A DNA stretch of 50,247 nt from Armatimonadota bacterium (GTDB taxonomy: Bacteria > Armatimonadota > Fervidibacteria > Fervidibacterales > Thermosaccharophagaceae). The notes beneath the pieces were generated by a model. It did not search any database. It was not told the DNA's origin and was given only the letters and a program-made list of their open reading frames with translations. Position numbers and translations under genes: made by a program. Shown piece by piece: positions 1 to 50,247 of this stretch (positions are counted from its first letter, which is position 1; every line of letters starts with the position of its first letter). The stretch covers positions 1 to 50,247 of the forward strand of contig JANXAS010000022.1 in assembly GCA_025062195.1 (NCBI GenBank), written 5' to 3'.

Positions 1-231
1 TTCGTAACGAACTCGGGGCTGAGATTGAAGGGCTTCGTAGCGAATTCAGAGCCGAGATTGGAGGGCTTCGTAGCGAATTCAGAGCTGAGAGTGGGGAACT
101 TCGTAACGAACTCGGGGCTGAGATTGAAGGGCTTCGTAGCGAATTCAGAGCCGAGATTGGAGGGCTTCGTAGCGAACTCAGAGCTGAGATTGGAGGGCTT
201 CGTAGCGAACTTAACGGCGAGGTTAATAGCT
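1..231 (+). repeat. 33-bp in-frame tandem repeat, about 7 copies
   Basis: A 33-bp unit containing the core GGGCTTCGTAGCGAATTCAG recurs about seven times with small changes (GAATTC/GAACTC, GATTGAAG/GATTGGAG). Each copy codes for one 11-residue hendecad of the coiled coil. The near identity at DNA level suggests recent unit duplication; copy number is likely to vary between strains. Confidence 0.8.
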
Positions 232-365
232 TGAGAACTGAGATTGAAAATGTCAGGAGGGAACTAACGAGCAGGCTTTGGTGGGTTGTCGGCATGCTCG
301 TCACGATTTGGCTAACTGTTGTTGGGATGTGGGTGACGGTCATTCTCACCATTATCTTCAAGTGA
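3..365 (+). CDS. Coiled-coil protein with C-terminal membrane anchor (3' part)
   Basis: The gene enters from before the window and is read in the third frame; it stays open from base 3 to the TGA at 363-365. The visible 120 residues are eight 11-residue blocks of the type LRSEFRAEIGG, with Leu, Glu/Arg and Ile/Leu in fixed positions, so this is a hendecad coiled coil. It is followed by a short charged stretch and one strongly hydrophobic helix (about residues 97-117 of the visible part) ending in FK. Tail-anchored coiled-coil proteins of this layout (for example DUF1640-like) are common, but the family cannot be fixed from the 3' end. An overlapping frame at 25-234 is also open only because the DNA repeat unit, 33 bp, is a multiple of three. 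The start codon and N-terminal domain are outside the window. Confidence 0.75.
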   Translation, partial: RNELGAEIEGLRSEFRAEIGGLRSEFRAESGELRNELGAEIEGLRSEFRAEIGGLRSELRAEIGGLRSELNGEVNSLRTEIENVRRELTSRLWWVVGMLVTIWLTVVGMWVTVILTIIFK

Positions 366-384
366 GGTTAGGGGTTGGAGCGAG

Positions 385-3300
385 ATGTGGCATTTCACTA
401 TAGTAGTTGGTCTGCTGTTTGCTGAACAGCCAGACGCAGTCCTTGAGAATGCTCAATTGAAAGTCACTGTTGAAGCAAGTGGGGTATTTTCAGTCCTTGA
501 CAAGCGTGCGGGGATTGTTTGGCGGAGCACTAAACATATTTCACCTTTCCGAAACTTACAGAAACCATCCAACGAAAAGCTTGCTTTTCAAACTGACGCT
601 CGCCAGCGTGATGGCAAAACTTTCCCCATTAAAGTGGCGATGTGGCTTGAGGGCGATGAGCTGGTCATTGAGGTTGACACTGATGACCTCAAGGGCAAAG
701 TTGGGACTTTCGCTGCGTTGCCGCCACTACCGCCGTTTAGTGTTGATTGTGAATTGTTGCTGCCGTATTACGGTAATGGTATAGCCGTGCCGGTAGCAAG
801 TAAGGAATTTCGTGGGTGGAGTTTTACTACCTTTGGTTCGTTAGATATGCCTTGGGTTGGTGTCACTGATGGCAAGGTCGGTTACTTACTTTTGTGGGAT
901 GGGAGAAGCGCCGACGATGGAAATTGCATCATTGAAGTGGTTAAGACCTCACAGGGTGAGTTGTTAACTCCCGCTGCTTTCCATAATTCAACAATGCAAG
1001 CTTTCGTTTACCCGCGCCGCGTCCGTTACATTTTTGCTGCTGATGGTGGTTATGTTGCCTTATGCAAGCGCTACAGAGAGTATGCAAAGCGAAATGGCTT
1101 TTTGGTGACGCTCACCGAAAAGGCAAAGCGCAAACCCGATGTTAAATTGCTTGCCGGTGCACCCAATGTTTGGGGCAGCAATCCACAATTTGCACGGGAG
1201 GCGAAAGCTGCCGGTATTGATAGGCTGCTCATCAACGGTATTTGGGCTGCGCGGGAGATGGAAGCTATTAAGGCGATGGGCTATCTCAACAGCCGTTATG
1301 ACAATTACGAAGACCTTTACACCTGCTGTCCGCAACACAGCCCGCCATACAACATTGGCACGATTGAAGATTGCGTCTTGCGGGCTGATGGCAACAGGCA
1401 GGTTGGTTGGGTCACTTGGGACAAAAAGCACACATCCCACAAGCGATGCTCGCTCTTGCAGCTTGATGTCGCCAAAAAATACATTGCCGACCAAATCAGT
1501 CGCCACCCGCACAATGCTTGGTTTCTGGATGTGACGACGGCAACTTGGCTGATTGAATGCTATGACCAAAAACACCCACACGACAGAACGCAGGATAAGG
1601 AAGAGAAACGCAGATTGGCGAAATTCGTTGGGGATGAATTGGGGTTAGTTCTCGGCGGTGAGCATGGTCGTTGGTGGGGAGTTGACATTTACGACTACTG
1701 GGAGGGCATGATGAGCATCAATCCTTTCTTCACTTGGGCTGCTGGTCACTTGCGCCCGCCAGAAAAGCGCGAAGAAATTGGTGAGCGATATCTTGAATGG
1801 GGCTTGGGGCACAAAAGGCGTTTGCCTTTGTGGGAGCTTGTCTTTCACGATTGTGTCGTTAGTTACTGGTATTGGGGCGACAGCACCGACTTCCTTTACC
1901 GAGTTGCTCCCGAACTAAGCGACAAAAAAGATGCGTTTAACATCCTCTATGGGACGCCGCCAATGTTTTGGGTCAACAAGTTGGGTTTCACTTGGAACGA
2001 CCCAAAGATGCGCAAGCGGTTGCTTCAAAGTTACCGAATAGTTTGCAAACTCCACGAGCAGATCGCCTTTGACGAGATGCTCTTGCATGAATGGCTTACG
2101 CAAGATAGAGATGTTCAACGAACCATTTTTGGCAGGGCTGGCTCAGAAACTGGGGTGACCGAAGTGGTCGTCAATTTCGGTGAGAAACCGTTTACCCTCA
2201 TCCGCAAGTGTTCGGCAGCAGCCTCACCTTCACAAGAGCAGAAATTCGTTTTGCCACAGTTTGGTTTTTATGCTCACGGACCTCGCATCATGCAATATCG
2301 TGCGCTTGCTGGCGAACGAACTGTCACATTCATCTGCACGCCTGATTATGCCTTTTGTGATGCAAGTGGTAAGCGCTACGACTTCGGTTTGTGCGCAACG
2401 GATGGGCAAATAACGCTTCGGCTTTATGGCAAGGAGCAAATACAGGTCATAGTTGAGATGGGCACAACGGAAGTTGTTTTGCGCCCCAAACGATTCACCG
2501 CCGGCTTTGATTCTGGATCGGCAAAGTTGCTGGAGTTGGACGAGCAAGGTGTCCCGAAAGCTGTAGTGCAATTTGCGCGCATTGGCGATGCCTTACGTTT
2601 TGTCGTCCCGAAGGGGGGTGCAACCTATACCCTCCTTTGGGGCTCAAGAGCAAAACAGCCTAACTTCACAGTGGGCAGCATCAATCTGCCACTAAGGCAA
2701 ATCAGGCAAGGGCAACAGGTTAAAGTTAGCATTCAAGTCCTCAATAATGGCGGTGCCGATGGGGAGGCAAAAGTTTCGCTCTACCTTGACAAAGCTTTGC
2801 CGGGACATTTGCTCGGCTCGCAAGTAGTCAGCATCAAAGCAAATGGACAACGAACAGTTGTGTTTACATTCGCAACAGATGCAATTGATGGCGAGCATTT
2901 GCTCATCATCCAACTTGAATCAATGCAACCGAAAAGCGAGTTGGTTGAAGGCGACAACATAGCCCAGTTACCCTTCGCTGTTCAACCTGACTACTCTCGC
3001 TGGCGGTTCAGTGCTGACATAACTGTAAGCGCTGGCGGGATAAGGCGGCTTGATGAGCCCATTTCGTTGGAGGTTGATTTTGGCAAGTTGGGAGAGATGC
3101 CGCAAAATGCTTCTGTTGACATTGAAAGCGTTCGCGTCATGGAGGTTGAAGGAGGGAGACTGACAAAGGCTGTGCCAACACACTTTGAACCGAGCAAGCC
3201 GGATAGCCAGCAAGGGACTTTGGTTTTCCTTCTAACAGGCGTGACACCGCCAAATGCTGTCCGTCAATTCCGTATTTTCTGGAACGCAACGAAACCGAAG

Positions 3301-4014
3301 CGCCAGCATTTCCCGATGTGCTCTTCTCTCCAGTGGGACGATAAGACGAGAACCATCACAACACCGTTTTACCGACTTCGTTTCGGCGACGATGGAATGG
3401 TTCGTGAGTGGGTGAGTTTGATGCCAAATGCTCCAAGGCAAAGTTTCCTGCAAAGTATCGGTGTCTCATCGGCGCAAACTGGCTGGGTTGACGAGGTTGG
3501 TGAGGTTGAAGTGATAAAGTGCTTGAGCGTTAACCCTGTAAGCGTTATCGTGCAAGTTGTTAAGCGATTGCGCGGTGACTTTCGCATCATAAGAACCTTT
3601 TCCTTTTACCTGCGCCACTTTGTGGTTGAGATTGAAGCCAACAAGAAAGGCATTTCAACTTACAGCCGGGCTTACTACTTGCTGCCCTGCAATTTTGAAG
3701 ATGACAAAGGTAACAAGGCATTTGTGGATGGGAGAGGCGATGGCGAAAATGTCATCGGAAAGAACCCACAGCCAAAGTGGTATGCCGTTTACTCGGACGA
3801 TTGGGCGCACTCATGTGTAGCTATTTCGCAGTTTGACAACTTGACATATTGGGACTCGCCAGGGGCGTGGGGTGGAGTTGGATTTAACACTGGGCAAACA
3901 AAGGATATACAAATTGCTTATGTGCTCCACGAAGGTCAGAAAGATGCCTCATTTGCCATTTGGGATTATGAGCGCTTAACGAAGACCGCAAAAGCTACCA
4001 TTATGCCAAAGTGA
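385..4014 (+). CDS. Large secreted glycoside-hydrolase-like protein with CARDB domain
   Basis: A 1,209-residue protein with a short hydrophobic N-terminus (MWHFTIVVGLLFAEQPDA) that looks like a signal peptide. Residues ~20-245 read as a beta-sandwich of the kind that precedes a catalytic barrel. Residues ~250-640 are rich in Trp, Tyr and acidic residues and resemble the TIM-barrel part of DUF5696-type putative glycosidases. Asp382 (WFLDVT) and Glu426 (GGEHGRWW) are my candidates for catalytic acids. Residues ~757-865 are a CARDB-type Ig-like domain (NNGG, then a GEH strand), and ~866-1209 form a further beta-rich module. It would act outside the cytoplasm on a polysaccharide. The start is the ATG after GGAG at 377-380. 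No exact enzyme activity can be assigned; the glycosidase call is an inference from fold-like features. Confidence 0.6.
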   Translation: MWHFTIVVGLLFAEQPDAVLENAQLKVTVEASGVFSVLDKRAGIVWRSTKHISPFRNLQKPSNEKLAFQTDARQRDGKTFPIKVAMWLEGDELVIEVDTDDLKGKVGTFAALPPLPPFSVDCELLLPYYGNGIAVPVASKEFRGWSFTTFGSLDMPWVGVTDGKVGYLLLWDGRSADDGNCIIEVVKTSQGELLTPAAFHNSTMQAFVYPRRVRYIFAADGGYVALCKRYREYAKRNGFLVTLTEKAKRKPDVKLLAGAPNVWGSNPQFAREAKAAGIDRLLINGIWAAREMEAIKAMGYLNSRYDNYEDLYTCCPQHSPPYNIGTIEDCVLRADGNRQVGWVTWDKKHTSHKRCSLLQLDVAKKYIADQISRHPHNAWFLDVTTATWLIECYDQKHPHDRTQDKEEKRRLAKFVGDELGLVLGGEHGRWWGVDIYDYWEGMMSINPFFTWAAGHLRPPEKREEIGERYLEWGLGHKRRLPLWELVFHDCVVSYWYWGDSTDFLYRVAPELSDKKDAFNILYGTPPMFWVNKLGFTWNDPKMRKRLLQSYRIVCKLHEQIAFDEMLLHEWLTQDRDVQRTIFGRAGSETGVTEVVVNFGEKPFTLIRKCSAAASPSQEQKFVLPQFGFYAHGPRIMQYRALAGERTVTFICTPDYAFCDASGKRYDFGLCATDGQITLRLYGKEQIQVIVEMGTTEVVLRPKRFTAGFDSGSAKLLELDEQGVPKAVVQFARIGDALRFVVPKGGATYTLLWGSRAKQPNFTVGSINLPLRQIRQGQQVKVSIQVLNNGGADGEAKVSLYLDKALPGHLLGSQVVSIKANGQRTVVFTFATDAIDGEHLLIIQLESMQPKSELVEGDNIAQLPFAVQPDYSRWRFSADITVSAGGIRRLDEPISLEVDFGKLGEMPQNASVDIESVRVMEVEGGRLTKAVPTHFEPSKPDSQQGTLVFLLTGVTPPNAVRQFRIFWNATKPKRQHFPMCSSLQWDDKTRTITTPFYRLRFGDDGMVREWVSLMPNAPRQSFLQSIGVSSAQTGWVDEVGEVEVIKCLSVNPVSVIVQVVKRLRGDFRIIRTFSFYLRHFVVEIEANKKGISTYSRAYYLLPCNFEDDKGNKAFVDGRGDGENVIGKNPQPKWYAVYSDDWAHSCVAISQFDNLTYWDSPGAWGGVGFNTGQTKDIQIAYVLHEGQKDASFAIWDYERLTKTAKATIMPK

Positions 4015-4047
4015 AGAAACCCTGCAGAGTAAGCCTCGAGAGTTACC

Positions 4048-4497
4048 TTGGCGGTTAAAGGGGCGTGCATTATTTCAACTTCAAGAGCGCTGTTAGCTTT
4101 AAAGGTTGCGAAAGAGATAGCTAAGTATCTTGTTGAGCGGCATCATCCGCAGTTGCTCAAATCTATACCTAAAACCACATTTGATGGAGGGTGGCTCTCC
4201 TGAGCCACCGAAAAATTCTCAGTGCATCAGGAGATGCACCTTCCGGAAAAATCATTGCTGCTCTTTGGCTCTCAAGATTGATGCGAAGCAAAAGAAGGAA
4301 GCAATATTGACATCATGCTCGTTATGGACCACGGTGACAGAGGACCAATTGATGCAATTGTTCAAGTGGAGCATGAGTTGGGCGAAAGGTTTCTATAGCT
4401 TTCAAGGATGCTTGACATAAAGGTGATGGAGCCAGATTTTCACAGGCTGGTTGCATGGTTTAAAAGTGTTTGTAGTAAGGCGAACAACGGATTTTAG
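4048..4497 (+). pseudogene. Decayed MNT-type nucleotidyltransferase gene
   Basis: A single reading frame reads as a nucleotidyltransferase of the minimal MNT type. It has a helical N-terminal part (VAKEIAKYLVERHHPQLLKS), then LLLFGSQD and CEAKEGSNIDIMLVMD, which match the family motif FGSRARGEA..SDIDIMV, then a run ending DIKVMEPDFHRLVAWF. The frame carries three internal stops: TGA at 4201-4203, TGA at 4279-4281 (where the motif's second Arg is expected) and TAG at 4396-4398. The first stop lies inside a palindromic insert (4190-4239) that separates the N-terminal helices from the FGS motif. Because all parts remain in one frame, decay is by point changes plus an in-frame insert. Intact members usually pair with a HEPN antitoxin/toxin partner; none is visible here. 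The remaining gap up to 4600 holds no other gene. Confidence 0.65.
4189..4240. repeat. Pair of short palindromes in opposite orientation
   Basis: GGTGGCTC-TCCT-GAGCCACC at 4190-4209 is a perfect 8-bp stem with a 4-base loop. GTGCATC-AGGA-GATGCAC at 4222-4239 is a perfect 7-bp stem. The two loops, TCCT and AGGA, are complementary, so the second palindrome looks like an inverted copy of the first (GGTG..TC TCCT GA..CACC). They are separated by CGAAAAATTCTCA, similar to the spacers of the hairpin array at 48053-48388. This is a REP/BIME-like element lying within the nucleotidyltransferase remnant. Confidence 0.6.
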
Positions 4498-4600
4498 CGC
4501 CATCAAGAAAATTAAAGACGCAGCTACCCTTCCGCTTCATAGCAAACTGCGAACCATCCTCGGACTGAATGCGCATGCTACATGATTTTTGAAAACAGCA

Positions 4601-5248
4601 TTATGGGTTGTATCGGTATGTGCCGCTCTGTATTGCCTCTCTGCGCAGTGGCTTTACATGCCCATCGCAGAATGCGAAGTTGGAAAGCTCAAGGTGGCGT
4701 CTCTCAGCGATGTTGCCTGTTGGATGAAAGTGCGCATCATCAGTGCTCCCAATTGGGCATTGCTCCTCAACGAGCAAGATGACATTTGCAGGCTCTTCAA
4801 TATAAGTCACCTGCAAACCCCTGTGGAAACGACTCCCACCTATTGGGTCACTTGTTAGTGCACCGTTAATTGCGTAGCTGCAACCGTGCCTGCAGCTATC
4901 CGACGGGCATATGAAAATTTGCTCATTCTTCACATACGGGTAGATGCTCCCTTTTTGTGGTTCAAAGTTGTTTGGGTAGCACTGGTTGAATGTGTTGTAG
5001 AACACCCAGCCACCGTATTGCCCTTCACCTGCTACATTGTCCCAAAAGTTTGGGAGGAAGCCATCGTAGTCCTCAACATACGCCATTATGCCGAGCGCAA
5101 TTTGCTTCATGTTTGAAAGGCAAGCAGTCTGACGACCTTTTTCCCTTGCCCTTGAGAGGACAGGAAAAAGTATGGCAGCGAGAATGGCGATGATAGTGAT
5201 GACGACCAACACTTCAATCAAGGTAAATGCCCTCTTCTCTCGTTTCAT
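4601..5248 (-). CDS. Type II pseudopilin, DUF1559 / H-X9-DG type
   Basis: A 215-residue prepilin-like protein. The N-terminus MKREKRA-FTLIE is a type IV prepilin cleavage/methylation motif (Glu at +5), with Ala rather than the usual Gly before the cut, followed by a hydrophobic helix (residues ~12-30). The C-terminus has His185, nine residues, then Asp195-Gly196 in FAFCDGHVKP, which is exactly the H-X9-DG signature of the large DUF1559 family found in Planctomycetes, Verrucomicrobia and Armatimonadota. Six cysteines in the globular part (residues 90-165) may form disulfides. The start follows a near-perfect Shine-Dalgarno GGAGGTGATT. It would be processed by a prepilin peptidase and assembled in a pseudopilus or surface structure; no assembly genes are nearby. 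Confidence 0.88.
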   Translation of the reverse strand: MKREKRAFTLIEVLVVITIIAILAAILFPVLSRAREKGRQTACLSNMKQIALGIMAYVEDYDGFLPNFWDNVAGEGQYGGWVFYNTFNQCYPNNFEPQKGSIYPYVKNEQIFICPSDSCRHGCSYAINGALTSDPIGGSRFHRGLQVTYIEEPANVILLVEEQCPIGSTDDAHFHPTGNIAERRHLELSNFAFCDGHVKPLRREAIQSGTYRYNP

Positions 5249-5448
5249 TCCGAATCACCTCCATCAGTTGGATACAATATGTTGGGCTAAGTTGCAAAGC
5301 CAATTGCGTTATACCATAAGGCACAGTATGAGCAGAGCAGCACAATGGGTAGTTGTGTAGGTGTGCTTGCGCCTCCCATCTTGATGAACGAAAATTGTTG
5401 ATGAGCTAACTTGTGTAATTGAGGCGCTTGTCTGAAGGAGGGGTGAAG

Positions 5449-5787
5449 TTGGCTTTCATTAGATGGTGCAGAGGTGAAACACAGCTCACATATGCTCTCA
5501 TCCTTGTGCTTATTGCTGTTGCTGCTATCGTTGCTGTCGCGCTCTTCGGGGAGGCGGTGGAAGGGTTGTTTTCAACTATTTACTCAAAAGTTAGCGCTGT
5601 CTTCCCAAGCGCTCCCACAACTGTTGAGCAAGGAGAAAGCGAAATGGTAGGGAGCGAAGTGGAAGAGAGTGAAACAGCAGATAGCGAAATGGAGGAAAGC
5701 GAAACAGGGGGAAGCAAATCTGCTGGGAAGGGTGGTGCACCAAGAACTACCCCCGCAAAGAGGAAGCCAAAGGCACCGAAACGATGA
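5449..5787 (+). CDS. Flp-like small pilin with charged tail
   Basis: I place the start at TTG 5449 because GGAGGGGTGA (5437-5446) precedes it; an earlier in-frame TTG at 5419 lacks such a site. The 112-residue product begins MAFIRWCRG-ETQLTYALI, resembling the class IVb Flp prepilin pattern G/xxxxEY with Thr in place of the conserved Glu, and then has one long hydrophobic helix (LVLIAVAAIVAVALFGEAVEGLF). After residue ~50 the protein becomes a low-complexity acidic tail (repeats of SE.EESET) ending in a basic run (PAKRKPKAPKR), which normal Flp pilins (50-80 residues) lack. It is divergent from the pseudopilin gene across a 200-bp intergenic region. No tad/cpa assembly genes are in the window, so the pilin role is inferred. 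Confidence 0.6.
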   Translation: MAFIRWCRGETQLTYALILVLIAVAAIVAVALFGEAVEGLFSTIYSKVSAVFPSAPTTVEQGESEMVGSEVEESETADSEMEESETGGSKSAGKGGAPRTTPAKRKPKAPKR

Positions 5788-5993
5788 ATCATGTCATGTG
5801 CCCCCAAAATGGAGAAGCTGGTGCATAAAGGTTTGTGATATCTTTCGTGACCGGTTTCCTGCCCCTTTATCTTTTCGGCAGCTTAATAGGGATGCCCATA
5901 AAGCGTGTGGACCGTTAATGAGCAAAAACAATTTGCAGGTGATGTTATGGGTGCGTGAGATGGATACGAAAAATTGGACGCGCTGTCGTTTTT

Positions 5994-6075
5994 CATCGCT
6001 CTTTCATCGCTCTTTCATCGCTCTTGCATCACTCTTGCATCGCTCTTGCATCACTCTTGCATCGTCTTGCATCAC
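5994..6075 (+). repeat. 11-bp tandem repeat in a 436-bp gene-free stretch
   Basis: CATCGCTCTTT and variants (CATCACTCTTG) recur about seven times with an 11-bp period; one copy is a base short. The surrounding stretch 5788-6223 between the pilin gene and the sugar kinase gene shows no convincing coding frame or RNA gene. The 11-bp period is close to one DNA helical turn; no function can be read from the sequence. Confidence 0.75.
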
Positions 6076-6223
6076 TAACAGTGCTCGTGCTGCTGTGGGT
6101 TATTTTGCCGCTTAAGATCCGCAAGCTAAACTCGTCATTAGCTTAAGCGGGGGCTTTCAGAAAAGTGAGCGTTCATTAATGTCGTTTGTGACATGAATAG
6201 AATCTCAATCGGGGGTGAGATGT

Positions 6224-7165
6224 ATGGAGGTTATCGCCATCGGTGAGATGCTCGCTGAGATAATGCGTCCCAAAGTTGATATGCCGCTTTATCAGCCGTC
6301 AGAGTTCATAGGACCGTTTCCAAGCGGTGCTCCGACGATATTCGCTGACCAAGTTGTGCGCTTAAGACACAGCGCTGCAATCGTAGGGGCTGTTGGCAAT
6401 GATGACTTTGGAAAATGCATACTTGAACGGTTGCAAAGCGATGGTGTCACCACGAGATATGTGAAGGTTGTTGACGAGCTTGCAACCGGTGTGGCATTCG
6501 TCGCATACTTTAGCGACGGCAGCAGAAGGTTCATCTTTCACTTTGGCAATAGCGCCGCCGGTTGTCTGCCTGACTCAGAGGGGGTTGACCTCAGTGGGAC
6601 AGAGTTCATCCATATCTGTGGATGCACATTGAGTGCGGGCGGTAGGATGCAGCAGGAGTGCTATAAGCTGGTTGAGAGGGCGAGCAGCGTTGGTGTGAAA
6701 ATCTCTTTTGACCCAAACTTGCGTCCGGAGCTGCTTTCCGATGCAAATGCGGTTAGGCGGATTTGTGAGCCGGTGCTACGAACAGCCTATGTCGTCTCTA
6801 CGGGGCGCTATGAAGCGTTTGCGATAACTGGCGCGGATGATGAGGACGAGGCATGCAACAAATTGCTCGGCATGGGAATCCAAGTCGTTGCTATGAAGCT
6901 TGGCGAAAGAGGCTGCCGAATATACTCCCAAAGCAGTGTCATTGAGGCACCTCCATTCAAAGTTGATGTGGTTGATCCAACTGGTGCTGGCGATTGTTTT
7001 GATGCAGCTATAGTTGTTGGATTGATTGAGGGTATGCCCCTTGAAGATTTAGCTCGCCTCGCTAATGCTTGTGGTGCATTGGCAACTACGCGTCTTGGTC
7101 CAATGGAGGGTGCATTCTGGCGTGAAGATGTTGAACGGTTTTTACGCGAAGGAGTAGCTCCGTAA
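6224..7165 (+). CDS. PfkB-family sugar kinase
   Basis: A 313-residue ribokinase/PfkB-fold kinase that transfers the ATP gamma-phosphate to a sugar or sugar acid. Visible are the N-terminal GEMLAEI strand, the substrate-lid segment PSGAPTIFADQ, NDDFG, and the C-terminal signature DPTGAGDCF at residues 251-259 with the catalytic base Asp257 and the anion-hole glycines. The GEMLxE opening and overall length fit fructokinase / 2-keto-3-deoxygluconate kinase-like members, but the substrate is not decidable. I choose ATG 6224 over the upstream GTG 6215 because GGTGA at 6214-6218 is then a correctly spaced ribosome binding site. It heads a three-gene run with the nuclease and radical SAM genes (20-bp gap, then 4-bp overlap), which need not be functionally linked. 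Confidence 0.85.
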   Translation: MEVIAIGEMLAEIMRPKVDMPLYQPSEFIGPFPSGAPTIFADQVVRLRHSAAIVGAVGNDDFGKCILERLQSDGVTTRYVKVVDELATGVAFVAYFSDGSRRFIFHFGNSAAGCLPDSEGVDLSGTEFIHICGCTLSAGGRMQQECYKLVERASSVGVKISFDPNLRPELLSDANAVRRICEPVLRTAYVVSTGRYEAFAITGADDEDEACNKLLGMGIQVVAMKLGERGCRIYSQSSVIEAPPFKVDVVDPTGAGDCFDAAIVVGLIEGMPLEDLARLANACGALATTRLGPMEGAFWREDVERFLREGVAP

Positions 7166-7185
7166 AGCAAGGGGTGATTTTTATC

Positions 7186-8361
7186 GTGCTTGACTTTGTG
7201 CAGCTTAAGCGGCAGCTTGACGAGATGGCTGTAGAGCAAGTTGCGCGCCGCGAAGACATTATCTCAAGGTCAAAGAAAGCATTCTTGGTGCTCAAGCAAT
7301 GGGCAAAGGCGTGGGAGGAAGTTTTGAAGAAAGTTGAAGCAAGCAAGACATCATGGTTGCTCGCCAACCCGACTGAGGTGCTTGACTTTAAAAGGTTCGT
7401 AAGTGAGCCAAAGCGCCCGCTCACAGTTGTGGCAAGTGATGGCTCCCAAATTTTCCCAGATAGACATGAGGTGGCGTTATGCTATCTGCTCAATATAGGC
7501 TTAGTTGCGCTTCACTACGGAACTGGCGAGCCACCGTTGATGCGCAGCCACCCATTGCTTTACTATCGCGAGGAAGACCTGTATGAACACTGGGGCGGGA
7601 GAAGAGTGCTTATCAATCATGACATGGCTTCAGTGAAACGCCAACTGCTTGAGATTCAAATGCTTGCCGATTTAGCTTGCTCGTTGCCGAAGAAACATAG
7701 CAGAGTATGCTTGGTTGATGGCTCGCTCATCTTCTGGAGACTTGAAGGCATGCCAGAGGACTTCGCTGACAGCGCTGTCAAGAACCTCCTTGTTGCCATT
7801 GAGAGTATGAGGGATGAAGGCATCCCAGTTGCTGGTTACATTAGTTCCCCGGGCTCAACTGATGTGGTGAATGCCCTTAAATTGTGTATATGCCCTTATG
7901 AGCGCGCTAACTGCGACAGATGCGAGTATAAACGGGGGAGTGAAATGCCGCCATGTTCGTGCATTGACGGTGTCACTGATGCGCTGATGTTTAGGCATCT
8001 CCTTTCAAAGGGCGAATACACGCAGCCGTTTGGGAGCTCATCAAAGATACTTGAGCGTTATGGTGAACATGCTATCAAATTCGTTTACATCAATGTCGGC
8101 TACGAGGTTGCGAGGGTTGAAGTTCCAAGTTGGGTTGCACGTGATGCGGAATTGATGGACATCGTTCTGAGCACAGTATTTGAGCAAGCCCAGAAGGGAA
8201 ACGGCTATCCAGTAGCGCTTGCCGAGGCACACGAGCGCGCTGTCATTCGCGGCAGCGATAGAGAACTTTTCTTCAGGATGCTTGAAGAGGCATTTGTTAA
8301 GCACAACATCAGGGTGAGTGTGTCACTCAAGATGCTTGCAAAGCGGGCACCGGCTGTATGA
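7186..8361 (+). CDS. nurA: NurA-domain 5'-3' nuclease
   Basis: A 391-residue NurA-fold protein. NurA works with the HerA helicase in DNA end resection in archaea and many bacteria. The two acidic metal-binding motifs are present: DGSQIFPDRH at residues 85-94 and LVDGSLIFW with Asp178. A third conserved segment, YEVARVEVPSWV, lies near residues 305-316. Between them is a cysteine cluster (CICPYERANCDRC then PPCSC, about residues 232-264) that could hold zinc or an Fe-S cluster; I recall similar clusters in other bacterial NurA proteins. The start is GTG 7186, 8 bp after AAGGGGTGA; the in-frame GTG at 7174 lies within that site. The stop overlaps the next gene by ATGA. HerA itself is not in the window. 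Confidence 0.85.
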   Translation: MLDFVQLKRQLDEMAVEQVARREDIISRSKKAFLVLKQWAKAWEEVLKKVEASKTSWLLANPTEVLDFKRFVSEPKRPLTVVASDGSQIFPDRHEVALCYLLNIGLVALHYGTGEPPLMRSHPLLYYREEDLYEHWGGRRVLINHDMASVKRQLLEIQMLADLACSLPKKHSRVCLVDGSLIFWRLEGMPEDFADSAVKNLLVAIESMRDEGIPVAGYISSPGSTDVVNALKLCICPYERANCDRCEYKRGSEMPPCSCIDGVTDALMFRHLLSKGEYTQPFGSSSKILERYGEHAIKFVYINVGYEVARVEVPSWVARDAELMDIVLSTVFEQAQKGNGYPVALAEAHERAVIRGSDRELFFRMLEEAFVKHNIRVSVSLKMLAKRAPAV

Positions 8362-10961
8362 GGCTGCCATCGTTACTTCAGCCACCAATCTGTGGAAGCT
8401 GCCCAGAGGTGAGGGGTGAGTTGGGCGACAAAGCCAACTCGGTCAGTGCCGATGAGTTGCACAACGCTATTTGCAACCTCATCCTGCCGAAAGTGCGAAA
8501 GGCGGGAAGGTATATTGGCAGGGAGGTCAATTGCGTCATCAAGGGCGGCAATGTGCGTTTGCGCTTCGCCATTGCCTTCCCAGACCTTTATGAAGTTGGT
8601 ATGTCAAGCACTGGTGTGAGCATCATCTACCATGTCCTGAACGAAATGGACGGTGTGCAGGCTGAGAGAGTTTTCTCGCCATGGGTTGACATGGAGGCAT
8701 TGCTTCGTCAGCACAACCTTCACCTTTACGGGTTGGAGACATTCACGCCGCTGAAGCAATTTGATGTCATTGGCATTTCGCTCCCGTATGAGCTGCTCGG
8801 AACAAACATGCTCCAAATACTTGACCTATCCGGCATACCGCTTCTTTCAAAGGAGCGCGATGACGATGCCCCAATAGTGATTGCGGGTGGATGCGCCGTT
8901 GTCAATCCAGAGCCGTTTGCCGATTTCATTGATGCCTTCTGTATCGGAGACGGCGAGGAGCTTGTGGTTGAGCTTGCTGAGGAGCTGATCCGAACAAAGG
9001 GCATGCAGAGAATGAAGCGCCTTGAAAGGTTAGCGTGCATTGAAGGCGTATATGTTCCGATGCTATATGAGCTTGAAGAAGTTGACAATGGCACATTAAT
9101 CGTTAAAGGCTCCGGAAGGGATGTGCGAATCAAAAGGCGCACCGTTCAGGATTTGAATTTAGCTCCATTCCCCACAAAGCCGGTTGTGCCGTGGATTGAG
9201 GTTGTGCACGACCGAGTAAACATAGAGGTGTTCAGGGGGTGCACAAGGGGATGCAGGTTCTGCCAAGCCGGAATGGTGACAAGACCGGTTAGGGAAAGAG
9301 ATGTCAGCAAGCTGATTGAGCAAGCGAATGCTGCGGCAAGGAGCACTGGCAATGATGAGATAGGTTTGCTGTCACTTAACACATATGACTACAGCTGCTT
9401 GGGTGAACTCGTTAGCAAATTGCTCAAAGATAGGATGCGCCTTTTCCCGTCGTTACCTTCGTCGCGGATGGACGGCTTTGACATCTCAATTGCAAAGCTT
9501 GTGCACGAAGCGAGAAGGGTTGGGCTTACATTTGCCCCTGAAGCTGGCACTGAGCGCCTGAGGCGTGTCATAAACAAGCCGATCAGCGATGGGCAAATCT
9601 TTGAACTGCTTGAGCAGGTTTATTCAAGCGGTTGGGACTCGGTAAAGCTCTATTTCATGGTTGGGTTGCCTACAGAGACGGACGAGGATGTGAATGCGAT
9701 TGTTGAGATGTGTAACGAGATTGCGAGGATGGCTCGGTCAATAAACAGGCGCGCAAAACTGCATGTCTCCGCCGGTATCTTCGTCCCAAAGCCACACACG
9801 CCGTTTCAGTGGGAAAGACAGATAGGAGTTGAAGAGGGTTTGCAAAGGCGACGGTTGCTGCAAAGGCGAATTAGAGAGCGCAACTTGAGTTTGAAGGTGC
9901 ATGACCATCGCATGAGTTTTCTTGAGGGTGTCTTCAGCCGCGGTGATAGGCGTCTTTGTTCTGTCCTGCTTGAAGCATACTCTCGCGGATGCAGATTTGA
10001 TGGGTGGGCTGAGCACTTAAAATGGGACGAATGGATTCATTCATTTAAAGCTGTTGGCGTTGACCCATCTCACTATTTGCGTGAGCGCTCCTTTGATGAG
10101 CCATTACCATGGGAACACATTGATGTTCATCTGAGCAAGCAATTCCTTTGGGAGGAGCGTAAAAGAGCAATCAATGGCGAGGTGACACCGGATTGCAGGA
10201 CTGATGGATGTCTCGGATGTGGAGTAAGCAGTAGCGCATCTAAAGCATGTGCGAGGGCGATACACATCTATGCGCGTGCGCGCCAGCGTGAGAAGACCCA
10301 CCAGATAGAGTCAGCCGTTGAATTTGTGAAGGCTCGCAAGTCCGTTGAGCCTGTGCAGCGCATTCGGTTCCGATGGACGAAGCTTGGTGAGTTGCGCTTT
10401 CTGTCCCATATTGAGATGGTCAAGGCTCTCCAGAGGGGCATGCTGCGAGCCGGGTTAAAGGTGTCTTACTCTCGCGGATTTAATCCTCAGCCAAAATTTT
10501 CCTTTGGAACTGCACTGCCAGTTGGAGTTGAGAGTGAGGCTGAGTATGCGGATATATGGCTTGATGAATGGGTTTTACCAAGCGAGTTTATCTCGTTGTG
10601 CAATGAACATCTCCCCAACGGATGCAGGGTGCTTGAAGCAATAACCGTGCCGATAAACGCTCCTGCATTTGCACCGCTCATTGCCTTATCAATTTACGAA
10701 GCCTTTGATCCAACCAGCTCAGTTGTCTCTGACCGTTTTGCAACATATGTCAACTATGGTGCAACCATATTGCGCTTTGAACTCCCAGATGGACAGCAGA
10801 CTCACCATCGCCCACTTGATTATATCAAAGCCACACTGAAGCTCACCGATGAGGAAGCGCTTCGCATCAGGATAATTAAGCGAGCCACCCTTTGCAGGGT
10901 TAATGAGATGCTCTTATCACCGATGGCTCTCAGTTTAGTGCATCCATCACAGATTGATTGA
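8358..10961 (+). CDS. B12-binding radical SAM protein fused to DUF2344
   Basis: An 867-residue fusion. Residues ~60-240 are a B12-binding-like Rossmann domain (PDLYEVGMSSTG; GGCAVVNPEPFADF; GDGEE). Residues ~280-520 are a radical SAM barrel with the cluster motif Cys295-x3-Cys299-x2-Cys302 (GCTRGCRFC) and PEAGTERLRR. A further cysteine group (GCLGCGVSSSASKAC) follows, and from ~667 to the end comes a DUF2344 / TIGR03936 domain (RWTKLGELRFLSHIEM, GFNPQPKFSFG). This is the TIGR03960 plus TIGR03936 arrangement, which is of unknown function although often found near ribonuclease G or ribosomal protein genes. It is translationally coupled to nurA by a 4-bp ATGA overlap and ends 4 bp from the convergent ftsZ. 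Confidence 0.9.
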   Translation: MRLPSLLQPPICGSCPEVRGELGDKANSVSADELHNAICNLILPKVRKAGRYIGREVNCVIKGGNVRLRFAIAFPDLYEVGMSSTGVSIIYHVLNEMDGVQAERVFSPWVDMEALLRQHNLHLYGLETFTPLKQFDVIGISLPYELLGTNMLQILDLSGIPLLSKERDDDAPIVIAGGCAVVNPEPFADFIDAFCIGDGEELVVELAEELIRTKGMQRMKRLERLACIEGVYVPMLYELEEVDNGTLIVKGSGRDVRIKRRTVQDLNLAPFPTKPVVPWIEVVHDRVNIEVFRGCTRGCRFCQAGMVTRPVRERDVSKLIEQANAAARSTGNDEIGLLSLNTYDYSCLGELVSKLLKDRMRLFPSLPSSRMDGFDISIAKLVHEARRVGLTFAPEAGTERLRRVINKPISDGQIFELLEQVYSSGWDSVKLYFMVGLPTETDEDVNAIVEMCNEIARMARSINRRAKLHVSAGIFVPKPHTPFQWERQIGVEEGLQRRRLLQRRIRERNLSLKVHDHRMSFLEGVFSRGDRRLCSVLLEAYSRGCRFDGWAEHLKWDEWIHSFKAVGVDPSHYLRERSFDEPLPWEHIDVHLSKQFLWEERKRAINGEVTPDCRTDGCLGCGVSSSASKACARAIHIYARARQREKTHQIESAVEFVKARKSVEPVQRIRFRWTKLGELRFLSHIEMVKALQRGMLRAGLKVSYSRGFNPQPKFSFGTALPVGVESEAEYADIWLDEWVLPSEFISLCNEHLPNGCRVLEAITVPINAPAFAPLIALSIYEAFDPTSSVVSDRFATYVNYGATILRFELPDGQQTHHRPLDYIKATLKLTDEEALRIRIIKRATLCRVNEMLLSPMALSLVHPSQID

Positions 10962-10965
10962 AGGC

Positions 10966-12162
10966 TCATTCCTCCCTGCTTGGCTGCCTTCGTGGTGAGC
11001 GCAAGAATGTGGGCATGTCTATATCCTCCACGCCCTCCTCCAGCTCCCTGAGCAATTCTTCAACATCCCGTGATGGTCCAACTCGCCTCGCATCGGGTGT
11101 AACCTCTGCAACCTTTGATGTTGGCTCTCGCTTTTCCTCACGGGTGACCCTTGGTTGACCGCGCAGCCTTTCCAATTGCTCAGCCATCTCAGGCTGCTTG
11201 CTCGGTTTTCTCTCGAAGCCTGTGGCGATAAGCGTTATGCGCACCTCATCCACGATTTGGTCATCCAGAACAATACCTATTCGCATGTCCAATTCCTCAG
11301 TCCCACATGCATCTTTGATAATCCTCATAACCTCTTGCAATTCTGGTGCTGGCATGTCTGCTGGCGCGATGATGTTAAGCAAAGCTTTCGTTGCGCCCTG
11401 AATTGAATGCTCAAGTAATGGGCTTAATGTAGCGTTTCTTGCAGCCTCAATGCACCGCTCATCCCCTCTCCCAACACCTATCCCAATCATGGCAACTCCA
11501 GCATTCATTAGGACGCTCTTAACATCGGCAAAGTCAATGTTTATGTAACCCGGAATAGTAATGAGGTCACTTATTCCCTGCACCGCTTGCCTCAAGACAT
11601 CGTCAACCATTGCGAATGCATCTTTAAGGGTCATACGCTTATCCGAGAGTTGCCATATCCTGTCGTTTGGTATCGTGATAATGGCATCCACAATTTGCTT
11701 TAATTGCTCTATTCCCTCCTCAGCTATTCTCGCCTTCCCAAGCCCCTCCTCGGTGAAGGGTTTTGTTACCACTGCCACTGTGAGAGCTCCAAGCTCGCGA
11801 GCAACTTGTGCCACTATGGGGGATGCACCTGTGCCAGTGCCACCACCCATACCCACTGCAATGAAAACCATGTCAGGATGTTCAAGCGCTGCAGCTATAG
11901 TATCCCTATCCTGTTCGGCTGCTTGCCTGCCAATCTCTGGGTTGCCGCCGGTTCCAAGCCCGCCTGTTATGCGTTGACCAATTTGGACTTTATTTTCAGC
12001 GAGCGACTTAGCCAAGTCTTGGACATCTGTGTTGATCACAACAAACTCAACGCCCTTCAAACCCCACTCAATCATGTGGTTAATAGCGTTGCCACCACCA
12101 CCGCCCACCCCGACAACTTTTATGGTTGCTCCGCGCCTCAAATCGCTCATCATCCTCTCCAT
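10966..12162 (-). CDS. ftsZ: Cell division GTPase FtsZ
   Basis: A 398-residue tubulin homologue that polymerises at mid-cell to form the Z ring. It has the N-terminal GVGGGGGNAI loop, the tubulin signature GGGTGTG at residues 106-112, NIDFADVK (the T7-loop region that completes the GTPase site of the next subunit), and a variable acidic linker. It ends with the C-terminal peptide IDMPTFLRSPRR that binds FtsA/ZipA-type partners. The frame is open for 56 codons further upstream, but ATG 12162 directly follows AAGGAGGGGG and matches normal FtsZ N-termini. The dcw neighbours (ftsA, ftsQ, mur genes) are missing; instead dxr lies 175 bp upstream on the same strand. The 3' end faces the radical SAM gene at 4 bp. 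Confidence 0.97.
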   Translation of the reverse strand: MERMMSDLRRGATIKVVGVGGGGGNAINHMIEWGLKGVEFVVINTDVQDLAKSLAENKVQIGQRITGGLGTGGNPEIGRQAAEQDRDTIAAALEHPDMVFIAVGMGGGTGTGASPIVAQVARELGALTVAVVTKPFTEEGLGKARIAEEGIEQLKQIVDAIITIPNDRIWQLSDKRMTLKDAFAMVDDVLRQAVQGISDLITIPGYINIDFADVKSVLMNAGVAMIGIGVGRGDERCIEAARNATLSPLLEHSIQGATKALLNIIAPADMPAPELQEVMRIIKDACGTEELDMRIGIVLDDQIVDEVRITLIATGFERKPSKQPEMAEQLERLRGQPRVTREEKREPTSKVAEVTPDARRVGPSRDVEELLRELEEGVEDIDMPTFLRSPRRQPSREE

Positions 12163-12337
12163 GCTTTTGCCCCCTCCTTGGCATTCCCAAGCCGGATAGT
12201 AATGGCTAATCCATATGTGCATTAAGTCAAGCGTAGCGATTGCAGAACTCTGCCTCGCGTGGCTTTTACTGTCATTATACATCGTCGCAAATGGTATCGT
12301 AAACGGCACAACTTGTAATTCGTCAATCACGAAGGTA

Positions 12338-13507
12338 TCACTTGCGCCCGATCAAGTTCACTCGCTCACTTGCAACCCTTTTCGCCCATTCGTCCACCTC
12401 AAGCAACTCATCAAGCGGCGGATTTGGTTTAGCATCGTGCTCCTCCATAACGCTTTCAATCAATTTTGGTATGTCCATAAAACCTATCTCGCCTCTTAGG
12501 AAAGCTTTCACTGCTATTTCGTCAGCGGCACTCATTACCGCTGGCATACTCCCCCCAACAATTGCAGCTTCTCGTGCCAGGCGAAGACATGGGAAACGAC
12601 TTACATCAGGTGGCTCAAATGTTAAAGCACCTATTGAGAGCAACTCGCATTCTGAAATTGGCGATGGAAGCCTCTTAGGGTAAAGGAGGGCGTATTGTAT
12701 TGGGAGGCGCATATCTGGCAGGCTAAGTTGCGCTTTCATTGAGCCATCAACAAATTCAACCAGTGAGTGAATGATGCTTTGCGGGTGAATCAGGACCTCA
12801 ATCTTTTCAGGAGCAGTGTCAAACAGCCACATTGCTTCAATTATCTCCAGACCTTTGTTCATGAGCGTTGCCGAATCAATCGTCACCTTCGGTCCCATGC
12901 GCCATGTCGGGTGAGAGAGTGCCTCTGAGGGCGTCACCATTTTAAGTTCCTCAATTTTCTTTTGCCTGAAAGGACCGCCAGAGGCTGTGAGTATTATTCG
13001 CTTTATATTCTCGCTTCGCTCACCAAGCAGGCATTGAAAGATAGCGCTGTGCTCACTATCAACTGGTATAAGTTCCCCTGAGCCTTTACGCCACGCATCA
13101 ATAACTATGTGTCCGCCAATTACGAGTGCCTCTTTGTTTGCCAGAGCCAATCGTTTCCCAGCCTCAAGCGCCCTTAGCGTCGGTAAAAGACCGATGCTGC
13201 CGCTCACAGCGTTCAATACAATGTCAACTTCCGGGAGGGTTGCAAGCTCGATCAAGCCATCCATGCCAGAATGAACCTTCAATTCATCAGGGCGAAGGTG
13301 AGCCTTAAGCCGTTTAGCGGCTTCAGCTTCATACAAGCAAATGTGCTTTGCTCTGCACTCCCTCCATTGCTCAATCAAAGCTTCAACATTTGAATGGGCA
13401 GCAAGGGCGTATATCTCAAGCTCTTCGCTATGCATACGAGCTATCTCCATTGCCTGCCTGCCTATTGAGCCGGTTGAACCAAGTATTGCAATCTTTAGCC
13501 TGCCCAT
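12338..13507 (-). CDS. dxr: 1-deoxy-D-xylulose 5-phosphate reductoisomerase
   Basis: A 389-residue enzyme of the MEP isoprenoid pathway that rearranges and reduces DXP to 2-C-methylerythritol 4-phosphate with NADPH. The NADPH loop GSTGSIG is at residues 10-16. The metal-binding Asp150 and Glu152 lie in PVDSEHSAIFQ, and Glu221 in MNKGLEIIEAMWLF is the third ligand. The conserved TASGGPF, HPTWRMGPK and DSATLMNKG motifs are all present and the length is normal. It sits between the cytidylate-kinase-like gene (13 bp upstream) and ftsZ on the same strand, so co-transcription is likely. Together with the polyprenyl diphosphate synthase at 45140 it indicates isoprenoid supply through the MEP route. 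Confidence 0.97.
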   Translation of the reverse strand: MGRLKIAILGSTGSIGRQAMEIARMHSEELEIYALAAHSNVEALIEQWRECRAKHICLYEAEAAKRLKAHLRPDELKVHSGMDGLIELATLPEVDIVLNAVSGSIGLLPTLRALEAGKRLALANKEALVIGGHIVIDAWRKGSGELIPVDSEHSAIFQCLLGERSENIKRIILTASGGPFRQKKIEELKMVTPSEALSHPTWRMGPKVTIDSATLMNKGLEIIEAMWLFDTAPEKIEVLIHPQSIIHSLVEFVDGSMKAQLSLPDMRLPIQYALLYPKRLPSPISECELLSIGALTFEPPDVSRFPCLRLAREAAIVGGSMPAVMSAADEIAVKAFLRGEIGFMDIPKLIESVMEEHDAKPNPPLDELLEVDEWAKRVASERVNLIGRK

Positions 13508-13520
13508 TTTACCAGCTCAC

Positions 13521-14204
13521 CTACCTCATCCACTGCAGGAAAGCATTCACGATGACTGAGGGGGCTCGTTCAACACCCACCGAGGCAACATTGACAACGA
13601 TGTGGTATAGTGATGCGTCATTCCAATCAACGCCGTAGAATTGGCGCAGGTAAAGGGAACGCTTCCGGTCGCACTTTAGTATCTCATTTTTCGCTTGCTC
13701 TTTTGGTATGCCCATTGAGGACGAAAGATTTTCCACACGCCATTGCAATGGCGCTGTTAAACGCACATGAAATGCCCTTGGCTTATCCCTCAATATGACC
13801 ATCCCGCCACGCCCCACAATAACCACGCTGCCGCGAATATATAGCCGTTCAATGAGTTGCTTTATCAGGTCAACATAGGCTTCATGGTCAAACGAACTGT
13901 ATTGTGGTGCAGCGCCCACCCATTCAGCCGAAAGCATTTCGGAAAGGTGCTTGATGATGCCCGGAGTCCAATGGACATCTGCGCATCTGCCGCCGTGTCG
14001 GAGAAGCGCATAGATGAATCGCAAAAGCGGGTTCATGTGAACCTCGTCAAACTTCTCAACCTCTTTCTCGGGCAGATTAACTATTTCAGCAACATGCTTT
14101 ATAACTTCACGGTCAACAAATTCGTATCCGAGAAAATCAGCCACCCCGCGTGCTATCAGCTCACCATTGCACCCGTGCACTCTGCTGACAGTTATTACAG
14201 CCAT
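13521..14204 (-). CDS. Cytidylate kinase-like protein (AAK6 family)
   Basis: A 227-residue P-loop kinase-like protein of the cytidylate-kinase-like family (PF13189 type). The opening MAVITVSRVHGCNGELIARG matches the family pattern ITISRxxGSGGxxIA, but with Cys-Asn in the glycine-rich loop. FLGYEFVDREVI follows, and a VVIVGRGG strand lies near residues 130-137. A basic segment (CDRKRSLYLRQFYGVDW), typical of the family's C-terminus, is present. These proteins are mostly uncharacterised and are distinct from canonical Cmk. ATG 14204 is preceded by GGAGGTGGTGAA; the longer open frame to 14303 lacks such a site. It is first in the run with dxr and ftsZ and diverges from the gene at 14361. Confidence 0.75.
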   Translation of the reverse strand: MAVITVSRVHGCNGELIARGVADFLGYEFVDREVIKHVAEIVNLPEKEVEKFDEVHMNPLLRFIYALLRHGGRCADVHWTPGIIKHLSEMLSAEWVGAAPQYSSFDHEAYVDLIKQLIERLYIRGSVVIVGRGGMVILRDKPRAFHVRLTAPLQWRVENLSSSMGIPKEQAKNEILKCDRKRSLYLRQFYGVDWNDASLYHIVVNVASVGVERAPSVIVNAFLQWMR

Positions 14205-14360
14205 TTCACCACCTCCGAGAACTAACGGATGACTCTTCGCAATTGCCTTAGCAGGGGCAATTTTCATTTGTTGGCTCAATTGGAGCTTAACCCTGCGATA
14301 CAATTTTATGCCGGTGATCTTGCGAAGGCAATCATCCTCAAATAGAGGTGAGCTGAGGGG

Positions 14361-15221
14361 ATGAAGCGCTTAGTGCATATATTGGGGATCGCATTTGGTG
14401 TGCTCGCTTGCACTTATGCTAATTCGGAGCGCATCCTTTTAACCATAACCGAGGGAATGACACTTCAAAGCGCTTTGCAAGCGATAGCTGACCGGAGCGG
14501 ACAGCCAATTTATGTGTCAAAGCAGGATGCGAGTGTGGTTAAGACCTATCGTTTTCCCATCCATATGATCGGAGTGACGGTCAAAGCTGATACTGCTGGG
14601 CAGGCATTGTCGTTTCTCTTTGGCTCTGGATGGGAAGGTTCACCAATAGCTGCCGAGTTGCGCGACAAATTGGGGGAAGATTTCAAGCTTGCACGGACCC
14701 CACCACAAATTAAGCTAAACAGCATTACAAGTTGGACATGCAATAACCGATACTTTGATTGGAAGCAGGAAGGTAAAGGCATACGAGTAATTGTGCGCTT
14801 GCAGCCAGACGGCGACATCATTAAACAAAAACCGTTTGGGCTTGAGCTTTTGGATGAAGCAACCATTGATGTCATCAGGGATTTGATCAACCAGCGTGTT
14901 GGCATCTACTTCAACATCATTCCCGAGGAGCATAAATTTATGCCCTCAAACCTGCTGCCGCAATATAAGCGCATGAAGGTGAAAGAACCATTCCTCGTGC
15001 CTATGAGGGTGGCGCAGCTCTCCTTGCTTTTTGGCGCAATGCTTGAAGAGAGGCACACGCTCGGCGAATGGCTCACCATGCTTGCTGAGGGGTTGAATTT
15101 GCACTGCCGTCCGAGAGGTTGTCTGTGGAAGTGGTCGGCATGGGTTGAGGAGGGCAAAGATAAGCCGATTTATACGCTCCGTTGCTATGCTCATCCATAT
15201 GCGCCACAGCATTTAAGATGA
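14361..15221 (+). CDS. Secreted protein of unknown function, STN-like N-terminus
   Basis: A 286-residue protein that I do not recognise as a named family. It has a signal peptide (MKRLVHILGIAFGVLACTYA, cut near residue 20). Residues ~25-95 follow the pattern of short secretin/TonB N-terminal (STN) domains: a strand ending in ITEGMTLQSALQAIADRSG, a strand with PIYVSK, and VKADTAGQALSFLFGSGWEG. The pattern is repeated more weakly near the C-terminus (VPMRVAQLSLLFGAMLEERH, LGEWLTMLAEGLNLHCRP). The middle is mixed strand and helix. The start ATG follows GGTGAGCTGAGGGG. It ends 11 bp before the ABC permease gene and may be co-transcribed with it, though no functional link is obvious. Confidence 0.6.
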   Translation: MKRLVHILGIAFGVLACTYANSERILLTITEGMTLQSALQAIADRSGQPIYVSKQDASVVKTYRFPIHMIGVTVKADTAGQALSFLFGSGWEGSPIAAELRDKLGEDFKLARTPPQIKLNSITSWTCNNRYFDWKQEGKGIRVIVRLQPDGDIIKQKPFGLELLDEATIDVIRDLINQRVGIYFNIIPEEHKFMPSNLLPQYKRMKVKEPFLVPMRVAQLSLLFGAMLEERHTLGEWLTMLAEGLNLHCRPRGCLWKWSAWVEEGKDKPIYTLRCYAHPYAPQHLR

Positions 15222-15232
15222 GGTGGCGCACA

Positions 15233-16276
15233 ATGAGTGAGGAGCCAAAACCTTTTAATCCATCGTGCTGCTCAAAGAACGCTGCGCGAACTGTAGCATT
15301 CACGATGAATACGATAACAAAGGTAGTGCTTTCTCTCCCCTCACGCTTCGTGAGGGCTGAGTGGTCGGCACCGGCAATCAGCCTGATTGCATTGGTGGCG
15401 CTGTTTAGCCTTTTCTCAGAGGCATTTAGGCGTCCCGAAAATTTTTATAACATAGGTTTGCAGGCGCCAATCACGGTTATAATCGCGGTTGGACAGACAC
15501 TCGTCATAGCTGCCGGTGGTATTGACCTCTCTGTTGGCTCGGTGCTTGCATTGGCATCTGTCAATGCAGCATGGTTGATAAATCGTGGGTGCGACCCGGC
15601 AGTCGGATTGCTCGCTGCCATACTCACAGGTTGTGTATGCGGTGCGATAAACGGAACTCTTGTCACTGTCGGGCGGTTGCCACCGTTTGTAGCCACATTG
15701 GGCATGATGAGTGTGGCGAGAGGGTTAGCCCACCTGATCAGCAAAGGGGTTAGCATCTTCATTCCCTCAAGTTGGTTCTGGAGCATAAGCAGTCAACAGA
15801 TAGGTTTCTTGCCATTGCCATTCATAATAGCGATGTTAGTTGCGCTAATAGGGCATGTTATCCTCGCATACATGCGTCTTGGGAGATACCTATATGCTGT
15901 TGGTGGGAGCTACGAGGCAGCACGCCTTTCTGGAGTCCCAGTTAAGTTGGTGCTTGTTGCCGCATTCATATTGTGCGGTCTTTGCACAGGAATAGCAGCA
16001 GTTGTAGAGGCATCTCGGGTCACGATTGGCTCTCCAATGAGTGGGATCATGTATGAATTGCATGCAATAGCTGCATGTGTAATAGGAGGCGCAAGCTTAT
16101 CAGGTGGGCGTGGAACAATAGTTGGGACATTGGCAGGCGCTTTGCTCATGGCTGTGCTCCGTAACGGATGCGATGCGCTCAACTTGCGCTATGAATACCA
16201 ACAAATAGTCATCGGGGTTGCGGTCATCGTTGCGGTCCTATACGACAGATGGCGGCATGCCTCAAGGGTGGGGTAG
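15233..16276 (+). CDS. Ribose/galactose-type ABC transporter permease
   Basis: A 347-residue polytopic membrane protein of the RbsC/AraH/MglC type (BPD_transp_2), with about nine to ten hydrophobic helices. Family segments seen are QTLVIAAGGIDLSVGSVLAL, GRLPPFVATLGMMSVARGLA, and the ATPase-contact loop GGSYEAARLSGVPV. It would form the sugar channel of an inner-membrane importer with an ATPase (RbsA) and a periplasmic binding protein, but neither gene is next to it. The start is ATG 15233 after GATGAGGTGG; the open frame reaches back to 15182 inside the previous gene. The stop codon at 16274-16276 is one base from the convergent deacylase gene. Confidence 0.9.
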   Translation: MSEEPKPFNPSCCSKNAARTVAFTMNTITKVVLSLPSRFVRAEWSAPAISLIALVALFSLFSEAFRRPENFYNIGLQAPITVIIAVGQTLVIAAGGIDLSVGSVLALASVNAAWLINRGCDPAVGLLAAILTGCVCGAINGTLVTVGRLPPFVATLGMMSVARGLAHLISKGVSIFIPSSWFWSISSQQIGFLPLPFIIAMLVALIGHVILAYMRLGRYLYAVGGSYEAARLSGVPVKLVLVAAFILCGLCTGIAAVVEASRVTIGSPMSGIMYELHAIAACVIGGASLSGGRGTIVGTLAGALLMAVLRNGCDALNLRYEYQQIVIGVAVIVAVLYDRWRHASRVG

Positions 16277-16277
16277 C

Positions 16278-17885
16278 TCAGCTGCAGCGCCTGATGACTC
16301 TTCCGGGGAGCGCACCTGTGAGTTGACCGTCCAGCACGACTGCAATGCCGTTCACAAAAACATGTCTTATGCCAATTGGAGCTTTATATGGTTCTTCATA
16401 GGTGCTCGCGTCAATCACGGATTGAGGATCAAAGATGACGATGTCAGCATAGCTGTTGCGTTTCAGTTCGCCGCGCCCGCTCAATCCGAACTTTGATGCT
16501 GGCAGTGATGTCATCTTCCTTATGGCTTCGGTAAGGGTCAAGATTTGTCTTTCACGAACATAGCGCCCAAGTATTCTCGGGAATGTCCCGAAGGCTCTTG
16601 GATGCGGTTTCCCAGAGGGTGTTTCCTCTTTACCCCACTTAAGCTTGCGTGCGGATGCATCCGTGCCAAACATCGTCCTATGATAACGCATAACACAAAT
16701 CACATCTTCCTCCGAGAGCGAAAATCTCACCATTGTAGTTTGCGCTTTGTCCTCAACAAGCACATACACAAGCGCATCAAATGGCTCTTTGTTAAGCGCC
16801 TCAGCTACTTCAGTCATATTCAAGCCCTCAAATTGCTTCAGATGCTCATGTGCAACTTCAGAAACTATTATCTGTGCCCATTCATCATCCGAGCGGAGGG
16901 CGTTTTCAAGTTCCTTACGGATGCGCTGAAGTGTGCTTTTGTCCCTAAGCCTTTGAAGCAATTGCTCAACGCCGCCCGAATGCACCCACCTTGGTAAGAC
17001 CATCTTGAGCGAAGTCGCTGTAGCAGTGTAGGGATATTGGTCACAGGTGATGTCTAAGCCCTGTTGGTTTGCCCGCTCAATCATTTGGAGCGTTAGCTCC
17101 ACCTTTCCCCAATTGTCCTTTCCGACCGCCTTGTGATGCGATATCTGCACTGGAACAGCGGTCTGGCGCGCAACATCAATTGCCTCGTGCACTGCTTCAA
17201 TTAGTTCGTAAGACTCATTTCGCATGTGCGTCGCATACAAGCCGTTATAATGGCGCACGACCCTGCACAGTTCAATGAGTTCGTCAGGCTGAGAGAAGCA
17301 ACCCGGTGAATAAATAAGCCCGGATGAAAGCCCGATTGCGCCATCCTCAAGGGCTTCAGATAACAGCGTTTTCATCCGGAGCAGTTCGTCCTCAGATGGT
17401 GCTCTATCATCCTCTCCCATTACCACAGAGCGTATCGTATTATGTCCGACGAATGTGACCACATTCATACTCAATCCGTTATTTTCAAGCGCTGCCAAAA
17501 ATTCACCGAGCCTTCTCCAATGTGCCTGGGCGCTGTCTTTACGCGGCGGCGCCATCAATTGCACGGCACCGCTTTCACCCGCAATCGGCGCAGGTGAAAA
17601 GCCGCAGTTGCCGCATACCTCAGTTGTGATGCCTTGCATCACCTTGCTCTCGCAATACTTGTTCGCCAAGATTTCTCCATCCGAATGACCATGAGCATCA
17701 ATGAACCCGGGACATGCCACCATACCTGCAGCATCTATGACGAGTTTGTAACATGCGTTACTTCCACCCGATGCCTGCCCGATGTATTCAATCCTGTCGC
17801 CGCAGATAACGATGTCCGAAACAAACGGCTCACCACCGGTGCCATCAACAACTGTAGCATTTCGTATGAGTGTCCTTTCACTCAT
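16278..17885 (-). CDS. N-acyl-D-amino-acid deacylase (D-aminoacylase)
   Basis: A 535-residue metal-dependent amidohydrolase that hydrolyses N-acyl-D-amino acids or related D-aminoacyl compounds. Metal ligands seen are His65 and His67 in PGFIDAHGHSD and Cys94 in VCGNCGFSPAP. Also present are THMRNES, QISHHKAVGKDNWGK, the active-site MFGTDAS, and the C-terminal block RAFGTFPRILGRYVRE with EAIRKMTSLPASKFGL typical of D-aminoacylases. The start is ATG 17885, preceded by GAGGTGAGAC. The gene diverges from the Gfo/Idh oxidoreductase gene over 298 bp and ends one base from the convergent permease gene. It could serve peptidoglycan or D-peptide recycling; the substrate is not shown by the sequence. 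Confidence 0.88.
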   Translation of the reverse strand: MSERTLIRNATVVDGTGGEPFVSDIVICGDRIEYIGQASGGSNACYKLVIDAAGMVACPGFIDAHGHSDGEILANKYCESKVMQGITTEVCGNCGFSPAPIAGESGAVQLMAPPRKDSAQAHWRRLGEFLAALENNGLSMNVVTFVGHNTIRSVVMGEDDRAPSEDELLRMKTLLSEALEDGAIGLSSGLIYSPGCFSQPDELIELCRVVRHYNGLYATHMRNESYELIEAVHEAIDVARQTAVPVQISHHKAVGKDNWGKVELTLQMIERANQQGLDITCDQYPYTATATSLKMVLPRWVHSGGVEQLLQRLRDKSTLQRIRKELENALRSDDEWAQIIVSEVAHEHLKQFEGLNMTEVAEALNKEPFDALVYVLVEDKAQTTMVRFSLSEEDVICVMRYHRTMFGTDASARKLKWGKEETPSGKPHPRAFGTFPRILGRYVRERQILTLTEAIRKMTSLPASKFGLSGRGELKRNSYADIVIFDPQSVIDASTYEEPYKAPIGIRHVFVNGIAVVLDGQLTGALPGRVIRRCS

Positions 17886-18183
17886 TTTCCGTCTCACCTC
17901 TGCTTTCCCCTGTGCCCACCGTTCATGGACAAGAGTTTATCTCGTTTTTGGTGCACAGTGTTTTTGTCCCGAGCCGAAAAGCAGCGCTGTATTCTAAAAT
18001 GGATGCTGCAGCTTTGTATGCGTTGCACTGGTGTCATAAACTGTTACCACTTGCGGTCAGCATTGATTTGCAACTGTGCTCACTGAGGCGTCATGTCGGC
18101 GTTTGCAAGCACTACCAGGGGGCATAATTTGATGCGGGATAATTAAGCCGCAAAAGACGGTGCGAAAAGGATGGTGGGTTATA

Positions 18184-19263
18184 ATGGGGGACATTTTCCG
18201 TGTCGGTATAGTTGGATGTGGTCGTAAGGCTTCAACCATTGACGATGAGGCACATTTGCGTTGGCTTACGAACTACGATGTTGTGCCGAGCACTCATACA
18301 TCCGCATACTTGCAGAACAGGCGCACCAAAATAGTTGCCGTGGCAGCGCGCACTGAAGAATCTCTTAAAAGTTACCTCTCAAGGTGGGGGCTGCATGATG
18401 TGCGCACATACACCGATTATCGCAATATGCTTGAGAACGAGCGCTTGGACATAGTGAGCGTTGTTACGCATGCTGATATGCATGCCGAAGTGACAATAGC
18501 AGCTGCGCGAGCTGGTGTCAAAGGGATTATTTGTGAGAAGGCGATGGCGACATCGCTGCAAGAAGCTGACATGATGATAAGCGAGTGTGAGCGCAACAAT
18601 GTTAAACTCCTCATCAACCACCCAAGACGCTATCACCCCACATTTATAAAAGCGAAGGAGGTGCTCAATAGTGGCACCATAGGGGAGCTGAAGAGCATGC
18701 GAGGGGCTATCTGGACATTCCTGCTCCATAATGGGACGCATCTTTGGGACATGTTCTGTTACTTCGCCGGCGATGCTGAAACGGTTTGGGGATATGTTGC
18801 CGATGAAGGTGTGCCAGACCCGGGAGGGTGCGCTATGGTGCGTTTTAAAGGCGGTGTTATAGCATTTGCCGATGTCATGACCATGCAGGGCTTTAACATG
18901 CAGCTTTATGGCAGCGATGGCATGATTCACATAGACATGTTTCGTGAGGGCTTTCGCATTGAAGTTTACGAGGATGTGATACCGCCATCGCCGGACAGAC
19001 CATATTATCAATTTCGCCCAAAGAAACTCTCTCGCAGTGAGCAAATTGAGATAGAGCATCCGTTCACGCCGCCAATGCAGGCTGCAGTTCAAGATTTGAT
19101 TGATTCAATTCGTGAGGGCAGGCAACCACGCTCAAGTGGCTATGATGGGCGTAAGGCATTAGAGCTTGGTATTGCCGTTCATGTATCGGCGAAGCGCAAC
19201 GGTGCTGCAGTGGCTTTGCCACTCAAAGGCGAGGAGAAGGCTTTGCGCGTCATCTCAAGATGA
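18184..19263 (+). CDS. Gfo/Idh/MocA-family oxidoreductase
   Basis: A 359-residue NAD(P)-dependent dehydrogenase of the sugar/inositol type. The N-terminal Rossmann fold begins FRVGIVGCGRKA; the next motif reads ICEKAMATS where the family normally has EKP, so Ala replaces Pro. NHPRRYHP and a substrate-domain sheet follow (GCAMVRFKGGVIAFADVM), then DLIDSIREGRQPRSSGYDGRKALE, a usual C-terminal helix. Members oxidise hydroxyl groups of sugars, inositols or their derivatives; the exact substrate is unknown. I choose ATG 18184 (MGDIF) after AAAAGGATGGTGG. A TPR-protein gene follows 22 bp downstream. Confidence 0.88.
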   Translation: MGDIFRVGIVGCGRKASTIDDEAHLRWLTNYDVVPSTHTSAYLQNRRTKIVAVAARTEESLKSYLSRWGLHDVRTYTDYRNMLENERLDIVSVVTHADMHAEVTIAAARAGVKGIICEKAMATSLQEADMMISECERNNVKLLINHPRRYHPTFIKAKEVLNSGTIGELKSMRGAIWTFLLHNGTHLWDMFCYFAGDAETVWGYVADEGVPDPGGCAMVRFKGGVIAFADVMTMQGFNMQLYGSDGMIHIDMFREGFRIEVYEDVIPPSPDRPYYQFRPKKLSRSEQIEIEHPFTPPMQAAVQDLIDSIREGRQPRSSGYDGRKALELGIAVHVSAKRNGAAVALPLKGEEKALRVISR

Positions 19264-19285
19264 ATATGTTAAGTGGTGATGCGGC

Positions 19286-20068
19286 TTGGCTAAGCGCAAG
19301 ACCAGAAAAGAAAAAGAAAGGGCTGCAAAGCGTTGGGAGTTGCTCAGGGAGATGAGGCAGTTTGGGTATGGGGTGCTTCCAGATGAACTTGTGGAACGGG
19401 CTTTTAAAGTTTACGGCGATGCCGTTAGACACTATGAGCGCAATGAACTTAGCGAGGCTGAGGAATTGTTGTCGCAAGTCCTTCAGCTAAACCCGAATGC
19501 CGCACCAGCTTTGCAGCTGCAAGCACGCATAATGATGCAGCTTGAGCGGTATGATGAGGCTATCTCCTTGCTCTCAAGGCTTTTGGAACTTAGACCGGAT
19601 GATGCCGAATCTTACTTTGAGTTCGGATTGGCACTTGAGCGCACAGGTCAAAGAAGGCGTGCCATTGATGCATTCAAGAAAGCAATTAAAGCTGCAGCTT
19701 CGCTCAGCTCACAGCCCGAATGGTTTAGCGAACTTAAAGCTCGCTGCGAGTTGCTTGAGAGCGAGCTTTCAAGGGAACAGGAGTTGCGTTCGCAACAGGA
19801 GAAGCAAAAAGAAGTTGAAGAGCTTTTGCATCTCGCCGATGTTTATGAGAGCAGCGGTTTCCTCAGGCGCGCAAAGGATTATCTTAAGAGGGCGCTTGAA
19901 TTAGACCCAGACAATGCCAGTTTGGCTATCCGTATAGCTGCAATTGACATTGAGCTTGGAAACATAAGTGAAGCTGACAGGTTGCTCAGGTTGATTGAGG
20001 AGCAGCATCCAGACAGCGTCGCAGAGGTGCAAAGGCTAAGGGGAAAGCTCTCACACAGGGCTCAATGA
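19286..20068 (+). CDS. Tetratricopeptide-repeat protein
   Basis: A 260-residue soluble protein starting at TTG 19286 after AAGTGGTGAT. A very basic N-terminus (MAKRKTRKEKERAAKR) is followed by three clear TPR pairs around residues 45-78, 80-112 and 185-218 (patterns such as LLSQVLQLNPNAAPALQLQA, LLSRLLELRPDDAESYFEFG and YLKRALELDPDNASLAIRIA), plus a weaker one at the end. A glutamate/glutamine-rich helix (about 150-180) separates the halves. TPRs mediate protein-protein contact; no partner can be named. It is probably co-transcribed with the oxidoreductase and is convergent to the PHP gene. Confidence 0.8.
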   Translation: MAKRKTRKEKERAAKRWELLREMRQFGYGVLPDELVERAFKVYGDAVRHYERNELSEAEELLSQVLQLNPNAAPALQLQARIMMQLERYDEAISLLSRLLELRPDDAESYFEFGLALERTGQRRRAIDAFKKAIKAAASLSSQPEWFSELKARCELLESELSREQELRSQQEKQKEVEELLHLADVYESSGFLRRAKDYLKRALELDPDNASLAIRIAAIDIELGNISEADRLLRLIEEQHPDSVAEVQRLRGKLSHRAQ

Positions 20069-20153
20069 GAAAAATCGTTTTTGAACCAGCCCATCAATCC
20101 GGTCGGCAGCATAAGATGGTCTTTTCATTACCGCTTTTCTTCAATCCAGCCAA

Positions 20154-21659
20154 TCAAATCTTGCTTATGACCCACGCTTGCTTACGGATGGCTTGTCTGC
20201 GCCGCCAGAAGAAGAGCAGGTCTCCTATGAGCCATGTTAAAATGACGAGGTAAGGGTGGTAGCCAAGCGCCATTTTGAGTGTTGGACTCCAGGTCCACAA
20301 AGTCCCGAAAAGCACACATGCAATTCCAGCCACCATCATTATGAGGTTTAAACAACCGACCAAAATGTTCGCCCTCATCTGCGCAGTGCGGTGCATACGA
20401 GCGTATGTCCTGCGAGTGCCGATAACCATTTGGATGACAACGAACCCTATCACGGTAGCGATTGCCCAACCGAGTGCAGCCCAGATGTCAAAGAAAGCAA
20501 GGTAAAGGAGCAACGCTGCTGCTACGGTTCTAAGCTTATCAACCCAGCTTTGGAGTTCATACTCGTATGGACTTATCGGCAGATGAGTGAGCCAAGTCAT
20601 TGGCAATGTCTTACCAGAGCGCAATGCTTCAAGGGCGCTCTTCACATCCTGTATTTCACCATGCAGGCATGTCGCCGTGAAGCTGTGCGCTCCAAATTTG
20701 AAATCATTGCTTGATATAAGGGCGAATGTGTTGTAAAAGGCTTGCCAGAGTGGCACATTATCGCTGATTATGTTTCTGTTGATGACCTCAAAGCCGTCAA
20801 CATAGAGAGCAAGTTCATCCACAGGATGATGCGCAGTCCAAACATGTGCCACAATTGCAACTCCACCAGCTGAGCGAACTTCTTTGGCAACTTGATCTGG
20901 TTCTTTCTCGGGGTTGTAGTTGCGATTTATGCCAAGCAATAACAGGTGCGTTTTGGAGCGCAGTTCCTTGCCAGCGATGACTATCATCTCGTAGCCCTTT
21001 TCCATAGCGTATAATTGCGCTTCAATGCCGCCCCTGATTGTGTTTGTATCGGTTACGGCAAGAACTTTGAAGCCACGCCTGCGATGCCATTCAACCACAG
21101 CTGCTGGACTGAATAAACCGCTTGAGTAGTAAGTATGCGCGTGCAGGTTGGCGATGGCGCAGCCGCGTTTAACAGCTTTGTAGCGCATAGTTGGTGCGTA
21201 GAAGCTCAGCCAGCACGCCACAGTGAACACCTGTGCCGAAAGGATAATAGAGGCGATCAATGCTCGCAAGATATCCCCGATGCTTTGCCCCCTGTAAAGG
21301 CTTTGAGCGACCATGATAAAGGCAAGCAACAGCGCCGTAATGAACGCAGTGCAAGCTATGTCGGCGGTGCCGACAACGAAGGCAAAGGCAATCAATGGTT
21401 CAGCGAGTAAGCGTAAGACAGCCGGTGGTTTGACGGGTTCAAGTTGAACATGCATGCTGCTTCTTGCTACTACAACACCTTCTTCCGGTGTGTATTCCAA
21501 GACGAAGTTATTGGTGCCGCTCAAAATTTGCGAGAGGATAAAGACGCCCGCCCAAACTGCTGTGCTGAATATGAGGATGTGCCAATGAAAGTTCTTCCTT
21601 GTGTTGCTCTCTCTTTTGTGTTTAAACATCGTGCGCATGCTCATGTTGTTCTTGCTCAT
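20154..21659 (-). CDS. Membrane-anchored PHP-domain protein
   Basis: A 501-residue membrane protein with a soluble metallohydrolase-like insert. Hydrophobic helices lie at about residues 27-46, 83-117 and 131-155. They are followed by a PHP (polymerase and histidinol phosphatase) domain: the metal motif HAHTYYSSG at 173-181, AVTDTNT where the family often has TDHD, KELRSKTHLLLLGI, and VAIVAHVW with HH soon after. A second set of about four hydrophobic helices fills residues ~375-480. PHP domains act as phosphoesterases; a membrane-embedded form could act on lipid-linked or periplasmic phosphates, but that is inference. The start is 10 bp after the stop of the CheY-like gene, so the two are very likely one transcript; the ribosome site is weak (AAAAGG touching the ATG), and a later ATG is possible. 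Confidence 0.75.
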   Translation of the reverse strand: MSKNNMSMRTMFKHKRESNTRKNFHWHILIFSTAVWAGVFILSQILSGTNNFVLEYTPEEGVVVARSSMHVQLEPVKPPAVLRLLAEPLIAFAFVVGTADIACTAFITALLLAFIMVAQSLYRGQSIGDILRALIASIILSAQVFTVACWLSFYAPTMRYKAVKRGCAIANLHAHTYYSSGLFSPAAVVEWHRRRGFKVLAVTDTNTIRGGIEAQLYAMEKGYEMIVIAGKELRSKTHLLLLGINRNYNPEKEPDQVAKEVRSAGGVAIVAHVWTAHHPVDELALYVDGFEVINRNIISDNVPLWQAFYNTFALISSNDFKFGAHSFTATCLHGEIQDVKSALEALRSGKTLPMTWLTHLPISPYEYELQSWVDKLRTVAAALLLYLAFFDIWAALGWAIATVIGFVVIQMVIGTRRTYARMHRTAQMRANILVGCLNLIMMVAGIACVLFGTLWTWSPTLKMALGYHPYLVILTWLIGDLLFFWRRRQAIRKQAWVISKI

Positions 21660-21669
21660 CCTTTTAGTT

Positions 21670-22056
21670 TTAGCCCTTAGTTTGAAGCAACTCTCGCACG
21701 ACCTCCATCAAAACTCTTGGTCTGAACGGTTTAACAAGGTAACGGCTTGCGCCGAGTTCCATGCCGCGCCTTCTATCTTCCTCCCCCCTCTCGGTCGTAA
21801 GTATGACAACCGGTATTGAGCTTAAGCTTGGGTCACTCTTCATGAAGCCGAGCAGCTGCAACCCGCTCATCTCCGGCATGTGTATGTCTATGATCGCAAG
21901 GTCAATTTTTTGCTCCCTGAGCAACCGCAGGGCTTCAAAACCATTTGGAGCTTCAATCACATCACACCCTTCAAGCACACGGAGTGATACATTCACAAGT
22001 TTGCGAAGCGTTTCTGAGTCGTCAACTACGAGCACTCGTTTGCGCTGCGCCTCCAT
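21670..22056 (-). CDS. Single-domain response regulator (CheY-like)
   Basis: A 128-residue receiver domain without output domain. It has the acidic pair Asp12-Asp13, phospho-acceptor Asp57 in LAIIDIHMPEMSG, switch Thr87/Thr88 in VILTTE and Lys109 in LVKPF. The start ATG follows GGAGGGTG at normal spacing. No histidine kinase is in the window. It is directly upstream of the membrane PHP gene (10-bp gap) and downstream of the glycosyltransferase genes on the same strand, separated by 164 bp with a hairpin. Confidence 0.95.
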   Translation of the reverse strand: MEAQRKRVLVVDDSETLRKLVNVSLRVLEGCDVIEAPNGFEALRLLREQKIDLAIIDIHMPEMSGLQLLGFMKSDPSLSSIPVVILTTERGEEDRRRGMELGASRYLVKPFRPRVLMEVVRELLQTKG

Positions 22057-22183
22057 AATGATGCACCCTCCAAAGGGAAACCACTGTTAAGTGAAACTCT
22101 CCTTCATCGCATTGTAGTTTAACTGATTCGCTAAGTAACGGCATTGCATACCCTTCTGATTTTGTGCGCTCATTGTTTTTCAG

Positions 22184-22212
22184 CCAGGGTGTGCCGCATG
22201 GGCAATCCCTGG
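22184..22212. other. Stable hairpin between glycosyltransferase and CheY genes
   Basis: CCAGGG at 22184-22189 pairs with CCCTGG at 22207-22212, with an inner TGCC/GGCA stem. On the minus strand it lies just after the second glycosyltransferase gene (ending 22221). It is not followed by a T run in that direction, so it is a possible processing or factor-dependent end rather than a classic intrinsic terminator. Confidence 0.4.
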
Positions 22213-22220
22213 GACAGTTC

Positions 22221-23339
22221 TCAACCCGCTTTTAAAGCCGCTCTATAAGCTTGCATTGTCAGCTTTGCTGTCTTATCCCAAGTGTAAGAGCTCGCAACAT
22301 TGAACCCATCCATAACCAACCTTTGAGATAACTCGTTATCCGTGAGCACTCTCTCAATTGCATCTGCAAGCGCTTTATAGTCATTTGGGTCAACGAGTAA
22401 AGCAACTTTGGATGCGAATTCATTTACGGCTGGCGCATTGCCAGCTACTACCGGAGTTCCACAAGCCATTGCCTCAAGGACTGGCAGTCCGAATCCCTCG
22501 TAGCGTGACGGGAACGCGAAAACATCGGCTGCGTTGTATAGGAGCACAAGCACCTCATCGGAAACATAACCAGTGAAAATTAACCTATCGGCAGCTTCAC
22601 CGGCAACATTAAGAAGCGATTGCTTCATTTGCTCTGTTGAGGCTCCAGCCAATACAAGCCAGTCTATTGGAACACCCCTTTGAATGAGCGTTCGGAATGC
22701 AAGGGTAAGCACATGCGCATTTTTTCTTGGCCGGAAAAAATTGACCGTAAGTATGAATCGTCCGCTTATGCCGAGCAGCTGGTGAAGTCTCCACTTAGCG
22801 GTTGTTTTTTCCATCGGCTTAAATTGTGCCGAAACCCCGTATGGGGTCACGAACACCTTCTTCGGATTTACTTTGAACAATCTTATGACATCCCTCTTTG
22901 CGCTGAGTGATGGCACAAGCACAACTTTTGAGCGGTGCAGGGAAATGAAACTGAGCGCATTGGTCACGATGCGCGCTTTCACGCTTGATGGCTCAATAAA
23001 CATCGCCGATATAGCATCATGCATTGTGACTGCCGTTGGACATGTGCACAATGGCGGTATGATATACTCGGCATGAAAGAGTTCAACCCTGTTCTGCCTC
23101 ACTGCGGAGGCAACTTGGAATATTGTCCACCACCATCCTGATGGAGCGTTTAATGGCATCCATTTTACATTGCTCGCTAAAGGTGTTAAGTTTGCACCCC
23201 TGCCCGGATGGTAGTAGAGTATCGCTTCGTAGTCGTTATATTGCTTTGCAAGTTCGCTCACCAAGTTTAGCATATAAGTTCTCATTCCGGTCCAGTGCAT
23301 CGTTGCTGGGCGTGCATCATATCCGATGCGCACAGCCAT
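22221..23339 (-). CDS. GT4 glycosyltransferase (group 1)
   Basis: A 372-residue GT-B fold retaining glycosyltransferase. The N-terminal domain has the open MAVRIGYDARP and a TGMRTYMLNL loop; the C-terminal donor-binding domain shows ILTVNFFRPRKN, VSDEVLVLLYNAADVFAFPS and the E-x7-E motif EGFGLPVLEAMACGTPVVAG. It transfers a sugar from a nucleotide-sugar to a glycan or lipid acceptor at the cytoplasmic membrane; sugar and acceptor are unknown. ATG 23339 follows GTGAGGTGGGAA, which overlaps the end of the upstream glycosyltransferase gene (stop 8 bp away), so the two are translated from one message. It is similar in layout to the genes at 23348 and 25790, suggesting a polysaccharide biosynthesis locus. 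Confidence 0.9.
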   Translation of the reverse strand: MAVRIGYDARPATMHWTGMRTYMLNLVSELAKQYNDYEAILYYHPGRGANLTPLASNVKWMPLNAPSGWWWTIFQVASAVRQNRVELFHAEYIIPPLCTCPTAVTMHDAISAMFIEPSSVKARIVTNALSFISLHRSKVVLVPSLSAKRDVIRLFKVNPKKVFVTPYGVSAQFKPMEKTTAKWRLHQLLGISGRFILTVNFFRPRKNAHVLTLAFRTLIQRGVPIDWLVLAGASTEQMKQSLLNVAGEAADRLIFTGYVSDEVLVLLYNAADVFAFPSRYEGFGLPVLEAMACGTPVVAGNAPAVNEFASKVALLVDPNDYKALADAIERVLTDNELSQRLVMDGFNVASSYTWDKTAKLTMQAYRAALKAG

Positions 23340-23347
23340 TTCCCACC

Positions 23348-24517
23348 TCACGAGTTTGCTTCCATTGCTGCTTCCTCAAATGCACTCAATGTGAGCTTTG
23401 CCGTTTGCTCCCATGAGAACTGTGAGGCTCTCTCCAATCCCTTTTGGCTCAGCTCGTGGCGCAAGTCACTGTCGGTGAGCAATTGCATTATGGCTTTAGC
23501 CCAACCATACACATCATGTGGGCTGACCATCAGCGCGGCGCCCTCAGCTATTTCCGGCAGCGCTGGAGCACTGCTGCATATGACAGGTGTGCCACAAGCC
23601 ATTGCCTCAATGACCGGCAACCCATATCCTTCGGCAAGCGAAGGATAGACAAGCGCCTCAGCGCCACAAATCAATGCAGGCAAGTCTTCATCGGGAACAT
23701 AGCCAACGCGAATCACATGCTCTTGAAGACCGAGGGATATGATTTCGTTTAGCACGCTTTCGCCATACCATCCGACATCGCCGGCAAAAACGAGTTTATG
23801 CGGGAGCGAGCCCTTAAGCGCAGCGAATGCTCTAAGGAGTGTAGTTAAATTCTTTCGCGGCTCTATCACGCCGACATAAATGATAAACTGCTCCGGCAGC
23901 CCATACTTGCGCAATATGCGTTCAACTCTCTCCTTTGGCTGAGGTTTAAAATGCTTAGCTGGCGCAAGCGGTGTGACAACGACTTTCTCCCTCGGAAAGC
24001 CAAACCAACTTGCCAATTGTTCCTTCACGGTGTTTGAGAATGTAAGCAATCTCGTCGCCCTTTTCGCCCAGAGCATAGTCATTCGTGTGACATCAATTGT
24101 AGATGGTATGTGGCAATGAGGGTGAGTTAATGGTGTTAGGTCAAAAATTGTGAGCACAAGTGAGCCGCGAAGGTGTGGCAGGAGCGGATAGAATGGCGAG
24201 AAGTAAATATCTGGACTGCCAAAGAGCACATCTCCGATTGGCAACCTGTTCAACCGCAAAAGCAGCAGCCGCAACTTGCGGTCATGAAAGAGCCTTGTAG
24301 GGAAAGGCGTTATGCTAACTTTTACGCGCCCTCTTGCAAGATCAGGTATGAGCACATCTTGTGTATCCAAGGGACGCTTCATCATGCATCCATGCCAAAT
24401 GATGTAACAGTTGTGGGTGTCCACATTTAACAGTGTGTGAAGCAGCTCCCTAACATATATGCCAGAGCCAGCTGGTCGCCTGAACACCTCAATAGGCGCA
24501 TAGAAAAGTATTCTCAT
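23348..24517 (-). CDS. GT4 glycosyltransferase (group 1)
   Basis: A 389-residue GT-B glycosyltransferase. The N-terminus MRILFYAPIEVF is followed by the acceptor loop GSGIYVRELL. The C-terminal domain has IIYVGVIEPRKN, VPDEDLPALICGAEALVYPS and the E-x7-E motif EGYGLPVIEAMACGTPVICS. DLTPLTHPHCHIP resembles mannosyltransferase-like GT4 enzymes, but the donor is not certain. ATG 24517 and the adjacent GTG 24520 are both possible starts; neither has a strong Shine-Dalgarno site. It leads the minus-strand run that continues with the second glycosyltransferase, 8 bp away. Confidence 0.88.
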   Translation of the reverse strand: MRILFYAPIEVFRRPAGSGIYVRELLHTLLNVDTHNCYIIWHGCMMKRPLDTQDVLIPDLARGRVKVSITPFPTRLFHDRKLRLLLLRLNRLPIGDVLFGSPDIYFSPFYPLLPHLRGSLVLTIFDLTPLTHPHCHIPSTIDVTRMTMLWAKRATRLLTFSNTVKEQLASWFGFPREKVVVTPLAPAKHFKPQPKERVERILRKYGLPEQFIIYVGVIEPRKNLTTLLRAFAALKGSLPHKLVFAGDVGWYGESVLNEIISLGLQEHVIRVGYVPDEDLPALICGAEALVYPSLAEGYGLPVIEAMACGTPVICSSAPALPEIAEGAALMVSPHDVYGWAKAIMQLLTDSDLRHELSQKGLERASQFSWEQTAKLTLSAFEEAAMEANS

Positions 24518-24609
24518 CACAAGTTCACATCCATACGATGAATCTCGCTCTCCATTGTAAATGTTGTTTGTGGAGAGCCTTCCAGAACATGCTATAGGCT
24601 TTAGCTAAT

Positions 24610-24738
24610 AGCCGTTGATGAAATCTTGTGCGAGGGCGGATGGAATCTGCCCGCAAGTTTTCTGGCAGGCTTCACCTGCCCATGCAAGAAAACTTCACCG
24701 AATAAATTAGTCGCTAACCAATCTCGTCATCAACGGCT
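24610..24738. repeat. MITE-like structured element with 12-bp terminal inverted repeats
   Basis: AGCCGTTGATGA at 24610-24621 and its exact complement TCATCAACGGCT at 24727-24738 bound a 129-bp stretch with no coding frame. Inside are two hairpins: GGGCGGA/TCTGCCC (24634-24652, one G-T pair), and AAGTTTTCT (24655-24663) pairing with AGAAAACTT (24687-24695) around an inner GGCAGG-CTTCA-CCTGCC. Just outside, AATCTCGT (24720-24727) pairs with ACGAGATT (24750-24757). No clear target duplication is seen. It fills most of the 354-bp gap between the divergent glycosyltransferase and methyltransferase genes; it could equally be a structured RNA. Confidence 0.5.
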
Positions 24739-24871
24739 GGCTGAAGCCAACGAGATTTGTAGCCAGCTATCAATAACTTTTAAGTAAGGAGCGAGGTGTT
24801 TCAAGGGCGCCAATTGCCATTTGGTGCGCCAAACCAGTTTAAAGTTTCAAAAGGCATGGTGGTGAGGCAGG

Positions 24872-25669
24872 ATGAAGATGGCTCGCTTATTGCAGCGGTT
24901 AGGCAGGCTGATGCTTGTCTTGAACCCAGCTGCGTGCTTTATATTGCTCACGGAGGGCAAAGGTAAGGCAAGGGCATACCTCTCGCATATGTGGTGGATG
25001 TTCACTTTGCGTGAGTCGTTACCAGTCTTCACTACATCGCCATTGCTCATACCGAGGGTGAGGGTTGAAGAGGTCTTTGAAGGGATTGACATAAGTCATG
25101 TTGAACTTCTTTACCCGATGCCCCGCCCCGGAGGTGTTAAGGTTGAGGAGCTCATCATCATCTGTGCCATTGTGCGGGCGCTCAATCCAAAGCTCATCGT
25201 TGAGATTGGGACATGTGAGGGTAGGACAACGATAAATATGGCGCTTCACTCTCCCGAGGACGCACAGTTGATCACACTTGACTTGCCACCGGATTCGCCG
25301 CCGCAGGGTCAAAAGGGAGCAATTGAGGGCGGTCTTGATTATCGTCAAATGGGCATACCAAAGCCCGGTTTGCTGTTTGAGAATCACCCGCTCAAGCGCA
25401 AGATAAAGCTTGTGCTTGCCGATTCAACGAAGTTTGACTGGACACCATATGAAGGTTTGGTTGACTTAGTCTTTGTTGATGGCGCACACGATTATGAGAG
25501 CGTTGCGAAAGATAGCGAAAATGCCCTGAGCATTACTAAGGAGGGCAGTGTCATCCTATGGCATGATTATGGCGTTGTAGAAGGTGTTACGGCGGCTTTG
25601 AACAAGCTCAGCGAACGCTACCCAATAAAGCATATAGATGGCACAAGCATAGCATGCCTGCGAAGATAA
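24872..25669 (+). CDS. Class I SAM-dependent methyltransferase
   Basis: A 265-residue methyltransferase of the Methyltransf_24 type. Motif I is LIVEIGTCEGRTTINMA (SAM-binding glycine loop), followed by AQLITLDLPP (acidic end of strand 2), VDLVFVDGAHDYESVAKDS (acidic strand 4 with the HDYE metal/catalytic segment seen in such enzymes), and GSVILWHDYG. The N-terminal 80 residues contain a hydrophobic stretch that may hold the protein at the membrane. The start ATG follows GGTGGTGAGGCAGG. Placed between glycosyltransferases, it probably methylates a glycan or its precursor; the acceptor is unknown. The next glycosyltransferase follows after 120 bp. Confidence 0.82.
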   Translation: MKMARLLQRLGRLMLVLNPAACFILLTEGKGKARAYLSHMWWMFTLRESLPVFTTSPLLIPRVRVEEVFEGIDISHVELLYPMPRPGGVKVEELIIICAIVRALNPKLIVEIGTCEGRTTINMALHSPEDAQLITLDLPPDSPPQGQKGAIEGGLDYRQMGIPKPGLLFENHPLKRKIKLVLADSTKFDWTPYEGLVDLVFVDGAHDYESVAKDSENALSITKEGSVILWHDYGVVEGVTAALNKLSERYPIKHIDGTSIACLRR

Positions 25670-25789
25670 CACTAACGCTTCAAGCGATGCAAGCATTTGT
25701 GGGCGAGGTCGCTGCTTTTAGGTGCGCTCGTTGCGTCCCTGCGGCTTACAATTTTGCCCACCACCTTCGCAGTTAGGAGTGGTAAGCTG

Positions 25790-26890
25790 ATGGCGCGCGT
25801 AGCGGTTGATGCACGCCCGCTGATGAAGCGAGAACGCACAGGGGTTGAAAATGTGAGCCTTCAATTCCTTAGCCTCATATTGCATGCCAAGGACAAGCAC
25901 CAATGGCACTTCTATTTTACCGAGCCGCCAACATTTGCTCTCCCGCAAGAGATACGCTGGCGGAGTTATCGTGGCAAAGGATGGCTTCGTTTGATCGTCC
26001 CAATTTGGATGCTTGTTGATCGCATTCAACTCATTCATTTCGGGATTGCCTATGTGCCACCACTTGCAAGATTCACCCCTTCAAAGATTGCGGTTACAGC
26101 GTGCGATATCATGTGGCTTGATAATATCAACATAATTGATCCGCCAAGCCGCAAGTTCATTCTTAAGGGCGTTTTACCATCGCTCAAATATCGCTCCGAT
26201 TACTTTATCGCAATATCTGAGGCAACTAAATCGGACTTGATTCACAAGCTTGGTGTGCCAAGCGATAGAGTTAGCCTTGTTTACCCATATGTGCCGGACG
26301 GATTTAAACCCGCCGCGAATGCAGATGAAGCTGTAAGACAACTCTACGGTATTGAGGGGCGCTTCCTGCTTTTCGTTGGCGTCGCCAAACCAAATAAAAA
26401 CATCGGCAGGCTATTAGATGCATTCTCGCTTGTGCGTTTATCACATCCTGATGCCAAGTTGGTTGTAGCTGGCTTCGTCATGCCATTTTGGGAGGAGACA
26501 CAGCGCTTGTTGCGCGGTGAGCCGAATGTAATCTGGTTGCAATATGTCCCTGACGACCACCTCCCGCTGCTTTACAGCGCTTGCACGGCTTTTGTTTCAC
26601 CGGCGCTGAATGAGGGTTTTGGGCTCCCATTGCTTGAGGCGATGGCTTGCGGCGCACCAGTTATAGCTGGCAACACAGGTGCACAACCTGAGGTAGTTGG
26701 AGATGCTGGGCTGCTTGTAAATCCGTTTGATGTCAGTGATATCGCCGATGCAATGAAAGCTGTATTAAGCGATGTGTCATTGCGCTCACAAATGTCGGTC
26801 AGTTCAATTGAGCGCTCTCGCATGTTTAATAAGGAGCGCTCACTGGAACAGTTGCTATCAGCGTATGAGCATGCACTGAGAGAAGGTTGA
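25790..26890 (+). CDS. GT4 glycosyltransferase (group 1)
   Basis: A 366-residue GT-B glycosyltransferase. The start is ATG 25790 ([12 protein letters not shown]) after AGGAGTGGT; the frame is open from 25697 but without a ribosome site. Motifs: [14 protein letters not shown] acceptor loop, [21 protein letters not shown], and the E-x7-E motif [20 protein letters not shown] with [14 protein letters not shown]. It is the third GT4 gene here and the only one on the plus strand, with the methyltransferase. The sugar donor cannot be read from sequence. A 133-bp gap separates it from glutamine synthetase. Confidence 0.9.
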
Positions 26891-27023
26891 AGGTGCTAAA
26901 TGCCCTTCAATCTTTCACAGCGATATGTGTCATGCTGCAATACTGGCGCTGAGCTTTAAGGCAAGAGGGTTCAACTTGATGACTGCCCCAAAGCCGCTAT
27001 CTTAACCATGGAGGTGTGCATGT

Positions 27024-28442
27024 ATGCCAGATACACCGTCAGAAGTGATAGCAATGGCGAGGCAGGAAAATGTGCAAGTGATTGATTTGCGCTTCACCGA
27101 CTTGCTGGGCACATGGCAGCACTTTAGCATATCTCTGCGGGAGCTGTCCGAAGAGCTCTTTGAGGATGGGGTTGGATTTGACGGTTCATCCATACGGGGT
27201 TTCCAAGAGATACATGAAAGCGACATGATACTTATCCCAGACCCGAAAACGGCATTTGTTGACCCATTCCTTGAAGTGCCCACTATGGTAATCATATGCG
27301 ATGTGGTTGATCCGATAACTCGCGAGCGCTACTCAAGAGACCCGCGATACATTGCTCAGAAAGCCGAACGCTATCTGGTGGGCACAGGAATCGCTGATAC
27401 CAGTTACTGGGGACCGGAGGCGGAGTTCTTTATTTTCAACGATGTCCGCTACGATGTTGCATCAAACTACAGTTACTATTTTGTAGACTCGCATGAAGGC
27501 ATATGGAACTCTGGGAGGGATGAGAACCCAAACCTTGCCCACAAGCTCCGTTATAAGGAGGGATACTTTCCAACGCCGCCATCTGACACCCTGCAGGATA
27601 TTCGTTCCGAAATAATGCTCACACTTGAGCGCATAGGCATACCATGCGAGGTTCATCATCACGAAGTGGCAACGGGCGGTCAGGGTGAAGTTGACCTTCA
27701 TTACGACACGCTCACTCGCATGGCTGATAAGGTCATGATGTTCAAGTATGTCGTGAAAATGGTCGCAAGGAGGCATGGCATGACCGCTACATTCATGCCA
27801 AAGCCGCTTTTTGGTGACAATGGTTCGGGTATGCACACACACCAGAGCTTATGGCGCCGTGGCGTGAATTTGTTCTACGATGAAGGTGGTTATGCACAGC
27901 TAAGCGAGATTGGCCGTTATTACATCGGCGGACTGCTGAGGCATGCTCCAGCGCTGCTTGCGTTTTGCGCTCCTACAGTTAACTCATACAGGCGGTTAGT
28001 GCCGGGTTATGAAGCTCCTGTCAGGTTGGCATATTCGCAGAGGAACAGAAGCGCATGCATTCGCATACCAGTCTATTCTCGCGACCCGAAGGAAAAGCGA
28101 ATTGAGTTTAGACCGCCTGACCCAAGCTGCAATCCATACATTGCGTTTGCAGCAATGCTTATGGCTGGTATTGATGGTGTTCTAAATCGCATTGACCCTG
28201 GCGAGCCGGTGGACAAGAATATTTACGACCTTCCCCCAGAAGAGGCGAAGGCAATACCAATGTTGCCGTCCTCACTTGAAGAGGCGCTGAGATGCTTAGA
28301 GGCTGACTACACATTCCTGCTGCGTGGCGATGTGTTCACTGAGGATGTCATACAGATGTGGATTGATTTCAAGCGAAGAGAAATTAACGCTCTAAGCATA
28401 CACCCGCACCCATACGAGTTCTATCTTTACTACGATGCCTAA
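27024..28442 (+). CDS. glnA: Glutamine synthetase, type I (beta-like)
   Basis: A 472-residue dodecameric-type enzyme that makes glutamine from glutamate, ammonia and ATP. Asp53 loop DGSSIRGF, the metal site GPEAEFFIF, NGSGMHTHQS, the ATP site APTVNSYRRLVPGYEAP and EFRPPDPSCNPY are all present. The loop RIDPGEPVDKNIYDLPPEE places Tyr401 where GlnE adenylylates GSI-beta enzymes; the first position of the pattern is Arg instead of Lys. Length (472) also fits the beta form. The start ATG follows GGAGGTG at 27010-27016. Control by adenylylation is therefore likely if a GlnE is present elsewhere. No PII gene is near. Confidence 0.97.
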   Translation: MPDTPSEVIAMARQENVQVIDLRFTDLLGTWQHFSISLRELSEELFEDGVGFDGSSIRGFQEIHESDMILIPDPKTAFVDPFLEVPTMVIICDVVDPITRERYSRDPRYIAQKAERYLVGTGIADTSYWGPEAEFFIFNDVRYDVASNYSYYFVDSHEGIWNSGRDENPNLAHKLRYKEGYFPTPPSDTLQDIRSEIMLTLERIGIPCEVHHHEVATGGQGEVDLHYDTLTRMADKVMMFKYVVKMVARRHGMTATFMPKPLFGDNGSGMHTHQSLWRRGVNLFYDEGGYAQLSEIGRYYIGGLLRHAPALLAFCAPTVNSYRRLVPGYEAPVRLAYSQRNRSACIRIPVYSRDPKEKRIEFRPPDPSCNPYIAFAAMLMAGIDGVLNRIDPGEPVDKNIYDLPPEEAKAIPMLPSSLEEALRCLEADYTFLLRGDVFTEDVIQMWIDFKRREINALSIHPHPYEFYLYYDA

Positions 28443-28511
28443 GGGGTGGCGGTATAGGCGGTATAGCACAGTTTAAATCAACAGGAGTTACACAATTGGT
28501 GTTGTTTTGTA

Positions 28512-28898
28512 TTGTCGGACAATAAACCGCCGGACAAAAATGGTGACAAAAAGAATGACGCGGGCAACTTAACAGCGGGCATCGTGTTCAACTTCACAGC
28601 TTCCAATCAATTTGGGGCCGATAAAATTTTGCCCGTTAAATTCGTGGGTGGTTTGGGGATGACATTTTCTATCTTTTGTGATGAGGCTATAGAGGCTATA
28701 GGAGGGCGAGTTTTTGGCAGGGCTTCAAACGAGCTAAAAGCTCTTTTTATCCTATGGGATTGGCTTATGTGGGATTTGTCACTCCAAGAGAATCCTCGCC
28801 ATAGTAGACGAACTAACTGCCACATTGTGATTCCTCGCTGCTCAACAGGTTCGGCACCGGATGTTAGCGTTGACTTTATCTCTTTCCCCATTGAGTGA
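28512..28898 (+). CDS. Weak hypothetical gene, possibly remnant
   Basis: An open frame of 128 codons from TTG 28512 after glnA. The first ~35 residues are hydrophilic (MSDNKPPDKNGDKKNDAGN), then come NLTAGIVFNFTASNQFGADK and a hydrophobic stretch, and the C-terminal third loses protein-like character. No ribosome binding site is at a proper distance. The second half lies over a stretch with the look of a dispersed intergenic repeat. Either a small uncharacterised protein or a gene truncated by that repeat; not recognised as a family. Confidence 0.3.
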   Translation: MSDNKPPDKNGDKKNDAGNLTAGIVFNFTASNQFGADKILPVKFVGGLGMTFSIFCDEAIEAIGGRVFGRASNELKALFILWDWLMWDLSLQENPRHSRRTNCHIVIPRCSTGSAPDVSVDFISFPIE

Positions 28899-29070
28899 GT
28901 GGAACATCGTGCAGTTGCACAATACAATTTTTCAGAGATCGGAGCAGCATCCAACTTGTTTTGAATTTATCCTTCTAACTGTGCAGATGATGAGCAAGCG
29001 CTATGGCACATTAAAATGCGTTTCAGTGGTAATACAGGTGGCAAAATGTGTGATGGTTAGTAATGTGGTT

Positions 29071-29092
29071 TTTTCATCTCAATAGATGAAAA
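29071..29092. promoter_or_regulatory. 8-bp inverted repeat before the dehydrogenase gene
   Basis: TTTTCATC-TCAATA-GATGAAAA is a perfect inverted repeat directly before the ribosome site AGGGGGGAAAG of the gene at 29106. It could be an operator or an mRNA hairpin in the leader. The effect on expression is not known. Confidence 0.35.
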
Positions 29093-29105
29093 GGGGGGAA
29101 AGGCT

Positions 29106-30152
29106 ATGCCTTCCATGAAAGCAGCGGTGTTGCATGGCATCAACGACATTCGCGTTGAGGAGATTGAAATGCCGAGCATAAAGAGCGATGACGAGGTCCT
29201 GATACGCATAAGGGCTGTTGGCATTTGTGGTTCTGACATTCACTACTACCGTGAGGGGCGCATCGGAAGGTTCGTTGTGACCAAGCCGCACATACTCGGG
29301 CATGAGTGTGCCGGTGAGATTGTGGAAGTTGGTAAGGCTGTGAAGCATTTGAAGCCGGGCGATAAAGTGGCTATTGAGCCAGGTGTTGGATGTCGCAGGT
29401 GCAAATATTGCCACGAAGGGCGCTACAACCTTTGTCCGGATGAGACATTTATGGGGACGCCACCAACTGGCGGTGCATTTACTGAGTATGTTGTATGGTC
29501 TGGCGATTTCGTATATAAGTTGCCCGAAGAAGTCCCCTATGAGGCGGGCGCATTATGCGAACCACTTGCAGTGGCTCTCCACGCAATCAACATGTCCGAT
29601 ATGAAGCCGGCAGCGACTGTGGCTGTTCTCGGTTGCGGACCTATTGGGTTGGCTCTAATTCAGGCTGCGTTGGCAAGCGGTGCTGCGAGGGTGATAGCAA
29701 CGGACATTTATCCATTGAGGTTGGATAAGGCAAAAGAACTCGGTGCAAGTGAGGTGTTCAACGCCAAGGAGGTGGATGCGGTTCAAGCTATACTTGATGC
29801 TACGGGTGGCGAAGGCGCAGATGTCGTATTTGAGGCTGCCGGGTCTGTCACAGCGCAGAGGCAATCCTTCTCTGTAGTTAAAAGCGGTGGAGTAATTGTG
29901 CTTGTTGGCATGACTGCTGAGACGGTAACCGAGGTTCCGCTCCTTGATTTGATAACTCGTGAGTATCAAGTGCGTGGAATACTGCGTTACGCCAACAGCT
30001 ATCCGCAGGCAGTCGCGTTCACTATCTTGGGCAAGGTCAACCTGCTCCCAATAGTCACACACCGCTTCCCATTGGATAGTATAGTGGAAGCGCTTGAAGT
30101 TTCCGACACGCGAAAGGATGAGTCAATCAAAGTCATGATCAAGATGGATTGA
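29106..30152 (+). CDS. Zinc-dependent polyol (sorbitol-type) dehydrogenase
   Basis: A 348-residue medium-chain dehydrogenase. Catalytic zinc ligands are Cys41 (GICGSD), His66-Glu67 (GHE) and probably Glu152 (GALCEPLAVALHA). The structural zinc site is Cys96, Cys99, Cys102, Cys110. The nucleotide fold GCGPIGL (177-182) is followed by Asp200 (ATDIYPLRL), which favours NAD over NADP. IHYYREGRIG and CEPLAVALHA are typical of sorbitol/L-iditol/xylitol dehydrogenases, so oxidation of a polyol to a ketose is the best guess; threonine dehydrogenase-like activity is an alternative. The start follows AGGGGGGAAAG; ATG 29115 is a possible second start. A 76-bp gap leads to the next small gene. Confidence 0.88.
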   Translation: MPSMKAAVLHGINDIRVEEIEMPSIKSDDEVLIRIRAVGICGSDIHYYREGRIGRFVVTKPHILGHECAGEIVEVGKAVKHLKPGDKVAIEPGVGCRRCKYCHEGRYNLCPDETFMGTPPTGGAFTEYVVWSGDFVYKLPEEVPYEAGALCEPLAVALHAINMSDMKPAATVAVLGCGPIGLALIQAALASGAARVIATDIYPLRLDKAKELGASEVFNAKEVDAVQAILDATGGEGADVVFEAAGSVTAQRQSFSVVKSGGVIVLVGMTAETVTEVPLLDLITREYQVRGILRYANSYPQAVAFTILGKVNLLPIVTHRFPLDSIVEALEVSDTRKDESIKVMIKMD

Positions 30153-30228
30153 TGGGCAGTATTGGCGATGTGGAAGCACGATGCTTATGCGTTAATTAAT
30201 GTTGTGGGCAACTGGTGGTGTATTTTGG

Positions 30229-30576
30229 ATGAATGAGTTTGTGTTAGTGGACGAGTTCTACTGCGAGACCCTTTTAAGGGCTGTTGAGGAAGTTCGTTTT
30301 GAGAGGCGTTGGAAGTTATGGGTGAGTGTGAAGGGCAGCAAGTGCGTAGTTAGGATACGGCGTTTCATTTTCCCTGTAACAGTTCTTTTCGTTGACGGCA
30401 CAAGGGTCAGAATACTCACCCATGAGGGTCGTGTTGTATGGGAGGCGTATCAAAGGCGCGCATCAGCTCAAGAGCCACTGCGCAGGTTAATAGATGAGTT
30501 GAGATTCCAAAACTTGCTCTCACAGTGGTGTGGAGCCGAGCCTTTGCAAGGCGATGTGGGCGATATGTCTGTCTGA
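30229..30576 (+). CDS. Small hypothetical protein upstream of nadB
   Basis: A 115-residue protein not recognised as a family. The start ATG 30229 is set by GGTGGTG at 30214-30220. It reads as a mostly beta-stranded basic N-terminal part (WKLWVSVKGSKCVVRIRRFI, VTVLFVDGTRVRILTHEGR) and an alpha-helical C-terminal part (EPLRRLIDELRFQNLLSQW). It lacks membrane segments or a signal peptide. It lies 37 bp before nadB and is likely on the same transcript. Confidence 0.6.
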   Translation: MNEFVLVDEFYCETLLRAVEEVRFERRWKLWVSVKGSKCVVRIRRFIFPVTVLFVDGTRVRILTHEGRVVWEAYQRRASAQEPLRRLIDELRFQNLLSQWCGAEPLQGDVGDMSV

Positions 30577-30613
30577 GCTGTTGGTTTTGGCGCTGCGTGG
30601 CAGGTGAGATTTA

Positions 30614-32311
30614 ATGGCGCATATTGGAAGGTATCTTGTCACTGCCGAGGATTGCAAAGCGCGCAGTTTGGTGGTGCGCCATTATGATGCTGTTGTGATC
30701 GGGAGCGGCATAGCTGGTCTTTGGACAACGCTGAAACTTTTATCGCTGGGCGATTTGAGAATCGCCATCGTGAGCAAGTTATCGGCACACGAATGCAACA
30801 CTTACTATGCTCAGGGCGGCATCGCTACAGTGGTGAGCCCCGAAGATTCGTTTGAGCTGCATTTTAGAGATACAGTTGAAGCCGGCGCCGGATTGTGCAA
30901 CGAAGAGGCTGTATGGGTGCTCGTCACCGAGACGCCGAAAAGGATTGAAGAGCTGTGTAGCCTCGGCGTGAGGTTTGAGAGCGATGATGAGGGATTCAAG
31001 TTGGCTCGTGAGGGCGCCCATGGCATTAGGCGAATCATTTACGCTCGTGGAGACAGAACTGGATGCGAAGTTGAGCAGGTGTTGCTTTCAAGGGTGAGAG
31101 GGGCAAAGGTTGATCTGATTGAATGGGCATTTGCCATTGACTTGCTAACGAGCGATGACGAATGTTTTGGCGTGCTCGTTTGGTCGGAACATGATGGCAA
31201 ATACATGGCATTGCTCTCCTCGGTAACATTCATATGCACAGGCGGCATTGGACAGCTTTATGATTCAACCACAAATGCAAAGGTAGCAACCGGTGATGGC
31301 TTAGCCATGGCGTATCGCGCTGGTGCGAGGCTCGCCGACATTGAGTTTGTCCAATTCCATCCCACAGCGCTCGTTGAGAGGCGTTCTCAAAGATTGCTCT
31401 TGAGCGAGACTGTGCGTGGTGAGGGGGGAATCCTGCTCAATACCGATGGTGAGCGATTTATGCTCCGTTATCATCCGATGGCGGAGCTTGCGCCCAGGGA
31501 TATTGTCAGCCGGGCGATATTTTATGAGATGAGGCGCTTGGGCAAAGACCATGTGCTGCTTGATATGAGGTCGCTAAATGCCGAGTTTATAAAGCGACGT
31601 TTCCCATTCATATACGAGCAGTGCCTTGAGCGTGGCTATGATTTGACAAAGCAACCACTTCCAGTGGCGCCCGCAGCGCACTACATAATGGGTGGCATTG
31701 AGGTTGACCTTTTCGGGCGCACAAGCATCCGCAGGCTTTTTGCTGTTGGGGAGGCGTCCTGCACCGGCTTGCACGGCGCAAACAGGCTTGCGAGCAATTC
31801 GCTTAATGAGGCGCTCGTTTTCGGTCATAGGGCTGTTGGGGCTGCTTCTGAGTTCATAGCTGATGGGCATCCGGATTTTGACCCGCTGGCGCTTCTGCCA
31901 AGCAGGATGGTGGTTGGAAAGGATGTGGATTTCGTTCACATGAGAAGTGGGTTGCAAAAGTTGATGTGGGAGAGCGTTGGCATAGTCCGCGAAAGGCAAG
32001 GTCTTGATGCGACCCGCTCGCAACTTGAGCATTGGCTGAGTGCAATAGGACATGTCCCAATAGATGTGAGGGCATGGGAAGTCATGAACATGCTCCTTGT
32101 GGGAAGGCTGATTGTTGAGTCGGCGCTGATGCGCACAGAGAGCAGGGGCGCTCACTATCGTGAAGATTACCCGATAAGGGACGATGCGAATTGGGCAGCG
32201 CGGCTCGTTCACAGGCGTTGCCTCTCTGGGTTTGGAATTAAAGTGCCGGGGGAAGTTATCACAGTGAATGTTATCAAGGTGAGAGAAAGGCGCTTAGCAG
32301 CAAGCGACTGA
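30614..32311 (+). CDS. nadB: L-aspartate oxidase
   Basis: A 565-residue FAD enzyme that oxidises L-aspartate to iminoaspartate, the first step of de novo NAD synthesis with NadA. The FAD loop GSGIAG is at residues 30-35, then YYAQGGIA, ARGDRTGCEVE, FHPTAL, SETVRGEGG, APRDIVSRAI, PVAPAAHYIMGGI and GEASCTGLHGANRLASNSL, all diagnostic for NadB rather than succinate dehydrogenase. An N-terminal extension of about 22 residues precedes the FAD strand. The start follows GGCAGGTGAG. NadA and NadC are not in the window. It sits before two aspartate-metabolism genes. Confidence 0.96.
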   Translation: MAHIGRYLVTAEDCKARSLVVRHYDAVVIGSGIAGLWTTLKLLSLGDLRIAIVSKLSAHECNTYYAQGGIATVVSPEDSFELHFRDTVEAGAGLCNEEAVWVLVTETPKRIEELCSLGVRFESDDEGFKLAREGAHGIRRIIYARGDRTGCEVEQVLLSRVRGAKVDLIEWAFAIDLLTSDDECFGVLVWSEHDGKYMALLSSVTFICTGGIGQLYDSTTNAKVATGDGLAMAYRAGARLADIEFVQFHPTALVERRSQRLLLSETVRGEGGILLNTDGERFMLRYHPMAELAPRDIVSRAIFYEMRRLGKDHVLLDMRSLNAEFIKRRFPFIYEQCLERGYDLTKQPLPVAPAAHYIMGGIEVDLFGRTSIRRLFAVGEASCTGLHGANRLASNSLNEALVFGHRAVGAASEFIADGHPDFDPLALLPSRMVVGKDVDFVHMRSGLQKLMWESVGIVRERQGLDATRSQLEHWLSAIGHVPIDVRAWEVMNMLLVGRLIVESALMRTESRGAHYREDYPIRDDANWAARLVHRRCLSGFGIKVPGEVITVNVIKVRERRLAASD

Positions 32312-32346
32312 GGTTTTGGTGGCGCAAAGCAACGAGGTGAAAGCAA

Positions 32347-32889
32347 ATGCTCCGCAAAAGGGCAGGGCGTTTCGTTACGATATGTGAGACGGAGTTGCTG
32401 CGCAAGAGAGGCGTTACAGAGGTTACATGTGATACCAGTTTCACTCACTTTGTCATTCCGCTCCATGGCAGCGGTGTAAAGGTGGCACAGGAACAAGTTC
32501 GCATTGTATGTGCTTTGAGCGAAGCCAACATCAAATTGATGCTCGTCAAGTTTCATCCGCATGCGCTGCACTTCACCGTCCGTTCAGCGGAACAGAGTGA
32601 GGCATTGAAGGTCTTGAAGAGTCTGCGTCTAAAACGTGAGCCGAAGATGACGGGTAATTGTTGCCTGATTGCCGTTGTATCTTCCGCGATGAGAGACCTT
32701 CCTGGGGTAATGTCACGCATTGCTGAAGCCGCTTTGCGTTTATCAGTTGATGTGCTTGAAATAAGCGATACAAAGTCAGCAGTTCTACTGCTTGTGGGGG
32801 AGGCGAAAGCAGAGCTGTTCAAAAATGCTCTTTGTCAGGCGTTCGGGATCAAACCCTCAAAGCGCACGGGGCACTCCTCTGCTATGTGA
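32347..32889 (+). CDS. Stand-alone tandem ACT-domain protein
   Basis: A 180-residue protein made of two ACT-like domains (about residues 15-100 and 105-170). The second half (CLIAVVSSAMRDLPGVMSRI, VDVLEISDTKSAVLLLVGEA) is laid out like the C-terminal ACT domain of the aspartokinase encoded next, which has VTVSIVAPNVREHPEVLARA and VFQVSDADHSLSFLVYEEDA. It carries no kinase domain. ACT domains bind amino acids, so this could be a separate regulatory subunit for the aspartokinase, comparable in idea to the beta subunit of Bacillus aspartokinase II, which is made from an internal start. The start ATG follows CGAGGTGAAAG; the stop is 11 bp before the kinase start. Confidence 0.75.
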   Translation: MLRKRAGRFVTICETELLRKRGVTEVTCDTSFTHFVIPLHGSGVKVAQEQVRIVCALSEANIKLMLVKFHPHALHFTVRSAEQSEALKVLKSLRLKREPKMTGNCCLIAVVSSAMRDLPGVMSRIAEAALRLSVDVLEISDTKSAVLLLVGEAKAELFKNALCQAFGIKPSKRTGHSSAM

Positions 32890-32900
32890 GGGTGATGCTT

Positions 32901-34301
32901 ATGCCGTCGCACTCCGAAAGGGTAATCGTCCAGAAGTTTGGGGGGACATCGGTTTATCCGATGGAGAACCTCTTATCTTCCGCAAGATGCGTCATAAGAG
33001 CAATACATCAAGGTTGGATACCTGTGGTGGTTGTTTCAGCGCCGGGGCGAAAGGGTGACCCATATGCTACTGATACTTTGAAGAAGCTTGCCGAGGACAT
33101 AAACCCTCAAGTCCCGGTTAAACCGAGGGAGCTTGACTTGCTGATGACATGTGGCGAGATCATTTCAATTGTGCTCATGGCGCAGGCAATAAGAGTGCTT
33201 GGCGGGTATGACACAATAGCACTAACTGGTGGACAAGCCGGCATCTATACGGACTATGAGTTTGGCAATGCCGCCATCCTTGAGATTGATACCCGTTACA
33301 TACGCAGGTGCCTCAGGGAAGGCAAGATACCGATTGTAGCTGGATTTCAAGGTGTGACAAAGCGTATCTCAGAAGGAGAATATGTTCACGGTGCTATAAC
33401 AACCCTTGGAAGAGGTGGCTCAGATACGACTGCGACTGCGCTCGGGAAAGCGCTTGGGGCACAGTTGGTTGAGATATACACCGATGTGGATGGCGTCATG
33501 ACTGCCGATCCTAAGATTGTTGGCGGGAGGGCGAAAAGGCACGAAAGCTTAGCATATGAGGAACTCTCCGAACTTGCGCATCTTGGTGCGAGGGTAGTTC
33601 ACCCAAGGGCTGTTGAAATTGCCCATGAGAGTATGACACCGATATTTGTCAGGAGCACTGAAGCCACATCTGTTGGCACAAGGGTGGATAAGCCCCTCAA
33701 GGAACTTGGAGATGGATTTCATCGCATAACCGGAATAACACAATCTGCCCCGGTTGTGCACTTCAAGATAGAGGTTGAGAGGGAAAGCGATTTGCCCGAG
33801 GTTGAAATGCTCGTTTATAGGGCGCTTGGTGATTGCAAGATCAGCGTTCACTTCAATGTGCGCTTCAGAAGAGGCTTTGAATTCGTCATCAATCGTGACG
33901 CGATGGCTCAGGCACTGCAGGTGCTTGATGGATTGCCGATAAAAGTTAGCGGTGGTGGAAGGAAACGCATCTATGTCCTTTCGGCAAACTCAAGTGGTGA
34001 TACGTTCAGCGTAAAGCTGTGTATGTTGAGGGAATCCTTGAAACATGCTGAGGAGCAACCGGAACTAAAAGTGACAAGGATGGAAGTCGGTGCAAACAAG
34101 GTGACAGTTTCAATTGTAGCCCCAAATGTAAGGGAGCATCCGGAGGTGCTCGCAAGGGCTTTAGAGGCATTGCTAAGGGCTAAGATTGAGGTCTTTCAGG
34201 TTTCGGACGCAGATCACTCCCTCTCATTCCTCGTATATGAGGAGGATGCAGTAAAGGCGGTAAGCGTGTTGCATCATGAGTTCTTTGAAAGGGCGCAGTG
34301 A
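32901..34301 (+). CDS. lysC: Aspartate kinase
   Basis: A 466-residue monofunctional aspartokinase that phosphorylates aspartate for lysine, threonine and methionine synthesis. The kinase domain begins with KFGGTS at residues 12-17, followed by SAPGRKGDPYATD, GEIISIVLMAQAI, GFQGVTKRISEGEYVHGAITTLGRGGSDTTA (split here into GFQG and GRGGSDTTA motifs), and YTDVDGVMTADPKIV. From ~285 to the end are two ACT domains for feedback by an end-product amino acid. I select ATG 32901 because GAGGGTGA at 32888-32895 is correctly spaced; the frame is open further upstream over the preceding gene. No other lysine-pathway genes are adjacent. Confidence 0.95.
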   Translation: MPSHSERVIVQKFGGTSVYPMENLLSSARCVIRAIHQGWIPVVVVSAPGRKGDPYATDTLKKLAEDINPQVPVKPRELDLLMTCGEIISIVLMAQAIRVLGGYDTIALTGGQAGIYTDYEFGNAAILEIDTRYIRRCLREGKIPIVAGFQGVTKRISEGEYVHGAITTLGRGGSDTTATALGKALGAQLVEIYTDVDGVMTADPKIVGGRAKRHESLAYEELSELAHLGARVVHPRAVEIAHESMTPIFVRSTEATSVGTRVDKPLKELGDGFHRITGITQSAPVVHFKIEVERESDLPEVEMLVYRALGDCKISVHFNVRFRRGFEFVINRDAMAQALQVLDGLPIKVSGGGRKRIYVLSANSSGDTFSVKLCMLRESLKHAEEQPELKVTRMEVGANKVTVSIVAPNVREHPEVLARALEALLRAKIEVFQVSDADHSLSFLVYEEDAVKAVSVLHHEFFERAQ

Positions 34302-34431
34302 ACGGGTATTTGCACCTGTTTATTTTCACCTATCGTTGGTGTGCATTGTCGTAATACTTTTTCCATCTCTTCTTAGCGAATTTTAGGGAAGCGAACTTGT
34401 GTCTCTCAGCTGCTTAAGCTCTTTATGGATG

Positions 34432-34531
34432 TAGGAGTTGTGCAGTTGAGTGTGAGGGTAGCTGTTAATCTGCCAGAATCACCCTTTTGGGTTTATTGGG
34501 ACAAAAGTCACCCTTAGCTGTGCAACTCCTG
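34432..34531. repeat. 100-bp MITE-like element with imperfect inverted ends
   Basis: TAGGAGTTGTGCAGTTG at 34432-34448 and TAGCTGTGCAACTCCTG at 34515-34531 (complement CAGGAGTTGCACAGCTA) are imperfect inverted repeats. The same end sequence, AGGAGTTACACAG-like, occurs singly at 28482-28498 and 49294-49310. The inside has a small ACCC-TTTT-GGGT hairpin and no coding frame. It lies in the 507-bp gap (34302-34808) between lysC and nuoA, which holds no gene; the nuo promoter must be here or nearby, but I cannot place it. Confidence 0.45.
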
Positions 34532-34808
34532 CAGGTAAAGGCAATCCTTTGTTTTGAAAGTGGCAGGTCAAAGAAAATGTGAAATGGACATCTTACCTAC
34601 GAGGGTTCAATTGGATGATCAACTGGGAGATGCCGATGCTGCCTCTCAAAGTGGGTTGAGGTGTATGCAGCATAGACATCTTGTCAATGAAAGTTTACAG
34701 GCAGGATTGCAGTGCCACTTACTAATAGGCAAATTCCAGTCGGATTGGATACCGCCTTAATTTTGGGGAATGGTTTGGTCATCGTGCTTCTATGGCGTGG
34801 TGGTCATC

Positions 34809-35183
34809 ATGCATTTTGCTGCCGATTATTGGTATGTGGCTCTATTCGCTTTGATGGGGGTCATATTCATTTTTGTGGCGTTATTCCTTGCGTGGCTAAT
34901 TCGCCCGCATAATCCAACGCCAGATAAGCTCATGCCTTATGAATGCAGCGTGCGTCCGGTTGGAGAAGCAAGGGTGCAGTTTCGCATCATCTTTTACTTG
35001 GTGGCGTTGTTATTCCTCGCATTTGATGTTGAGGTGGTCTTTTTATTCCCGTGGGCTGTTGTGCTCCGTGAGCTTGGTAGTATCGGGCTCGGATTGCTTG
35101 CGTGGTTTGACATGATGCTCTTCATCGGCATATTGTTGCTTGCTTGGCTATATGCGTATCGCAAGGGGATGCTTGATTGGTGA
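34809..35183 (+). CDS. nuoA: NADH-quinone oxidoreductase subunit A
   Basis: A 124-residue three-helix membrane subunit of respiratory complex I. The loop KLMPYECSVRPVGEARVQFR carries the conserved ECG-like segment (here ECS) that reaches the quinone cavity, followed by AFDVEVVFLFPWA, the family signature. The start is ATG 34809 (MHFAADYWY) after GGTGGTCATC; the frame is open from 34770. It heads the nuoACDHJKLMN run; nuoB, normally next, is missing, and nuoC follows after 24 bp. Confidence 0.95.
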   Translation: MHFAADYWYVALFALMGVIFIFVALFLAWLIRPHNPTPDKLMPYECSVRPVGEARVQFRIIFYLVALLFLAFDVEVVFLFPWAVVLRELGSIGLGLLAWFDMMLFIGILLLAWLYAYRKGMLDW

Positions 35184-35207
35184 CCTTGAACACGAGGTGG
35201 CTTTCCC

Positions 35208-35717
35208 ATGCCTTTAAGTGAGAGCCAGCTTGAAGAGGAAATTAAAGGCAAGCTTGCCGGGGTGCCGGTTTCTTTCAATGTTGGCAAAAGCGGTTTGGAA
35301 GCGCATGTCGGCAGGGAGCATTTAATTGAGCTTTGCAAATTGTTGCACGATGAGCCATCACTGTGCTTTGATTATCTGCGCTGCATCAGCACGGTTGATT
35401 GGATTGAGGATGGGCAGATAGAGGTGGTCTATCACCTTTATTCAATGGCTCACGGGCACTGCATTATCATCAAAGTGCGCATCCCAAGGGAGGAACCCAA
35501 ACTGCCAACAGTGAGTGGCATCTGGGCAGCAGCTAATTGGTTGGAAAGAGAGGCTTACGACCTTATGGGTGTGGTCTTTGATGGGCATCCTGATTTAAGG
35601 CGCATACTTCTGCCACAGGATTGGGAAGGACACCCTTTGCGTAAGGACTATAGCTATGACCCAGTTGAGTTTGATGAATGGTATGCTGCAAAGGTGAGGC
35701 GTGGTGAGATACCTTGA
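35208..35717 (+). CDS. nuoC: NADH-quinone oxidoreductase subunit C
   Basis: A 169-residue peripheral-arm subunit (30-kDa family) without cofactors that sits between NuoD and NuoB. Conserved segments are FDYLRCISTVDWIEDG, VVYHLYSMAHGHCIIIKVRI, VSGIWAAANWLEREAYDLMGVVFDGHPDLRRILLP (read in parts) and GHPLRKDY. The start follows CGAGGTGG. It overlaps nuoD by 4 bp (TTGA). Confidence 0.96.
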   Translation: MPLSESQLEEEIKGKLAGVPVSFNVGKSGLEAHVGREHLIELCKLLHDEPSLCFDYLRCISTVDWIEDGQIEVVYHLYSMAHGHCIIIKVRIPREEPKLPTVSGIWAAANWLEREAYDLMGVVFDGHPDLRRILLPQDWEGHPLRKDYSYDPVEFDEWYAAKVRRGEIP

Positions 35718-36907
35718 AGCGTAATAGCGATAGCGGCATCGGCTCAAATTACCCTTGGCACAAACAGCGTCCAGTGATTGAGGAACCACGCCCAGGAGAG
35801 GCTCTGAGGGCTGACAGGCTCATCGTCAACATGGGACCGCAGCATCCGAGCACTCACGGTGTATTGCGTATGATACTCACCGTTGATGGTGAATGGGTGG
35901 TTGCTGCTGAACCTGACATAGGCTACCTTCACAGGGGTTTTGAAAAGCTTGCGGAGATGCGCGATTATGATGGGACGATTTTCCTGAGCGACCGATGGGA
36001 CTACCTTGCCTCAATGAGTAACAACATTGCGATGTCGCTCGCCATTGAAAGGTTGCTTGACATTCAAGTTCCCGAGAGGGCTCAATGGATACGAATGCTC
36101 GTTGCCGAGTTGCAGCGAATAGCGTCGCACTTGGTTTTCATCGCGGCATATGGCTTGGACATGGGCGCTATGACACCATTTTTCTACTGCTTCCGTGAGA
36201 GGGAGAGGATAGTTGGATTTTTTGAGGCGCTTTGTGGCGCAAGGTTGACATACCACTATGTTCGTGTTGGCGGTGTGGCAGCTGATCTTCCGGACGGCTT
36301 CCTTGAAGAGCTTGAGAAATTCATCCCGATGCTACAGAGTGGATTTGACGAGATTGACGAATTGCTCATTTACAACCCCATCCTCATTGAGCGCACAAGC
36401 GGCATCGGTATCATACCGCCTCACTTAGCTGTTAGCTATGGTCTTTCAGGTCCGATGATAAGGGCAAGTGGCATACCGTATGATGTGCGCAAGTGCCACC
36501 CTTACCTCTTTTACGATGCGGTTGATTGGGATGTAATCACACACGAGGCATGTGACAGTTGGGCTCGCGTTTGGGTGCGCTCACAGGAGATGCGCCAAAG
36601 CTTGCGCATAGTTAAGCAGGTTGTTGAACGGCTCAAAGAAATGCCGGCGGGCGAAGTGAGGGTAAAACTTGGCAGGTCAATTCGCCCACAGAAGGGCGAT
36701 TGCTATGTTGCGATAGAGTCGCCAAGGGGTGAGCTTGGTATCTACATTGTGAGCGACGGTTCCGGAAAGCCTTACAGGGTGAAGATACGAGGCCCTTCTT
36801 TCGTCAACCTATCAATTGCGCCGAGGGTGCTCCCCGGCGTGAAGATTGCCGACCTTGTGGCTATACTTGGAAGCTTTGACCTCGTCATGGGTGAGGTGGA
36901 TAGGTGA
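35714..36907 (+). CDS. nuoD: NADH-quinone oxidoreductase subunit D
   Basis: A 397-residue 49-kDa-type subunit that forms most of the quinone-binding pocket. NMGPQHPSTHGVLR holds the quinone-headgroup His, followed by DIGYLHRGFEK, CFRERERIVGFFEALCGARL, YDVRKCHPYLFYDAVDWDV and the C-terminal DLVAILGSFDLVMGEVDR. It is like [NiFe] hydrogenase large subunits but lacks the four nickel-binding cysteines, so it is a true complex I subunit. It starts with TTG 35714, overlapping the nuoC stop. nuoH starts 4 bp after its stop; nuoE, F and G, which usually follow, are absent. Confidence 0.97.
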   Translation: MKRNSDSGIGSNYPWHKQRPVIEEPRPGEALRADRLIVNMGPQHPSTHGVLRMILTVDGEWVVAAEPDIGYLHRGFEKLAEMRDYDGTIFLSDRWDYLASMSNNIAMSLAIERLLDIQVPERAQWIRMLVAELQRIASHLVFIAAYGLDMGAMTPFFYCFRERERIVGFFEALCGARLTYHYVRVGGVAADLPDGFLEELEKFIPMLQSGFDEIDELLIYNPILIERTSGIGIIPPHLAVSYGLSGPMIRASGIPYDVRKCHPYLFYDAVDWDVITHEACDSWARVWVRSQEMRQSLRIVKQVVERLKEMPAGEVRVKLGRSIRPQKGDCYVAIESPRGELGIYIVSDGSGKPYRVKIRGPSFVNLSIAPRVLPGVKIADLVAILGSFDLVMGEVDR

Positions 36908-36911
36908 GCCA

Positions 36912-37964
36912 ATGAGCTTAACGCAGCTTTGCGAGAGGCTTCTTAATTGGACAGGGTTGCCAGTTGAAGTTTGGGTTGGTCTTGTGGTCGCCGTCATAAT
37001 CTTCCTTTTCATGACCGTCATTGTGCTTGCCGTTGTTTATCTATTTCGCAAGTTCGCTGGCTTCATTCAATTGCGTCTCGGTCCAAGATATGTCGGACCA
37101 AGAGGGGTGTTACAAACGGTTTGCGATGCGGTTAAGTTGCTCGCAAAGGAGGACATCATACCAGCAGAGGCTGATAAGGGCATCTTCATTGCAGCGCCTT
37201 TGATTGTTTTTTTGCCGGCATACCTTGCATACATAGTCATACCATTTGGGCAACCGCCTCACTTCCAACCGAAGGACCTGAATTTGGGCATCCTGTATGT
37301 GCTCGCCATAACTTCCATCACAGTTGTCGGGATAATAACGGCTGGCTGGGCATCGGGGAGCAAGTGGGCGACAATCGGTGGGATGCGCAGCGGCGCTCAA
37401 CTCATCTCTTACGAAGTCCCGATGTCTTTGGCAGTGCTTGTCCCCGTGCTCATTTCAGGTTCGCTCAGCATGAAGGATATAGCCGAAATGCAAGGGGATC
37501 GCATCTGGTATTGGAACGCCTTCAACATCAGTTACTTTGGGTTAGCGTTCATTGCATTTGTCATTTACATGATATGCGCTCTTGCCGAAACGAACCAAAT
37601 ACCGTTTGACCTGCCTGAAGCCGAGAGCGAATTAGTTGCCGGCTACAATGTTGAATACAGCGGGATGCGTTTTGCCTTTTTCTTTCTCGCCGAGTTTTCC
37701 AACCTGTTTGTTGTATGCGCCATCGCTACCACACTTTTCCTTGGCGGTTGGTATGCGCCGTTACCTTTCCTGCCGGATGATGGGTTTTGGTCTTTGCTTT
37801 GGTTTATGCTTAAAACTCTGACGCTCGTCTTCATCGTCCTTTGGATAAGGTCAACATACCCGAGAGTGAGAATTGATCAGCTGATGGAATTCGCTTGGAA
37901 GAGGCTGTTTCCTATAGCGCTCATTGATTTGGGCATCGTATCGCTCATAGTGGCGCTAAGGTGA
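36912..37964 (+). CDS. nuoH: NADH-quinone oxidoreductase subunit H
   Basis: A 350-residue membrane subunit of about eight helices that joins the quinone cavity to the proton channels. Signatures: RLGPRYVGPRGVLQTVCDAVKLLAKED (in parts GPRYVGPRG and KLLAKED), GMRSGAQLISYEVPM, and AETNQIPFDLPEAESELVAGYNVEYSGMRFAFFFLAEF (in parts PFDLPEAESELVAGYN and EYSGMRFA). ATG 36912 is preceded by GGATAGGTGAG; the frame is open from 36846. After its stop lies a 155-bp gap where nuoI normally sits. Confidence 0.97.
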   Translation: MSLTQLCERLLNWTGLPVEVWVGLVVAVIIFLFMTVIVLAVVYLFRKFAGFIQLRLGPRYVGPRGVLQTVCDAVKLLAKEDIIPAEADKGIFIAAPLIVFLPAYLAYIVIPFGQPPHFQPKDLNLGILYVLAITSITVVGIITAGWASGSKWATIGGMRSGAQLISYEVPMSLAVLVPVLISGSLSMKDIAEMQGDRIWYWNAFNISYFGLAFIAFVIYMICALAETNQIPFDLPEAESELVAGYNVEYSGMRFAFFFLAEFSNLFVVCAIATTLFLGGWYAPLPFLPDDGFWSLLWFMLKTLTLVFIVLWIRSTYPRVRIDQLMEFAWKRLFPIALIDLGIVSLIVALR

Positions 37965-38002
37965 ATGCTCTTTGCTGAGGGTGGAGGCGCTCACAGAGCG
38001 TA

Positions 38003-38119
38003 ATGGACTCTAAGCCCGTTAGCTCGTGTGCAAAATGCTCATGCCGCTGCACCACCGATAAGATTGGCAGTAAGGAGCAAAGATGCAATACCTTTTCGCG
38101 CAACTCAGGGGTGGGTTAG
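38003..38119 (+). CDS. Possible 38-residue cysteine-rich ORF in the nuoI position
   Basis: An ATG-started frame of 38 codons whose TAG stop touches the ATG of nuoJ. It contains CAKCSCRC and a later Cys, five cysteines in all. There is no well-spaced ribosome binding site (GGTGGAGG is about 15 bases away) and no resemblance to the two CxxCxxCxxxCP ferredoxin motifs of NuoI. It may be chance; it is listed because of its place between nuoH and nuoJ. Confidence 0.15.
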   Translation: MDSKPVSSCAKCSCRCTTDKIGSKEQRCNTFSRNSGVG

Positions 38120-38677
38120 ATGAACGGCGGCGCTGTGTGGTGGGTTTTCTTCTACGCTCTCTCTGCATTCACCCTATTTAACGCTTTACTTGTGGTGACC
38201 GGAAAAAACCTTTTCAAGTGCGCTCTTCATTTGATGCTTGTGTTCCTTGGTGTTGCAGGGCTATTTCTGCTACAAGGGGCTTTCTTGCTTGCTGGTGTGC
38301 AGACACTCATTTACACTGGCGGCGTCACCACTCTCATACTCTTTGCTATCATGCTCAGTGAGGAAGTTGTGGGAAGACAAAGGCAGCTTGTTAGCAGAGG
38401 GGTGAGCATTGGAATAAGTGCTGCCATATGCTTCCTCGGCATAGCGCTCACCATCTTCGGCACAGCAGTTGCTCAATTGCCGGAAAATTATGGTGTGCAC
38501 ATTGCCCCAGTGGCACAGTTCGTCGCTGAAGCATCCCATTTGCCGATGGGGAATGTGCGTGCTGTTGGGGTGGCATTGCTCACACAATTTCTCGTGCCAT
38601 TTGAGTTCGCGTCAGTGCTGCTGGTTGTCGCGGTTATCGGTGCAATAGTCATTGCAAGGCTTGCTGGCGGCAAATGA
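38120..38677 (+). CDS. nuoJ: NADH-quinone oxidoreductase subunit J
   Basis: A 185-residue membrane subunit of five helices. The helix with AGVQTLIYTGGVTTLILFAIML contains the conserved Tyr-Gly pair (YTGG) of the pi-bulge helix, and the C-terminus has the FEFASVLLVVAVIGAIVIAR helix. The start is ATG 38120 after GGGGTGGG. It is separated from nuoK by 158 bp without a gene, which is unusual because these two genes normally touch. Confidence 0.95.
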   Translation: MNGGAVWWVFFYALSAFTLFNALLVVTGKNLFKCALHLMLVFLGVAGLFLLQGAFLLAGVQTLIYTGGVTTLILFAIMLSEEVVGRQRQLVSRGVSIGISAAICFLGIALTIFGTAVAQLPENYGVHIAPVAQFVAEASHLPMGNVRAVGVALLTQFLVPFEFASVLLVVAVIGAIVIARLAGGK

Positions 38678-38835
38678 GCATGCTTGAGTCGGACAAAACT
38701 GTTGGCACAGGTGAGCGGTGAGCAAATTGTGAATTGCAGTATGGGCAAGCAAAGTGCGCCTGAGAAAATTTGTCAGACCATCATCCACTTATACTCTTGC
38801 ATTGCAGGCAGGTGTTGATGGTGGGAGCAGGGCTT

Positions 38836-39132
38836 ATGCATTACTTAGTTCTATCGGCGCTGCTCTTCTCAATCGGCATCTATGGTGTGCTGACGAGGCG
38901 CAACGCAATAGCGATCCTGATGGGAATAGAGCTAATGCTTAATGCCGTTAATCTCAACTTCGTAGCTGTATGCGCCAGCTTAACACCCAACCAAATAACG
39001 GGGCAGATATTTGCGGCTTTCGTGATCGTTGTTGCAGCTGCCGAAGCTTGCATAGGGTTTGCGCTCATCATCGCTATTTACAGAAACTTTGCGAAAGTTA
39101 ATGTGGACGACATCAACATTATGCGTTGGTAG
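38836..39132 (+). CDS. nuoK: NADH-quinone oxidoreductase subunit K
   Basis: A 98-residue three-helix antiporter-like subunit. Signatures: GIYGVLTRRNAIAILMGIELMLNAVNLNF with the conserved membrane Glu in GIELMLNAVN, then AAAEACIGFALIIAIYR with the second membrane Glu, and the C-terminal VNVDDINIMRW. I use ATG 38836 (MHYLVLS), which gives the usual family length and follows GGAGCAGGG; ATG 38818 is also possible with GGCAGGTG. nuoL follows after 55 bp. Confidence 0.96.
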   Translation: MHYLVLSALLFSIGIYGVLTRRNAIAILMGIELMLNAVNLNFVAVCASLTPNQITGQIFAAFVIVVAAAEACIGFALIIAIYRNFAKVNVDDINIMRW

Positions 39133-39187
39133 GTTGTGCACTTTTAGCGCGCTGAATCTATAACTCGCCGCTGAGAGGAGTGAGAGG

Positions 39188-41239
39188 ATGGGAATTTCTC
39201 CCATCGTCCCATTGCTAATAATAGTGCTGCCGTTTGTGTCGTTCATCATCTGCGCTGTGTTCGGTCATAAGCTGCGTGAGCGCGCTGCATTAGTCGCTCT
39301 TTCTCTTGTTGGTCTTTCATCGCTGCTTTGCCTTTTAACATTTGGCATCGTGGCACTCTCGGCGCAGCCTCAGAAGGGGACTATAATTCAGGGCATTTGG
39401 ATGTGCATCCAAATCGGCAATGGCAAGTCATCATTCACAATACCGCTTGGCTATATTGTTGATCCACTCACATCGGTTATGCTATTCGTCGTGGGCTTCA
39501 TCGGATGGTGGATAATGCTCTATTCAGTCGGATATATGCGCGGGGACGCACGCTATCATCGCTATTTCGCATACATGTCGCTCTTCATGGCTTCCATGCT
39601 TGGGCTTGTGCTCGCCAACAACTTCGTGATGCTTTACATCTGTTGGGAACTCGTGGGACTTTGCTCCTACCTTCTTATCGGATTTTGGTATGAGCGTGAG
39701 CCGGCAATGCGCGCGTGCAAAAAGGCTTTCATAGTGACGAGGTTGGGTGATACTGGATTTGCGTTGGGTATTTTTCTGATCGCCACCATTACAGGGAGTG
39801 TCCTTTTTTACTCCATCGGCAACCTTAAAGGAGTCTTCACATCAATTCATGACGGCTCTGTGAAGCAAAACGGCTTATTTGCACTCGCTTCGGCTCTGCT
39901 TTTCCTCGGCGCAATCGGTAAGTCAGCTCAATTCCCGCTTCATGTCTGGCTCCCTGACGCAATGGAAGGACCAACTCCAGTTAGCGCTTTAATTCACGCT
40001 GCTACTATGGTTGCAGCCGGTGTTTACATGGTCGCAAGATGCTATGTGCTTTTTGACGAACATATCGTTGGCAAGCTGATGTTGCTTGGCAATTCAATAG
40101 CTATATCTCCGGGCGAGCTCGTGGCGCATATAGGATGCTTTACTGCCTTCATGGCAGCAACGATTGCGCTCACACAAAACGACATAAAACGAATACTCGC
40201 ATACTCAACCATAAGCCAACTCGGATACATGATGATGGGGCTTGGGCTTGGTGCGTATTCGGCGGGCACATTCCACCTTATGACGCATGCCTTCTTTAAG
40301 GCGCTGCTTTTCCTTTGCGCCGGAAGCGTCATCCACGCCATGCATACAAACGAAATTTTTGAGATGGGTGGGCTGAAAAGGGCTATGCCGGTCACATTCG
40401 CCACATATCTTGTTGGCATGGGTGCACTCGCTGGCATACCGCCCCTTTCCGGTTTCTGGAGCAAGGACGAGATATTGGCGCATGCCTTCATGCACAACAA
40501 GTTTCTCTGGGCTATGGGTGAGGTGACAGCATTCCTGACAGCGCTTTACATGACAAGGCAGCTTTGCGTTGTCTTCTTAGGTGAGCAAAGGCGGCGCGAT
40601 ATTCATCCGCACGAAAGCCCACCGGTCATGCTGCTCCCGCTCTTTGTCCTTTCATTTGGCGCTGCGCTTAGTGGGCTTGTTGGGACGCCATGGATGAACT
40701 TGTATGGCAAGTTCGTAACCTATGGTGAGGCGCATGTTGAGGGACATCCTTCGTCCGGATTTGTAATGCTCATATCGCTTTGCGCCTCTATAACTGGCGT
40801 TCTCTTCGGTTACCGCCTCTATGGTGCAAGGCGCATTTCAAACCATTTTGAAGATCCGTTGCGTCTCATCCTCGGCGCGACTTATTCATTTCTTGAAGCC
40901 AAGTGGCATCTGGACTGGTATGAGGGCACAAGGATAAGGCACGCCTTCTTTGCCATCGTTAATGGATGCAGGGGCTTTGACTTAGGTTTTGTTGATGGCT
41001 TTATAAATCTCGTCGGATGGGTTGTGGCTTATGTCTTCGCATATTTGCACCGCTTGTTTGACCTCTATGTTGTTGATGGCTTAGTCAACGGCGTGGCGCT
41101 GCTTACTGGCTTTGTTGGAAATGTTCTCAGGCTAATACAAACCGGCTTAGTGCGCCACTACATACTCTTTGTGCTGCTTGGGTTTGCAGTCCTGATCGCT
41201 TTCAGCATGTGGAGAGTTATCTTGCTCGCTCACCCGTAA
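39188..41239 (+). CDS. nuoL: NADH-quinone oxidoreductase subunit L
   Basis: A 683-residue proton-pumping antiporter-like subunit of about sixteen helices. Signatures: SVGYMRGDARYHRYFAYMSLF, ICWELVGLCSYLLIGFW, GKSAQFPLHVWLPDAMEGPTPVSALIHAATMVAAGVY (in parts), AYSTISQLGYMMMGLGLG and HAFFKALLFLCAGSVIH. The C-terminal part (about 560-683) supplies the long lateral helix and anchor. It is somewhat longer than the roughly 610 residues of the enterobacterial protein. The start ATG follows GAGGAGTGAGAGG. Confidence 0.97.
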   Translation: MGISPIVPLLIIVLPFVSFIICAVFGHKLRERAALVALSLVGLSSLLCLLTFGIVALSAQPQKGTIIQGIWMCIQIGNGKSSFTIPLGYIVDPLTSVMLFVVGFIGWWIMLYSVGYMRGDARYHRYFAYMSLFMASMLGLVLANNFVMLYICWELVGLCSYLLIGFWYEREPAMRACKKAFIVTRLGDTGFALGIFLIATITGSVLFYSIGNLKGVFTSIHDGSVKQNGLFALASALLFLGAIGKSAQFPLHVWLPDAMEGPTPVSALIHAATMVAAGVYMVARCYVLFDEHIVGKLMLLGNSIAISPGELVAHIGCFTAFMAATIALTQNDIKRILAYSTISQLGYMMMGLGLGAYSAGTFHLMTHAFFKALLFLCAGSVIHAMHTNEIFEMGGLKRAMPVTFATYLVGMGALAGIPPLSGFWSKDEILAHAFMHNKFLWAMGEVTAFLTALYMTRQLCVVFLGEQRRRDIHPHESPPVMLLPLFVLSFGAALSGLVGTPWMNLYGKFVTYGEAHVEGHPSSGFVMLISLCASITGVLFGYRLYGARRISNHFEDPLRLILGATYSFLEAKWHLDWYEGTRIRHAFFAIVNGCRGFDLGFVDGFINLVGWVVAYVFAYLHRLFDLYVVDGLVNGVALLTGFVGNVLRLIQTGLVRHYILFVLLGFAVLIAFSMWRVILLAHP

Positions 41240-41283
41240 GTATGCTGTAACGGTTAGCAAAAACGGAAAGGGTGACCTTAGCT

Positions 41284-42858
41284 ATGAACGATGGTATTGG
41301 GATATTGACGGCGATAACTTTCCTTCCAGCGCTCGGAACAATGCTCATCATTTTGACACCGAGGAAACATACTCCTCTCATAAGGGCAATTGCGCACTGC
41401 ATAAGTGCGTTCGTGCTCATCCTATCGCTCTTCATGTTCGCCGACTTGGACAGAAGTTCACCTCATATGCAATTCGTTGAGCGCTTCCTTTGGATACCAG
41501 TCATCAACATCAGATATTACTTTGGTGTTGATGGGCTGAGTGCGCCACTCGTTGTTCTCACTGCGCTCCTCTCATTCCTATCAATCGTCTATTCGCCGAC
41601 TGCCATACGGCATCGCGAAAAGGAATACTATGCCCTCTTCCTTCTCCTTGAGACAGGCATGATTGGTGTCTTCACAGCTCTCGACTTCATCTTCTTCTAC
41701 ATCTTCTGGGAGGTCAGTCTTGTGCCGATGTATTTCCTCATAGGGATTTGGGGTGGGCCAAAGCGAGAGTATGCAGCCATCAAGTTTTTCCTATACACGC
41801 TATTTGGCTCGGTTTTCATGTTGCTTGCCATACTCACCCTCTACTACTTTAGCGGACCACCATCATACGATCCGACGCAGCAGCGCACATTTGATATGCT
41901 TGAGTTGATACGCCAGCAACCACTTAGAGGGCACATTATAGCTCAGCTGCTTTGCTTCCTCGGCTTCTATCTCGCCTTCGCCATAAAGGTTCCGGTCTTC
42001 CCGTTCCACACATGGCTTCCAGATGCTCATGTTGAGGCGCCAACTGCAGGGAGCGTATTACTTGCCGGCATATTGTTGAAGATGGGCACTTACGGAATGG
42101 TGCGCGTCCTGTTGCCGCTTTTTCCAGAAGCTTGCTCAATCTTTTGGAAGCCTATGGCAGTGCTCGCCATCATCAACATAATCTACGGAGCTTTAGTGGC
42201 TATGGGACAGGACGACCTGAAGAAACTCGTAGCATACTCAAGCATTGCTCACATGGGCTTTGTCATGCTTGGTGTGGCTGCTGCAGCGAGAGCGAGTTTT
42301 GAAGTTCCAAGCACATATCTTGAAACTCTTGTCCGAGCAAAGATAATGGCACTAAACGGTGCAACGCTTGAGATGATCGCTCACGGTCTAATCACCGGGA
42401 GCTTGTTCCTTCTTGTCGGTGTCATTTATGAGCGCGTGCACCATCGCGACCTCAACTCTTTTGGCGGGCTTTGGAATCAGATGCCGGTTTACAGTTCCGT
42501 GCTTGCGTTCATGGCACTGGCGTCGCTGGGCTTGCCTGGTTTGGCTGGCTTTTGGGCTGAGTTCTTGGCGCTAATGGGCGCTTTCGGAGTGTATGGCCGT
42601 TTTGCGTGGCTCGCCGTCTTTGGTATCGTCATAGTTGCAGCCTTCTTCCTCTGGATGTTACAGCGAATGCTTATGGGTTCGTTACCGAAAGGGTATGAGA
42701 CACTTAAGGACATGGATATGCGTGAGTCAATTTCTCTCTTCCCGCTCGTCTTCATTGTTTTCCTTCTCGGCATCTATCCACAGATTGTGCTTGATCCGAT
42801 AAATGTGGTCATGACGCACATCGTTAAGTCAATAACACTATATTCAGGCATTGATTAA
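41284..42858 (+). CDS. nuoM: NADH-quinone oxidoreductase subunit M
   Basis: A 524-residue proton-pumping subunit of about fourteen helices. Signatures: YFGVDGLSAPLVVLTALL, FYIFWEVSLVPMYFLIGIWGG, KVPVFPFHTWLPDAHVEAPT, SVLLAGILLKMGTYGMVR, AYSSIAHMGFVMLG and GLPGLAGFWAEFLALMG. The start ATG 41284 follows GAAAGGGTGACC. It is followed by nuoN after 21 bp. Motifs are complete, so the pump module looks functional. Confidence 0.97.
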   Translation: MNDGIGILTAITFLPALGTMLIILTPRKHTPLIRAIAHCISAFVLILSLFMFADLDRSSPHMQFVERFLWIPVINIRYYFGVDGLSAPLVVLTALLSFLSIVYSPTAIRHREKEYYALFLLLETGMIGVFTALDFIFFYIFWEVSLVPMYFLIGIWGGPKREYAAIKFFLYTLFGSVFMLLAILTLYYFSGPPSYDPTQQRTFDMLELIRQQPLRGHIIAQLLCFLGFYLAFAIKVPVFPFHTWLPDAHVEAPTAGSVLLAGILLKMGTYGMVRVLLPLFPEACSIFWKPMAVLAIINIIYGALVAMGQDDLKKLVAYSSIAHMGFVMLGVAAAARASFEVPSTYLETLVRAKIMALNGATLEMIAHGLITGSLFLLVGVIYERVHHRDLNSFGGLWNQMPVYSSVLAFMALASLGLPGLAGFWAEFLALMGAFGVYGRFAWLAVFGIVIVAAFFLWMLQRMLMGSLPKGYETLKDMDMRESISLFPLVFIVFLLGIYPQIVLDPINVVMTHIVKSITLYSGID

Positions 42859-42879
42859 CGGTTTGTGAGGCTGAGAGGA

Positions 42880-44415
42880 ATGGATGAGCTGACAGTGCTG
42901 CTTGGTTACTTTGCTTCGGAGATGGTTTTAGCGATCGGTGGTATAGCCATACTTGTCATAAATTTCACATCACCCAATGTTAAAGGGCGCTATCTTGGCT
43001 ATCTTGCGGCGTGCACTGTTGGAGTATCGGCATTCATCATGCCGTGGCAGGGTTGGTTTGTATTTGAAGCTCAGCTTGTAAGGTCAACGCTCCGTCCATT
43101 CTTTAGCTTTTGTCTCTCCCCGGATATGTATGCCACTTACTTCAAGTTCGCAATTGCCATTGGGATGTTGATCACAATTCTCGCATCGCTTGATTATGTT
43201 GAAGCAAGGCTTAATGGAGTTTCTGCTGAGCTATATGCATTGCTTTGCTTCGCCACTTTGAGCATGTCTTTCATGGTGTCGGCTGTGGAGCTAATAACGC
43301 TTTTCCTTGCAATAGAGCTTACAAGCATAGCATCCTATGCGCTTGCCTCCCTTGATACTTCCAATCCACGCTCCGTTGAAGCCGGCATCAAATACTTTCT
43401 CACCGGCGCAGCTGCAACCGCAGTCAGCCTTTACGGAATGTCGCTCATTTATGCCTTCTCAGGCACCACAAACCTTCGTGAGATACTAAACATGCAGACG
43501 GAAGTCGGCGCTCAATTTCCGCATCTAATCCTTGTCAGCCTCATAATGGTGATGGCATCGCTCGGCTTCAAGGGGGCGCTTGTCCCATTTCATGCGTGGG
43601 CTCCGGATACATACGAGGGTGCTCCTACACCTGTAACTACATTTCTTGCAGCTGCGTCAAAGGTGGCAGCAGTTGGCTTAATTGCGCGCTTCATGATTTA
43701 TGGCTTCTCAGAATCTCTGGAGCTGTGGCGTCCAGTAATTTCAACGATCAGTGCCCTGACCATGACTGTGGGAAACCTCTTTGCCATACCGCAGCGCAAC
43801 ATAAAGCGCATGCTTGCCTACTCAAGCATAGCGCATGCCGGTTACATGCTTATTGGACTTGCAGCGGTCTCGCAAGCCGAGATTGACTTTATGATGGGTA
43901 AGGGCTTACTTGAACGCACCGATGTTGCAATGACTGGCTTTCTCCTTTACGCCCTCGGCTATGCGTTTGCCACCGGCGGTGCGTTTACTGTAGTGCTCGC
44001 AGTTTCTCACTTGCTCGGCACCGAAGAGATACCCGAATATGATGGGCTATCACAACGGATGCCACACTTGGCTTGGGCACTCACCATATTCTTTCTCTCG
44101 CTAATCGGTATACCGCCGTTCGTCGGTTTTTTCACGAAGGCTTTTGTCTTTGCTGGAGCAATATATTCCGGCTTGGGCTGGCTTTCAATTGTCGGAGTGC
44201 TGAATAGCGTCGTCTCGGGATACTACTACCTCAATGTTGTAAGGCATATGTTCTTGCTTCCGCCAAAGGCGCAGTCCGTGGAACGCACTGCGCCATCCAC
44301 CGATGCCGCATTGCTCATAGCGCTGCTTGGAACTGTCGTAGTTGGGCTGCTGCCAAACCCATTCTTGCAATGGATTAGAGATGCACTTAACGGTGTCATA
44401 TTGATGTTGCGCTGA
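42880..44415 (+). CDS. nuoN: NADH-quinone oxidoreductase subunit N
   Basis: A 511-residue proton-pumping subunit, last of the nuo run. Signatures: ELITLFLAIELTSIASYALA, GIKYFLTGAAATAVSLYGMSLIY (in parts), FKGALVPFHAWAPDTYEGAP, PVTTFLAAASKVAAVG, LAYSSIAHAGYMLIGLAA and LSLIGIPPFVGFFTKAFVF. ATG 42880 is chosen (MDELTVLLGYF) with GTGAGG upstream; GTG 42865 would place the start inside that site. ndk follows after 34 bp. Confidence 0.97.
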   Translation: MDELTVLLGYFASEMVLAIGGIAILVINFTSPNVKGRYLGYLAACTVGVSAFIMPWQGWFVFEAQLVRSTLRPFFSFCLSPDMYATYFKFAIAIGMLITILASLDYVEARLNGVSAELYALLCFATLSMSFMVSAVELITLFLAIELTSIASYALASLDTSNPRSVEAGIKYFLTGAAATAVSLYGMSLIYAFSGTTNLREILNMQTEVGAQFPHLILVSLIMVMASLGFKGALVPFHAWAPDTYEGAPTPVTTFLAAASKVAAVGLIARFMIYGFSESLELWRPVISTISALTMTVGNLFAIPQRNIKRMLAYSSIAHAGYMLIGLAAVSQAEIDFMMGKGLLERTDVAMTGFLLYALGYAFATGGAFTVVLAVSHLLGTEEIPEYDGLSQRMPHLAWALTIFFLSLIGIPPFVGFFTKAFVFAGAIYSGLGWLSIVGVLNSVVSGYYYLNVVRHMFLLPPKAQSVERTAPSTDAALLIALLGTVVVGLLPNPFLQWIRDALNGVILMLR

Positions 44416-44449
44416 GTCTAACCAGTTTGACAGCAGCTGGTGATGCCAT

Positions 44450-44899
44450 ATGGCGAAGGAGCGCACCTTCGTTATGCTTAAGCCAGATGCCATACAACGG
44501 CGCTTAGTTGGCGAAATTATCTCTCGGCTTGAGCGCAAGGGATTAAAGCTTGTCGGGATCAAAATGGTTTGGATGAGCCGTCAGAAAGCCGAAGAGCTAT
44601 ATGCCATGCACATTGGCAAGCCATTCTTTGACGCCCTTGTTACATTTGTGACTTCTTCGCCAGTGATCGTAATGGCATGGGAAGGTGAAAATGCAATAGC
44701 AGCAATCAGACAGCTCATTGGGACAACCAATCCCATTGAAGCCGATGTTGGCAGTATAAGGGGCGACTTTGGGCTAAGCACAACTTTAAACCTGATACAC
44801 GGTGCGGACTCAAAACAATCGGCGATAAGGGAGATTGAGCTGTTCTTCTCCGAAGACGAGCTTTTCAGTCATGACCTTTGTGACGATGCATGGATATAG
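44450..44899 (+). CDS. ndk: Nucleoside diphosphate kinase
   Basis: A 149-residue enzyme that exchanges phosphates between nucleoside tri- and diphosphates through a phosphohistidine. His117 in NLIHGADS is the phosphorylated residue. TFVMLKPDAIQRRLVGEII and GGxxP-equivalent IGTTNPIEADVGSIRGDFG are normal. It ends with an acidic ELFFSEDELFSHDLCDDAWI tail typical of thermophile/cyanobacterial-type Ndk. It may share the nuo transcript. The 240 bp after it carry no gene. Confidence 0.97.
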   Translation: MAKERTFVMLKPDAIQRRLVGEIISRLERKGLKLVGIKMVWMSRQKAEELYAMHIGKPFFDALVTFVTSSPVIVMAWEGENAIAAIRQLIGTTNPIEADVGSIRGDFGLSTTLNLIHGADSKQSAIREIELFFSEDELFSHDLCDDAWI

Positions 44900-45139
44900 C
44901 TGTGGTGCTCAACGGGGCGAAATATCGGCTAAGGCAAGTGAGTTGGAGTTCGGCGATGTCTCACATCATATGCTTCGTGTTCAGTTTGCCAGCTGAGCGC
45001 ATATGAGGGGCTTTAGCTCAGAGCATGCAGGTGGTCAATTTCAGTCGGGTGGCAATATATTTGATGCTTTTGGAGAGCAGTTACGTGCGCCCTTTCCAAT
45101 CGGCGCTGCGGGTAGTTATAGCTCATGCAGGTGATTTGA

Positions 45140-46159
45140 ATGAACCAAAAACCTCAATTCGCTCTCGATGCCAAGCTTGGCGAAGCTCAATGGTTCACCG
45201 CCATTCAGGACTCAATGGAATGGGTTGAAGAGTTATTGCATGAGTGTGTTGCCTCTGCAGGGGGCAAATTGAAAGAGATTGCCAGCCACATACTTAGCTC
45301 CGGCGGAAAACGGCTTCGCCCAATCCTCACGCTGTTATCTGGGTGGGTGATGGGCAATATAAACGAGCGCACAATAGCATATGCAGCTGCAATTGAGCTG
45401 ATACACGCCGCCAGCTTGCTTCACGATGATGTCATTGATGGTGCGAGGGTGCGCCGAGGGAGGGCTACGGCTAATGCTCTTTGGGGCGATAGCGCTGCAA
45501 TAGTTGGCGGTGATTTCTTAATCGCTTGGGCTTTTAATTTGCTTTCAAGGCACGCCGATGAGCGTGTGATGCAAGACATAGCTGAGACGGCACAAAAAAT
45601 GTGTCATGGTCAAATGCTTGAGCTGTCGCACGCATTTGATGTTCAGATGACCAGCGAGCGTTATCTTGAAATCATAAGGCTGAAGACTGCTGAATTGTTC
45701 GCGTCTGCGTGTTTTGCTGGAAGCCTCTCTGCGGGAGCTGCCATTGAACATGCAACTCACCTGCGCAGCTTCGGCTTACTAATCGGGATGACTTTCCAAA
45801 TTGTTGATGACCTCCTTGACCTCATCGGGAGCGAAAGCAAGCTCGGTAAGCCAATAGGGCAGGATTTGAGAGGTGGCAAAATAACACTGCCATTGATTGA
45901 GCTGCTAAAGGAAATTAGAAAGGATGGGGAGAGCGCGATTTTAAGGCAGGTTGGGGTTTCATTGAATGAAAGGAACGTTTGTGACGAACTCATAATTACG
46001 CTGCGTGAGTTTATCATCAGCTATGGCATTGATAAGCGCATCAGGCTGTATGCAAGGCAACTTGCTGATGATGCCATAGAGATATTAAAGCTCTTACCAA
46101 CAAAGCGCTGTGGTGTGCTCTCAAGTTTCGCAAGGTTCATCGTTGACAGGGAGTTGTGA
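45140..46159 (+). CDS. trans-Polyprenyl diphosphate synthase
   Basis: A 339-residue isoprenyl chain-elongating enzyme. The first aspartate-rich motif DDVID is at residues 96-100 (SLLHDDVIDGARVRRG) and the second, DDLLD, at 223-227 (GMTFQIVDDLLDLIG). GGKRLRP near residue 55 binds pyrophosphate, and KTAELFASACFAG is the usual helix. Small residues before the first motif suggest a long-chain (hepta- to decaprenyl) product, the side chain of a quinone, which would suit the complex I genes upstream. Undecaprenyl synthesis is excluded, since that uses the unrelated cis enzymes. The start ATG follows GCAGGTGATTTGA. Confidence 0.92.
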   Translation: MNQKPQFALDAKLGEAQWFTAIQDSMEWVEELLHECVASAGGKLKEIASHILSSGGKRLRPILTLLSGWVMGNINERTIAYAAAIELIHAASLLHDDVIDGARVRRGRATANALWGDSAAIVGGDFLIAWAFNLLSRHADERVMQDIAETAQKMCHGQMLELSHAFDVQMTSERYLEIIRLKTAELFASACFAGSLSAGAAIEHATHLRSFGLLIGMTFQIVDDLLDLIGSESKLGKPIGQDLRGGKITLPLIELLKEIRKDGESAILRQVGVSLNERNVCDELIITLREFIISYGIDKRIRLYARQLADDAIEILKLLPTKRCGVLSSFARFIVDREL

Positions 46160-46192
46160 ATTTCGTGCACTTTTGTGGGGGTGCATTTTAGC

Positions 46193-46954
46193 GTGAAGGC
46201 GATAGTGCTTGCCGCAGGGTATGCAACAAGGCTTTATCCGCTCACACTGAATAAAGCAAAGCCGTTGCTTACCATTGCTGGCAGACCAATGATTGAGCAT
46301 GTGCTCATGCGAATTGCACCGCTTGAAGAAGTTGATGAAGTGCATATCATTACTAACGATCGCTTCTATCCTGACTTTGCTTCGTGGCTTAGTTCATTCG
46401 CCCCTTCATTCTGCAAGCCCATATTGCTTCATAACGATGGCACAAGGACGAACGAGGAGAGAATGGGTGCTATTGGCGACTTAGCTTTTGTCGTTAGCTC
46501 AAGCAGCATTAACGAGTATTGTCTCGTCGTGGCTGGCGACAACATCTTTGACTTTGACTTGCGCGGGTTTGCCCAGTTCGCATCTGAACACGGCACCACT
46601 GTCGGATTATACAGAGTGAACAACCTTGAACTGGTAAAGCGATACAGCGCTGTTGAAGTTGATGAATCATGGCGCATTATCCATTTTGAGGAAAAGCCGA
46701 AAAACCCAAAGACAAGCCTCACAGCGATATGCCTTTACATATTCAAGCCGCCTCACTTAAGGTTGCTTGACGAGTATCTTGCCGAAGGACAGCCCAAGGA
46801 CGAACCGGGATATCTGATTCAATGGCTACATAAGCGAGTTGATGTTTACGGCTATCCGTTTGTCGGAACATGGTTTGATATCGGAGACCATGAGAGCCTG
46901 CGATTGGCTGATGAAGTTTTCAGGTCACTTTTGGAGGCAAGTGGGATACAGTGA
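46193..46954 (+). CDS. Sugar-phosphate nucleotidyltransferase
   Basis: A 253-residue GT-A-fold NTP transferase of the glucose-1-phosphate thymidylyl/uridylyltransferase type. The N-terminal loop LAAGYATRLYPLT is followed by KAKPLLTIAGRPMIEH, VVAGDNIFDFDL (metal Asp), FEEKPKNPKTSLTAICLYIF and GTWFDIGDHESL. It lacks any C-terminal beta-helix, so it is not a GlmU-like bifunctional enzyme. It activates a sugar-1-phosphate as a nucleotide sugar, probably feeding glycosyltransferases such as those at 22-27 kb; base and sugar are unknown. I use GTG 46193 (MKAIVLAAG) after GGGGGTG. Its 3' end overlaps the convergent tsaD by 35 bp. Confidence 0.9.
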   Translation: MKAIVLAAGYATRLYPLTLNKAKPLLTIAGRPMIEHVLMRIAPLEEVDEVHIITNDRFYPDFASWLSSFAPSFCKPILLHNDGTRTNEERMGAIGDLAFVVSSSSINEYCLVVAGDNIFDFDLRGFAQFASEHGTTVGLYRVNNLELVKRYSAVEVDESWRIIHFEEKPKNPKTSLTAICLYIFKPPHLRLLDEYLAEGQPKDEPGYLIQWLHKRVDVYGYPFVGTWFDIGDHESLRLADEVFRSLLEASGIQ

Positions 46955-47972
46955 CATCCTCTAAATCCCAAACGGCGATTGCGTCCACATCCAAATTGGC
47001 TGTCAATCCCCTTTCAAGCCTGTAATAACCAGCACAAGCTGTCATTGCAGCATTATCCGTGCACAGTATAATTGGCGGTATTACAAGCTTTATGCCGTAG
47101 CCCGATGTAAGCTCATTCATTCTCTGGCGCAACCTTCTGTTTGCTGCCACTCCACCAACAACTGCCAATGCATTTGCTTTGGTCATCTGTATAGCTCTCT
47201 CAGTTTGTTGTATGAGCATATCTACTACGGCTTCTTGAAAACTTGCAGCTATGTCTGGGACGGTGTATTGCGAAGCGCTCTTGTCGGCGAGAATGTCACG
47301 ATAGCCCTCAACGAAGCGCGCCACCGCCGTTTTCAACCCGGCAAAGCTGAAGTCAAGTGATCCACCCATGTCAGCTCTCGGGAAGGCAATAGCGCTTGGG
47401 CTGCCATTTGTTGCAGCCTTGTCAATTGCAGGGCCGCCCGGAAAGCCCAACCCGAGCACCCTTGCAACCTTGTCAAAAGCCTCACCAGCAGCATCGTCCC
47501 TTGTGCGCCCGAGGACTTCGTATTTTCCCAAGTCATGCGCATACACGAGTTCGGAATGACCGCCAGAAACTATGAGGCATAGGAAGGGGAAGTCAAGCTC
47601 ATTATCGGCGAGGAAGGCTGAGAGCATATGCCCTTCAAGGTGGTTAACAGGGATCAAAGGTTTGTTAAGCGCAGCGCATATAGCTTTTGCAACCGCCAAT
47701 CCAACTGCAAGTGAGCTTATCAATCCCGGCCCGCATGTGACGGCGACACCATCAATGCTGTTAAGCTCTACAGATGCTTCCTTTAGCGCCAAGTCAAGTG
47801 CCGGGAAGAGGAGTTCCACATGTTTCCGTGAAGCGATCTCGGGAACGATGCCGCCAAAGTGCTTGTGCCAATCAGCTTGCGAGCAAACGATATTGGAGAG
47901 TATTGTCCTGCCATCTCGCACAAGCGCAACTGATGTCTCATCACAAGATGTCTCAATGCCGAGCACCACCAT
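46920..47972 (-). CDS. tsaD: tRNA N6-threonylcarbamoyladenosine transferase TsaD
   Basis: A 350-residue ASKHA-fold protein that transfers threonylcarbamoyl to A37 of tRNAs reading ANN codons, with TsaB, TsaC and TsaE. The N-terminal VLGIETSCDETSVA is typical; the metal ligands His111 and His115 are in HLEGHMLSAF, and the third ligand is the Asp of CTDNAAMTA. SFAGLKTAVARF and GGVAANRRLRQRM are present. The start is ATG 47972 (MVVLGIETS) with AAGGGGTG upstream; GTG 47984 falls in that site. Its last 35 bp overlap the end of the nucleotidyltransferase gene on the other strand. Confidence 0.97.
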   Translation of the reverse strand: MVVLGIETSCDETSVALVRDGRTILSNIVCSQADWHKHFGGIVPEIASRKHVELLFPALDLALKEASVELNSIDGVAVTCGPGLISSLAVGLAVAKAICAALNKPLIPVNHLEGHMLSAFLADNELDFPFLCLIVSGGHSELVYAHDLGKYEVLGRTRDDAAGEAFDKVARVLGLGFPGGPAIDKAATNGSPSAIAFPRADMGGSLDFSFAGLKTAVARFVEGYRDILADKSASQYTVPDIAASFQEAVVDMLIQQTERAIQMTKANALAVVGGVAANRRLRQRMNELTSGYGIKLVIPPIILCTDNAAMTACAGYYRLERGLTANLDVDAIAVWDLEDVTVSHLPPKVT

Positions 47973-48052
47973 ATTCGTATGCACCCCTTATGCCATTGGT
48001 AACGGTCATCTTTTGAGCTATCATGCGGTTAAGTTATAAGTGATGCTTCCAA

Positions 48053-48388
48053 TCGTAGGGCAAGCCTATTGGTTTGCCAAACTTCGGCTTTTTTCCTTTT
48101 GTAGCATGGTTCGTAGTGAACCATAAAGAGATAGCGTAACGGCGTTTTCAACGGCACTCCACTTCGTTTCGTGCCTTACTACAAACTGCCCCATTGGATT
48201 TTTTCGGCTCGGCAGTAGCCTCGCCCCCCAATTTTTCGTCACGATTTTTTTCGTCATCTCGTAAGGCAAGCCTACTGGCTTGCCGAATTTTTTCGTCCCA
48301 TTTTTCGGTTGGGCAGTAGCCCGACCCTCGAATTTTTCTGTCACAATTTTTTCTCATTCGTAGGGCATGCCTGTGGCTTGCCGAACTT
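48053..48388. repeat. Array of alternating hairpins, about 100-bp period
   Basis: Two hairpin types alternate. Type A: GGCAAGCC-TATT-GGTTTGCC (48059-48078), GGCAC..GTGCC (48153-48175, weak), GGCAAGCC-TACT-GGCTTGCC (48265-48284), GGCATGCC-TGT-GGCTTGCC (48364-48382). Type B: ATGGTTC-GTAGT-GAACCAT (48106-48124), GGCTCGGC-AGTA-GCCTCGCC (48206-48225, two mismatches), GGTTGGGC-AGTA-GCCCGACC (48307-48326). Between them lie T-rich spacers such as AATTTTTCGTCAC. The last two B+A units are clearly homologous. Open frames on the minus strand here have protein sequences that simply repeat with the DNA, so I treat the whole 492-bp gap (47973-48464) as non-coding. Confidence 0.75.
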
Positions 48389-48464
48389 CGACAGTTTTTA
48401 GGCAACCTTTTCCAACGCTGCTTTAGCATCTTAAATGTTAGCACCGCTGTATCCTTTGCCATCC

Positions 48465-49055
48465 CTATCGCTTTGAGATCCGCCTAAGTATGGAGCGCAA
48501 GCGGTCATAGTCATCCTTAATGAGGCGTGACAGTTCCTTCCCTACCGACACAAGATATGCGTGGTCGTAATCATGTGCTTCCCAAGCATGTCTACAGGCG
48601 GCTATGAGCAACTCATCCCTTATGCCCTTTCCAGACGCCGAGATGAGTCTTAGGTAGTCAAACTCCTCGGTGAAGCGCCTGACCTCGTCGCTATCGCATT
48701 CGTAAACGAAGCTATGCAACTTCGGCGGTATCGGTGGAAGTGCTTGTCTCATAGCACCCTCAAACTCGTAACCGACTATCAGCCCTCTGAAGTCCGTCTT
48801 TAGCAGTTCAAAGATTTGTGGTTGTTCCTCGCGTAACTCCTCCTCGGTCTTGCCATATGCCATTGGGCGGCGTGTCGGGTCAATGCTGTGAGTGATTATC
48901 TCATAAACGAGGGCGTAGATTGGCGGCTCTGATTCAACTCGGACAAGTGAGCCAAAGGGAGGTGAGGTGTGCAACTTGCAGCACTGCGCCACAAACTCAG
49001 TCGTGCAACTCTCAATCACCTCGCCAACATGAAGCAAAACTCTGCTCTCCTTCAT
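48465..49055 (-). CDS. HAS-barrel domain protein
   Basis: A 196-residue protein resembling the HAS-barrel proteins common in cyanobacteria. The N-terminal barrel includes VGEVIESCTTEFVAQCCKLH, PPFGSLVRVE and IYALVYEIITHSIDPTRRP. Next come LREEQPQIFELLKTDFRGLI, PPIPPKLHSFVYECDSDEV, FDYLRLI and the end KDDYDRLRSILRRI. The HAS barrel is the N-terminal domain shared by HerA helicases and ATP synthase subunits; here it stands without an ATPase. Such proteins are often encoded beside a HerA-like ATPase, and a NurA gene is in this window, but HerA is not seen. The start ATG has no strong ribosome site (GAGGGGTGCAATTTAGACC lies before it). Function unknown. Confidence 0.7.
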   Translation of the reverse strand: MKESRVLLHVGEVIESCTTEFVAQCCKLHTSPPFGSLVRVESEPPIYALVYEIITHSIDPTRRPMAYGKTEEELREEQPQIFELLKTDFRGLIVGYEFEGAMRQALPPIPPKLHSFVYECDSDEVRRFTEEFDYLRLISASGKGIRDELLIAACRHAWEAHDYDHAYLVSVGKELSRLIKDDYDRLRSILRRISKR

Positions 49056-49574
49056 GGTCTAAATTGCACCCCTCACCAAATTGTGCATGACTTTTAGCTG
49101 GCAGCCGTTGAGGCTATATTTACAGGGCGCTGCGTCAGCAAAATTGGATGTGAAACTACTTCAACAAGCAAGCTGCGATGTGAAACAGTTTGGCAGAGCG
49201 CAAAACATAAGTGATGCAAACTGCGGGCAAATATTAGTCTGCCCGCTAAACTTTCAGGCGCATTGGGACCTGCAACATGCGATTAAAATCGTGTAGGAGT
49301 TACACAGCTGGATATAGAGACAGCTGTCACGCTGCCGCCATCATTCGCTTTTGAACGATGTCCACACCGTAAATCGCAAATGACGCATTAGGTAGAAGCA
49401 ACTTCAGCTGCGAAAAATTTTTCCTTTCAAGCCGCTAAAATTCTGTTCGTGGCTAAAGCCTCTCCCAATTGCTTTTGGATTTGCAGTTTACGCCGTTTGC
49501 GTTGTTCGCTTATGTGTGATTTTCTGACGGGCTATCGTCCACCACTACAAACAACATCAACTACATAACTCACA
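49056..49574. other. 519-bp gene-free stretch with AGGAGTTACACAG motif
   Basis: No convincing coding frame, tRNA or terminator is seen. TAGGAGTTACACAGCTG at 49294-49310 matches the ends of the element at 34432-34531 and the copy at 28482; CAGCTG recurs 16 bp later. No inverted partner copy is found nearby, so this may be a solo end. Confidence 0.45.
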
Positions 49575-50033
49575 TCACGTTCGGTTTGCGTTGCTTTGGT
49601 CATCAGGTGTTGTGCCTTCATCGTCCTTGGATTGGTTTTGCTGTTCTACAGCCCTCTTAGCTATTGAGCGAAGCATATCCCTCGCCAAATCTTCGTAAAG
49701 TCGCTCTCGCATGTGCATCTTACTTTTGTAGAGCAAATGAGCATCAACGAGGAGAAGGAAGAGCAACACCACAACCATTATAAGGCAGCTCATCCAAAAC
49801 CAAAGCTCACTCTCAGTTGACCTAAATCTAAACGCGCCAATGATACCGCCAAAGAGCAGACTGAGCAGCGCAAGGAAGACTGCCCCAATTGCCATGCGCA
49901 ACACAAACTGCCCACCTGTGATAACAGTCCTTTTGCGCCTGAAGTGATAAACCTCAAGCACGATTACAATAACTATACCAACCTGCAATGCTATGATGAT
50001 TGAAGTTACTATCGTCTGATCAAATGACAACAC
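49575..50033 (-). CDS. Three-helix membrane protein of unknown function
   Basis: A 152-residue protein not recognised as a family. Hydrophobic helices are at about residues 8-29, 45-67 and 78-100. A basic patch (HFRRKRT) lies between helices 1 and 2, and the cytoplasm-facing C-terminal tail (102-152) is charged, first helical (MHMRERLYEDLARDMLRSIA) and then acidic/polar (DDEGTTPDDQSNANRT). The start is GTG 50033, or TTG 50030 in the same frame; neither has a strong ribosome site (GATGAG overlaps). It is on the same strand as the HAS-barrel gene but 519 bp away. Confidence 0.6.
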   Translation of the reverse strand: MLSFDQTIVTSIIIALQVGIVIVIVLEVYHFRRKRTVITGGQFVLRMAIGAVFLALLSLLFGGIIGAFRFRSTESELWFWMSCLIMVVVLLFLLLVDAHLLYKSKMHMRERLYEDLARDMLRSIAKRAVEQQNQSKDDEGTTPDDQSNANRT

Positions 50034-50247
50034 TCATCGCCTTGCTTTTTCTTTGGTATCCTTCAATGGCGTATTATGTCTTGCAAAGTGTGAGGGCGAA
50101 AGGGCTTTAGTAAACCCATTTTTGAATTTTGATGCGAGCGTTCTCACCTATGAATTAAAGCCAACGCCTTTGGTGCGATGGCAGTAGCTACGGTGCGATT
50201 GTCCAAGGTCGCCTCTTTCTGAACGGCTCTTTGAATTTGTTTTTAAG

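Follow-up and report, generated by a model that had tools for sequence, protein, structure and literature searches.

A hairpin array in an uncultured Armatimonadota bacterium is probably a mosaic of REP elements, most likely spread by a RAYT transposase of the same genome

We analysed a stretch of DNA of 50,247 nucleotides (the window) which carries an array of hairpins at 48053-48388. We conclude, with a probability of about 90%, that this array is a BIME, that is, a mosaic of REP elements in alternating orientation placed in the gap between two genes of the same strand. The hairpins would be REP copies facing alternating directions, spread most likely by a small transposase of the same genome, a REP-associated tyrosine transposase (RAYT). 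The anatomy of the element, its dispersal and the presence of the RAYT gene therefore indicate that an uncultured lineage carries a repeat of a known kind, and not a new RNA.

Results

Both the hairpin listing of the window and a covariance model bear out the presence of the array. The listing contains six hairpins (48059-48078, 48106-48124, 48206-48225, 48265-48284, 48307-48326 and 48364-48382), where the initial annotation had counted up to seven. Two alternating types had also been described; the alternation is real, but a single consensus fits both types once all copies share the same orientation, so that they are one element read in opposite directions. This element, of about 24 nt, has an 8-bp stem closed by a TACT or TCCT loop and preceded by a G(G/T)AG head. 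The array contains five matches to the covariance model, for which some of these copies had served as input, four with E≤4.2e-5 and one weak, and a 24-nt pattern for subfamily A matched twice in the window and never in 100 shuffles of it.

The copies fall into subfamilies, with consensus sequences TC-GTAG-GGCAAGCC-TACT-GGCTTGCC-GAATTTTT (subfamily A), TC-GGAG-GGTCGGGC-TACT-GCCCGACC-GAAAAAT (B) and TT-GGAG-GGCGAGGC-TACT-GCCGAGCC-GAAAAAT (C). The array begins with an A copy on the plus strand (48055-48078; head GTAG, stem GGCAAGCC/GGTTTGCC, loop TATT; E=4.2e-5). It continues with a C copy on the minus strand (48206-48229; head GGGG against the consensus GGAG, stem GGCGAGGC/GCCGAGCC with tandem G-A mismatches, loop TACT; E=1.1e-7), an A copy on the plus strand (48261-48284; head GTAA, perfect stem GGCAAGCC/GGCTTGCC, loop TACT; E=5.6e-7), a B copy on the minus strand (48307-48330; head CGAG against the consensus GGAG, stem GGTCGGGC/GCCCAACC with one wobble, loop TACT; E=1e-6) and a degenerate A copy on the plus strand (48360-48382; head GTAG, 3-nt loop; E=0.045). 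The copies of the window are thus slightly degenerate, with a T-T mismatch in the last A copy and a T-G wobble in the B copy. It had been proposed that the left and right arms change together, which holds between subfamilies but not for every arm pair then listed: GGCAAGCC/GGCTTGCC pairs perfectly and GGTTGGGC/GCCCGACC contains the T-G wobble, while GGCATGCC/GGCTTGCC, the stem of the last A copy, contains the T-T mismatch and has therefore changed in one arm only.

The remaining hairpin, ATGGTTC/GAACCAT at 48106-48124, had been assigned to the same series and in fact belongs to a different element. It lies inside a 93-bp composite (48098-48192, no strand assigned) with inverted GTAG-like ends (TTTGTAG ... 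CTACAAA), placed after the first A copy and before the C copy. The composite occurs at 8 sites with 91-97% identity, and in the seven sites that we aligned homology stops near its ends, with unrelated flanks beyond (on the left at contigs 106 and 66, on the right at contig 79). Its right half falls in another GTAG-tagged REP family, with sequences such as GTTCGTAGTTAGCCACGAAGCG and 57 head-pattern matches in 829 kb. The array is thus mosaic, combining two REP families, and hybrid BIMEs have been described before (PMC2817692). This second palindromic family (GTTCGTAGTTAGCCACGAAGCG... and GTTCGTAGTAAGGCACGAAGCG...) occurs elsewhere, among other places at L151:17236-17613, L152:13865-14410 and L157:11067-11371 (contig 82), and its members often form inverted pairs. 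A third repeat family may exist as well, since palindromes resembling GCTACGGACTTTAGTCCGTAG lie near REP arrays (L159:2463, L168:14155 and L174:3688).

The suspected kinship with a palindrome pair near 4190-4239 was confirmed. The pair, at 4186-4244, belongs to the same family and consists of a plus-strand copy with a different stem (4186-4209; head GGAG, stem GGTGGCTC/GAGCCACC, loop TCCT; E=2.8e-5) and its inverted partner on the minus strand (4221-4244; head GGAA, stem GGTGCATC/GATGCACT, loop TCCT; E=4e-4).

The array is flanked downstream by tsaD (46920-47984, minus strand; Pfam TsaD, E=2.5e-100), a gene and not a repeat, whose product is at best 54% identical to named relatives, and upstream by a 196-aa ORF on the same strand (48465-49055) with no Pfam match. 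REP copies were absent near tsaD in three same-order relatives and near a partial tsaD match in a fourth. This absence fits a lineage-specific insertion of the array, although one of these genomes lacks copies altogether.

A genome-wide search for copies, as suggested in the initial annotation, showed that the family is widely dispersed. The 351-bp array has 73 BLAST matches in the 3.42-Mb genome, and modelling the 42-nt unit by covariance, with 150 candidates scored, raises the count to at least 148 copies. With the same model we found copies in three relatives of the same order (at least 119, 14 and 61) and in three more distant ones (37, 13 and 3); the other 24 relatives searched had none. 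No match was obtained in phage and plasmid collections by distant DNA search. We then have a palindromic unit of 24 nt, within the 20-40 nt of REPs, in high copy number and mostly extragenic, and several such units close together in alternating orientation, which is the arrangement of a BIME.

Placement and orientation were analysed in a sample of 829 kb (40 stretches plus the window) containing 86 copies at E≤0.1, a density biased upwards because most contigs were picked for having matches. Clusters of copies lie mostly between genes in this sample, and 41 of the 46 pairs of neighbouring copies less than 200 bp apart are in opposite orientation. By mechanical ORF calls, 54 of 78 copies are outside ORFs of at least 100 aa, though such ORFs cover 81% of the sequence, and the ORFs that do hold copies are mostly short ones overlying arrays. 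Two copies, at L189:7178-7219 (ORF of 1085 aa) and L170:847-888 (ORF of 420 aa), fall within long ORFs and may be intragenic REPs. In the genome assembly (G000), REP arrays are located within a few hundred bases of the ends of contigs 3, 55, 79, 106, 112, 142 and 164, which suggests that the assembly breaks at the repeats and misses further copies.

Covariation over the copies was, as anticipated, well above that of shuffled sequences. The score of the eight stem pairs, computed over 53, 66 and 86 copies, lay far above the shuffled and slid controls, at 0.34-0.37 against 0.15-0.16 in the shuffles. Within subfamilies the picture is different: at paired positions we counted 2 compensatory changes, 41 pair-breaking changes and 32 G-T pairs, a count that compares copies sorted by stem subfamily and not orthologous sites, in which breaking changes are if anything under-counted since copies were found partly by a model that favours pairing, and in which some double changes are hidden because each copy was assigned to whichever subfamily consensus lay closest. 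Since compensation is so scarce inside subfamilies, the covariation mostly reflects the difference between them. It therefore seems that the mobile family as a whole maintains pairing, through recognition by its transposase, and that RNA selection site by site does not. This is the pattern expected if whole units diverge while having to fold for the transposase and individual insertions then drift.

These counts bear most directly on a rival reading, in which each hairpin is maintained by selection at its own site as a cis-acting RNA element (a terminator, an mRNA stabiliser or a regulator). The flanking genes share a strand and transcription may run through the array between them, folding is better than in shuffled sequences for both strands (z=-4.2 and -5.1), and one plus-strand hairpin is followed by a run of T. 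But terminator-like sites are at the level of chance (1 found, 1.0 expected), the single one is on the strand opposite to both genes, the units of one array face both ways, a search of the window against Rfam at the gathering score gave no match, and the scarcity of compensation within subfamilies is not what per-site selection would leave. We consider this explanation very unlikely. A secondary RNA role may exist, since REPs can acquire RNA functions by co-option. The initial annotation had offered selection on structure (RNA or cruciform) or spread of palindromic units; spread is favoured, as the REP/BIME family is dispersed and the genome also encodes a RAYT, while selection on RNA at each site lacks support because copies within subfamilies accumulate pair-breaking changes.

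A Pfam Y1_Tnp search at the default threshold found no Y1 transposase in this genome. A relaxed search gave one weak match (20.9, cut-off 23) to an ORF of 152 aa on contig 97 (L127:1384-1842, minus strand). This protein scores 88.4 bits against a cut-off of 80 with NCBIfam NF047646 (REP-associated tyrosine transposase), matches the solved TnpA-REP structure 4er8 with E=3.6e-11, and reaches only 15.4 with the IS200 family, whose cut-off is 55. It has an HLH motif at residues 66-68, and its Tyr123, which we take to be the catalytic residue, aligns with Tyr115 of 4er8. An AlphaFold2 model from the single sequence had a mean pLDDT of 44.5 and was set aside.

On both sides of the RAYT gene the covariance model finds copies of the family, about 15 in total, in alternating orientation. 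Judged by sequence, the locus is a putative REPtron, with an HUH Y1-type RAYT gene and flanking inverted REPs of a dispersed family. The arrangement of a RAYT gene flanked by REPs is the one described for REPtrons (PMC2817692, PMC3733652). The copies beside the gene are closest to subfamily C, with loop TCCT, and none of subfamilies A and B was seen there, so A and B may owe their spread to a different RAYT that has been lost or is missing from the assembly. The Y1/RAYT loci of the relatives held no copies of the family. One same-order relative (G001, the one with at least 119 copies) has a single Y1 gene (C41:29343-29672, locus L133) with no copy within about 1.5 kb, and its cognate RAYT may thus be lost or unassembled.

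In another reading the repeats are MITE-like, a DDE transposase or some other insertion sequence mobilises them, and the association with the RAYT is incidental. The 93-bp composite, with its inverted ends and its dispersal as a unit, speaks for this. Yet those ends are GTAG-like heads, the units are head-tagged hairpins of about 24 nt and not long terminal inverted repeats, and the same family lies on both sides of the RAYT, all of which makes this alternative highly improbable. Chance hairpins in an AT-rich gap can be dismissed, for although hairpins with 7-bp stems occur elsewhere in the window, the array has 73 BLAST matches in the genome, its sequence and head recur in 148 or more model copies, and the 24-nt pattern never matched in the shuffles.

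The head of the family is itself variable. It is GGAG in 75 of 109 copies and GTAG in 17; at position 2, 84 copies have G and 22 have T, while A3 (104 of 109) and G4 (100 of 109) are, like position 1, conserved. Degenerate heads (GYAG, GYRG, GTRG, GTMG) have been reported, and GGAG is absent from the text of that paper (PMC3733652). A literature search for GGAG heads together with RAYT found nothing relevant. Among the 82 copies whose head has G, 29 have C at the variable loop position, against none of the 20 with T, an association confounded by subfamily. A mostly GGAG head is a modest variant, and the one unusual trait of the family. It counts against the REP/RAYT reading, as does the Pfam Y1 score of the transposase. 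It is tempting to see here a REP superfamily whose guide-like head moved from GTAG to GGAG, retaining A3 and G4, with the loop shifting alongside, but we regard this as a rather doubtful reading. If true, it would illustrate how the specificity of a RAYT and that of its repeat shift in step.

Discussion

Our results can be accommodated in the following scheme. A REP is a non-autonomous unit whose single strand folds into a hairpin beside the G(G/T)AG head. The RAYT, a Y1 HUH enzyme encoded on another contig inside a similar array, would bind this hairpin and cleave nearby DNA, at CT in its studied relatives, the site being chosen by A3 and G4 of the head. Its action would spread REPs as singlets, doublets and mosaics. 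Subfamilies would have diverged as whole units that had to fold for recognition, which would explain why the stems differ, and single copies would drift after insertion. In the studied REPtrons, single-stranded REP hairpins are bound by TnpA-REP, which recognises the head together with unpaired features. Cleavage takes place at CT (or CA), guided by the head, and A3 and G4 are the pair proposed to select CT (PMC8266576). By analogy, the chemistry of the RAYT described here would be the same as in the studied REPtrons, and this enzyme presumably moved the copies of the window.

Modified REPs are known to retain their palindromes, suggesting selection for complementary mutations (PMC2817692), and most families split into sub-families with alternative complementary stem residues (PMC3733652). 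A literature search on REP covariation returned nothing relevant. The array shows that covariation from the divergence of mobile-element subfamilies can be separated from covariation due to RNA function, and advises caution in covariance-based RNA discovery. Under the REP/BIME reading, what looked like a structured array is accounted for by the past activity of a single-strand transposase in bacteria of an uncultured lineage. The family also provides a natural set of subfamilies, with GGAG heads, that could be used for testing how RAYTs choose their repeats.

Complementary-stem sub-families, mosaic BIMEs and RAYT-flanking REPs are already known. With the Y and Z units of E. coli and their TnpA-REP, and with the REPs of Stenotrophomonas, the array shares a layout of head plus 8-bp palindrome with a short loop (PMC2817692, PMC3733652, PMC8266576). 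Like GTAG-tagged REPs and BIMEs, it has sub-families with complementary stems, alternating arrays and hybrid mosaics, a mostly extragenic location, and a RAYT flanked by REPs/BIMEs. Unlike canonical GTAG REPs, its head is mostly GGAG and its TACT/TCCT loop is conserved, and in contrast to the RAYTs of known REPtrons its transposase has diverged below the Pfam Y1 cut-off, in a host from an uncultured lineage.

REPINs are REP doublets that act as mobile units. The composite at 48098-48192 resembles them in its inverted GTAG-like heads at both ends and its dispersal as a unit, but its halves carry different stems and only 8 copies were seen. IS200/IS605 insertion sequences have a related Y1 HUH transposase and hairpin ends, whereas the repeats described here carry no gene and the transposase falls below the IS200 cut-off and above that for RAYTs.
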